From Clostridiaceae bacterium (GTDB lineage: Bacteria > Bacillota > Clostridia > DSM-8532), in the NCBI GenBank assembly GCA_012522505.1, contig JAAYKJ010000081.1, positions 1-43,038 on the forward strand: a DNA stretch of 43,038 bases, read 5' to 3'. Positions 1 through 43,038 of this stretch are shown in pieces (position 1 is the first letter of the stretch; the number at the start of each line of letters is the position of its first letter). A program made the translations under genes and the position numbers. The notes under the pieces are model-generated. The model saw only the letters and a program-made list of their open reading frames with translations, searched no databases and was not told where the DNA came from.

Positions 1-1894
1 TCCGGATATTGTCATAAATCCTTCGTCCATCTTTTATAGTTTCAACGATGGTAGTGAAATTATCATCCATCAAAATCAGGTCAGCTGCTTCCCGAGAAAC
101 CTCACTTCCACGCTTACCCATAGCAATACCGATGTCTGCATATTTAAGAGCGGGTGCGTCATTTACACCATCACCTGTCATAGCAACGATTTCACCGTTC
201 TCCTTCAAGGCTTTTACAATCCGCATTTTATGCTCGGGAATGACACGAGAGAAAATAGACACATCCTTCACTGCTTCTCGCAACTCATTATCGGTCATCT
301 CGTTGAGCATATTCCCGGTAATTATGTTCTCACTGTGCTCAATACCAACTCTTTTGGCTATGGAGGAGGCGGTGATGCCATTGTCACCAGTAATCATCAC
401 GACTCGAATGCCAGCTTTTTGGCACACTTTAATGCCGGGCTTGACACTATCCCGGGGAGGGTCGGAAAGACCAATCAAACCACAGAGATTCAAACTGCAA
501 TCGGTAATACTTGAGGGGATTTCTTTTTCAGAGTCAACTGTTGCAGTTGCTACTGCGATTACGCGCAGCCCTTGTTCAGATATTTCTGAAATTTTATGCT
601 CGGTTATCTCTCTGATTTCCTCTTCAAGGTTGCATATCGCTAATATCTGTTCCGGCGAACCTTTAGCAGCTATAATAATATTACCGTTCCTGCGCCAGAC
701 ATGTCCCATCATTTTTAATTCATTGGTAAAGGCATACTCATAAATTAACTCACCGCTAAAAAGATGCTCCTTTGATATTCCATGGCTATCACAGTAAGAG
801 AGCATTGCCTTTTCCATGGGGTCATAAGCATCTGTTTCGCAGCCCAGCCCCAGCGTTAAGATAAGATTATGTTCATCGCCGTCCGGTGTCCATCCCTCTT
901 GGACAGTCATCTGGTTCATGGTAATGGTCCCCGTTTTGTCTACGCATAACACAGATATGGACCCAAGAGTTTCAACAGACGAAAGTTTTCCGACGAGTGA
1001 ATTTTTCTTTGCCAGGCGCCATGCACCCAGAGAAAGAAATACTGTTAGTATGACGGGAAACTCTTCAGGTATCATCGCCATAGCAAGTGTGACCCCTGAC
1101 AGGATACTTTCAATCAAACGCTCTCTTAATGGATGCTCTGGTATATTAATATAGGTAACCGCGCCCACCAAGGCGAACAGTACCCCTGCTATTGCGGCGC
1201 ACGTTTTAGTCAGCCTGCCTGTCTGCTTTTGTAAAGGTGTTGGCTCGTCAGGAGCGGTTGCAACATTCACCCCTATTTTACCATACTCGGTTTCGGTTCC
1301 AATTTTGTCAACCAATACTGTTCCTGTGCCATGCGTAACAAGGGTGCCTGCATAGCAATAATTCTTATGCCAGTATTCATTGGAAGACTCTACGCAATCG
1401 ATTATTTGTTTCCATACACCTTCAGCTTCACCGGTAAGCGACGATTCATCCACACAAAGATCATTACACTTAACCAATTTACCATCAGCAGGGATCTTTA
1501 TGCCCTCGTGTATCATCATCAGGTCGCCGGGTACAAGATCGCTGCTGGCAATCATCGTTTCTTTACCATCCCGGATAACCGCAATATGTGGCGAAGATAA
1601 ATCCTTAAGGGCTTTCAAGGTTTTATCTGTTTTCCATTCCTGGATCACATCGATGCTGATAACACCGGTAACAAAAATCAGCATAACAGAACCATCTTTC
1701 GGTTCACCCAGAATAAAATAAACGATTGCGGCCACGATTAGCAAAAGGAACATTGGCTCACAGATAATGTGTAAAATCTTCTGAAAGAGGTTTTCCTTTT
1801 TCTGTGGTGTTAATTCATTTTTACCGTATTGATGCTGTAGCTGTCTTGCTTCGGCGGAAGTAAGCCCCGACATGATTTTGTTTTTGATCGTCAT
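1..1894 (-). CDS. P2-type cation-transporting ATPase, 3' end outside window
   Basis: This is a membrane P-type ATPase of the P2 (SERCA-like) family, pumping a cation at the cost of ATP. About 631 residues are visible of a usual 850-900. Reading the minus strand shows the N-terminal actuator region, a PEEFPV membrane motif where Ca pumps usually have PEGLP, the phosphorylation motif DKTGTIT (Asp near residue 319) and the hinge motif TGDGVNDAP. The C-terminal membrane helices lie off the left edge. I start at the ATG at 1892-1894 because GGAGGG lies 6-11 bases before it; an internal ATG seven codons later lacks such a site. The leader carries a NiCo riboswitch and overlapping terminator, so the family resemblance to Ca pumps is probably misleading: the inferred role is cobalt/nickel (or related transition metal) efflux. 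The family call is secure; the substrate is inferred from regulation. Confidence 0.93.
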   Translation of the reverse strand, partial: MTIKNKIMSGLTSAEARQLQHQYGKNELTPQKKENLFQKILHIICEPMFLLLIVAAIVYFILGEPKDGSVMLIFVTGVISIDVIQEWKTDKTLKALKDLSSPHIAVIRDGKETMIASSDLVPGDLMMIHEGIKIPADGKLVKCNDLCVDESSLTGEAEGVWKQIIDCVESSNEYWHKNYCYAGTLVTHGTGTVLVDKIGTETEYGKIGVNVATAPDEPTPLQKQTGRLTKTCAAIAGVLFALVGAVTYINIPEHPLRERLIESILSGVTLAMAMIPEEFPVILTVFLSLGAWRLAKKNSLVGKLSSVETLGSISVLCVDKTGTITMNQMTVQEGWTPDGDEHNLILTLGLGCETDAYDPMEKAMLSYCDSHGISKEHLFSGELIYEYAFTNELKMMGHVWRRNGNIIIAAKGSPEQILAICNLEEEIREITEHKISEISEQGLRVIAVATATVDSEKEIPSSITDCSLNLCGLIGLSDPPRDSVKPGIKVCQKAGIRVVMITGDNGITASSIAKRVGIEHSENIITGNMLNEMTDNELREAVKDVSIFSRVIPEHKMRIVKALKENGEIVAMTGDGVNDAPALKYADIGIAMGKRGSEVSREAADLILMDDNFTTIVETIKDGRRIYDNIR

Positions 1895-1970
1895 GAAGAA
1901 CCCTCCGTTTTACCTTTCGGTAGCGATTATTTTCCCCTATGCTACGCATTTCAGAGTCGTTCCGTAGAGT

Positions 1971-2016
1971 AAAAAAAAGCACATCTATGGAACATACTAC
2001 TGTCCCACAGATATGC
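1971..2016 (-). terminator. Intrinsic terminator of the NiCo riboswitch expression platform
   Basis: On the minus strand a 15-pair stem (arms 2002-2016 and 1979-1993, with a few G-U pairs) is followed directly by a run of eight T at 1971-1978. Its 5' arm is the 3' part of the NiCo aptamer (last stem plus the closing GGGAC), so aptamer and terminator cannot form together. This is the layout of a ligand-ON transcriptional switch. Confidence 0.88.
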
Positions 2017-2093
2017 GTTATTGCAATCTGCTGCCGCTCATTGGGCGGCCCGGCCCCACGAACCTGTAGGTTAAGGTTCATCGCCTGCTCAGT
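1999..2093 (-). ncRNA. NiCo (cobalt/nickel, czcD motif) riboswitch aptamer
   Basis: Read on the minus strand, the RNA starts ACUGAGCAGGCGAUG and ends AUCUGUGGGACAGU. It shows the NiCo four-way junction: closing stem ACUG/CAGU, a helix GAACC/GGUUC after CAGGC, a GGGGCCGGG segment with a CCGC/GCGG helix, and a CAGAU/AUCUG helix followed by GUGGGACAG. The order and the junction guanines (GCAGGC, GGCCGGG, GCGGCAGCAG, GUGGGACAG) agree with my recollection of the published NiCo aptamer. It lies about 105 bases before the ATPase start codon, with a terminator overlapping its 3' side. Confidence 0.9.
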
Positions 2094-2110
2094 TTGTACT
2101 GTTAATCATG

Positions 2111-2128
2111 CATTCTATATATAGAATG
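2111..2128. promoter_or_regulatory. 18-bp perfect palindrome in the riboswitch leader
   Basis: The sequence CATTCTATATATAGAATG is a perfect dyad, lying between the predicted transcription start and the NiCo aptamer. It could be a repressor operator or a 5' leader hairpin. No regulator gene next to it identifies a binder. Confidence 0.4.
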
Positions 2129-2155
2129 TAATGCAGTGCAAAGAGATTACAATAT

Positions 2156-2184
2156 ATTATATGCTACATTGCCGCTAATGTCTA
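2156..2184 (-). promoter_or_regulatory. Predicted sigma-A promoter for the P-type ATPase leader
   Basis: On the minus strand TAGACA (2179-2184) and TATAAT (2156-2161) are separated by 17 bases. Transcription would begin near 2149, some 55 bases before the riboswitch aptamer. Confidence 0.6.
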
Positions 2185-2306
2185 CAATATTTCCAAGAAA
2201 TAACTATTTACTCTGTTCCGGGCTACTCCATTTTTCCCAGATAATAAGGAAATAAGTTTATCTGAAAAAATTTTCCGGGACAAATTTAGCCGGCTGCTAT
2301 AATACA

Positions 2307-2549
2307 ATGGAATTGTCGGGTAAAGTGACCGAATCTGCTTCCGTAAATGCTTTCAAAGCTGAAGCAATAGCATCAATTACAAATATATCCGCCGTTTCGG
2401 AAGAAACCGCAGCCTCAACGCGGGAGACCAACGCTTCAGCTGAAGAACAACTGGTAAACGTTGAACAATTGGCTGGCTTTGCAGAAGAACTCGGTGAATA
2501 CGCAAAAAGGATGAATGATTCAATAAGTGCATTTAAAATCGATAACTAA
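2307..2549 (+). pseudogene. Remnant of a methyl-accepting chemotaxis protein (C-terminal tail)
   Basis: The 80-codon open frame reads like the last part of an MCP signalling domain: an alternating Ala/Ser/Glu heptad helix (ISAVSEETAAST, then NASAEEQ) ending with a phenylalanine-containing tail. Everything upstream that a chemoreceptor needs (sensor, membrane helices, HAMP, hairpin tip) is absent, and no ribosome site precedes the ATG. I read it as the surviving 3' end of a deleted receptor gene. A short independent protein is unlikely but not excluded. Confidence 0.6.
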
Positions 2550-2584
2550 ATGAAGAAAGATAGATAAAACCTGGTTAAAGAATC

Positions 2585-2611
2585 AACCCGCTCCTTCTTC
2601 GGGGGCGGGTT
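2585..2611 (+). terminator. GC-rich hairpin after the MCP remnant
   Basis: AACCCGC (2585-2591) pairs with GCGGGTT (2605-2611) and extends inward through CTCC/GGGG-type pairs. No strong T run follows on the plus strand, so it is a weak or decayed terminator. Confidence 0.45.
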
Positions 2612-2785
2612 CCCCATTATTATTGCCCAGTTAATGGAGCGTACACTTCCTTTACCTTGTGGATAAATGGAGAAAAAGTACTGGAAACCACAGATGCCAC
2701 TTTAGCGTATGGAATGGTTGGCTTTCAGAGCGAGGAAGAAGGAAGTCTGTTATTTTCGAATAGCCATATTCAATCGGATGTATGA
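2612..2785 (+). pseudogene. Remnant of a sugar-hydrolase-type beta-sandwich domain
   Basis: An open frame without a start codon reads through TSFTLWINGEKVLETTD, then YGMVGFQSEEEGSLLFSN, and stops at the TGA at 2783-2785. The pattern (beta strand, W-x-NGEKV, a G-x-VGFQ strand, then G-x-LLFSN) is typical of the last strands of concanavalin A-like domains attached to glycoside hydrolases (for example DUF1080-like). Only about 50 codons survive. It follows directly on the MCP remnant, so this stretch is a patch of decayed genes. Confidence 0.45.
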
Positions 2786-2885
2786 TCAACAACCGGATGA
2801 AAAACGATTTTGGATTTTACAGTATAATTATTTCGCTGTATTTATAGCCTTATATTAATAAAGAAAGTTTGGGACGGATTAGAAT

Positions 2886-3761
2886 ATGAGAGTTTTAAAT
2901 TTTGGATCACTAAATTATGACTATGTATATGCTGTTGACCATATATCTTTACCTGGTGAGACATTAAGCTCCAAAAGCATGAAGGTTTACTGCGGAGGGA
3001 AGGGTTTGAACCAGTCGGTTGCTCTTGCACGGGCTGGAGTTCACGTGTATCATGCAGGTACGGTGGGTTCTGACGGTGATAAGCTGGTGTCTGTAAGTGT
3101 CGATAACGAAATTGATATCTCTTTGCTGCGCCGAATTGACGAGGTGTCGGGGCATGCCATTATTCAGGTTGACAGAAGCGGTCAGAATTCTATTCTGTTG
3201 CATGGTGGAGCAAATATGCTGCAAACAAGGGATTATGTAGATAAGGTTTTATCCCACTTCAATGAAGGTGATATTATCCTTCTTCAGAATGAAATAAACC
3301 TTCTTGATTACATAATAACCAAATCCTATGAAAGAAAATTAATAATAATACTTAATCCGTCCCCTTATAATAGCCAGCTTTCAGAGTGTAATTTAGACAT
3401 GGTATCGGTATTCATTCTCAACGAAATAGAAGGAAATTATCTGACCGAAGAATCGAATCCCGGTAACATACTTGAAAAAATGCGTAAAATATACACAAAC
3501 GCAGACATAGTGCTTACTCTTGGAGATAAAGGTGCCTATTATATGCAGGGGCAAGAAATTTATTATCAAGAAGCTTTCCGTGTGGTGGCTGTGGATACAA
3601 CGGGTGCAGGAGACACCTTTACCGGGTATTTTGTTTCTGGTTTGATTCAGGGTTTGACTCCTGCAGAAAATCTTAGAAGAAGCGCAAAGGCGGCTGCCAT
3701 GGCAGTATCAAGAAGCGGTGCAACAACTTCGATACCAATGTCTTGCGAAGTTGATTATTAG
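2886..3761 (+). CDS. PfkB-family carbohydrate kinase, ribokinase-like
   Basis: This is a cytosolic ATP-dependent sugar kinase of 291 residues, near the usual ribokinase length. The N-terminal substrate motif GGKGLNQSVALARAG is the ribokinase form of the PfkB signature. A NEIEG segment mid-protein fits the family's NxxE metal site, and DTTGAGDTF near residue 243 supplies the anion hole and the catalytic Asp. GGGACGG lies eight bases before the ATG. The stop is followed 23 bases later by a PhnP-like hydrolase, so the pair is probably one transcript ending at the hairpin at 4727. The sugar substrate (ribose, deoxyribose, a nucleoside or other) cannot be told from sequence. Confidence 0.88.
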   Translation: MRVLNFGSLNYDYVYAVDHISLPGETLSSKSMKVYCGGKGLNQSVALARAGVHVYHAGTVGSDGDKLVSVSVDNEIDISLLRRIDEVSGHAIIQVDRSGQNSILLHGGANMLQTRDYVDKVLSHFNEGDIILLQNEINLLDYIITKSYERKLIIILNPSPYNSQLSECNLDMVSVFILNEIEGNYLTEESNPGNILEKMRKIYTNADIVLTLGDKGAYYMQGQEIYYQEAFRVVAVDTTGAGDTFTGYFVSGLIQGLTPAENLRRSAKAAAMAVSRSGATTSIPMSCEVDY

Positions 3762-3784
3762 GTCTGGTTGTTAGGAGTTGTCTT

Positions 3785-4699
3785 ATGAAAATAACTTTTT
3801 TAGGCACTGGGGCAGCCGAAATGTATCCGGCGATATGGTGCCAATGCGAAAACTGTAATAAAGCACTGAAAGAAGGTGGGCGAAATATTCGGGGTAATAG
3901 TGCCGCCCTTATCGATGATGACATAATGTTGGATATGAATACAACCTGTTTTATGGTTGCGGCAAACAATGGTATTTCACTGGCTTCAGTAAAACATATT
4001 CTTGTAACTCATCCACATCGGGATCATCTGGCTCCCGAAATGCTTAAATGGCGCAGAATGAAGCCAGGGCAAGATCAATTACCATTTGAACCGCAACACG
4101 ACGGTTGGTCGGCAAGATATACCCACCTTCCTGAAGTAACGGTATATGGCAGCGATAGTGTTTGGATGGCGATGAATCAAGTGAACACAAACCTTTTTTC
4201 ATTTGGTGGCTACGATACTGCTGCACATTTCGAGCGTATTGAAGATGGTGCAGAGGTTCAATGTGACGATTTTTCTTTCATACCTGTTCGAGCCAATCAT
4301 AAAAAGGAACATGCCCACAATTTCATTCTTATACGTAACGGGAAAACGATACTGTATGCTGTCGATACAGGTGGATACAGTGAAGAGATGCTAACGCTCA
4401 TAACTTCTAAAAAATACGATTGCGTTATTATGGAAGGAACGTTTGGATTGGGGTTTTACGACAAGAAACTTGAGGGGCAGCCAGATAAGGAATACCTGAC
4501 GGGAAAGGGACATATGAATCTGCAAAAAAACCTTGCCATGCTGAGATACCTGACAAAGATGGGGTGCTGGAAAAATGAACCCAATTTCTATATAACGCAC
4601 CTATGTCCTCATTTCACACTGCCCCACGATGATTACCAGGCAATGCTCGAAAAACATGGAATTAAAGTTGCATACGATGGGCTTCAGGTTAATCTATAA
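3785..4699 (+). CDS. MBL-fold metal-dependent hydrolase, PhnP/RNase Z-like
   Basis: This 304-residue metallo-beta-lactamase-fold enzyme has GTGAAE at the N-terminus, a Cys pattern (CQCENC near residues 20-25) and the metal-binding motif HPHRDH (H76, H78, D80, H81). Later His and Asp residues (AVDTGGYSE, then ITHLCPHF) complete a di-metal site. The N-terminal Cys cluster and GGRNIRGNS segment resemble PhnP-like phosphodiesterases. AGGAG lies seven bases before the ATG. Coupling with the ribokinase-like gene suggests the two act on a phosphorylated sugar or cyclic sugar phosphate, but this is inference. The fold is secure; the substrate is unknown. Confidence 0.85.
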   Translation: MKITFLGTGAAEMYPAIWCQCENCNKALKEGGRNIRGNSAALIDDDIMLDMNTTCFMVAANNGISLASVKHILVTHPHRDHLAPEMLKWRRMKPGQDQLPFEPQHDGWSARYTHLPEVTVYGSDSVWMAMNQVNTNLFSFGGYDTAAHFERIEDGAEVQCDDFSFIPVRANHKKEHAHNFILIRNGKTILYAVDTGGYSEEMLTLITSKKYDCVIMEGTFGLGFYDKKLEGQPDKEYLTGKGHMNLQKNLAMLRYLTKMGCWKNEPNFYITHLCPHFTLPHDDYQAMLEKHGIKVAYDGLQVNL

Positions 4700-4726
4700 C
4701 GGGTTTGTGTTTTGTAATGCAAAAAC

Positions 4727-4752
4727 GCAGACGGGCTTTTAAACCCGTCTGC
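4727..4752. terminator. Bidirectional intrinsic terminator
   Basis: GCAGACGGG (4727-4735) pairs with CCCGTCTGC (4744-4752). On the minus strand GTTTTT follows directly. It separates the convergent MBL hydrolase and small membrane protein genes and probably serves both. Confidence 0.75.
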
Positions 4753-4767
4753 TGGTTGATGATTCAC

Positions 4768-5157
4768 TTATTTGAGATACGGAGGTCCACCCTTAATCCC
4801 AACATTGCAGCACAGTCTAAATACCAGGCAAATTACTGTCAATATCAGTGCTATAATACCTAAGCTGATCAGAATCAGTCCAATGACAAGATCAAATATA
4901 AGGATAAGTGTTAAAATGCCTGAAATAATCAGGAATAGGCCTATCAGCAGCAATAGCAGGCATGCCAGGCAATGAAACCTCGCGCATTTGGTCAAACCAC
5001 AAATCACCAATAGAATGATACCGGAGATTATGGTGCCAATGGTTATTATCCCAAGGGGAAATGACGTTGCAAGCAGGAAAACTCCGAGCCCGATGAGAAC
5101 GACTCCAAGAAGACCGGCAGTCAGGCAAAATATTCTTTGGGCGTCTTTACATAACAT
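4768..5157 (-). CDS. Small four-helix membrane protein with an internal duplication
   Basis: The 129-residue product is almost entirely hydrophobic, with about four membrane segments. Two halves look related: each has a Leu/Ile/Gly-rich pair of helices ending in an I-C-x-L segment near a Cys (VICGLTKC and VICLVFRLC), suggesting a tandem duplication of a two-helix unit. A short cysteine-bearing loop (KCARFHCLAC) joins them. I start at the ATG at 5155-5157 because GGAGG lies seven to ten bases before it; the frame remains open upstream but has no other ribosome site. No family is recognised and no function is proposed. Confidence 0.72.
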   Translation of the reverse strand: MLCKDAQRIFCLTAGLLGVVLIGLGVFLLATSFPLGIITIGTIISGIILLVICGLTKCARFHCLACLLLLLIGLFLIISGILTLILIFDLVIGLILISLGIIALILTVICLVFRLCCNVGIKGGPPYLK

Positions 5158-5517
5158 ATTCCTCACCTCCTTCACTTGATGAGTTAATAAAGTTCTATAT
5201 ATCCTCTCACTATAGTATATTGAACAAGCCTTCCTTGGGTTACAGGTTGGCTTGTGTTCATTTTCGGAATAGACGTTACTGTCCAGAGGTATCTGATGAG
5301 AGATAGATGTGCAATAGTATGAAACAATAGCGTAATGCAGCTTAGAGATGTCTCGGGCGAGGAAATATCTCCAGTATATTGGATGTGAACAGTAACGTAT
5401 AGAAATATCAGAGGTATTACGTAAAATTCGGGATACATTTCTTCCAAAGTATGCTATCATAGTAGCGAACAGACCCAATGAAAAAAGTGATAATCAACCA
5501 TAGTGAGGAGCGATAAT
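5158..5517. other. Intergenic region with an unexplained inverted repeat
   Basis: This is the divergent spacer between the small membrane protein and the M3 peptidase. It holds a ten-base inverted repeat, ACGTTACTGT at 5273-5282 and ACAGTAACGT at 5389-5398, framing about 106 bases without a convincing reading frame. I saw no strong promoter pair. TATCAT near 5455 is a possible -10 for the peptidase. Confidence 0.3.
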
Positions 5518-7203
5518 ATGAAGGTTTCGGAACTGAAGTATGAGAGGATAACCATTGAAACGATTTCAGAGAGAGTAACCGAAATTATTGAACAGGTGAA
5601 AAATGCCAAATCGGTTCAAGAGGTCTTGGAAGCAAGGGAAAAAGCCATTAAACTGATGAGGGATGTAAAAACAGCGATTAGCTTATCCTATATGCGGTAT
5701 ACCATCAACACTTCAGATGCATTTTATCTTGCTGAAAAAGACTATTATGACGAAGTTACGCCGCAGATTCAGAATCACTTTATGGAATATTCCAACGCAA
5801 TGCTTGACAGCCCCTTCCGTGCTGAACTTGAAAAGGAGCTTTCGCCATTGCTCTTTAAATCCTTCGAGATTCAAAGGAAAGCCATGTCTCCGGAAATCAT
5901 CAGTGAAATGATAGAAGAAAACCGGCTTATTACAGAGTATTCAAATCTGATGTCAAGCCTGACCATTCCATTCCGCGGAGAGACACTGCCATTACCAATG
6001 CTTCGCAAATACATGCAGGACGATGAACGTGCTACTCGCCGCGAGGCTTATGAAGCGCTGGGTAAAAAGCTGGAGGAGCATTCGCAAACACTGGATACCC
6101 TTTATGACAAGCTTGTAAAGGTACGTGACAAAATGGCCAAAAAGATGGGCTATAAGAATTATGTGGAGCTTGGATATTACAGGCTTGACCGCCTGGGCTA
6201 TGATGCAGGGATGGTTGAAAAATTCCGGGACAATGTCCTTCGGGATATCGTGCCACTGGTTGCCCGGTTGAAAACCGAGAATGCGAAACGGCTGGGAATC
6301 GAAGATTTCAAGCTCTATGATAATGACATTTATGTTCCGGGCGGCAATCCGAAACCAATCCTGGATAAGGATGGAATATTCGCTGAAACCAGAAAAATGT
6401 ACCATCAGATGAGTGAAAAGACAGGGGACTTCATTGACATGATGATGGAAAACGAGGCCTTCGATGTGGTTTCCCGGGAAAACAAATGGGGTGGCGGATA
6501 CTGCACGCATTTCGTGAATTATAATCAACCCTTCATTCTGGCGAATTTCAACGGTACCTCTGGTGACATCGATGTCATGACCCATGAAGCCGGCCATGCC
6601 TTTGCACACTATATGACTTCAGGGAACCGTTTTTCGGTGGAGCTTGAAGTAGGTGGGATGGAAACCGCTGAAACCCATTCAATGAGCATGGAATTCTTTG
6701 CATGGAAATATATCGACCGGTTCTTTGGAGCGAATACAAGAAAATATAAGTTTATGCATGTATTCGATGCGTTGTCGTTCATCCCTTACGGTACCATTGT
6801 CGACTATTTCCAGCATATCGTCTATACGAACCCGGACATGACTCCTGCAGAAAGGAACGATACCTGGAACAGGCTTGAGAAACAATTCAGGCCATACCTC
6901 TCGACCGAAGGCATGACTTACCTGTCGAAGGGAACCCGCTGGCAGTACCAGATGCATATTTATGAAGTTCCTTTCTATTACATTGACTATTGCCTTGCCC
7001 AAGTGGTGGCATTCCAATTTCTGCTTGCGTCCCGCAAGGATTATGATGATGCTTTCAAACGGTATACAGAGCATGTATCCCGCGGCGGGGAGCTCCTGTT
7101 TACAAACCTGCTGGCTGAAGCAGGGCTGAAGTCCCCATTTGAGGAAGGCGCCCTTGAAAGTGTCGCAAAAGAGATAGAAAAACTGATTCATGAACTGATG
7201 TAA
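5518..7203 (+). CDS. M3-family oligoendopeptidase (PepF-like)
   Basis: This 561-residue cytosolic zinc metallopeptidase would cleave short peptides. It carries the thermolysin-type motif HEAGHAF (first His near residue 356). About 25 residues on is GGMETAETHS, whose Glu supplies the third zinc ligand as in M3 enzymes. The length is typical of the clostridial M3 oligoendopeptidase subgroup and shorter than classical PepF. The start at 5518 is chosen for GAGGAG at 5505-5510; a GTG at 5503 falls upstream of that site. It is a single gene with a strong terminator 10 bases after the stop. Confidence 0.93.
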   Translation: MKVSELKYERITIETISERVTEIIEQVKNAKSVQEVLEAREKAIKLMRDVKTAISLSYMRYTINTSDAFYLAEKDYYDEVTPQIQNHFMEYSNAMLDSPFRAELEKELSPLLFKSFEIQRKAMSPEIISEMIEENRLITEYSNLMSSLTIPFRGETLPLPMLRKYMQDDERATRREAYEALGKKLEEHSQTLDTLYDKLVKVRDKMAKKMGYKNYVELGYYRLDRLGYDAGMVEKFRDNVLRDIVPLVARLKTENAKRLGIEDFKLYDNDIYVPGGNPKPILDKDGIFAETRKMYHQMSEKTGDFIDMMMENEAFDVVSRENKWGGGYCTHFVNYNQPFILANFNGTSGDIDVMTHEAGHAFAHYMTSGNRFSVELEVGGMETAETHSMSMEFFAWKYIDRFFGANTRKYKFMHVFDALSFIPYGTIVDYFQHIVYTNPDMTPAERNDTWNRLEKQFRPYLSTEGMTYLSKGTRWQYQMHIYEVPFYYIDYCLAQVVAFQFLLASRKDYDDAFKRYTEHVSRGGELLFTNLLAEAGLKSPFEEGALESVAKEIEKLIHELM

Positions 7204-7213
7204 GAGACGCATC

Positions 7214-7262
7214 AAGCGCTTGCGCTTTGGCGCACAAATTCGCGCAAGCGCTTATGTATTTT
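7214..7262 (+). terminator. Strong intrinsic terminator of the M3 peptidase gene
   Basis: AAGCGCTTGCGC (7214-7225) is perfectly repeated inverted at 7242-7253, followed by ATGTATTTTTTC. Confidence 0.85.
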
Positions 7263-7277
7263 TTCAAGCTTCCACGT

Positions 7278-7880
7278 TCATATGTCGATATTTTCAAGGC
7301 TGTCCGCTGAATAATCGAGTATATTTTTATGTTCATACTCGATGAAATACTTTATGACAATACAAGAGAAGTAAAGTGTACTGTTTAGAACAGCGGAGTC
7401 AAGTGGAAGCCCGATTATTTTCTTTATGCGTGCGAGTTTGTTCTGCAGCGTATTTCTGTGGTAGTTCAATACCTGTGCGGATTGAACAACGTTGCAGTTG
7501 TTTGATAGATAAGTGTAGATGATTTTAAAATAATCAGTTTTATGTTTTTGATCGTATTGACAAATCGTAATGATCGCTGGATGGCACAAGTATATGAAGT
7601 TGTCATGGTGATATCTGCGTTTAAAACTTTCTTTACAGAGATCAACCATATGATAGAGCCTGTAGTTTTCGTAATGAAAAACCCGCTGACCATCCGTATC
7701 CGGGAAAATAGTGCCATACTGAAGTGCTGCCTTTGCCATTGTATAGAATACATTAAAAAATTCAAGATGTTGGGTAGGGTTGCTTATTCCGGCATAAGCC
7801 TCGTACTGCAATAGCAGTGTATTAAAGGCATTGCTGTCATGACTCGGTAGGTTAAAATCATTACTTCCCAGCATTCCCAC
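7278..7880 (-). pseudogene. PucR/CdaR-type transcriptional regulator, N-terminal half deleted
   Basis: Only the C-terminal ~200 residues of a PucR-family regulator survive. They include the linker and the terminal helix-turn-helix, recognised by NCNVVQSAQVLNYHRNTLQNK, the family's signature in which HRNTL is nearly invariant. Full family members run to 400-550 residues with a sensory domain first, and none of it is present. The frame begins abruptly near 7880, where the 3' half of an esterase gene on the other strand begins. No ribosome site precedes the nominal GTG. Its transcription would also lack its original promoter, so it is almost certainly dead. Confidence 0.72.
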
Positions 7881-7881
7881 G

Positions 7882-8193
7882 ATGCTGTCACTATTTTCCG
7901 AAGTTGAGAATGCCTTTGGTCCTCTTGATGAAAAGCTTTATGGCACGGAAAATGATCTGCTGTATCTTGCACAAAAGCTTAAGGACTCGGCTTTTGAACC
8001 TCCGATGCTGTATATGTCATGCGGCACTGCCGATTATGGTTACGATATGGCATATGAGTTTAAGGAATATCTTGATAAAGTTGGCTTAAAAAACGAGTTT
8101 ATTTCAGTCGAGGGTGCCGCGCATGATTATGAATATGCAAATGTAGTTCTTAAAAAAGCGATAATGGAACTTTTTCCAATAAGAACTTGCTAA
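7882..8193 (+). pseudogene. Esterase (S-formylglutathione hydrolase/tributyrin esterase-like), N-terminal part deleted
   Basis: About 100 C-terminal residues of an alpha/beta-hydrolase remain. MSCGTADYGYD carries the acid residue of the triad, and GAAHDYEYA carries the catalytic His followed by the typical aromatic tail. The segment with the nucleophile elbow (GxSxG) and oxyanion hole is missing; family members have about 250-280 residues. The remaining frame starts within a few bases of the PucR-type remnant on the opposite strand, so one deletion probably removed the 5' parts of two divergent genes. No ribosome site is seen before the ATG. Confidence 0.7.
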
Positions 8194-8229
8194 GCGGCAA
8201 AAGTCCCCTGTTTTCCAAACCGAATCGAT

Positions 8230-8264
8230 GGCACTTCACATAATATACTTTGGTATGAAGTGCC
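8230..8264 (+). other. Hairpin after the esterase remnant
   Basis: GGCACTTCA (8230-8238) and TGAAGTGCC (8256-8264) form a nine-pair stem without a T run. It lies just before the terminator at 8292 and may be part of the old gene end. Confidence 0.5.
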
Positions 8265-8291
8265 AACATATAAGCTTGAGTTTTTTATTTC

Positions 8292-8325
8292 CCCCCTCTG
8301 GTAGTCAGGAGGGGGTGTTTTATTT
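8292..8325 (+). terminator. Intrinsic terminator
   Basis: CCCCCTC (8292-8298) pairs with GAGGGGG (8309-8315), then TGTTTTATTT. It insulates the next promoter from the esterase remnant. Confidence 0.8.
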
Positions 8326-8352
8326 GACTTACAAAAATTCCTATGTTACAAT
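8324..8352 (+). promoter_or_regulatory. Sigma-A-type promoter for the membrane methyltransferase
   Basis: TTGACT (8324-8329) and TACAAT (8347-8352) are 17 bases apart, with a TG one base before the -10. Transcription would start near 8359, leaving a leader of about 170 bases. I found no recognised riboswitch in that leader. Confidence 0.68.
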
Positions 8353-8529
8353 CGCAATTACCAGAAATGCCATTGTCTGAAAATATATGGATGCATAAAT
8401 GGTTAGATAGAAAATATAGTTACAAGTAGAACGAAATTTCACATTCCATGTAAAGCAGAGAATTGCTAAGTATTTCCTTGCATCAATTTTAGTTCGAACC
8501 AGTTAAGTGTTTTTAAGGGGGTCTTTTTT

Positions 8530-9141
8530 GTGGATGATAGCGCACAATCACATTTTGGGAATTGGGGAGGCGTTCTGGTATGGATCATTTTGTATGGCGT
8601 TTTTATATTGTTCATTCCTTTCTATAAAAAAAGTCAAAGAAAACACGCCAGTGTATATATTGCTTTTATTGTGGCCTATGCCCTGGAGATGTTTGGTATC
8701 CCGTTGAGTATGTACTTGATTGCAGGGGTGTTGGGAAATACCCTGCCTGATGGGGTTTTGTGGGGACATACACTCAACCAATATATTGGTCACTGGGGGA
8801 TGTATATAGGCATACTCCTTAATATTATTGGTGTTTTATTGGTGATTTCCGGCTGGAAAATAATCCATCAGAAATACTGGAGGCATGAAGAAGGCAGAGG
8901 TGAACTTGTTACCAGAGGTATATATGCCTATATACGGCATCCACAATACACGGGGTTTTTGTTGGTCACTTTGGGTTTAATATTTGAATGGGCCACTCTT
9001 CCTCTACTTGTCATGTGGCCAATTCTCGTTGTTATATATTATAGGCTTGCCAGAAAAGAAGAAGCAGATATGATAAAGGAGTTTGGACAACAATATATTG
9101 AATATAAGAATGCAACGGGAATGTTTTTCCCCAGGCTATGA
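8530..9141 (+). CDS. Isoprenylcysteine/phospholipid methyltransferase-family membrane protein
   Basis: This 203-residue integral membrane protein has about five hydrophobic segments. Its C-terminal half carries the ICMT/PEMT-type SAM-binding pattern: YAYIRHPQYTGFLLV, then an Arg/Glu-rich cytosolic segment (RLARKEEADMIKEFG) and Y-x-x-Y before the end. The family methylates carboxyl groups or lipid amines at the membrane; no acceptor can be named here. The start is GTG at 8530, eight bases after AAGGGGG. It stands alone behind its own promoter. Confidence 0.82.
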   Translation: MDDSAQSHFGNWGGVLVWIILYGVFILFIPFYKKSQRKHASVYIAFIVAYALEMFGIPLSMYLIAGVLGNTLPDGVLWGHTLNQYIGHWGMYIGILLNIIGVLLVISGWKIIHQKYWRHEEGRGELVTRGIYAYIRHPQYTGFLLVTLGLIFEWATLPLLVMWPILVVIYYRLARKEEADMIKEFGQQYIEYKNATGMFFPRL

Positions 9142-9195
9142 ATGCCGAGGGGATAATTTCACATCAATACCAATATGAAAACATCAGGCAAATGA

Positions 9196-9225
9196 TTGCT
9201 TTATGAGGTATAATTATGGCATAAT
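9196..9225 (+). promoter_or_regulatory. Possible promoter for the soluble methyltransferase
   Basis: TTGCTT (9196-9201) and CATAAT (9220-9225) lie 18 bases apart, about 135 bases before the gene. The match is moderate. Confidence 0.32.
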
Positions 9226-9359
9226 AAAACCACATAAGGTAGTTCATTTGTTATTCCAAAATACTTCCAAATTGCGATGAATACAATACAAGTGACATCT
9301 CGAAGACGTGACATGAAACGGATGAACCTATTTATATAACTAAAGACGGTTACGGGGAT

Positions 9360-10001
9360 ATGGCGATCATGAGCATTACTATGGCGGAAAGAAAACAAGA
9401 TAAATTACTTGGTATTAATACATTAGGAATAAGAGAATGGAAAGACAATAGCTTTCACTATAACCGTTATGAACCAACACCATATAAGGCCTTGGATGAA
9501 CTTGCCAAAAACTATGTGCTTAGAAATACAGATAAGGTTGTAGACTTCGGATGTGGTCGGGGCAGAGTGGCATTTTACCTACATAATCGGTTTCATGTAC
9601 CTGTAACCGGAATAGAAGCCAATGACAGAACCTATGAAGATGCGCTTGAAAATAAGTCCGCTTATAGACTAAGAGCAAAACATATTTCGGCACCTATCAA
9701 CCTGAAATATGGCCTTGCACAGCTTTATAAAATAGACAGGGCTGATAATTGCTTTTACTTTTTTAATCCATTCTCAGAACATATATTCAGAAAAGTAGTT
9801 CATAACATTATGTGTTCTGTAGAAAAGTTTAGAAGAGAGGTAGATTTAATTCTTTATTATCCAATATCGGAGTATAAAAACTTTCTTGAAACCAATACCC
9901 CCTTTACCGTTATAGATGAAATAAGGGTACCAGGCGGGAGTGATGAAAAAGAAAAGTTTATAATATACCGATTAAAATCTGCTGAATCAAACCCTGGTTG
10001 A
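9360..10001 (+). CDS. Class I SAM-dependent methyltransferase
   Basis: This 213-residue cytosolic Rossmann-fold methyltransferase shows motif I as VVDFGCGRGRVAFYL (near residues 58-72) and an acidic residue ending strand 2 (VTGIEAND). It then has NCFYFFNPF, where the family's NPP-like substrate motif would be. The acceptor is unknown. GGGG lies very close to the first ATG (9360); ATGs at 9369 and 9381 are possible alternatives, so the first seven codons are uncertain. The stop overlaps a hairpin at 9990-10030. Confidence 0.8.
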   Translation: MAIMSITMAERKQDKLLGINTLGIREWKDNSFHYNRYEPTPYKALDELAKNYVLRNTDKVVDFGCGRGRVAFYLHNRFHVPVTGIEANDRTYEDALENKSAYRLRAKHISAPINLKYGLAQLYKIDRADNCFYFFNPFSEHIFRKVVHNIMCSVEKFRREVDLILYYPISEYKNFLETNTPFTVIDEIRVPGGSDEKEKFIIYRLKSAESNPG

Positions 10002-10030
10002 TGGGTTGTATGGATGTAACCCATAGGGTT
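9990..10030 (+). terminator. Bulged terminator-like hairpin overlapping the methyltransferase stop
   Basis: AACCCT...ATGGGTT pairs with AACCCAT-AGGGTT, interrupted by a five-base bulge on one arm. Only ATATTTGTT follows, so efficiency may be low. Confidence 0.45.
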
Positions 10031-10108
10031 ATATTTGTTGCCGCAGAAAGCGATTGGAATACTTCAGAATAATTTCCACAAAGCATAAATTTAGAGTGGT
10101 GATATACT

Positions 10109-10338
10109 TTGAGTAAAACTCGTTATAAAAACAGGTCCTTTTCATCAATAATAGAAATAATTAAAAAGATGTTTAATGATAATAATAATTTGGATTATCT
10201 TTGCTGAATGATGTGAATTGTGAAGAATATTATTACCTTGCAGACAAAGCTATGTATGCAGCAAAACATCAAGGTAAAAATAGGGTGGAGGTAGCTTCAA
10301 TTGAAGGGACGCTTAAAATGTCTCCCCAAAAGAAATAG
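10109..10338 (+). pseudogene. Diguanylate cyclase (GGDEF) gene collapsed by internal deletion
   Basis: A short frame begins with TTG at 10109 and runs 32 codons to a TGA. It continues, in a different frame, as the last ~45 codons of a GGDEF domain: YYLADKAMYAAKHQGKNRV, the classic end of the diguanylate cyclase fold, then a stop at 10336-10338. The active-site GGDEF loop and some 150 or more residues are missing. I infer that an internal deletion joined the 5' and 3' ends of one gene; the 5' piece alone carries no recognisable domain. Confidence 0.6.
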
Positions 10339-10345
10339 GTTTCGG

Positions 10346-12019
10346 CTATGAATTAGAAATCCCTTGATCCTTAATCTTTGAAGGCGGTAGACCAAAATGC
10401 TGTTTGAACACCTTACTAAAATAGTTGAGGCTATTAAACCCTGTAAGGCGCATGACTTCGGATATCTTTAAATGCCCCTGCTTCAGATAATCCATCGCTC
10501 TGTTAATTCTAACATTTGTGATATAGTTACTGATATTTTGTCCAAACTCCTCCTTAAAAGCTCTGCTCAAATAACCTTTACTGAAATAGAATTTTGAAGA
10601 GAGCTACTGCAATGTTATATCTTCAAAATAATATCTATCTATAAAATCCTTTACTTCATAAAGATTAGAATGTGTCTTCATTCTTTTTGATGACAAGACT
10701 CTTTCTGTGCACTGTTTTAGTCTTTCCGTAATAATTCTATTAACCTCAGGAAATGTTGTTTCTCCTTGTTTCACTGCCGATACAAAAAGCAAAACCAAGT
10801 AATCCTCATCAAGCAAATCATCTGTTTTTACATCAATTGTTTCCAAATTTAGCTTTCGGAGTGTTCTTTCTGCATAATAGAAAATCTCTTTGTATAAATT
10901 AATAATATCCTGGGCACATATAACATTTTTTTCTGATAATTTTCCAAGTGCGTTGTTTAGAAGCTTTTCCGACATAGTACAATTACCAGACTCGATAGAT
11001 ATAATCCATTCCCTTCCATTCTCAATAATTACGCTGATATGATTGGATATTAGCTTTACTGTTTTATCATAGAATGAAATGATATGGTTACTTTTGATGT
11101 TTAGATGCATTAATGCAAATAAAGACTCCTGGTACATTGTTTCAAGCGCATCAAAGGAATTATGAACGTTTGAAATACCAACTATACTTTTTAAATTAAG
11201 CCGCAAAGAAATATTTGCATCTATCTGTTCTGCCAGAAGGGCAATAGACTCTGTAATTTTATCATTTTTAGTACTTTTTCCATATCCAATGATTATACAA
11301 AACTCAGATAAGCTGTGTTCTTTTTTAAAAACTATCTTATTTTCATTTTTAATACTTTCGTCGATACAACTGCATATTTTCAAAGTCATTTTCTTATAAT
11401 CGCCATTGAATCTGTCCTTACAAATGCTATGGATATTATAGAATTTGAACAACAGAAATATATGCTTCAAGTTTTTTCGATATAAAACATTTAAGCTTTT
11501 TTCTCTTTCAATCTCTTTTTTACTTATTTGAATGTCATATAAAAAATTGTTTAAACGTTTTTCAAGAATAATTCTTTCTATTTTTTCACCAATTGCCAGC
11601 TTCTCTGAAGTCAAAGCGTTGGAATTTTTTTTAACATGATTAATCTCATCAATTGCGTTGGAAACTGCGTTGTTTAGCTGAGCTTTATCGATTGGCTTCA
11701 TGATATAATCAATTGCTTTATTTTTTATAGCTGACCGCATATATACAAAATCATTATATCCACTGATAACAATAATTTTGATCTGTGGGAAATCGCGTGC
11801 CAAAAACTCCATTAAAGCAACTCCATTGGGGCCAGGCATTTTCATGTCCGTTATCACAATATCCGGTTCTAAATTATTAACGATTTCTATTGCTTCCTGT
11901 ACATTTTGTGCCTCCCCATTTATTTCATCTCTAAGCTCACCCCATTTAACCATGTTTATTATTGATACCTGCACAAGTCTTTCGTCATCAACAATTAGTA
12001 CTTTAGCTGTTTGCAACAT
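10346..12019 (-). pseudogene. YesN-type AraC response regulator interrupted by one in-frame amber codon
   Basis: The reading frame is continuous over 558 codons except for a TAG at 10604-10606 (codon 472). The N-terminus is a CheY-like receiver (acidic pair DD near residues 11-12, phospho-acceptor D58 in ITDMKMP, Lys in IMKPID). A long variable middle follows, then a C-terminal AraC double helix-turn-helix (FGQNISNYITNVRINRAMDYL, then TGFNSLNYFSKVFKQHFG). The amber falls between EDITLQ and LSSKFYF, at the entry to the DNA-binding domain. Termination would give a 471-residue protein without DNA binding. The partner kinase (15576-17423) and transporter look intact. An ATG at 10568-10570 could only restart within the second HTH region. 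Spacing (96 bases after the permease) suggests it ends the transporter operon. Confidence 0.85.
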
Positions 12020-12115
12020 AACAGGTCCTCTTCATAGAAAATAATAGCTCTTGTATAGTTATATTATTTCACATAACAGACCGACTGTATTATATTTACA
12101 AGCTTAGCACCCTAA

Positions 12116-12946
12116 TCACCCTTTTACAGAGCCCGAAGTAATTCCCCTAACGATATACTTTTGCATGAAAATAAAAAATATAATGCAGGGTGTTACGGCA
12201 AGCATCATCGCAGCAAGAGCTGTATTCCATTCATTATTATACTCCCCATATAGGTTGTACTGAACTAACGGTACAGTTCTCATGCCTCTATCCATAAAAA
12301 TAATAAGCATCGGTAATAAAAAATCATTCCATATCATTATAACATCAATAACGATTAAAGTACTAATGATCGATTTCATAAGTGGCAATACTATGAAAAA
12401 GAATGTTTGAAAAGGACCACAACCATCAATGATTGCAGACTCTTCTATGTCGTAAGGTATGCTTTTTACAAAGCCGTGTAATAGAAATATCGCATACGGC
12501 ATGCATATCCCCCAATATATCAATACAATTCCAATATAGCTTTTCGTCAAATTTAGAAACGCAGTAAATTTAACAAGTGGTATCATATAGCAATGGAAAG
12601 GAACTACCATTGCAAAAACAAAAACTAAATAGATAACCCAACTTTTCCTATCCTTTGTTCTGGATAGTTTGTATGCTGCCATAGACGAAAGCATAACGAT
12701 TCCAATTATACTACACACAGTAATAATAATTGAATTAATAAATGGTCTAAACCCATTCATTACAGCCCACGCCTTACTATAATTTTCAAAACTAAGTTGA
12801 CTTGGCAACTTTATAAAGGATTCCATCATTTCCGGATATGTTTTTAATGAATTGATTATAGCAAAAACAAACGGGACAATAAATAACAGACAAACCATTA
12901 CCGCAATTACTTCTATTAAAACTGAAACAAATTTATTTTTTCCCAT
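12116..12946 (-). CDS. Sugar ABC transporter permease, MalG-like (CUT1)
   Basis: This is a 276-residue inner-membrane permease with about six helices. The cytoplasmic EAA loop that docks the ATPase is visible as ESAIIDGCGPFQTFFFIVLPL. It ends with the short MalG-type tail (YIVRGITSGSVKG). Its ATG overlaps the stop of the upstream MalF-like gene by one base (TAATG), so translation is coupled. No ATPase gene lies in the locus, as is usual for clostridial CUT1 systems that share an MsmX-type ATPase. The sugar is not determined by sequence; neighbouring esterases and a GH43 enzyme suggest plant-polymer oligosaccharides. Confidence 0.93.
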   Translation of the reverse strand: MGKNKFVSVLIEVIAVMVCLLFIVPFVFAIINSLKTYPEMMESFIKLPSQLSFENYSKAWAVMNGFRPFINSIIITVCSIIGIVMLSSMAAYKLSRTKDRKSWVIYLVFVFAMVVPFHCYMIPLVKFTAFLNLTKSYIGIVLIYWGICMPYAIFLLHGFVKSIPYDIEESAIIDGCGPFQTFFFIVLPLMKSIISTLIVIDVIMIWNDFLLPMLIIFMDRGMRTVPLVQYNLYGEYNNEWNTALAAMMLAVTPCIIFFIFMQKYIVRGITSGSVKG

Positions 12947-13845
12947 TACATTTCAACCTCTCTACTTTTGAAAAACTTAAGTTGAAAATATGTTAATATG
13001 ATCACCACGATACACAATATAATCGCTTTTGCTGAGCCATAACCCAGTTTCTGTGTCAAAAACGCTTCCTGGTATATATTTAAGGCTACAACATTTGTTG
13101 CATTATTAGGTCCTCCCAATGTCATTTGAAATACAATGTCAAACGATTTAAAACCAGTTGTTATCGAAACGAACAGATTTACAACCATTGAAGGCACGAT
13201 TAGTGGAAGAGTTAAATAAACAAGTTTTTTTATGCCAGTTGCTCCATCTAGTTCTGCGGCCTCTACCAAATTAGGGTCAATTGTTTGCAGACCGGCAATA
13301 TAGACAACCATATAATAGCCGATGCTTTGCCAAATCATTGCTATAAGTACTGTTACAAGTGCAGTAGAACCATTTTGAAACCAGCTTATATCCAGAAAAG
13401 TCAAACCCAATTCATTTACCAAATTACTATAGACTTTTGTAAATGTAAACTGCCAGATGAATGCAACAATAATTAAGCTTATCGAATGTGGAACAAAAAC
13501 AATACCTCTATAAAAATGTTTCCTTTTCTTACTTTTGATTAAATCAGTATCTAATAAAATTGCTACAAAAAGCGCTAACACATTAACAATAATGACAAAG
13601 CTTATTGTTAGTTTTAAGGTTGTCATCAAACTGCTTACAAACCGCGAATCCTCTGTAAAGATACTAATATAGTTTTTAAGACCAACGAAGTTTAGTTCTT
13701 TACTAATCCCGTTCCAATCTGTAAATGAAAAAATTAACCCCCCAATCAATGGGATTAAAAAAAACAGCGTATAGGCCAGTAAAGCCGGTAGTACGAATTG
13801 ATAAAAGGATATTGAATTGCGAATTTTTTTACTGTTATTGTACAA
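12946..13845 (-). CDS. Sugar ABC transporter permease, MalF-like (CUT1)
   Basis: This 299-residue permease has an N-terminal helix typical of short MalF-like proteins (LPALLAYTLFFLIPLIGG), five further helices, and the EAA loop EAAELDGATGIKKLVYLTLPL. It pairs with the MalG-like permease to make the translocation channel for the lipoprotein encoded upstream. It is preceded by an inverted repeat (13896-13930) in the spacer after the binding-protein gene, a common arrangement that gives more binding protein than permease. Confidence 0.93.
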   Translation of the reverse strand: MYNNSKKIRNSISFYQFVLPALLAYTLFFLIPLIGGLIFSFTDWNGISKELNFVGLKNYISIFTEDSRFVSSLMTTLKLTISFVIIVNVLALFVAILLDTDLIKSKKRKHFYRGIVFVPHSISLIIVAFIWQFTFTKVYSNLVNELGLTFLDISWFQNGSTALVTVLIAMIWQSIGYYMVVYIAGLQTIDPNLVEAAELDGATGIKKLVYLTLPLIVPSMVVNLFVSITTGFKSFDIVFQMTLGGPNNATNVVALNIYQEAFLTQKLGYGSAKAIILCIVVIILTYFQLKFFKSREVEM

Positions 13846-13895
13846 ACAGTCTCACATCCTTTACATATGGTAATAAAAAGAGGTTTATGTGGATA

Positions 13896-13930
13896 GTATA
13901 CCGAGGACAGATTTTCTATCCTCGGTATAC
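13896..13930 (-). promoter_or_regulatory. Intercistronic hairpin between binding-protein and permease genes
   Basis: A perfect 12-pair stem, GTATACCGAGGA (13896-13907) with its complement at 13919-13930, lies six bases after the binding-protein stop. No T run follows at once on the minus strand. Partial attenuation or mRNA 3'-end stabilisation is more likely than full termination. Confidence 0.7.
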
Positions 13931-13936
13931 GATTTA

Positions 13937-15220
13937 CTACTTAATGAAAGATTTCCAAGTTTCATCAAGCTGGTTATACAGTTGCTCACTATCGTATTGC
14001 CCTATGCAATAGCCCTGCATAAGTTGACCAACTTGAACATCAAATCCTGTAGGCCATATAGAATAACCAAATGGTACAACGTTTCCCTTCTCCACGTGTA
14101 CAACCATATCATTCCACACAGAGCCACCACCTATGGGCGGAGCAGCGCCTTCAAATGGGGGAAGAAAACCGCACTTTTCAGCAAACAGTTTTGCAGTTTC
14201 CTTTTGAGTAAACCAAGTAAGAAGCTTTTTTGATTCTTCAATATTTTCAGATTCAGGATAAATGTGGAATGCCACAGTAATATCAGCAGATAACCGAGCT
14301 TCTCCCGCTGTATCTGAAATTGGTACAGGTATAAACCCGCCATCGAAATCCGGATTCACTTTCTCAATAACAGGAATAGACCAAAGACCCTGAACCATCA
14401 TTCCAGCTTTTCCTTGAGCGATTAGCGCACAAGCATTATTATAATCGGAGTCCATAGGCTTTTCATTACAATTGTCATTGATAATATCAATAACCTTCAT
14501 GGCCTGATCCATTTTTGCGTTCTTGAAGCTTTCATTCCCCATGTTCATTGCTTCTGAAAATTGGATTAAATCGGTCGACTGTGTATGTAAATAAGAGAAC
14601 AGTTCTCTCAATGTCCACCAATCCTTATGAGCAGCTGCAAATGGGATAAATCCTTTTTCTTTAAGCTTTTCACATACCTCGCTTAGTTCTGTTATTGTCT
14701 CAGGCAGTTTATCAATATTTGCTTCCTCAAATACCTTTTTGTTGTAAATAATACCGCCGCCATCAACCTGCATCGGAAGCCCATATAGTTTTCCGTTTAC
14801 GTTTACCGTTTCTTTGGCAAAATCGCTGACAACGGACATGAAAGGCTCATCTGTGAACTCCAATACTTGCCCAGCTTCTGCGTACTCCTTTGTTTGACTC
14901 CAAGCTCTTACTGCAAAAATATCAGGATTTTCTCCTGAAGCCATCATTGCCTTAACCGTTACCTCATATTGACTTCCTCCAGGACGTTCACTGAGAATTG
15001 TAACGTGAGGATTTTGCTTTGTATATTCATCCAATACCTCTTCCAGTGATTCAACGATTTCCTGTCTCCATTGCCATAGCTTCAGAGTTACCTTTTTTTC
15101 CGGTGCTACCGTTTCAACCTGCTGTGAACCTGCATTACCTTCAGGTACATTGCCATTTCCACAAGCTGTAAAGCTGAGTAACAGCATCGCCATTAGTACA
15201 AAAGCTATACCCCTTTTCAT
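13937..15220 (-). CDS. Extracellular sugar-binding lipoprotein of an ABC transporter (family 1)
   Basis: This 427-residue solute-binding protein has a signal peptide and lipobox LSFTAC (lipidated Cys at residue 20), so it is anchored on the outer face of the membrane. The mature part shows the family-1 pattern: KLWQWRQEIVESLEEVLDEY at the start, a YNKKVFEEANI segment, and a Trp-rich C-terminal half. The length is typical. AGGAGGGG lies just before the ATG. It is the first gene of the transporter operon and diverges from the kinase gene; the kinase/regulator pair probably controls it. Confidence 0.93.
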   Translation of the reverse strand: MKRGIAFVLMAMLLLSFTACGNGNVPEGNAGSQQVETVAPEKKVTLKLWQWRQEIVESLEEVLDEYTKQNPHVTILSERPGGSQYEVTVKAMMASGENPDIFAVRAWSQTKEYAEAGQVLEFTDEPFMSVVSDFAKETVNVNGKLYGLPMQVDGGGIIYNKKVFEEANIDKLPETITELSEVCEKLKEKGFIPFAAAHKDWWTLRELFSYLHTQSTDLIQFSEAMNMGNESFKNAKMDQAMKVIDIINDNCNEKPMDSDYNNACALIAQGKAGMMVQGLWSIPVIEKVNPDFDGGFIPVPISDTAGEARLSADITVAFHIYPESENIEESKKLLTWFTQKETAKLFAEKCGFLPPFEGAAPPIGGGSVWNDMVVHVEKGNVVPFGYSIWPTGFDVQVGQLMQGYCIGQYDSEQLYNQLDETWKSFIK

Positions 15221-15575
15221 ATAGAACCCCTCCTAAAATATTATTTCACTATTAGGATACCAAATATAGAGAAAGATAAAATGAATCAGATTAACCGATC
15301 GATTAGAACTTTTTTGACCTGCCCACATAGCTTTAACTCCTCTTTCGTTACCGCTGCCTGCTGTAACGCCCATATACACAGAAACATGCTGTCGCAATTT
15401 ATGTCATAACCCCGGATTGTTGTGTATTTAAAAGGTTGTCGGAATATATGTTTTATAGTATCCTCGTATTATATAAACGCAGACATAGAAGCTGGGCGGA
15501 AATTACAGAACGTGAACAAGAAATAAAAGGTTATGGTTATGTATAGATAAAACGACTTTGGGAGGCAATTTAGCT
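15221..15575. other. Divergent control region of the sugar-transport locus
   Basis: This 355-base spacer separates the binding-protein gene from the histidine-kinase gene. I could not assign confident promoters; TTGTCG with TATCCT 17 bases on (near 15436-15464) is a weak plus-strand candidate. On the minus strand 15286-15468 is open for 60 codons and protein-like (including ALQQAAVTKEELKLC and QVKKVLIDRL), with no ribosome site. It may be the tail of a lost gene. Confidence 0.3.
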
Positions 15576-17423
15576 TTGAAAACCATCAGTATCATAGATA
15601 GATTTTTACACTTTTTTTCCCAAAACATTAGGAACAGGCTCCTATTGCTATTAATATCATCCACAATCATTCCGGTGCTTATCATAACAATATCATCATA
15701 CTATAACACAAGTAATTTAGTTGAAAAACAGTTTATTGATACCAACCTAAGAATAGTGCAAAATACAAATGATAATTTAGACAATTACATTAATCAAATT
15801 CGTGGAAATCTTCTTTCATTTGTACGTGATGTAGATCTTCTGGAAATACTGAAACACAATACAAATTATGAGTATGGTAGCCCGGGGGTTACATATATTG
15901 AGAACTCTTTATTGAAATTAATGAGTGATGGTAAGGAAATTGATAGTGTTTATTTTTATATCCACTCTGCTGACCGTCTTTACTATCTGGACAGGCAGAA
16001 GCTTGTCATCTATATCATTGAGCACCCTGATTTAGAAAGCACTTCATGGCACTCAAATGCTATTGCTATGTATCGGAACATTTATGTGGAGGACACACAT
16101 GTCACGCAGTTTGACATTAAGACAAGAGATAATAAAAACAATATATTGGTCGATCCATTGGGCAAATCAAAACATGTGCTGTCTTTCTCGTTCGCCATAA
16201 CCGATTTCCCCTATAGGGATGTTATTGGCACTGTTTCAATAAATGTTGACGTAAAAAAGCTTGACAGCATATACAAAAAGGCAAGTGTTAATGATTTTGA
16301 AAGCATTATTATCGAAAACGGGAATGGTACATTGGTATATCCAACAGAGTTATCAGATTTTTGTATTGACTTCATAAACCAAAGAGATATACATAAAGAA
16401 ATAACATATCCAACGGGTAGTTTCAAAAAAATAATAAATGGTGATAAGTATTTGGTACTTTTCGATAATTCTGAATATACCGGCTGGAACGTATATAAAA
16501 TTATTCCAATGAAAATTTTAAATGCCTCCGTTAGAGCTTCCAGTAGATTCAATCTTTTGTTAGGCATATTTTGTACGCTTGTTGTGGTTGTTTTATCCTT
16601 ACTACTTGCCAATAATATCTCCCGTCCCATTGTTAACCTTGCCAACTATATGCGAAACATCAACATTGAATACCTTGAAATAAAAACGACTAACCGATCC
16701 GATGAAATTGGGGTATTGTATAATAGCTATAACAGTATGGCAGTTTTGATAAATGAGCTTATCATTGAGAGATACAAATCCAAAATACGGGAAAAGCAAA
16801 TACAAATAAAAGTTTTACAATCCCAGATCAATCCACATTTTTTGTACAATACACTTCAATCAATAAGTGGTCTTGCTCTTGAGAAAGGTATACCAGAGAT
16901 AAACAATTCAATCTCTTCTCTTGGCTCAATGTTAAGGTACTCAATGGAATCTTTTAAGGACATAGTCACAATAAAAGATGAGCTGTTACATATAGATAAT
17001 TATTTCTATGTACAGAAGCTCCGTTATGAAGACAGTTTGAAATATTCAATTAATGTTTCCGATGCTTTTTTGGGGCTGCCGATTCCTAAGCTTACATTAC
17101 AACCTATTGTAGAAAATGCGGTTATGTATGGTGTTGAGAAAACAATCGATGGCTGCACCATAGAGATTCATAGTTTCCAGCAGAATGATAAAGTTTACTT
17201 GACCATAACGGATGATGGTCCTGGAATGTCACAAGACATCCTAAAGAAAGTGATATCCGATATCGAAAACGATAGGAATGGAGTCTCAAAAACACGGGGA
17301 ATCGGGTTGTATAACGTAAATGCAAGAATTAAATATGCTTTTGGTGAAGAGTATGGATTAAATATACAAAGTGAAGAAGGGAAAGGAACATGCGTTACTT
17401 TGATACTTCCACCAAATCATTAA
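15576..17423 (+). CDS. YesM-type sensor histidine kinase
   Basis: This 615-residue membrane kinase has a first helix near residues 20-40, a large extracellular sensor region of about 280 residues, a second helix near 325-348 and a HAMP linker (NNISRPIVNLANYM). The His_kinase domain follows, with the phospho-His in QINPHFLYNTLQS (H421). The ATPase domain shows PIVENAVMYG, DDGPGM and GIGLYNV. It would phosphorylate the neighbouring YesN-type regulator, which is broken by an amber codon. The start is TTG at 15576 because GGGAGG lies about ten bases before it; the TTG at 15558 overlaps that site. The external signal is probably a sugar, as in related systems. Confidence 0.9.
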   Translation: MKTISIIDRFLHFFSQNIRNRLLLLLISSTIIPVLIITISSYYNTSNLVEKQFIDTNLRIVQNTNDNLDNYINQIRGNLLSFVRDVDLLEILKHNTNYEYGSPGVTYIENSLLKLMSDGKEIDSVYFYIHSADRLYYLDRQKLVIYIIEHPDLESTSWHSNAIAMYRNIYVEDTHVTQFDIKTRDNKNNILVDPLGKSKHVLSFSFAITDFPYRDVIGTVSINVDVKKLDSIYKKASVNDFESIIIENGNGTLVYPTELSDFCIDFINQRDIHKEITYPTGSFKKIINGDKYLVLFDNSEYTGWNVYKIIPMKILNASVRASSRFNLLLGIFCTLVVVVLSLLLANNISRPIVNLANYMRNINIEYLEIKTTNRSDEIGVLYNSYNSMAVLINELIIERYKSKIREKQIQIKVLQSQINPHFLYNTLQSISGLALEKGIPEINNSISSLGSMLRYSMESFKDIVTIKDELLHIDNYFYVQKLRYEDSLKYSINVSDAFLGLPIPKLTLQPIVENAVMYGVEKTIDGCTIEIHSFQQNDKVYLTITDDGPGMSQDILKKVISDIENDRNGVSKTRGIGLYNVNARIKYAFGEEYGLNIQSEEGKGTCVTLILPPNH

Positions 17424-17476
17424 TTTTGTGTTGTTATTTTTTTGGATTTGCATCTGGTGAGGGCTGAAGAACGGTC

Positions 17477-17491
17477 GTGAAAGCGATATCG
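17477..17491 (+). promoter_or_regulatory. Candidate CcpA-binding (cre-like) site
   Basis: TGAAAGCGATATC fits the cre core TGNAANCGNWNNC, though the flanking bases are not A/T. It lies about 40 bases before the esterase start and could mediate carbon catabolite repression. Confidence 0.35.
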
Positions 17492-17529
17492 GCTTATTCT
17501 ATATAAGGAAAGATGGGAAGGTGGAATCA

Positions 17530-18465
17530 TTGGCAAACAGGAATGATATACTGAAATGCCTGGGGGATTTTCCCCAAAAATGTGCTCTGGATATGGAAGT
17601 AATTAAAACAATACAAAAAGGAACTCATACGCTTCAGCTTGTTCAATATGCAGTTGAACAAGGGGAGAGAATAAATGCTTGGCTATTAATCCCTGCCGAC
17701 GTAAATGAAAGTAATCCTGCTATAATTGCGATTCACCAGCATGGTGGAGAATTTTATCTTGGAAAATCAGAACCAGCGGGATTAACGAAAAACAGGATGT
17801 ATCATTATGGGCTGGATTTGTGTTTGCGGGGATATGTAGTATTATGCCCGGATCACCTGGGGTTTGAAGACAGAAGGCCCACAGAATATGAAAGGCATGA
17901 AAACGCGTATTTACAAGACGGGGGATATGAACGGTTTCTGTTCTGCAAGTATATTAGTGAAGGAAGTACCTTACAGGCAAAGTATCTCTGGGATCTTAGC
18001 CGTGGTATTGATCTGCTGCAATCTTTGGATTATGTGGACAACAATAGGATAGGAGCAATCGGACATTCACTCGGGGGGCAGGAAACGCTATGGCTTACAT
18101 GGTTTGATGAGCGCATAAAAGCAGCTGTATGCTCTTGTGGAATAGGTCAACTAAAGACCATTTTCAGAGAAAAAATAAACCATAACTTTGCTATGTTTAC
18201 GTTTGGACTAAGTAAAATATGTGATATCGGTGATCTGGTTTGCGATATCGCTCCGAGGCCATTTATGATGAGTAACGGCTACTATGACAGTCTATTCCCC
18301 ATTGACGGCGTGGAGGAAATTATAAAGCAGGCAAAAAGAAAGTATCAAAGCCTTCAGGCAGAGGAGCATTTTTGTTCTGTTGTTTTTGAAGACGGACATT
18401 CTTTCCCTGATGATGTAAAGATCAAGGCTTATGAATGGCTGGATAAGTTTATTATGCACAAATAA
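17530..18465 (+). CDS. Alpha/beta-hydrolase, dienelactone hydrolase/acetyl-esterase-like
   Basis: This 311-residue cytosolic hydrolase has the nucleophile elbow GHSLGGQ (Ser near residue 180), a candidate acid in GYYDSLFP and the His in EDGHSFP. An N-terminal cap strand leads to the oxyanion segment AIHQHGGEF. The family cleaves carboxylic esters, often acetyl groups on sugars. It follows the histidine-kinase gene by about 100 bases, in the same direction. The start is uncertain: TTG at 17530 has AAGGTGG at a good distance, while GTG at 17521 overlaps that site. Role in deacetylating imported oligosaccharides is an inference from location. Confidence 0.82.
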   Translation: MANRNDILKCLGDFPQKCALDMEVIKTIQKGTHTLQLVQYAVEQGERINAWLLIPADVNESNPAIIAIHQHGGEFYLGKSEPAGLTKNRMYHYGLDLCLRGYVVLCPDHLGFEDRRPTEYERHENAYLQDGGYERFLFCKYISEGSTLQAKYLWDLSRGIDLLQSLDYVDNNRIGAIGHSLGGQETLWLTWFDERIKAAVCSCGIGQLKTIFREKINHNFAMFTFGLSKICDIGDLVCDIAPRPFMMSNGYYDSLFPIDGVEEIIKQAKRKYQSLQAEEHFCSVVFEDGHSFPDDVKIKAYEWLDKFIMHK

Positions 18466-18479
18466 AGCCCGGAATGCTT

Positions 18480-18508
18480 TTGCAAAAACCCCGCAAAAAT
18501 GGTATTAT
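18480..18508 (+). promoter_or_regulatory. Predicted promoter of the cupin-regulator/acyl-CoA synthetase operon
   Basis: TTGCAA (18480-18485) and TATTAT (18503-18508) are 17 bases apart, with a TG one base before the -10. It begins just after the esterase stop. Confidence 0.55.
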
Positions 18509-18660
18509 CACAGGTGGATCGAATACCCAAAAGAAAGGATATTTTGTGATACAGGCATCTTTAACCGACGATTTTCTTCGTACCACAAGTGTAGGGAATG
18601 GGTTCTGAGGATGTAGGGTGCCAATTCAATTGAAATATTCCAAAAACAGGAGGGTTCATT

Positions 18661-19224
18661 ATGACCGAGAGTATTGTCCAAATCGCTGAAAGAATTCGTG
18701 AACTCAGGGAAGTATCCGAGATTCCCTGTGATGTTCTAGCGAAGAAACTGAACATACCAATTGAAACATACACGCGGTACGAAAAAGCGCAGGAGGGAAT
18801 CCCCATCAGCGTCCTGTATAAAATAGCAGCCATATTGAATGTTGAGTTAACAGAACTGCTAACTGGTTCAACGCCGCACCTTCATCATTATTGTTATGTA
18901 AAAAACGGGGAGGCTCCACCGATTGAAAGGTACAAAGGATACCAGTTCCAAAGTCTCGCGTTTAATTTCAAAGGCAAGAAAATTGAGCCTTTGCTGGTGA
19001 CCATTGAGCCTGAAGAAAACAAGAAAATGGAGTTGGTAACCCACCGTGGACAGGAATTTAATTATGTTCTGGAGGGGCGTATCAAGATCATCCTGGGGGG
19101 CACTGAAATCGTGATGTCACCAGGCGACTCGATCTACTTTGATCCCACAATACCCCATGGACAGACGGCGATGGATGATGCTGCCGGTAAATTTTTGACG
19201 GTTATATTTCACGATATATCATGA
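18661..19224 (+). CDS. XRE-family regulator with C-terminal cupin sensor domain
   Basis: This 187-residue DNA-binding protein has an N-terminal HTH (residues ~9-62, with DVLAKKLNIPIETYTRYEKAQ) and a C-terminal cupin barrel (~110-185, including HRGQEFNYVLEGR and PGDSIYFDPTIPHG). Such proteins usually regulate an adjacent catabolic gene in response to a small ligand in the cupin. An acyl-CoA synthetase follows within a few tens of bases, so the pair is a likely self-contained operon in which this protein governs its own transcript. AGGAGGG precedes the ATG. Confidence 0.9.
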   Translation: MTESIVQIAERIRELREVSEIPCDVLAKKLNIPIETYTRYEKAQEGIPISVLYKIAAILNVELTELLTGSTPHLHHYCYVKNGEAPPIERYKGYQFQSLAFNFKGKKIEPLLVTIEPEENKKMELVTHRGQEFNYVLEGRIKIILGGTEIVMSPGDSIYFDPTIPHGQTAMDDAAGKFLTVIFHDIS

Positions 19225-19260
19225 AGGCTTATGCCAGATTCACAGGGCAGAAGAGGAGAT

Positions 19261-20925
19261 ATGCAACGAATGATTGAGAGATTTTTACCAAGAACAAAAT
19301 TTGATTCCTATGAAGATTTTAAGGCCAACTATCAGGTGAACGCACCGGAAGATTTTAATTTTGCATATGATGTGATGGATGCCTGGGCTAGTGAAGCACC
19401 TGATAAAATCGCGATGGTCTGGTGTAATGACGCGGGTGAAGAGAAGATTATCTGCTTTCAGGAATTGAAGCGGTTGAGCGATAAAGCAGCCAACTTTTTT
19501 AAAACACAGGGCATTCAAAAAGGCGATGTTGTGATGACGCTTCTGAAAAGATGTTGGCAATACTGGGTCTGCACACTGGCGCTTGAAAAGCTGGGCGCCA
19601 TTTCCATACCGGCTACCATTCAATTGACAGCGAAGGATATTATCTATCGCAATCAAGCAGCTTCGGTAAAAATGATTGTATCGGTAGCAGAGGAACCAAT
19701 CGCAACCAACGTTGAGCAAGCTATGGTTCAGTCTCCTACTGTAAAATGTAAAGCATTGGTGGGAGGATGCAGGGAAGGGTGGCTGGATTTTGATACCGAA
19801 CTTGAAAAGGCTTGCGAGAAATGGGTAAGACCCACCGGATGTGATGCGGCCGGAGGCGAGGATATCATGCTGATGTATTTTACTTCCGGCACAACGGGTA
19901 TGCCTAAAATCGTAGTTCATGATTTTTATCATCCCCTTGGACATATTGTTACGGCTCATTATTGGCAACAGTTGAGAGAGGAAGACCTCCATCTGACCGT
20001 TTCCGATTCAGGATGGGCCAAATGCGGATGGGGGAAACTATATGGGCAGTGGATATGCGGGGCTGCTATCTTTGTGTATGACATGGAACGGTTTGTTCCG
20101 GATCATTTGCTAAAGGTCATGGAGAAATACCAAATCACTTCATTTTGTGCACCGCCAACCATCTATCGGTTTCTGATTAAAGAGGACTTATCGAAGTATG
20201 ATCTGTCCAGTATAAAAAAAGCATTTACCGCTGGAGAACCGTTAAATCCCGAAGTGTACTACCAATTTAAGAGAGCAACCGGACTGAATATTCTTGAAGG
20301 GTTCGGACAGAGTGAAACCACGGTAATCTGTGCCAATTTTGAATGGAACACACCCAAGATAGGCTCTATGGGGAGACCATCCCCGCTATATGATATTGAT
20401 ATTGTAGGTGAGAATGGCCGTTCATGCCCTGCCGGCTCCGAGGGAAACATCGTCATTAAAAATCTGGATCATCGCTTGCCGCCAGGGCTTTTTAAAGGGT
20501 ATTACCGTGATGAGGAAGCCACAGCAAAAGTCTGGCGTGACGGCACTTATCACACCGGTGATGTCGCCTGGCGCGATGAGGCCGGTTACTATTGGTTTGT
20601 TGGCAGGTCGGACGATGTAATTAAATGCTCGGGATATCGCATTGGTCCTTTTGAAGTTGAAAGTGCTTTGATCGCGCACCCCGCTGTATTGGAATGTGCG
20701 GTTACTGCAGTACCCGATGAAATCAGGGGCCAGGTGGTTAAGGCCACCGTGGTCTTGGCAAAGGGGTATCAAGGTAGCGATGAGCTTGTTAAGCAGTTGC
20801 AGGCCCATGTCAAAAAGGTTACCGCACCCTATAAGTATCCACGGGTGGTGGAATTTGTCGAGGAACTTCCCAAGACCATCAGCGGAAAGATTAAAAGAAA
20901 TATGATCAGGCAGAGAGATGCATAA
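19261..20925 (+). CDS. AMP-binding acyl-CoA synthetase (acetyl/medium-chain type)
   Basis: This ~554-residue adenylate-forming enzyme activates a carboxylic acid to acyl-AMP and then acyl-CoA. Visible core motifs are YFTSGTTGMPKIV (ATP loop), EGFGQSETT, the YHTGDVAWRD segment, GRSDDVIKCSGYRI at the hinge, and PKTISGKIKRN near the end, whose Lys drives adenylation. It sits just downstream of the cupin-type XRE regulator. Start choice is unsettled: ATGs at 19231, 19261 and 19270 are all in frame; GAGGAG at 19253-19258 is too near the second and rather far from the third. Acid specificity cannot be read from sequence. Confidence 0.92.
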   Translation: MQRMIERFLPRTKFDSYEDFKANYQVNAPEDFNFAYDVMDAWASEAPDKIAMVWCNDAGEEKIICFQELKRLSDKAANFFKTQGIQKGDVVMTLLKRCWQYWVCTLALEKLGAISIPATIQLTAKDIIYRNQAASVKMIVSVAEEPIATNVEQAMVQSPTVKCKALVGGCREGWLDFDTELEKACEKWVRPTGCDAAGGEDIMLMYFTSGTTGMPKIVVHDFYHPLGHIVTAHYWQQLREEDLHLTVSDSGWAKCGWGKLYGQWICGAAIFVYDMERFVPDHLLKVMEKYQITSFCAPPTIYRFLIKEDLSKYDLSSIKKAFTAGEPLNPEVYYQFKRATGLNILEGFGQSETTVICANFEWNTPKIGSMGRPSPLYDIDIVGENGRSCPAGSEGNIVIKNLDHRLPPGLFKGYYRDEEATAKVWRDGTYHTGDVAWRDEAGYYWFVGRSDDVIKCSGYRIGPFEVESALIAHPAVLECAVTAVPDEIRGQVVKATVVLAKGYQGSDELVKQLQAHVKKVTAPYKYPRVVEFVEELPKTISGKIKRNMIRQRDA

Positions 20926-20975
20926 AATAAGAAAAATTTTATGTATGTGAAGCAACGCCATCGAATAAACCTTCA

Positions 20976-21015
20976 AGGGCTTCTTGCGCCCTGAGCGCAT
21001 AGTGAAGCCCTTTTT
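20976..21015 (+). terminator. Intrinsic terminator after the acyl-CoA synthetase gene
   Basis: AGGGCTTC (20976-20983) pairs with GAAGCCCT (21004-21011), with an inner TGCGC/GCGCA helix, followed by TTTTT. Confidence 0.85.
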
Positions 21016-21146
21016 GCTGTTCAATCCTGCACATCACTGAAATTATTGTCGAAATCTTGGGTAAGCGTACCAATTCTGTGGTATGATAAATGTGGTGATA
21101 AACCATGACGCACGACAACCAGCAGATGTAATTTGGGGGGGATATC

Positions 21147-21872
21147 GTGTCCCGGTTTCTGTATGGCTTTGGAATGGTTATTCTATATTTTGTAGTGTTT
21201 ATTGGCATAATCATTCCCATACGAAAGCTGTTTTCTACAAAGAGTGAAAAGTTTCGAAAGACGCTTCATATGGGGGCGCTTTTTTCCATATTTGTGTTTC
21301 TGTATGCCTTCAAGTTTTGGTGGCATGCTGTAATAGCCTGCCTAATCCTCATCATTATCATATTCCCAGTTCTCCACTTCGCCGAAAGGCTTAAGGGATA
21401 TTCGACGTTGCTTGTTCAACGAAAGCCCAATGAAGTGAAATGGAGTATGATTCAAATATTCACGGCTTTTAGTATTGTATTAACGGTGGGCTGGGGTCTG
21501 TTCAATTCACGATATCTTGCTTTGGCAAGCTTGTTCACCTGGGGGTTCGGTGATGCGGCAGCAGCATTGGTAGGCAAACGATTTGGCAAACGCAAACTTC
21601 GGGGGCGCCTAATCGAAGGTGTGAAATCAGTTGAAGGCAGCGTTGCCATGGCACTGGTAGCATTCGTTGCCTGTGCGATTGTATTGTTTGTCAAAGGTGA
21701 AACACCTTGGTATATCAGTCTCATTGCAGCGGGGGCAGCGGCTGTTGTTGCTTCCATAGTCGAACTATACACCCGCAATGGTGCAGATACAATTACCTGC
21801 CCCCTTGCGGCACTTGTTGTTTTGTCTGTGATATTATGGGCGTTTGGAGGTATAACACCGGTATGGATGTAA
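21147..21872 (+). CDS. Polyprenol (dolichol/phytol) kinase-like membrane protein
   Basis: This 241-residue multi-helix membrane protein carries the family signature FTWGFGDAAAALVGKRFGKRK followed by GVKSVEGS, as in CTP-dependent dolichol and phytol kinases and CDP-diglyceride synthetase relatives. It would phosphorylate a lipid alcohol in the membrane; the exact lipid is unknown. The start is GTG at 21147 behind GGGGGG. Its last codons overlap the start of the next gene by ten bases, implying translational coupling. Confidence 0.82.
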   Translation: MSRFLYGFGMVILYFVVFIGIIIPIRKLFSTKSEKFRKTLHMGALFSIFVFLYAFKFWWHAVIACLILIIIIFPVLHFAERLKGYSTLLVQRKPNEVKWSMIQIFTAFSIVLTVGWGLFNSRYLALASLFTWGFGDAAAALVGKRFGKRKLRGRLIEGVKSVEGSVAMALVAFVACAIVLFVKGETPWYISLIAAGAAAVVASIVELYTRNGADTITCPLAALVVLSVILWAFGGITPVWM

Positions 21873-22486
21873 GCAATAAACGTGGTAGCAGAACACTTCT
21901 TGCCTCCGTATTACTCAGCGCACCTGGCCCATTGGTTTTGGGTCTGGGCTTGCTTGTGGGAAGTTCCACCACACAAATAGCTGATTTTGTGCGACGCACT
22001 GTTGAACTTGCGGCAACCATTATTTCCTGGTGTGTCTTTCGTACAACGTCAGACCTCCCGAAAGACGATGAAAAGCGCGTCCGGCTAGAGGACCGTGTTG
22101 ATATGGTTGTGGGTATCGCAATGATTGTATCCGGTGTAGCTATGGGGTGTCTGGCCGTTATTGGCCTTATCCATCCGGCCGAAAAGGGAAATGTAACTCC
22201 TGCATTAATCATCGCAGCTCTGGGCGTCATCAGTAACGGTATTCTTGCAATGAACTATACGGTAGTCAACAAAAAAACACCGAATGATGTCATAAAAGCG
22301 CAAAGGGCTTTATACCGCACGAAAACGGTTGTGGACGGTTGCGTTTGCTGTGCACTTGCTGCAGTCATGCTGCTAACAGGAAACGTGGCCAGGTTTGCAG
22401 ATTTTGCGGGTGGGCTTGCCGTTACTGCAGTATTAATCCTTAATGGACTTAAGTTGTTAACCCGAAGGTTAGCGAAAAGAAAGTAG
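21863..22486 (+). CDS. Membrane protein resembling a cation diffusion facilitator domain
   Basis: The 207-residue product has about five to six membrane helices. Its layout resembles the CDF transporter membrane domain: a helix ending in ADFVRRTVELAATIISW, a charged loop (RVRLEDRVDM), and a later ALYRTKTVVDGCVCC segment where CDF pumps carry an HxxxD metal site. The His is replaced (by Arg or Lys) and there is no C-terminal metal-sensing domain, so transport of zinc-type metals is doubtful. The ATG at 21863 overlaps the end of the polyprenol-kinase-like gene. An upstream in-frame ATG at 21836 is possible. A functional link to lipid phosphorylation is suggested only by the overlap. Confidence 0.6.
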   Translation: MDVSNKRGSRTLLASVLLSAPGPLVLGLGLLVGSSTTQIADFVRRTVELAATIISWCVFRTTSDLPKDDEKRVRLEDRVDMVVGIAMIVSGVAMGCLAVIGLIHPAEKGNVTPALIIAALGVISNGILAMNYTVVNKKTPNDVIKAQRALYRTKTVVDGCVCCALAAVMLLTGNVARFADFAGGLAVTAVLILNGLKLLTRRLAKRK

Positions 22487-22581
22487 GAACCGAGGTTTCA
22501 GTAATGGTCCTTAGTAGGCAAAGTATGTCTGGTGGCTTGCTCAATATACTCGTTACTGTAAAGGAATTAAAGCCGTAAGGT

Positions 22582-22610
22582 TTGAAAAAAGGCGGCAGAA
22601 ATGCTATAAT
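22582..22610 (+). promoter_or_regulatory. Strong sigma-A-type promoter for the GH43 gene
   Basis: TTGAAA (22582-22587) and TATAAT (22605-22610) are exactly 17 bases apart. The leader would be about 130 bases, and it contains a small TCCTGA/TCAGGA hairpin followed by six A. Confidence 0.75.
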
Positions 22611-22750
22611 CGGCTGGAGTGTAAGGATATCCTGACGTTTACTCAGGAAAAAAGACAATGATGAGCGACCAGCATCGATAATGTTTGTCCCTTAATTTAG
22701 GATGACCTGCAAGTTTGCCGGGTAAAAATACATAATAAAGGAGAATGAAC

Positions 22751-24382
22751 ATGATACGCAATCCAGTACTTCCGGGTTTTAATCCCGATCCAGCAATCAT
22801 CCGGGTTGGCGATGATTATTATATTGCCACATCATCCTTCGAATGGTTTCCTGGAATTCCAATTTACCACTCGAAGGACCTTGTTCACTGGAAATTGGTG
22901 GATTATGCATTGAAAACGAAAAAGCTTATCGATCTAACCTGTCTGCCGCCTTCAAAAGGCGTTTGGGCGCCATGCTTAAGCTATTGTGAAGCTGAAAAGC
23001 GTTTCTATTTAATTTATTCCAATGTATACAACTCAAATGAATTGCAATTTGATGTAGATAACTTTCTTATATGGTCAGACAGCATACATGGGCCGTGGAG
23101 CGATCCCGTATATATCAATTCCAGTGGTTTTGATCCCTCCCTGTTTCATGATGATGACGGTAGAAAATGGGTTATGAACCAAGAACGTGATTTTCGCCCC
23201 GGACACCAGATGATGCGGCCAATTGTCTTACAGGAGTATTGCCCACATCAAAGGAAACTGATTGGCAGTCCCGTACGACTTACCTATGGTGCCACTAAAC
23301 GTGGGTTTACCGAAGCACCGCATATTTATAAGCGTAACGGTTGGTATTATCTTATGACGGCTGAAGGGGGAACAGGTTACGGTCATTGTGTGGCCATGCT
23401 TCGAAGTAAAGAGATTACAGGCCCATATGAAAGCGACCCGAATAACCCGGTCATTAATTCATGTACGCAAGAGTTTACCATGCGTCCAGAAATAAACTAC
23501 GCCATGACGGATTTATATAATCCTGACGTGATTCTTCAGAAAGCTGGACATGGGTCGTTGGTAGAAACACAAACGGGTGAATGGTACGTCGCTCATTTAT
23601 GTGGCAGGCCCGTACTGCCCCAAATGAGGTGTGTTCTTGGTCGTGAAACCGCAATTCAGAAAGTAGAGTGGACGGATGATGGTTGGCTGCGTATGGCGGA
23701 TGGTACCAATATCGCCAAAGATACGGTACCTGCTCCTCGTCTGCCTGCCCACCCGTTTCCAAAAGAAAATCCTCGCTGTGATTTTGATAGCCCGACTTTA
23801 GACCTGCATTTTTGCACACCTCGCAATGAGATAACTCCAGACTGGGCAAATCTGACGGCGCGCCCAGGGCATTTGCGCCTGCGTGGTAGGGAGTCTCTGA
23901 CCAGCAACCATCATCCCAGCCTGATAGCCAGGCGGCTGACTTCTCTTCATGCGACAGTAACGACCAAAATGGAGTTTTCAGCAGACTCGTATCTGCACCT
24001 TGCCGGGCTTACATTCTACTATGAATCCTCTAATTATTACTGCATTGTTAAAACCTACAGTGAGGAGCTCCAAAGCAATATTGTGACTGTTAATGGGCTT
24101 GTAAACAAAACCTATGTGGATGGTGACAATGCCTATGCGGTGGTGGATAAGGATGCCCCGATATATCTTAGGGCGCAGGCTAAAGAGGATCGTCTGCAGT
24201 TTTCATATAGTACCGATGGCAAAGAATTCACAGATCTGGGACCTGCATTTGATCTGACCACGCTATCGGATGAAGCCAGCTGTTTTGGTGAGTTTACGGG
24301 TACTTTTGTTGGTGTTTTTGCACAAGACAGCCATACACGTGAAAAATATGCTGACTTTGACTACTTTGAATATTCTGAATAG
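22751..24382 (+). CDS. Glycoside hydrolase family 43 beta-xylosidase/arabinofuranosidase
   Basis: This 543-residue enzyme lacks a signal peptide, so it acts inside the cell on imported oligosaccharides. The five-blade propeller carries the catalytic base in GFNPDPAII (D13), the pKa-tuning Asp in SSGFDPSLF (D128) and the acid Glu in GFTEAPHIY (E188). The C-terminal ~200 residues form the beta-sandwich typical of family-43 beta-xylosidases (SYLHLAGLTFYYESSNYYC). I start at the ATG at 22751, seven bases after AGGAG; an ATG at 22745 is too close to that site. It is monocistronic between a strong promoter and a bidirectional terminator. Xylosidase versus arabinosidase activity cannot be settled from the sequence alone. 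Confidence 0.93.
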   Translation: MIRNPVLPGFNPDPAIIRVGDDYYIATSSFEWFPGIPIYHSKDLVHWKLVDYALKTKKLIDLTCLPPSKGVWAPCLSYCEAEKRFYLIYSNVYNSNELQFDVDNFLIWSDSIHGPWSDPVYINSSGFDPSLFHDDDGRKWVMNQERDFRPGHQMMRPIVLQEYCPHQRKLIGSPVRLTYGATKRGFTEAPHIYKRNGWYYLMTAEGGTGYGHCVAMLRSKEITGPYESDPNNPVINSCTQEFTMRPEINYAMTDLYNPDVILQKAGHGSLVETQTGEWYVAHLCGRPVLPQMRCVLGRETAIQKVEWTDDGWLRMADGTNIAKDTVPAPRLPAHPFPKENPRCDFDSPTLDLHFCTPRNEITPDWANLTARPGHLRLRGRESLTSNHHPSLIARRLTSLHATVTTKMEFSADSYLHLAGLTFYYESSNYYCIVKTYSEELQSNIVTVNGLVNKTYVDGDNAYAVVDKDAPIYLRAQAKEDRLQFSYSTDGKEFTDLGPAFDLTTLSDEASCFGEFTGTFVGVFAQDSHTREKYADFDYFEYSE

Positions 24383-24450
24383 AAAGATAGAAACGGCAGG
24401 TTGTTCTGCTTCAGCCAAACGAGTGTCGGTTACAAACGAGCGTCGATAAA

Positions 24451-24485
24451 AAAGAGCCAGGGAATTGTTTCCTGGCTCTTTTCTC
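24451..24485. terminator. Bidirectional intrinsic terminator
   Basis: AAAGAGCCAGG (24451-24461) and CCTGGCTCTTT (24471-24481) form a perfect 11-pair stem flanked by A and T runs. It lies between the convergent GH43 and DUF1015 genes. Confidence 0.88.
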
Positions 24486-24495
24486 ATGACAAATT

Positions 24496-25845
24496 TCAGC
24501 GGAGGCTTCTGCATTCCAAATAGAATCGCTTGTCTTCGGCATCGCCCATTGAGAAGGTCTTCCTCGGAAGAGTGCCGTCCAAAATGACAGTTTTAAACAG
24601 ATCCTTCTTTTCCATTGGTGATAGGATAAATCCCATATTTGCTTCTTGTCTGCCCAGCTTTTCAATAACATCTTCGCCATGTACATAATCAATTTCAATG
24701 GTTGGGTTACTTTTCAGATAATCATCGAGGAAATGCTGAAGAGTAGCCACGTCCAGGTTGAAGCAAGGTTTGTCCGCCCACAGATAACCTGTTTTATCTC
24801 CATGAACAAACGTAATGATGTGGCGTTCCGAAGAGTTGGCAGGAACTTCGGTGAAATTTGTGATATACTCGTAACCGCATTGAATTCCTTGTTCAGCATA
24901 AAACTTTACAAAAGCAGATAGCAGTCTTGCGCTGTCCACATGGAAAAGCAAACGGTGAATGGGTTCAAAATCAAGCCCTTCATCGTGAACATTGACCAGT
25001 TCCACCAATGCAAAACGCGCGGGATGGTTTTCACTATCAACCTTTGAGAGTGAAAGCTTTAACCGTTCCCAGCAGGATTTTGCGGTTGCCAGAGAATGGT
25101 TCCCGTCACCGACTGCAAATAGCAACGGATTCATCGATGGATCCACATCGTATTTTTGGGAGAAGGTTTTATTCGATTTCAGGTAGATCAGGCTCTGGAA
25201 GATTTCCTCCAGTATTTTCACATCATTTACCTGGTAGCCTTCGATTCGGCCAGAATTCATCATCAGGTCAAAGGAATAAAGCCTGTTCATTTTTTCTTTA
25301 TACAGGGCAAGAGGCTCGATAACCTTTGCATCGGGATCGTCAATGAGCAGCATGATATGGGGAAGCTCAAGGCATGCATTCTCACGAATGCGGATCCGTG
25401 GTGGCAGCCTGTCCAAGATGGTTCCTTCGGTGGCACGGATCAAGCTTTGCGATCCTTGTGTAAAATCATATTGTTCAAGGTCAACAGCACAAACCAGTCC
25501 TTTCCTGGTTTTTCCACTGCGCGTTGTTCTTTCAACGTAGACCATGGTATTATTCAGTTCATAAAAGGTTCCTTCTTCCAGGTAGTCACACATGGCCTGA
25601 TTGATGTTATTAATTCTTTGCTGTTTTTCCTCGTCTGTCTCCCGCTCCAGATAAACCTCGGGGAAGATTAAATGCAATGTAGATGGAGCATTGCCTACAA
25701 ATTCATCGGTATTATGCCAATATTCCGGTTCAGAAGTATATTGATCGCAGGCCACAACGGCCCATTTCTGCATGTCAGTTCCCTTCCTGGGAAGTAGTAT
25801 CGACCGGATATCCAATCCAAGTTCGTTGAAAAAACGCTCGACCAT
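24496..25845 (-). CDS. DUF1015 family protein
   Basis: This 449-residue soluble protein belongs to a widespread family of unknown function, here near its usual length. Recognisable features are the N-terminal LPRKGTDMQKWAVVACDQYTS segment, the central GDGNHSLATAK motif that typifies the family, and the C-terminal half with EANMGFIL. It has no signal peptide or membrane helix. The ATG at 25845 is preceded by AAGGGGG, with a good promoter at 25929-25957. In other clostridia this family often neighbours serine-biosynthesis genes, but none is present here. Confidence 0.9.
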   Translation of the reverse strand: MVERFFNELGLDIRSILLPRKGTDMQKWAVVACDQYTSEPEYWHNTDEFVGNAPSTLHLIFPEVYLERETDEEKQQRINNINQAMCDYLEEGTFYELNNTMVYVERTTRSGKTRKGLVCAVDLEQYDFTQGSQSLIRATEGTILDRLPPRIRIRENACLELPHIMLLIDDPDAKVIEPLALYKEKMNRLYSFDLMMNSGRIEGYQVNDVKILEEIFQSLIYLKSNKTFSQKYDVDPSMNPLLFAVGDGNHSLATAKSCWERLKLSLSKVDSENHPARFALVELVNVHDEGLDFEPIHRLLFHVDSARLLSAFVKFYAEQGIQCGYEYITNFTEVPANSSERHIITFVHGDKTGYLWADKPCFNLDVATLQHFLDDYLKSNPTIEIDYVHGEDVIEKLGRQEANMGFILSPMEKKDLFKTVILDGTLPRKTFSMGDAEDKRFYLECRSLR

Positions 25846-25928
25846 TCAAGATCCCCCTTGTAAATAAGATGAGAAGCCAAGTCAATCCAGTTGCTGTTGC
25901 CTCTCAGTTACCATAAACCACAACGTCA

Positions 25929-25957
25929 ATTTTAATGGAATATGTAATTTTAGTCAA
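25929..25957 (-). promoter_or_regulatory. Sigma-A-type promoter of the DUF1015 gene
   Basis: On the minus strand TTGACT (25952-25957) and TAAAAT (25929-25934) are 17 bases apart. Transcription would start near 25922, giving a leader of about 77 bases. Confidence 0.65.
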
Positions 25958-26042
25958 ATTAAAAATGGCGCATTCTTTTTTTGAATTCTGAAATAATAAG
26001 ACTGTAGCGACGCAAGGAATAGTGCATTTTAAGGGAGCCAAC

Positions 26043-26561
26043 ATGCTTTATTGGTCCGAGATTTTGGGTGCATCGGTTTATAGGAACGATAAAAATATCG
26101 GGAATGTTGAAAACCTCATGCTTCATCCAGAAGAGAAGATCATTGCAGGTTTCTTGTTGGAAAGAAGAAATCGCGATATCCGGTACAGGTACTTTCCTTA
26201 CAGCCAAATTGAGACAATGAAGCGGGACAGGATCGATTTGAAGGGATCGATGGAACTGAAAACACTGACCAAGGCTGATGGAAAACAGTATATGTTCTGT
26301 GAAGATTTCCTCAAGAAAACGATTCAGGACGATAAAGGGGAGTGGATTGGGCGTGTGGCAGATTTCGGGTTTGATCCATCCAATGGATTTGTACGGGATA
26401 TGATTTTTTCCGGCAGTTTTGTTGAAGACATGTGGATTGGAAGAAAAAGAATGCCAGTTTTATACCAGGTGGAATTTTCAAGGGAATTCATCACCATCGA
26501 TAAAGAAACCCGGGAAGAAATAACAGGCCTGAACAAAGGACTGAGGCAATGGCTGAAATAG
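26043..26561 (+). CDS. PRC-barrel domain protein
   Basis: This 172-residue soluble protein consists of two PRC-barrel-like units (about residues 1-78 and 85-165). Each has a short strand ending in G-x-V followed by an acidic loop (NIGNVENLMLHPEE and WIGRVADFGFDPSNG). Such domains act in RNA-processing and photosynthetic contexts and as protein-protein adaptors, and in Bacillota are often stress-linked. The ATG at 26043 follows GGGAG; the frame is open a few codons upstream but without a ribosome site. It is followed by a 59-residue membrane-associated peptide gene and an AI-2E-type permease, possibly one transcription unit. Confidence 0.82.
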   Translation: MLYWSEILGASVYRNDKNIGNVENLMLHPEEKIIAGFLLERRNRDIRYRYFPYSQIETMKRDRIDLKGSMELKTLTKADGKQYMFCEDFLKKTIQDDKGEWIGRVADFGFDPSNGFVRDMIFSGSFVEDMWIGRKRMPVLYQVEFSREFITIDKETREEITGLNKGLRQWLK

Positions 26562-26637
26562 ATGAGATGATAAAGGGAACTAAAAGGAACTATAAGGAAT
26601 TAACCGGATTACGTGGCAAACAAAGGAGGCTATAGAC

Positions 26638-26817
26638 ATGAGAAACAAATTTTCAAGTGGGATGTTGATTGGCGGTATTGTAGGAGCGACGATGTCAATG
26701 ATAATGAATCATGATATCGATATAAATCGAACGAGGAAGCGTATGTTGCGCATGGGAAAAAGCATGTACAAAAAATCCAGACGCCTTGTGTCGGATATCA
26801 TCGACATAATGCATTAA
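26638..26817 (+). CDS. Small YtxH-like membrane-anchored protein (59 residues)
   Basis: The ATG at 26638 follows AAAGGAGG at the correct distance. The product starts with a glycine-rich hydrophobic stretch (GMLIGGIVGATMSMIMN), followed by a strongly basic helix (RTRKRMLRMGKSMYKKSRR). This resembles small YtxH-type envelope proteins, although it lacks the usual long coiled coil. Its position between the PRC-barrel and AI-2E genes suggests a shared envelope role. Confidence 0.72.
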   Translation: MRNKFSSGMLIGGIVGATMSMIMNHDIDINRTRKRMLRMGKSMYKKSRRLVSDIIDIMH

Positions 26818-26838
26818 TCGTTAAATCTTCCCTTTTGA

Positions 26839-26885
26839 ACCTTTTCTCAATAAGCATACCAATATATTTGGGATTGAGAAAAGGT
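26839..26885 (+). other. Hairpin between the small protein and AI-2E gene
   Basis: ACCTTTTCTCAAT (26839-26851) is perfectly repeated inverted at 26873-26885 with a 21-base loop. No T run follows, so it is not a typical terminator. It could stabilise the upstream mRNA end or attenuate the next gene. Confidence 0.5.
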
Positions 26886-26916
26886 ACATACCCGTGAGGA
26901 TTATTGGAGGTGCCTG

Positions 26917-27954
26917 GTGAAGGCAGGTCAGTGGATTCGGATAGGTATATTAACAGCCCTCTGTGCAGGGTTGATTTTTTTTGTTATAAAATATGGAAAA
27001 CAATTTTTTCAGGCGTTACATCCTCTTGGGTTCGGAATCATAATTGCCTATATCCTCCTGCCATTGGTTGAAACCCTTGACAGGCTAAAAGTTTCCAGAA
27101 CCATCAGCATTCTGACTTCGTTTATTTTAAGCATGATCATTATTTCAGTGGTTTTGCTTATGATCATTCCGATTTTTGTAGACAATATCAAAGAGCTGAC
27201 AGCCGTCCTGCCCGGAATGTTTGATGAAGCTTTTAAAAAAGTTGAAATATTCATAAAAGGAAACATTCCATCAAGCTGGCAACCGGAAATCCTGAAAGAA
27301 GTGGATAATAGCCTGATAAAAATCCAAGACAGTCTGACACGGGCGATGTACAATTTCATAACTTCACTGCCGGGGACGATATCTTTCGTATTGGATGTAT
27401 TGTTGGGATGGATTTTGTCATTTTATATTTTAAAGGATAAAGAACAACTTGTTAGCGGTCTTAAGTATTTCTTTCCCAAATCCATCCGGGGGGAAATGGT
27501 ATGCTTTTTCAGAGACATTCACCGGGTCGTCCTGCGATTTATACAGGGTCAGGTTTTAATTGCCATTATCATTTCCATTATCGAAACCTTAGGTCTTTAT
27601 TTAATAGGAATGCCTTACGCAACGCTATTGGGCTTTATTGGGGGGATGTCCAATATTATTCCTTACTTCGGGCCCTATATCGGCGCGATTCCAGCCCTCG
27701 CTGTTGCCCTGACGATATCGCCATGGAAAGCCTTATGGACCGCGGCTGTTTTTTTTGTTGTTCAACAGTTGGATAATATTTACCTGTCTCCGAGAATAAT
27801 GGAAGGCAAACTGAGGCTACACCCTGTTGTAACGATGCTGGCCGTTATCGTCGGAGGCAAAATGTTTGGCGTGTGGGGCCTTTTGTTTGGTGTTCCGCTG
27901 GTGGCCATGCTGAAGGTACTGCTTAAAAGAGTGCACAGGATAGTGGCAGGCTGA
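26917..27954 (+). CDS. AI-2E family transporter (PerM/YdbI-like)
   Basis: This 345-residue membrane protein has about eight helices and a large central cytosolic or extracellular loop (residues ~75-160). The family signature appears as IIPYFGPYIGAIPALAVAL followed by LDNIYLSPRIMEGKLRLHPVV. Members are reported as autoinducer-2 exporters, Na+/H+ antiporters or general permeases, so the substrate here is open. The start is GTG at 26917, six bases after GGAGG. Confidence 0.9.
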   Translation: MKAGQWIRIGILTALCAGLIFFVIKYGKQFFQALHPLGFGIIIAYILLPLVETLDRLKVSRTISILTSFILSMIIISVVLLMIIPIFVDNIKELTAVLPGMFDEAFKKVEIFIKGNIPSSWQPEILKEVDNSLIKIQDSLTRAMYNFITSLPGTISFVLDVLLGWILSFYILKDKEQLVSGLKYFFPKSIRGEMVCFFRDIHRVVLRFIQGQVLIAIIISIIETLGLYLIGMPYATLLGFIGGMSNIIPYFGPYIGAIPALAVALTISPWKALWTAAVFFVVQQLDNIYLSPRIMEGKLRLHPVVTMLAVIVGGKMFGVWGLLFGVPLVAMLKVLLKRVHRIVAG

Positions 27955-28219
27955 AAACGGTAAGTCTCCCTGTTCAAACGGGTGGTTAACTCACGCCATC
28001 TGTGGCTCACCGAAGTACAATTCTTATTTTTGAAATATTTTGAATACCTGAGGTAGCTTTTTTGTGATAAAATAATGTGAAGATATTGCCTGATGCATCA
28101 CACCATAGGGAAAGAAACAAAAAAATGTAATGTAAGATTACGATGGTGGGTTGAGGGCAGAACAGGGTATGATCGCTCAAGTTATCGTGTATAAGCATGG
28201 TTTATCGGGAGGAGAAGTT

Positions 28220-29083
28220 ATGATGAAGCGCAAAATTAAAACACTTAATTATAACCCTGCCTTAAAGGGGATGGCTGCCTTTGTACCTGATGTGGTTTTT
28301 TCCAATGCAGGCGGGGTGGAGCTTAAAATGCAGATGATAAAACCATGGGAGGATCAGGATAATCCGGTTAAGCAGAAAAGGCCTTTGATCGTATTTCTTC
28401 AGGGCAGCGCATGGACTTTTCCTGATGTAAACTATGAAATTCCACAGCTGGCTGAGTTTGCACGGAAGGGATATGTTGTGGCTACGATTACCCACCGAAA
28501 TTACCAAGATGGATACCCTGCTCCTGCGTTTTTGCAGGATGCAAAAACAGCAATCCGGTTCCTGCGGAAAAATGCAGACGAATACAATATCGATCCAAAT
28601 CGTATCTGTTTTTGGGGAACATCCTCCGGTGGTAACACAGCGCTACTTGTTGCGCTGACAGGGGATGATCCCAGGTACAAAACCGAAGAGTATGCAGAGC
28701 ATTCAGACAGTGTTAAGGTTGCTGTAGCATGCTTCGGCCCTACGAATTTGGTGCGCCTTGCAAAAATAGTTGCAGAGAGTGACGAACCATCCTTGTTTGA
28801 GGGACTTGCCGGCGGAAAACTGTCGGATCATATGGAGCTGATAGAAGATCTTAGCCCCATCCTGATCCTGAAGAAAAACAGGGAATATCCTCCGATCCTC
28901 CTGCTCCACGGTGATGCGGATATGCTTGTTCCTTATGATGAAAGCGTGAACATGTACAATGCCTTGCTGGATGGCGGATATGATGCGGAAATGATCCGGG
29001 TTAAGAACGCTCCACATGAGCATTCCTTCTGGAGCCCCGAACTGATAGACGTCATTGCGGATTTTATTGAGAGAAAGATATAA
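28220..29083 (+). CDS. Alpha/beta-hydrolase (hormone-sensitive-lipase/BD-FAE-like esterase)
   Basis: This 287-residue hydrolase has an oxyanion segment VFLQGSAWTFPD (a variant of HGGxW), the nucleophile elbow WGTSSGGN (Ser near residue 135), the acid residue in HGDADMLVP and His in APHEHSFW. It lacks a signal peptide. The ATG at 28220 is chosen because GGGAGGAG lies just before it; the frame is open 23 codons upstream without such a site. The family cleaves short-chain acyl or feruloyl esters, which fits a plant-fibre diet. The Wadjet operon begins 97 bases after its stop with no clear terminator between. Confidence 0.87.
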   Translation: MMKRKIKTLNYNPALKGMAAFVPDVVFSNAGGVELKMQMIKPWEDQDNPVKQKRPLIVFLQGSAWTFPDVNYEIPQLAEFARKGYVVATITHRNYQDGYPAPAFLQDAKTAIRFLRKNADEYNIDPNRICFWGTSSGGNTALLVALTGDDPRYKTEEYAEHSDSVKVAVACFGPTNLVRLAKIVAESDEPSLFEGLAGGKLSDHMELIEDLSPILILKKNREYPPILLLHGDADMLVPYDESVNMYNALLDGGYDAEMIRVKNAPHEHSFWSPELIDVIADFIERKI

Positions 29084-29109
29084 ATGTAGGGCTGATTTTT
29101 CCTCACATT

Positions 29110-29139
29110 TTGCTAAATAGTATCGATTGAGGAAATAAT
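29110..29139 (+). promoter_or_regulatory. Possible promoter of the Wadjet operon
   Basis: TTGCTA (29110-29115) and AATAAT (29134-29139) lie 18 bases apart, inside an inverted repeat formed by TTTCCTCA (29098-29105) and TGAGGAAA (29128-29135). The match is moderate. The repeat could be an operator or a leader hairpin. Confidence 0.32.
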
Positions 29140-29180
29140 CCGAAAAGAAACTTAATACTGATGAAGGAGCCACTGAATAA

Positions 29181-30668
29181 ATGGAGATTACCCACGGGCT
29201 TTTAAAGCCCGTTAATGAAACCAAATACCTTTCTGCAGAAAACTGTTATCGTTACAGGCCCATTCTCAGGTATTTTTTTGATCAGTACGAAAAGATCAAT
29301 TACTGGATGTACAAGGAAGAAGTGCATGCAGAGCTTATTAAGCATGAAGCTTTCCGAGAATATACCATCGACCAGTGCAGGCAGGATTTGGATACACTGG
29401 TTGCATGGGGGAATCTTGTGCCTGTACAGGACACATCAAAGGTTACCACGGTGGAAGAATTCAAAAACAAGCAATTCCGCTACAGGCTGTCGGAATACTC
29501 TGTTGAAATTGAAAGGCTTACGATACGGCTTGAAAATCTGCATATTGAAGGCGCTTCTTTGGAATCAACGCTATTTGAAAAGCTGCTTCAGGCCATCCGG
29601 AAAATGAAAGCTCTGGCTGAAGAGGATCATAAAACCGCAGGTCCGTGGTGGCGCGATCTGAACAACGATTTCCGGCGGTTAAACCAGAATTATCAGGACT
29701 ATATGAGCACGTTCCACAGCCTGAAGGCTGAAGAGATAATGCGAACAAAGGCCTTTCTTGTTTACAAGGACAAGCTGGTGGAATATTTACGTGAATTTGT
29801 GAAAGAACTTCAAAGGGTTGCAGGCGTTATCGAAAAAGAATTAAAGCAGCTGGATCGAACGGTCATTAACAGGGTTTTGGATCTGGCTGTTGAATATGAA
29901 CTATCCATACCGCGCATGGATATGCAGCTTGATCAGAAACAGCTTGAGGACAATATATACGGTAAATGGAAAAGCTTCAGTACATGGTTTCTGGGGGACG
30001 GGAACAGGGAAAGCGAAGTGGTCAGGCTTTTTGAGATTACCAACGAGATCATTCGAAAGATCACACGGTATGCGGCACAAATTGTTGAAAGCCGGACAAG
30101 TGCTTCGAACCGGAAGGAAGAGTATAAGCGCCTGGCTGAAATGTTTATGAAAAGCGGAGACATGGATGAAGCCCACAAGCTATCCTCGGTCGTATTCGGA
30201 ATCTTTCGGACAAGGCATATCCAAGGAGATTTTCTAAGGAGCACGGATAGTATTCAAAGCGGAGTTTATGACGAACCGGCCTTTGAGCTTACGCTTCGAC
30301 CAAAGGTTCGTATCTATCGAGAAAAAATGCAAAGAAGTCCGATCAGGAGCAGGAAAGCTGAAAAGGAAAAGCAGTACCGTGAATATGTCCGACGTGCCCG
30401 GGAGGAGCAGGAAGCCATGAACGGATACATTCAGAACAATGAAATTGACATATCAGCATTGCCTGTCATCCCACCTCATATACGCACAATGCTGCTTTCC
30501 TGGATCGCCAAGGCTTGTATTGCATCGGATCATAAAGTAAAAACAAACACAGGACATGTGGTTACCGTTATTCAGCCCACGAGTAATAAACGCTGTGTTC
30601 TGCGTTGCCATGACGGCGAACTGGACATGCCTGCCTATAAACTGATAATAACAGAGGACCCGCAGTAG
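29181..30668 (+). CDS. jetA: Wadjet anti-plasmid system protein JetA (DUF2397/TIGR02677)
   Basis: This 495-residue protein is the kleisin-like subunit of a Wadjet SMC complex, bridging the JetC heads and holding JetB. The N-terminal region shows TIGR02677 features: KYLSAENCYRYRPILRYFF, then LVAWGNLVPVQDTSKVTTVEEFKNKQFRYRL. A helical middle and a winged-helix C-terminus follow. The length is close to the family norm. The start ATG (29181) is 11 bases after GAAGGAG. Codons 5-11 are covered by a perfect hairpin. It is the first gene of an operon with 11-, 8- and 13-base gaps, so JetABCD are made together. Wadjet senses and cleaves circular plasmid DNA. Confidence 0.93.
   Translation: MEITHGLLKPVNETKYLSAENCYRYRPILRYFFDQYEKINYWMYKEEVHAELIKHEAFREYTIDQCRQDLDTLVAWGNLVPVQDTSKVTTVEEFKNKQFRYRLSEYSVEIERLTIRLENLHIEGASLESTLFEKLLQAIRKMKALAEEDHKTAGPWWRDLNNDFRRLNQNYQDYMSTFHSLKAEEIMRTKAFLVYKDKLVEYLREFVKELQRVAGVIEKELKQLDRTVINRVLDLAVEYELSIPRMDMQLDQKQLEDNIYGKWKSFSTWFLGDGNRESEVVRLFEITNEIIRKITRYAAQIVESRTSASNRKEEYKRLAEMFMKSGDMDEAHKLSSVVFGIFRTRHIQGDFLRSTDSIQSGVYDEPAFELTLRPKVRIYREKMQRSPIRSRKAEKEKQYREYVRRAREEQEAMNGYIQNNEIDISALPVIPPHIRTMLLSWIAKACIASDHKVKTNTGHVVTVIQPTSNKRCVLRCHDGELDMPAYKLIITEDPQ
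29194..29212 (+). promoter_or_regulatory. Perfect hairpin over the first codons of jetA
   Basis: ACGGGCTTT and AAAGCCCGT flank a single central T. The nine-pair stem would span codons 5-11. It could slow initiation or early elongation, or be a site for a dyad-binding protein. It encodes part of HGLLKPV in the protein. Confidence 0.6.
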
Positions 30669-30679
30669 GAAGGAAGAAT

Positions 30680-31828
30680 ATGAACACGCTTGAGATTTTG
30701 TTGGAAAATTACTGGATTCTAAAATCCAAAGACAGGGATTTATACTACCAGGTGAAGGATTCCATACAGGAATATGAAGCCTTCCTTCTGGATAAGGTTG
30801 GTTACAGGCTTATCGTAAATCCAATTTTAATCAAGTTGGAGAAAATACCGGGAAAGCCCGAACCGTGGATGGGCATACAGGATTTTGATCAGCCGCTGGA
30901 TTATGCTTTCCTATGCTATGTGCTGGCTTTTTTAGAGGACAAAAGCCAGGGCGAACAGTTTATTCTATCGGAAATCACAGACTATATCCAGTCTGCGTGG
31001 CAGTTGGAAACGGCTGTAGACTGGACGATATACAACCAAAGACGCTCCCTTGTGAAGGTTTTGAAATTTGTACGGGATATGAACTTGTTGTTGGTCAACG
31101 ATGGGAATGAAAGCCGTTTTATCAATAGTATCGATGCGGATGTTCTCTACGAAAGCACCGGTATATCCCGCTATTTCATGCGGGTTTTCACCGGCAGCCT
31201 CACGGATTATTCGTCATGGCAGGACATTCATAACGGGGAATGGATGGATGTGGAGAAGGATCGAGGGAAGGTTCGGAGAAACAGGGTTTATCGTCGGCTT
31301 TTGATGTCGCCGGCCATATATTCGGAAGGCTCTGACGATCCTGATTGGCAGTATATTAAGAATTACCGCAATATGATACAAAAGGATATGGTTGAAACTT
31401 TGGCTTACGATTTGCATGTGCATAAAAACTGCGCTTTTGTGATTGTTCCCGAAGGGCCGTACTATAAGGGTTCCTTTCCGGCGAATAACAGTCTAAGCGA
31501 TATTGTTCTGCAGATGAACCGGATGATACGCAGCATGGTGGATGACGGTGAAATCATCCCCGATGCCGATGAAACCATCCTGGTTTCCGGCGGAAGATTT
31601 GACGGTTGGCTTGAGAAACTACGAAAGGTGTATGCACAGGGCTGGAGCAAGGAATACCGGGAAATGAGTTTGTCCGGATTAAGACGGGAAGTTCTTGCAA
31701 TAATGCGGGATTATGGCATGGTTGAATGGCGCCGTGAGGCATCAGAGATCAGGATGCTGCCGATGTGCGGTAAGCTTTACGGCAGGTATCCGAAAGAGTT
31801 TGAACAAAAAATAGGAATAAACCCGTAG
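30680..31828 (+). CDS. jetB: Wadjet system protein JetB (DUF2398/TIGR02678)
   Basis: This 382-residue protein corresponds to the KITE-type (MukE-like) subunit that binds the kleisin in the SMC complex. It shows TIGR02678-like features: an ILLENYWILKSKDRDLYY start, a QRRSLVKVLKFVRDMNLLLV helix-turn segment, then ADVLYESTGISRYFMRVF. The start has AGGAAGG shortly before it. No catalytic motif is expected. Its presence between jetA and jetC with short gaps supports assembly of a complete complex. Confidence 0.9.
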   Translation: MNTLEILLENYWILKSKDRDLYYQVKDSIQEYEAFLLDKVGYRLIVNPILIKLEKIPGKPEPWMGIQDFDQPLDYAFLCYVLAFLEDKSQGEQFILSEITDYIQSAWQLETAVDWTIYNQRRSLVKVLKFVRDMNLLLVNDGNESRFINSIDADVLYESTGISRYFMRVFTGSLTDYSSWQDIHNGEWMDVEKDRGKVRRNRVYRRLLMSPAIYSEGSDDPDWQYIKNYRNMIQKDMVETLAYDLHVHKNCAFVIVPEGPYYKGSFPANNSLSDIVLQMNRMIRSMVDDGEIIPDADETILVSGGRFDGWLEKLRKVYAQGWSKEYREMSLSGLRREVLAIMRDYGMVEWRREASEIRMLPMCGKLYGRYPKEFEQKIGINP

Positions 31829-31836
31829 GAGGAAGC

Positions 31837-34800
31837 ATGGAAACAGGTTATATGACCGATAAATGGGTTATCAATAGGATTGGTCTTATCAATTTTTGGT
31901 ATTATGACGAGGAAGAATTTAATTTCAGCGGCGGCAGACTCTTGCTTCGCGGTTCGAATGGTTCGGGGAAATCGGTCACCATGCAGAGTTTCATACCGTT
32001 GTTGCTGGACGGCAATAAAAGCCCTGAAAGGCTGGATCCTTTTGGTTCCAGGGCTAGAAGGCTGGAAAACTATCTGCTTACCGAAGAAGACCGGGAGCGG
32101 GATGAGAACACGGGCTATCTGTTTATGGAATTCAAGAAGGAAAACGCAGGCAATTATCTGACGATAGGGATGGGGCTTAGAGCCAGACGGAATAAGCCTA
32201 TGCAATTCTGGGGTTTTTCCATCACCGACGGAAGACGAATCGGTATCGACTTTCAGCTTTACAAAGACATCGGAGAAAAAATACCTCTTACGAAGAATGA
32301 GTTGAGAAATCGCATCGAAACCGGCGGAGAAGTGACCGAATCACAGAAGGAATATATGGAAATGGTTAATAAGCTCTTGTTCGGTTATGAAACCCTGGAA
32401 GAATATGATGAGATGATCAAGCTCTTGATTCAGCTTCGCACACCGAAGCTGTCAAAAGAGTTTAAACCCAGTGTTATATATGAGATCATGGAAAATTCCC
32501 TTCAGCCGCTTACCGATGAGGATCTGCGCCCCATGTCTGAGGCCATCGAAAACATGGATACCATAGCAGAGCAGCTTGAAATGCTGAAAAAGAGCAGGGA
32601 AGCGGCAGCAAAGGTCATGAGAGAATATGACCGCTACAATGAGTATATTCTGTTTGGCAAGGCAAAGGCATTCGATAACAGCCAAAAACAACTGGACGAT
32701 GCGAATAAAAAAGCCAGACGGCTGGAACAGGATATTCATGAACTGGAGGACAACAAAAAGCAGGCCGAAGAGAATAAGATTCGTTATGCAAACGAAAAGG
32801 ACGCTCTGGAGCATAAGAAAGAGCAGCTGGAGCAACACGACAGCTATAAAGCCAGAAAAGAACTGGACAGGGTTCTCAATGAATTGGAAGGGCTAAACAA
32901 ACAAGTGGAGCAAAAGGAAGAGGCGAAAGACAAGAAGGATGAAACGGTTCGAAAAAACGAGGAAAGCCTGAAACACCAGCAGGATAAGCTTTCGCAGGAA
33001 GAACAGGACATCCATAGGCAGCTGGAGGCTATGGATGAAAGGGCGTATGATGTATTTTTCCACGAACAGGGCTTCATGTCCGCAGAACTGAAGGCTAAGC
33101 CGGATGAGCCGTATCGCTTTGACTATATAAAGGAACAGACCCGCTTATACCGGGAAAAAATAAGAAGCACGCTAAAGGCTCTTGAAACCGAACAGCGCTG
33201 CATGAGCGACTACGATGACAACATGAAAAAACTGGATGATGCAAGAAAAGCGAAGGAAAGCGCAGAAAGGAGCCTTGAGCGTTGTGAAAACCTATTTTTG
33301 GAGACTCGGGAAGAGTATATAGAAACGGTATACAAATGGAATACAGACAATACATTTTTAAAGCTTGGAAAACATATGCAGCCATTGGTGAGAGATGTAC
33401 AGCAATATGGCAGGGAAACCGGGTATAACGAAATCTCTGCCCATGCGCATGCTGCATTCAGGGAGACTGAAGGTGGCATGGAGGATATCAAACGCACAAT
33501 TAATTATGAATTGGCGATGCTTGAAGAGAAAAAGGCCGGAATCAGTTCTGAGCTTGAAACATGGAAAAGCAAAAGAGAGCCTGAGCCGGACAGAGAGCCG
33601 AAGGTCGTGAAAAACCGTGAGTTTTTGAAGGAAAACGGGATTCCTCATATTCCCTTCTATATGGCAGTGGATTTTAACGATGGCGTGCCGGAACAAGCCA
33701 GGGGCAGGTTGGAGGAGGCACTCAGGGATATGGGGATATTGGATGCCCTGATTGTTCCGCCCCAATACCATGACAGGCTCTTTCAATCAGAGACCGGTTC
33801 GGCGGACAAGTACCTCATGCCGGAGCCGCAGTTTATGGCCCATGCGCTATCAGAGCTGTTAAAGCCTGCGCCTGGAAACGAAGCTGGAGTAAGTAGCGAA
33901 GATATCGACAATGTGTTAAAAACCATCATGTTGGATCCGAATATCGGAAAAACCTATGTGGATGAGAGCGGACATTACCGTATTGGCCTGATTGAGGGAA
34001 ACGCATCCGGTTTGGAGGTTCCCAGGTTTATCGGGGCTGAGGCCCGGAAACAGTTCAGGCTTGAGAATATCCGCCGTCTTGAGGCGGAACTGTCACTTGT
34101 TGAAGAAGAAATGGATGGTATAAAGGCACAGCTTGATGATATTATGAAGAAGTTGGAAACACTGAGGCGGGAAATGGAAGCTTTTCCAAAAGAGGATGAT
34201 CTGAAAGCTTCGTGGAAGATGGTTAAAGAAGATGAATACCGCTTGGAAAGCTGCATCAAGGATATGGAAGAACAAGAACAAAAAACCGAAGCCTCGTTCA
34301 ACAGGCTGAAGGAGGCAAGGAAGCAGGTTGTTGAAACAGCAGGGAAATGCGAGATACCGCTGGAAATAAAGGATTATCGTGAAGCAGAAGAGAGCATGGA
34401 CAAATATCAGGGGATGCTGGGGGATCTGATCAATGTCCATAACGGTTATATCAATACACTGAATCATATCAAACTGTTAAAGGAGCAGCGGGAAGAGTTG
34501 CTGCAGGACTTGGACGACATCCTGTATGATCTGGGCAATTACCGGCGAAGGCAGGAAAACCTGACTGCGCAGAAGGTAAATTATGAAAACATGCTGAAGG
34601 AATTAGGCCACGAAGAAATTGAAATCGAGATAAGGCAATGCATACAACGGTTCAGGGAACTGACTGATACGCTGATACCAGAAAACGCTGTATTATGCGG
34701 ACAGTTGGAAATCAGGCTGGAAAACCGTATTCAGGAGCTGGAACAAGTACGTCAGGAGATTTTTGAAAAGGATAAACTGAATCGTTTTGCAGAGCAAACC

Positions 34801-35958
34801 TTTGTACAGGAATATGGGTTGGGATATGTGATAAAGGATAGCGAAGGCAGCAGCGATTCCCGGAAGAACTGCAAAAAGGTTATAAAAGAACTGAGACAGT
34901 ATGACAATGAACAGAAAACCCGGGAGGATTATGTGTCCAGACTGCTGGAAACATATAACAACAATCAGCAATTTCTTCTGGAATATAATATATCTCTGCA
35001 ATACCTGTTTGAGGAGGGGCAAACGCAATACGATAATCTGGAGATCCGCCGATTAGCGGAAAACCGGCGACGGTTGGATCTGAGTGCGAGGCTGGAGGGC
35101 AGGGAAGCGGGCTTTTACACGCTGACTGAATATATCGATCAATCCATTGACCAGAATGAGAAGCTTCTTCGGGAAGAAGACCGACACTTGTTTGAGGATA
35201 TCCTGATCAACACCGTGGGTAAGAAAATAAGAGCACGGATTTATCACAGTGAACGGTGGGTGGAAAAAATCAATGCGCTGATGCAGGCGATGAATACCTC
35301 CAGCGGGTTGTCCTTCAGCCTTTCTTGGAAAAGCAAAGTCGCAGAGAATGAAGAACAGATGGGAACCCGCGAGCTGGTGGAACTTTTAAAAGCGGATGCA
35401 GCTTTGCTGGATGAAAGCAGGATGATGTCTCTGACCGACCATTTTCGGTCAAAGATAAAGCTGGCCGGAATACGCATGAATAATGAAGGACAGAAGCAGA
35501 ATTTTCATCTGATCATGAAGGAAATTCTGGATTACCGCAAATGGTTTGAATTCCAGCTTTACTACAAGAAGACTGGAGAAAACAGGCGGGAATTGACAAA
35601 CAATGCCTTCTTTATTTTCAGCGGAGGAGAAAAGGCAATGGCGATGTATGCTCCGCTGTTTTCTGCAGTTTATGCCCGTTATGAAAACGCCCGGAAAGAC
35701 TGCCCGAGAATGATATCACTGGATGAAGCCTTTGCAGGTGTGGACGATAAAAATATTCTGGACATGTTCCGCTTGCTTGAGGAACTGAAGCTGAACTTTA
35801 TCATCAATTCCCAGAACCTGTGGGGAGACTATGAGACAGTACCGTCACTTTCCATCTGTGAGCTTTTAAGGCCCAACAACGCAGATTTTGTAACCGTCAT
35901 AAGGTATCATTGGAATGGAAAGGTACGCAGCCTGATGACAGAACAGGAAACTGCCTGA
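31837..35958 (+). CDS. jetC: Wadjet system SMC ATPase JetC (TIGR02680)
   Basis: This 1373-residue SMC-like ATPase is the motor that extrudes DNA loops and detects circular plasmids. Walker A reads GSNGSGKS (residues 39-46), the signature is FSGGEKAM (Ser near 1262) and Walker B is RMISLDEAF (D1296, catalytic E1297). Long coiled coils rich in Lys/Glu/Gln (about 240-420 and 750-1000) flank a central hinge-like globular part (about 605-660). The WYYDEEEFNFSGGRLLLRG opening is typical of TIGR02680. AGGAGGA precedes the ATG. All motifs appear functional and the frame is uninterrupted. Confidence 0.95.
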   Translation: METGYMTDKWVINRIGLINFWYYDEEEFNFSGGRLLLRGSNGSGKSVTMQSFIPLLLDGNKSPERLDPFGSRARRLENYLLTEEDRERDENTGYLFMEFKKENAGNYLTIGMGLRARRNKPMQFWGFSITDGRRIGIDFQLYKDIGEKIPLTKNELRNRIETGGEVTESQKEYMEMVNKLLFGYETLEEYDEMIKLLIQLRTPKLSKEFKPSVIYEIMENSLQPLTDEDLRPMSEAIENMDTIAEQLEMLKKSREAAAKVMREYDRYNEYILFGKAKAFDNSQKQLDDANKKARRLEQDIHELEDNKKQAEENKIRYANEKDALEHKKEQLEQHDSYKARKELDRVLNELEGLNKQVEQKEEAKDKKDETVRKNEESLKHQQDKLSQEEQDIHRQLEAMDERAYDVFFHEQGFMSAELKAKPDEPYRFDYIKEQTRLYREKIRSTLKALETEQRCMSDYDDNMKKLDDARKAKESAERSLERCENLFLETREEYIETVYKWNTDNTFLKLGKHMQPLVRDVQQYGRETGYNEISAHAHAAFRETEGGMEDIKRTINYELAMLEEKKAGISSELETWKSKREPEPDREPKVVKNREFLKENGIPHIPFYMAVDFNDGVPEQARGRLEEALRDMGILDALIVPPQYHDRLFQSETGSADKYLMPEPQFMAHALSELLKPAPGNEAGVSSEDIDNVLKTIMLDPNIGKTYVDESGHYRIGLIEGNASGLEVPRFIGAEARKQFRLENIRRLEAELSLVEEEMDGIKAQLDDIMKKLETLRREMEAFPKEDDLKASWKMVKEDEYRLESCIKDMEEQEQKTEASFNRLKEARKQVVETAGKCEIPLEIKDYREAEESMDKYQGMLGDLINVHNGYINTLNHIKLLKEQREELLQDLDDILYDLGNYRRRQENLTAQKVNYENMLKELGHEEIEIEIRQCIQRFRELTDTLIPENAVLCGQLEIRLENRIQELEQVRQEIFEKDKLNRFAEQTFVQEYGLGYVIKDSEGSSDSRKNCKKVIKELRQYDNEQKTREDYVSRLLETYNNNQQFLLEYNISLQYLFEEGQTQYDNLEIRRLAENRRRLDLSARLEGREAGFYTLTEYIDQSIDQNEKLLREEDRHLFEDILINTVGKKIRARIYHSERWVEKINALMQAMNTSSGLSFSLSWKSKVAENEEQMGTRELVELLKADAALLDESRMMSLTDHFRSKIKLAGIRMNNEGQKQNFHLIMKEILDYRKWFEFQLYYKKTGENRRELTNNAFFIFSGGEKAMAMYAPLFSAVYARYENARKDCPRMISLDEAFAGVDDKNILDMFRLLEELKLNFIINSQNLWGDYETVPSLSICELLRPNNADFVTVIRYHWNGKVRSLMTEQETA

Positions 35959-35971
35959 AAGGAGAGGTGGT

Positions 35972-37258
35972 ATGGAACGGAACACACTGATTGAATGTGT
36001 TGATTATTTCCATCAGAATAAGGCATTTCACCGGCTTCTTTTGCTGATGAAAGAAAAGATTGAATCACTGGGGAGAATCGGCGGCACTGTTCGGCTTGAA
36101 GAACTGAATGACGAGGAAAGAGAGGCTTTTACAGCCTTTTTCCGGAAGGATTTTACAAAGAATACCGAAGCACGCATTAGCCTGCAGGATTTTCGAAAGT
36201 CCCTTGAAAGCTCACGTTTCCAGAGCGTACTGATACCAGAACTGTTGGAGATGTACTTTAACAGTCCCGTTATTTTCAAAAAAGACAAAGAACTTTGCAG
36301 TGAAATCTTAAAAAATGATTTTTTCATTCATATTGCCCTGGAGTTTGAGGGCACAAAAGCCGAAGAATGGCTGCTTGATGTATATACTAGGAAGAACAAC
36401 GCCTATATGACTATCATTGGAGGCTATAACGAATCACCGGCCTTGCTTCAAAAAGAACTGAAGGCAGTTTGCAAAGCAATAGTCCATCTACCGTTCCAGA
36501 ATAATAAATACAAATCCCTTCCTGTTTTTGCAGCGGAGATGACAAAGGATCCCCACGCTTTTGATATCAATACAAGAGCCGGCCGTCTGCTGCAATACGC
36601 AATTGCATGGCTTTTTTCAAGAAATGTTGCGGATTCACCTGAAGAAAAAGCAGAGATGTATTATCATGCGGGGCTGATGATAGATGATCTGTCCAATCAG
36701 GTATTATGTTGTGGGTTTGAGGCATGTGCCGATGGCGAGCCCCATGGGGGATGGTCCGGCTTCAGTAAAAAGTGGCAGCCCATTTCCATACCACTTGCAG
36801 CCTTAAGCCAGGTTAACAAGTTAACCGCACCCAATGGCCGGGTGCTTGTTGTAGAAAACCCGTCCATATTCAGCCTGTTGTCCGAGCCCTGCCGGGAAAA
36901 GCGGACAGCCCTTGTATGTACTTTCGGGCAGCCGAACCTGGCAGTGTATGTGCTACTGGATATGGCTGTGAACAATGGCGCAAAGCTTTTCTATTCGGGC
37001 GATATGGATCCGGAAGGGCTTTTGATAGCGGACAGGCTAAAGGACAGATATGGTGACAATCTTAATCTGAAGGGCTATTCGCCTGAGGTGTATTACAAGT
37101 CAATATCCAATATTGCTCTAAGTGAACCCCGAATAAAAAAAATGAAAAGCATTTGCGATCCGGATTTGCGTATCATCGCACAGGCAATTGCCGAAACAGG
37201 AAAAGCGGCTTACCAGGAAGCTTTTGTCCGTGTAAACGGTGACACTCTTTTTATATAG
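35972..37258 (+). CDS. jetD: Wadjet system TOPRIM nuclease JetD (DUF2399/TIGR02679)
   Basis: This 428-residue protein is the effector nuclease of Wadjet, related to topoisomerase VI A subunits. The C-terminal TOPRIM fold shows the catalytic Glu in LVVENPSIF (E295) and the metal-binding pair in GDMDPEG (D344 and D346). The N-terminal part carries a winged-helix-like region. JetD cuts circular DNA after JetABC extrusion. GGAGAGG precedes the ATG. The four-gene operon ends here; no convincing T-rich terminator follows, and a membrane-anchored XRE gene begins 177 bases on. Confidence 0.93.
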   Translation: MERNTLIECVDYFHQNKAFHRLLLLMKEKIESLGRIGGTVRLEELNDEEREAFTAFFRKDFTKNTEARISLQDFRKSLESSRFQSVLIPELLEMYFNSPVIFKKDKELCSEILKNDFFIHIALEFEGTKAEEWLLDVYTRKNNAYMTIIGGYNESPALLQKELKAVCKAIVHLPFQNNKYKSLPVFAAEMTKDPHAFDINTRAGRLLQYAIAWLFSRNVADSPEEKAEMYYHAGLMIDDLSNQVLCCGFEACADGEPHGGWSGFSKKWQPISIPLAALSQVNKLTAPNGRVLVVENPSIFSLLSEPCREKRTALVCTFGQPNLAVYVLLDMAVNNGAKLFYSGDMDPEGLLIADRLKDRYGDNLNLKGYSPEVYYKSISNIALSEPRIKKMKSICDPDLRIIAQAIAETGKAAYQEAFVRVNGDTLFI

Positions 37259-37435
37259 CAGGCAAATCGTAAATGATGAAGCCGCCACGCAATGGAACGT
37301 TTTGCAAGGATCTGATTTTTTGCAGTAATTGAAATGCAACCAATAGTTGCGAAAATGAAAAGCAAAAGTGATGGTATATAAAGGGATTTCCTTATATAAT
37401 GGAGGTAATAAAGGATATCTGAAAGGATTGATTGA

Positions 37436-38035
37436 ATGAATATCGAAATAGCAAACAGGTTGGTGCGATTGCGGAAAGAGAAGAATCTATCTCAAGAGCA
37501 GCTTGCTGAAAAAGTGGGTGTCAGTCGGCAGGCAGTTTCTAAGTGGGAACGCGCCGAAGCCTCTCCCGATACGGACAACTTGATAATCCTTTCTAAGATA
37601 TATGGTATGTCTCTGGATGAAATGCTGTTTTCCAAAGATGGATCAGAGTTGCCAACTGCTGGTGAGTTGTCGGTTTCAGAACCACGACAGGATGAGGGGA
37701 ACTCCAAAAGAGAATGGAACGGTGCAAGCTCTGGATGGGAAGAAGGCAGCGCAGGTTCCGGATATGAAAGAAATGACGCAAATTCCGGGTGGGAGGGCTA
37801 CCGTGCAAATCCAGGATATGAAGCGAGTGGTGCTAACCCTCAATGGCAAAGAAATTGGGGTGCAGAGGAGCGAAAAAAGATATCAAAGATTATGAATGCG
37901 TTTCCCTACCCGGTTTTTCTTACCCTCCTTTACTTAATCCTTGGCTTTACCTTGCATCTGTGGCACCCGGCATGGCTGCTTTTCCTTACGATTCCCATGT
38001 ATTACATGCTTGCCGATTCAATTGGTAAAGTATAG
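37436..38035 (+). CDS. XRE-family regulator with C-terminal membrane anchor
   Basis: This 199-residue protein has an N-terminal HTH (residues ~5-65: LSQEQLAEKVGVSRQAVSKWERAEASP) and a Gly/Ser/Trp-rich middle of imperfect repeats (SSGWEEGSAGSGYERND, NSGWEGYRANPGYEAS). Two C-terminal membrane helices follow (~150-190: PVFLTLLYLILGFTL and WLLFLTIPMYYML). Such a layout implies a membrane-tethered regulator, with the repeats as a flexible linker. The ATG follows AAAGG. It is convergent with the WG-repeat lipoprotein gene and follows jetD in the same direction; a role in regulating Wadjet or the transporter is possible but unproven. Confidence 0.85.
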   Translation: MNIEIANRLVRLRKEKNLSQEQLAEKVGVSRQAVSKWERAEASPDTDNLIILSKIYGMSLDEMLFSKDGSELPTAGELSVSEPRQDEGNSKREWNGASSGWEEGSAGSGYERNDANSGWEGYRANPGYEASGANPQWQRNWGAEERKKISKIMNAFPYPVFLTLLYLILGFTLHLWHPAWLLFLTIPMYYMLADSIGKV

Positions 38036-38139
38036 TTGTAGTTGTAAGGCCTTCGGTATGCTTCTGAAAGAGTTTAGCAGCTGGCAGCACCAAACGCCGA
38101 GGGGTTGTTATCAACGAGGGTGGTCGGCAATTGTTCTGG

Positions 38140-39105
38140 CTATTTGCCTTCAACAGATACTGGAGCCAGTCCCTGGCTGAATTCATTGGCGCTATTGAAT
38201 TGGGGTTCGATCACAAAAGCCCCTGTTTTATCAATATATCCCCACAAAGCTTTGTTTTCATCCTCAACCATGACTGGTGCCAAGCCCTCACTGAAATTGA
38301 GAGCAGAGCTGAACTGTGGTTCAATTACAAACTCACCCTGTGGATTGATATATCCCCATTTGCCGTCATTCGGGTTATCTACCTGCACGGCTGCCAGACC
38401 TTCACTGAAAGGTGTTGCCCAGGCAAAAGCCGGTTCAATGACAATGTCGCCAGTGGTGTTGATATAACCCCAATCCGATACCTGATCCTTGCTCACTTTA
38501 ATGGCACTTAGGCCCTCGCTGTAGGAGGAGCAATAGGCATACTTTGCTTCAACAATGATATCACCGTTTCTGTTAATGATACCGATAAGCGGATCATTTA
38601 GTGATCCTGCACCGTATATTGCCAGGTCCTCACTAAAGACAGAGGCGATATCAAATGTAACATCCAAAACAGGATTCCCTTTCGGATCGATATAACCGTA
38701 TTTCTGACTGTCTGAGAATTGAACCGGTGCCATCCCATTGTCAAAAACCGATGCGTCCAGATATTCTTCGTCAATAGCCTTATTGCCCTGCTTGTCGATA
38801 AAGATCCACTTGTTGTCTTCCATGACTGGTGAAAGACCTTCGGCAAAGCCCCTTACCCTGTCATACTGATAGTTAATCACCAGACTACCGGTCATGTCGA
38901 TATATCCCCATCTTTCAAATTGGACATTTCCGATCATAACTGCGGCCATGTCTTCACTAAAAGGAAGCGCATTGTTGAATTGCGGCTCAATAACAAAATG
39001 ACCGGTTTTATCGATATAGCCGTATTTATATTCAGTAAACAAGCCACACCCTGAAAACATAAGAGCGATGGCTATGACCGCCAGGAATATATATATCTTT
39101 TTCAA
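38140..39105 (-). CDS. WG-repeat lipoprotein
   Basis: This 321-residue protein has a signal peptide and lipobox MFSGC (Cys20), so it is anchored outside the membrane. The mature protein is built from about seven WG-type repeats of ~40-45 residues, each with a W/Y-G-Y-I-D/N core, a G-x-(F/V)-V-I-E-P-Q-F strand pair and an F-S-E-G-L-A-P-V end. Repeat proteins of this kind bind ligands or partners at the surface; no enzyme motif is present. The start is TTG at 39105 behind GAGGAGG. It lies downstream of the ABC-2 operon with a hairpin between, so it may be a partner or only a neighbour. Confidence 0.88.
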   Translation of the reverse strand: MKKIYIFLAVIAIALMFSGCGLFTEYKYGYIDKTGHFVIEPQFNNALPFSEDMAAVMIGNVQFERWGYIDMTGSLVINYQYDRVRGFAEGLSPVMEDNKWIFIDKQGNKAIDEEYLDASVFDNGMAPVQFSDSQKYGYIDPKGNPVLDVTFDIASVFSEDLAIYGAGSLNDPLIGIINRNGDIIVEAKYAYCSSYSEGLSAIKVSKDQVSDWGYINTTGDIVIEPAFAWATPFSEGLAAVQVDNPNDGKWGYINPQGEFVIEPQFSSALNFSEGLAPVMVEDENKALWGYIDKTGAFVIEPQFNSANEFSQGLAPVSVEGK

Positions 39106-39205
39106 ATTTTTATCCTCCTCAAAGAATAATTCAAAGAAACACTATATGCATTATACAACAAGATGCCGGTATGATGAAAGAAAAATAAACATCCTGGATC
39201 AATGA

Positions 39206-39231
39206 AGCCCACCGGAGGCGTCCGGTGGGCT
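39206..39231 (-). terminator. GC-rich terminator-like hairpin after the ABC-2 operon
   Basis: AGCCCACCGGA (39206-39216) is perfectly repeated inverted at 39221-39231. The minus-strand sequence after it is TCATTGATCC, without a strong T run, so some readthrough into the WG-repeat lipoprotein gene is plausible. Confidence 0.55.
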
Positions 39232-39257
39232 GGAAGAAATCTATTGGTTAAGAAGAC

Positions 39258-40424
39258 TTAGTCATACCTTTTCTTCTTCGCCATGGCCAGCGCAACTGCG
39301 AAGATTGCAAGCCCAAAGCAGGCCAGAATACAGATGTCGGAAAAGACGGGCTTCAGATGCGGGAAATCAAATTGTGTCAGATTTGCAATGGTGTTATTGG
39401 CTTTCACAAACCAGTAGGCAGGTGTAAAGGCGGCAATCTTTAAAACCGAAGCACTCACGTACTCCTGTGGCACAAAAGCGCCGCTGATAAAGCTCATACC
39501 CAGGGTTACAACATTGCTGACAGCAGATATTGCATTTTGGCTCTTTACGATGGTACCGATAAAAAAGCTGATGCTGGAGCAACAAAAGGCAAAAACAAAG
39601 GAGTTTAGCAGGAAATAAACCGTATTTGCGGTGAAGATGGTTTTGTAGTTTACCATGAGGCATAACAACACCATTAGCAACCATGAAGCAAATGTGAACA
39701 ACAGATTTGCCAGAATGAATTGCATATTCATACTGTAGCTGCTGATTGGAGAACAGCCGTTTCTCAGCTTCAGATCGCGGTTGTTGAATACAAGCATTAA
39801 AGTGCTCATGCCTAATATGATAATCGATAGCAGAGAATATGAGAAGTAATTGAAAAAATAATTTGAATATGTATGATCTGTCGGATTATCGCCGTTTGTC
39901 TTCATTTCAACCACCGAAGTTTTTGCCAAATCCGACTTCAGATGTTGAACCAGCTCATTCTGGGTGAGCCCTTCAAGGTTCTGCAGGTAGAGTTTGGCAG
40001 TACTGAAGTATTTGTTTATGCTTAAGTCGATGTATGTATTTTCGATGGAATCCGGCACGCTCATCTTCTTTAGTGTCACGCTCTGATCACGCATAAAGTT
40101 TTCGGTAAAGCCTGTTGGAACACGGATAATTAAGGTTACTGAACCAAAGAACAGTGCATCTTGCAAGGCTTCGGGGTCATCCGGAAGATCAATGAAATTC
40201 GCAATCTTACCAAGCTCATCGATAAGTCCATCGATCAAAGGACTGCTCTCTTCCCGGATGAAAGCGATATCCGCTTTATTCTGTGTAAAGGAAATCGGTG
40301 CTTGCTGCGTTGTGGTCATATAGGAGGACATGAACAAGGATATCACGACAAAGATGACAACATAGATCATCAGCACGGGGATGTTTTTTCGTATAATACT
40401 CAGACAAAGTTTAAAGACTTGCAT
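39258..40424 (-). CDS. ABC-2-type transporter permease (second)
   Basis: This 388-residue membrane protein follows the ABC-2 export design: one N-terminal helix (~residues 15-38), an external domain of about 150 residues, then about five helices (SYSLLSIIILGMSTLMLVF onward). It starts with a GGAGGC site eight bases before the ATG at 40424, inside the end of the upstream permease gene (overlap 14 bases). The longer open frame upstream lacks a ribosome site. With the neighbouring permease and ATPase it should form a heterodimeric exporter. The substrate is not indicated. Confidence 0.88.
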   Translation of the reverse strand: MQVFKLCLSIIRKNIPVLMIYVVIFVVISLFMSSYMTTTQQAPISFTQNKADIAFIREESSPLIDGLIDELGKIANFIDLPDDPEALQDALFFGSVTLIIRVPTGFTENFMRDQSVTLKKMSVPDSIENTYIDLSINKYFSTAKLYLQNLEGLTQNELVQHLKSDLAKTSVVEMKTNGDNPTDHTYSNYFFNYFSYSLLSIIILGMSTLMLVFNNRDLKLRNGCSPISSYSMNMQFILANLLFTFASWLLMVLLCLMVNYKTIFTANTVYFLLNSFVFAFCCSSISFFIGTIVKSQNAISAVSNVVTLGMSFISGAFVPQEYVSASVLKIAAFTPAYWFVKANNTIANLTQFDFPHLKPVFSDICILACFGLAIFAVALAMAKKKRYD

Positions 40425-41547
40425 ATTTCCGCCTCCTAATAATGAAATAGGTTCCCAAACAGAAAATTGTAACAAAGCCCAGAATAACGATGATGTTCAG
40501 GGTATATCTATCGGTTGTGTTGTAATAATAAAGGCTGTAGAAAGCATCTGTCAGTAGGTTCAGGGGATTGATCCAGCATAACACCGGTGCATTCTGTGCT
40601 ATGATGTATTTCATACCGTGCTGCATCATACCCGCCAAGAATGAGAAGGTCATACTCACTCCTATCAAAATGGCGGTTTTAAAGCTTTCGGATTTTTTAA
40701 CAAGGGCACTGATAAACATACCGAAGGAAACACCGGTAACAGAACCGATAAAACATGTAAGTATCACATAACTTGTTCGGGAACCAAAGTCAACTCTGAG
40801 GATAAGTGCCAGATATGCGAGCAGTATAAGAATTTCAGTGAAGTGAACCAGGAAGGACACTGCGGCGCTGGACAGAAAGGTTTTCATTTTATGTACTGGT
40901 GCGACGTTGATTCGTGCTGCAACAGCGGAAAGATTCGCCTGGATGTCGGAGACCTCCCGCAGTCCAAAGAATCCTCCATAAAAGCAAGTCATTGCGATTA
41001 AAGAATAAAAATAGATCAAGGAGGTGTTTGGTTCGCCTCCAAGGGCTGAATCCTCCTGTGCATATTCTCTGCGATCCACGATGTTATCGATAAGGGCTGC
41101 TATTCTGTCTGGTTTTTTGGCCAATATGGTCTCGAAAGTGACGAATGTTTGTATATAATTATCTAAGAAGCTTTTCAGGATACTTTGATCGGTTCCCGTT
41201 TTGTTGACAACCAACCTCAGTGGAGAATCAACCACCACATAACCCGCAATAGCATTGTCCTCAAGCAGTGCATCCGCCTCATCTTCTGAAGCCATTTTGA
41301 GGTTGAACAGCCTGTCGTCCCCTGTTGAGACGCTGTTCAGAGCCAATTTAAAATTATCATCTTTATGCCAGGCCTCATTTTCTACAACGGCAATATCAAT
41401 CGGACTGAAGGTTTGGCCGTTTCCCAAATTGGCTATGGTCATATTGAACAGGGTAGCCAGAACCAAAGGAAACAACATGGTCCAAAACACAAGCTCCCGA
41501 TCCATCAAAATGCACTTAAGCCTGTAAATAAATATATGTATAAACAT
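40411..41547 (-). CDS. ABC-2-type transporter permease (first)
   Basis: This 378-residue permease has the same layout as the next gene: an N-terminal helix (LVFWTMLFPLVLATLF), an external domain of ~130 residues, then five helices (TSLIYFYSLIAMTCFYGGFF onward). It is probably its heterodimer partner. AAGGAGG precedes the ATG at 41547. It ends by overlapping the second permease, so the two are translated in coupled fashion, as expected for a fixed 1:1 pair. Such exporters carry drugs, antimicrobial peptides or lipid-linked cargo; none can be selected here. Confidence 0.88.
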   Translation of the reverse strand: MFIHIFIYRLKCILMDRELVFWTMLFPLVLATLFNMTIANLGNGQTFSPIDIAVVENEAWHKDDNFKLALNSVSTGDDRLFNLKMASEDEADALLEDNAIAGYVVVDSPLRLVVNKTGTDQSILKSFLDNYIQTFVTFETILAKKPDRIAALIDNIVDRREYAQEDSALGGEPNTSLIYFYSLIAMTCFYGGFFGLREVSDIQANLSAVAARINVAPVHKMKTFLSSAAVSFLVHFTEILILLAYLALILRVDFGSRTSYVILTCFIGSVTGVSFGMFISALVKKSESFKTAILIGVSMTFSFLAGMMQHGMKYIIAQNAPVLCWINPLNLLTDAFYSLYYYNTTDRYTLNIIVILGFVTIFCLGTYFIIRRRKYASL

Positions 41548-41557
41548 CGTAACCTCC

Positions 41558-42490
41558 TTAATCCCTTAGCTCTTTGCCGGTGATCTCCAGAAAAACATCA
41601 TTCAGTGTTGGTAATTCCGAATAGATTTTCCCGAATTGGATGTTTTCTTTCTTAATCACTTCCAGAACGGTTTCCAGATTGTTTATCCCCTTTCTGGATT
41701 TGACGACGAGCTGGTTATCTTTGTAGTCTACAACCACCGTGTTTGGCAATTGCTTCAGCCGTAAAAGGTGCTGATCTGTTATACCGTATGATTCCACAGT
41801 TATCTTTTCACCAAGAGAGATCATGGCTTTCAGTTCGTCCTTCGTGCCAGTGGCGATGGCCTTTCCTTTATCAAGGATCATAATACGGGTACAGATCTGT
41901 TCAATTTCCTCCATGTAATGGGAGGTATAGATGACGGTTGCTCCCTGATGCCTCAGTTCCACTATTCCCTCCAGAATTTTGTTCCGGCTTTGAGGATCAA
42001 CAGCGACTGTAGGTTCATCCATAATGATCAATTTGGGCTTATGAGCAATTCCACAGGCGATATTCAGCCGTCTTAACAGACCACCACTGAGTTTCTTCGG
42101 ATAAAAATTTCTGAACTCCTCCAACCCGACAAAGGCGAGGGCTTCGTTAACCAATTTGTTCCGTAAAGGCTTATCCTTCACATATAATCCGCAGAAATAA
42201 TCAACATTGCCATGCACCGTCAACTCATCATAGACCGCCACGTTCTGCATGACGATGCCGATGTCCCGTTTGAGGTGATATGCATTCGGTGTCATCGGCT
42301 GCCCAAAGAGTTCTATCTCACCTCGGTCATATTTCAGCAAAGAAAGAATACAATTAATGGCTGTAGTTTTACCCGAGCCGTTGGGCCCCAACAAACCAAA
42401 AATCTCTCCCTCTTTAACTGAAAACGACAGATGATCCAAGGCGATAAGATCGCCATAGCGTTTTACAAGATTTTTTACGTTTACTACCAT
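41558..42490 (-). CDS. ABC transporter ATP-binding protein of an ABC-2 exporter
   Basis: This 310-residue cytosolic ATPase drives the two downstream permeases. Walker A is GPNGSGKTT (residues 35-43), the signature LSGGLLRR, Walker B KLIIMDEPT and a D-loop with AVDPQS. A C-terminal ~90-residue extension is typical of DrrA/CcmA-like exporters. The start is the ATG at 42490, eight bases after GGAGG; an upstream ATG at 42505 overlaps that site. The three genes form one operon starting near an extended -10 promoter at 42729. Confidence 0.93.
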   Translation of the reverse strand: MVVNVKNLVKRYGDLIALDHLSFSVKEGEIFGLLGPNGSGKTTAINCILSLLKYDRGEIELFGQPMTPNAYHLKRDIGIVMQNVAVYDELTVHGNVDYFCGLYVKDKPLRNKLVNEALAFVGLEEFRNFYPKKLSGGLLRRLNIACGIAHKPKLIIMDEPTVAVDPQSRNKILEGIVELRHQGATVIYTSHYMEEIEQICTRIMILDKGKAIATGTKDELKAMISLGEKITVESYGITDQHLLRLKQLPNTVVVDYKDNQLVVKSRKGINNLETVLEVIKKENIQFGKIYSELPTLNDVFLEITGKELRD

Positions 42491-42728
42491 ATTTATGACC
42501 TCCATATTGATTCAGCCAGCGCATGTGTGAATTGTGCCATATCCTCAAAAACCTGATTATCAGCACTGCTTCATTCGGGTTGTTCAGGTTTATCAGCGGA
42601 CGCATCAGCAATACACCCCATAGCGCTTGAGGCATTATCCTGCTTTGTAATGCCCGTGAAGCTATCATAAAGCAAAACCGATTGGGTTGTAAGTGAAGCA
42701 TATCACTTTCTGATGTGACAAATGTAAT

Positions 42729-42737
42729 ATTATACCA
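42729..42737 (-). promoter_or_regulatory. Extended -10 promoter of the ABC-2 operon
   Basis: On the minus strand TGGTATAAT is a perfect extended -10; the -35 region is weak. Transcription would start near 42722, next to the imperfect dyad. Confidence 0.5.
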
Positions 42738-42922
42738 GCATCCTTTAACAGCGGACTTTTTTTCTTGGGTCGCTCAGTTGCACACGATTCAGCTGATTTA
42801 GGCAGAATGGCTTTGAAGTTTGTTTCACTTTGTCAATGAAATCACCCGAGCCACCCGCTAGCTTTAATTGTGTGTGGACAGTAACTGTTAGATGGAACAA
42901 AGCCAGAACGCGTGGTAATTTA

Positions 42923-42951
42923 TTGTATAGACCATAAAATAATGATAATAT
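42923..42951 (+). promoter_or_regulatory. Weak promoter candidate for the right-edge gene
   Basis: TTGTAT (42923-42928) and TAATAT (42946-42951) are 17 bases apart, ending about 20 bases before a GTG start. The match is modest and the leader would be short. Confidence 0.3.
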
Positions 42952-42970
42952 AAGGCTGGAAAGGGACAAA

Positions 42971-43038
42971 GTGATAGAACCGAAGCACAAGAACAATCAA
43001 AACCTCTCAGATTATCAAGATGAGGAAGGAAAGAAGGA
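42971..43038 (+). CDS. Possible start of a gene running off the right edge
   Basis: A GTG at 42971 follows GGAAAGGGA by about five bases and opens a frame to the window end with a polar, Lys/Asp/Glu-rich N-terminus (IEPKHKNNQNLSDYQDEE). Only 22 codons are visible. It could be a regulator of the divergent ABC-2 operon, since such operons are often paired with TetR or MarR genes, but no domain can be seen. Confidence 0.35.
   Translation, partial: MIEPKHKNNQNLSDYQDEEGKK

Follow-up and report, generated by a model that had tools for sequence, protein, structure and literature searches.

The genes under the control of the NiCo (czcD) riboswitch class have been described broadly as heavy-metal transporters, and the Sensei RNA is another iron riboswitch class. 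Xu and Cotruvo reportedly reassessed the NiCo class as Fe(II)-responsive. The original characterization by in-line probing gave values of 6.5 µM for Ni and 13 µM for Co (PMC7689651). Under anaerobic conditions, the class binds Fe(II) with a Kd of 0.4 µM, and in cells, Fe(II) and Mn(II) are the only metals present at matching levels (PMC7689651). One NiCo-controlled exporter, from Listeria, confers resistance to Fe(II) and not to Co(II) (PMC7689651). The class has also been listed as an Fe2+ riboswitch (PMC11477304). In the reported mechanism, metal relieves termination and promotes read-through (PMC7689651).

The window we analyzed is the entire contig G000:C253 of a Clostridiaceae bacterium, 43,038 nucleotides in length; the leader and gene described here are read on its minus strand (Table 1). 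Rfam cmscan identified a single riboswitch in the window, a NiCo element (RF02683) that scored 82.7 bits (gathering score, 37; E = 5.8e-18) and covered model positions 1 to 96 of 96. It is the only NiCo element of this genome. Non-standard pairs were flagged at just two positions of the RF02683 alignment, the conserved core guanines and the four-helix junction are in place, and the invariant columns, GGGAC among them, are common to this aptamer and 23 others. An in-house covariance model, R1, built from 24 aptamers with a short calibration, gave the element 74.4 bits, although the training set of R1 includes it. The well-formed aptamer proposed from the sequence-only reading of this locus is therefore present.

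Table 1. Features of the NiCo leader and the ATPase gene in the window
Feature	Position	Strand	Evidence
Sigma-70-type promoter TAGACA-17-TATAAT	2156..2184	-	Consensus match 11/12
Conserved 5' leader box CTCTTTGCACTGCAT, absent from the Rfam NiCo model	2131..2145	-	Motif matches
NiCo riboswitch aptamer, P1-P4 (Ni/Co, probably Fe(II))	1998..2102	-	Rfam RF02683
Intrinsic terminator hairpin, 16 pairs, excludes P4 and P1	1979..2016	-	Terminator scan
U8 tract of the terminator (T8 in DNA)	1971..1978	-	Sequence, terminator scan
Post-terminator strand complementary to the terminator 3' arm (tentative)	1958..1970	-	Complementarity statistics
Shine-Dalgarno GGAGGG	1901..1906	-	Sequence
PEEFPV-type P-type ATPase, P2 architecture, N-terminal 631 of 840 aa	2..1894	-	ORF; contig end
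TM4 ion-site motif PEEFPV	1053..1069	-	Second Glu in 107/107 family members; Gly in 16/20 other P2 ATPases

The distance from the aptamer to the P2-type ATPase gene downstream is 104 nt. TTGACA/TATAAT-like boxes occupy the place of the window's promoter in related leaders too. A palindrome, CATTCTATATATAGAATG, sits between promoter and aptamer (2103-2121, minus strand), and related leaders carry a CATTC...GAATG hairpin there. Elsewhere in the window, an 80-aa open reading frame at 2307-2549 on the plus strand resembles, by eye, the C-terminal end of a methyl-accepting chemotaxis protein; it has no Pfam match and is perhaps a gene remnant.

The terminator scan returned a hairpin, GCATATCTGTGGGACA-GTAGTA-TGTTCCATAGATGTGC, whose 5' arm (2016-2001) is made up of the 3' strands of P4 and P1, conserved GGGAC included. 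The expression platform and the aptamer are mutually exclusive in consequence of this shared strand. The sequence-only reading had been nearly right here: it took the last stem of the aptamer as the 5' arm and counted 15 pairs, one short of the actual hairpin, and its run of eight T is found directly behind. The minimum free energy fold of the leader is the terminator form (z of -3.4 versus shuffles), and a stem of 9 or more pairs that overlaps the aptamer and ends in a T-run occurs at 74 of 83 NiCo loci. The shared strand, the recurrence of this overlap, and the metal-induced read-through reported for the class (PMC7689651) together argue for an ON switch, the logic that had been suggested from sequence. 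At low metal, the nascent RNA would fold the terminator and transcription would end at U8. Binding of a divalent transition metal by the aptamer would hold P4 and P1, making the 5' arm unavailable; with the terminator blocked, polymerase would continue into the ATPase gene. The encoded pump, of P2 architecture with an altered ion site (TM4 PEE, TM5 His, and TM6 His/Glu/Asp/Cys), would then export the sensed metal. We put the probability of this account, in which the leader responds to metal as a transcriptional ON switch and the ATPase behind it is a transition-metal efflux pump, at roughly 0.8.

The ATPase open reading frame begins with an ATG at 1894, preceded by GGAGGG, and is truncated because the window begins at the contig end. 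Its C-terminus was found on a second contig (G000:C17:1-756) with an identical 127-bp overlap, for a total of 840 aa. DKTGT is present in the part encoded in the window, which has neither an HMA domain nor a CPx motif. The family belongs to the P-type ATPase superfamily with P2 architecture (DKTGT, TGE, and GDGxND, with Cation_ATPase_N and Cation_ATPase_C domains), and PF00690, PF00122, PF00702, and PF00689 all scored above cut-off in the protein of a congener. Equivalog assignment did not follow. For the full-length congener protein, the best NCBIfam model was the PMR1-type Ca2+ model TIGR01522, at 515 of 798 bits, with TIGR01116 at 433 of 703 and TIGR01517 at 381 of 507, so that every P2A Ca2+-ATPase model stayed below its cut-off. 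Nor is the protein a P1B heavy-metal ATPase, given PEEFPV in TM4, 256 of 346 bits with TIGR01525, and the missing HMA domain; the initial description of a PEEFPV pump with no classical P1B motif was accurate. Among relatives with a solved structure, the Listeria Ca2+-ATPase LMCA1 is the closest, and structure comparison returned Ca2+ pumps as the nearest folds. An AlphaFold model (pLDDT 83) supports the overall fold only. Members of the family are at present annotated only as "cation-translocating P-type ATPase," and our literature search found no mention of PEEFP motifs.

We then considered how often NiCo elements and this pump occur together. Our phylum sample comprised 398 genomes, evenly drawn but not phylogenetically independent, in which the Rfam NiCo model found 113 sites in 99 genomes. 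A degenerate DNA pattern for PEEFPV gave 72 raw matches in 66 genomes; since about 45 of these were not P-type ATPases, we set the raw count aside and demanded an open P-type ATPase frame, which left 27 PEEFPV ATPases. A called NiCo match lies directly ahead of 23 of them. Among the other four, one locus (G054) has an aptamer start, ACAGTACAAACTGAGCAGGCGATGG, followed by an N-masked stretch and a terminator tail, one (G264) has a weak aptamer match of 29.5 bits, and one (L159) has lost its upstream DNA at a contig end; only the ATPase of G111 is truly without a NiCo element. Of the 26 PEEFPV ATPases whose upstream DNA can be read in this sample, 25 thus have a NiCo leader, compared to 0 of 54 for the other P2-type ATPases, all of those listed in 30 genomes (Fisher p of ~3e-21 for a table of 28:1 versus 0:54, in genomes that are not phylogenetically independent). 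The enrichment is stronger than had been proposed from the window alone.

Clustering of the genes behind NiCo elements in the phylum gave 54 CDF exporters out of 84, 24 PEEFPV ATPases, and a handful of other or truncated genes; three were checked with Pfam. Some genomes hold both a CDF exporter and a PEEFPV ATPase. At three loci (L087, L089, and L090), the gene behind NiCo encodes a small conserved membrane protein (~125 aa, YMPHSLVEN-like), with a CDF exporter next in one. In the genus of the window, one NiCo element (L145; G416:C457:17150-17236:-) precedes, by eye, a MacB/LolD-like ABC ATPase, a permease, and a membrane-fusion protein, possibly a third kind of NiCo-controlled exporter. Another in the same genome (L144; G416:C11:8714-8802:+) precedes a predicted SAM-dependent methyltransferase, again by eye. 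As this last target is seemingly unrelated to metals, placement behind NiCo is by itself no proof of a substrate.

A second line of evidence comes from the ion site. We aligned 107 PEEFPV ATPases and 20 P2 ATPases from outside the family and read the positions equivalent to those of SERCA. The clade has a nearly invariant membrane code: PEE in TM4, HxP in TM5, and H....E...DPxC in TM6. SERCA G310 is replaced by E in 107/107 members, N768 by H and E771 by I in 105/105 each, N796 by E in 100/104, T799 by I in 103/104, and P803 by C in 102/104, while E309 and D800 are retained. The TM6 His is conserved in 103 of 105 members, at a position where the other P2 ATPases carry Gln or His. The four Ca2+-ligand positions N768, E771, N796, and T799 therefore read H, I, E, and I in nearly all members of this clade versus N, E, N, and T in the other P2 ATPases. 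Carboxylate, imidazole, and thiolate groups in place of amide and hydroxyl ligands would be more suitable for a borderline transition metal than for Ca2+, in line with established coordination preferences.

Beyond the phylum, scanning of GTDB representative genomes gave at least 80 PEEFPV-family loci in bacteria and archaea. Among the matches listed, 15 of the 19 closest loci have an Rfam NiCo element directly upstream. A further one of these 19, in a Lentisphaeria metagenome-assembled genome (L276), has the element (714-805) 2.1 kb upstream with two genes between, the order being NiCo, a radical SAM/B12-binding protein, a DUF2062 protein, and the ATPase third. R1 added NiCo-linked members in Synergistota, Spirochaetota, Elusimicrobiota, Cloacimonadota, Chloroflexota, and Omnitrophota. 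Two of these, in Cloacimonadota and Elusimicrobiota, also pass the Rfam gathering score; the weaker covariance-model matches in Spirochaetota, Chloroflexota, Synergistota, and Omnitrophota fall below it and rest on R1. An overlapping terminator was seen by eye at several of these added loci. With the pairing recurring in dozens of genomes and several phyla, the family very probably exports a transition metal.

In a FastTree phylogeny, the PEEFPV family formed one clade against the other P2 ATPases with support of 100. The NiCo label changes 10 to 11 times on this tree, at least 6 of them forced by well-supported branches, which implies that the coupling to the pump was gained or lost repeatedly. 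NiCo elements are missing from about half of the sampled clade (archaea, Pseudomonadota, Bacteroidota, and others), and the metal they sense may thus not be the substrate everywhere. Clustering of the neighbors of ~80 PEEFPV loci yielded no conserved operon partner, no metal genes were found among the neighbors examined of members without NiCo, and the upstream regions scanned for those members held no Mn riboswitch or other Rfam regulator. One member without a NiCo leader, 63% identical, is carried on the 919-kb replicon pCR1A, a plasmid of Enterococcus gilvus (L353; 390254-392779).

The leaders carry conserved sequences in addition to the aptamer. In the subclade of the window, leaders have a 15-nt box, CTCTTTGC(A/G)CTGCAT, at the 5' end of the transcript; all 15 exact matches in 24 genomes sit 20 to 43 nt upstream of a NiCo aptamer. 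The box is conserved only in NiCo leaders starting with ACAGTAYAAA, which are the ATPase leaders and a few CDF leaders. It may pair with the aptamer start, ACAGUACAAA, as an extra P0 stem. Box and aptamer start strictly co-occur, and we keep this stem tentative because there is one compensatory change (G-C to A-U in L091) and single-locus significance is weak. Downstream of the terminator and ahead of the start codon, there is a second box, TGCC(A/G)TAGAGCTATC. Its 6 matches in 21 genomes are all in NiCo-ATPase leaders, a seventh (G432) is likewise behind NiCo, and the window has a degenerate form at ~1935-1917 on the minus strand. At nine loci (L070, L073, L076-L078, L083, L191, L261, and L341), this box is accompanied by a small hairpin just ahead of the Shine-Dalgarno sequence, a combination almost absent elsewhere in the genomes examined. 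RNAalifold gave no consensus fold for the stretch from the GUGCCAUAGAGCUAUC box to the Shine-Dalgarno sequence, and we do not claim a structured element there. The strand behind the terminator could pair with the 3' arm, enclosing the U-tract, and its sequence changes together with that of the arm from one ATPase leader to the next. Complementarity exceeds chance in ATPase leaders, being found at p ≤ 0.05 in 19 of 38 of them versus 8 of 53 CDF leaders; for the window alone it is not significant (p = 0.14).

Which metal the pump exports is a separate question from the switch. From coupling and ligands, it is plausibly iron(II), cobalt, or nickel, and sequence data do not choose among Fe(II), Co(II), and Ni(II). 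The current argument that this riboswitch senses Fe(II) makes Fe(II) no less likely than Co or Ni. If the ON-switch explanation holds, we would give Fe(II) about even odds, Co or Ni a lesser though considerable chance, and another divalent metal a small one. Taken by itself, the idea that the pump exports Fe(II) and serves ferrous-iron homeostasis in anaerobes alongside NiCo-controlled CDF exporters falls somewhat short of an even chance. Fe(II) is the ligand bound with an affinity in keeping with its cellular availability (PMC7689651), and the hosts on the tree are mostly anaerobes (Acetobacterium, Sporomusa, Clostridium, and relatives, with methanogens outside the NiCo set). However, host lifestyle is circumstantial, the family occurs without NiCo in aerobic Pseudomonadota too, and no recurrent iron gene was seen beside the pumps among the neighbors examined.

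A pump that exports Co(II)/Ni(II) specifically, with the switch sensing toxic Co or Ni and the pump removing it, corresponds to the Co/Ni efflux hypothesis of the sequence-only reading. We consider this unlikely, though well within contention. Ligands such as His, Glu, Asp, and Cys are appropriate for borderline metals and the first-reported binding was to Ni and Co, but those affinities are too weak for cellular Co/Ni (PMC7689651). The anaerobic Fe(II) response, the Listeria exporter's Fe(II)-specific phenotype (PMC7689651), and the Fe2+ listing of the class (PMC11477304) also speak against it. Aptamer, mutually exclusive terminator, and enrichment carry over from that reading, and its Co/Ni substrate becomes one candidate among several.

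Export of manganese, as by the YoaB-type P2 ATPases that follow the yybP-ykoY Mn riboswitch, is improbable: C. difficile CD2503/YoaB sets the precedent of a P2 ATPase behind a metal riboswitch and a GDT1-family cation/proton antiporter adjoins the pump at one Omnitrophota locus, but NiCo aptamers bind Mn2+ weakly, at 220 µM or 11 µM (PMC7689651), and no family member scanned has a Mn riboswitch upstream. Least probable of all is an ordinary Ca2+ (P2A) ATPase merely induced by the riboswitch, to which the LMCA1 relationship, the nearest folds, and the PMR1-type best model would point, since that model stays far under its curated cut-off, 4 of 5 aligned calcium-ligand positions are replaced clade-wide, the nearest-fold Ca2+ pumps lack the changed residues, and true PEGLP-type pumps of the same genomes are never NiCo-linked.

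Returning to the ON switch with a transition-metal pump, we provisionally propose, at somewhat under even odds, that the PEEFPV clade is an uncharacterized family of P-type ATPases that has an ion-site code of its own, exports a transition metal, most likely Fe(II), and in Bacillota is under almost obligatory control by an extended NiCo leader. Two independent lines, the coupling to a riboswitch and an ion site peculiar to the clade, thereby give a large group of ATPases a hypothesis on what it transports. The substrate of the pump would bear on the dispute over which metal the NiCo riboswitch senses in cells. If it is Fe(II), a P2-architecture pump would join the short list of bacterial iron exporters; we know of no other Fe(II) exporter of this architecture. 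The NiCo switch class is already known. The ligand code of the clade and the strength of the coupling appear to be new in the searchable literature; an earlier mention elsewhere of P2 ATPases behind this riboswitch is possible.

Compared to known systems, the window shares with YoaB-type loci a metal riboswitch that switches on a P2 ATPase, but the riboswitch class differs. The PfeT/FrvA-like P1B-4 ATPase of Listeria, implicated in Fe(II) efflux (PMC7689651), is also a P-type ATPase exporter behind a czcD riboswitch; its architecture is P1B, and motifs of that type are missing from the window's pump. CDF cation efflux proteins (PF01545) are the main alternative behind NiCo in the phylum and have a secondary transporter fold unrelated to the ATPase. 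The P2A Ca2+-ATPases LMCA1 (lmo0841; PDB 9euq/6zhf), PMR1/SPCA1, and SERCA match the pump in domain order, E309, D800, and fold; the PEEFPV ATPases differ by G310E, N768H, E771I, N796E, T799I, and P803C and form a separate, fully supported clade below all equivalog cut-offs. Finally, the window's switch agrees with the NiCo (czcD) riboswitch RF02683 in its full-length aptamer, conserved Gs, terminator-based ON switch, and a downstream gene for a putative metal exporter. Unlike the described members, it controls a P2-architecture ATPase rather than a CzcD/CDF protein or a P1B-4 ATPase, and its leader adds to the Rfam model a conserved 5' box and post-terminator sequences.
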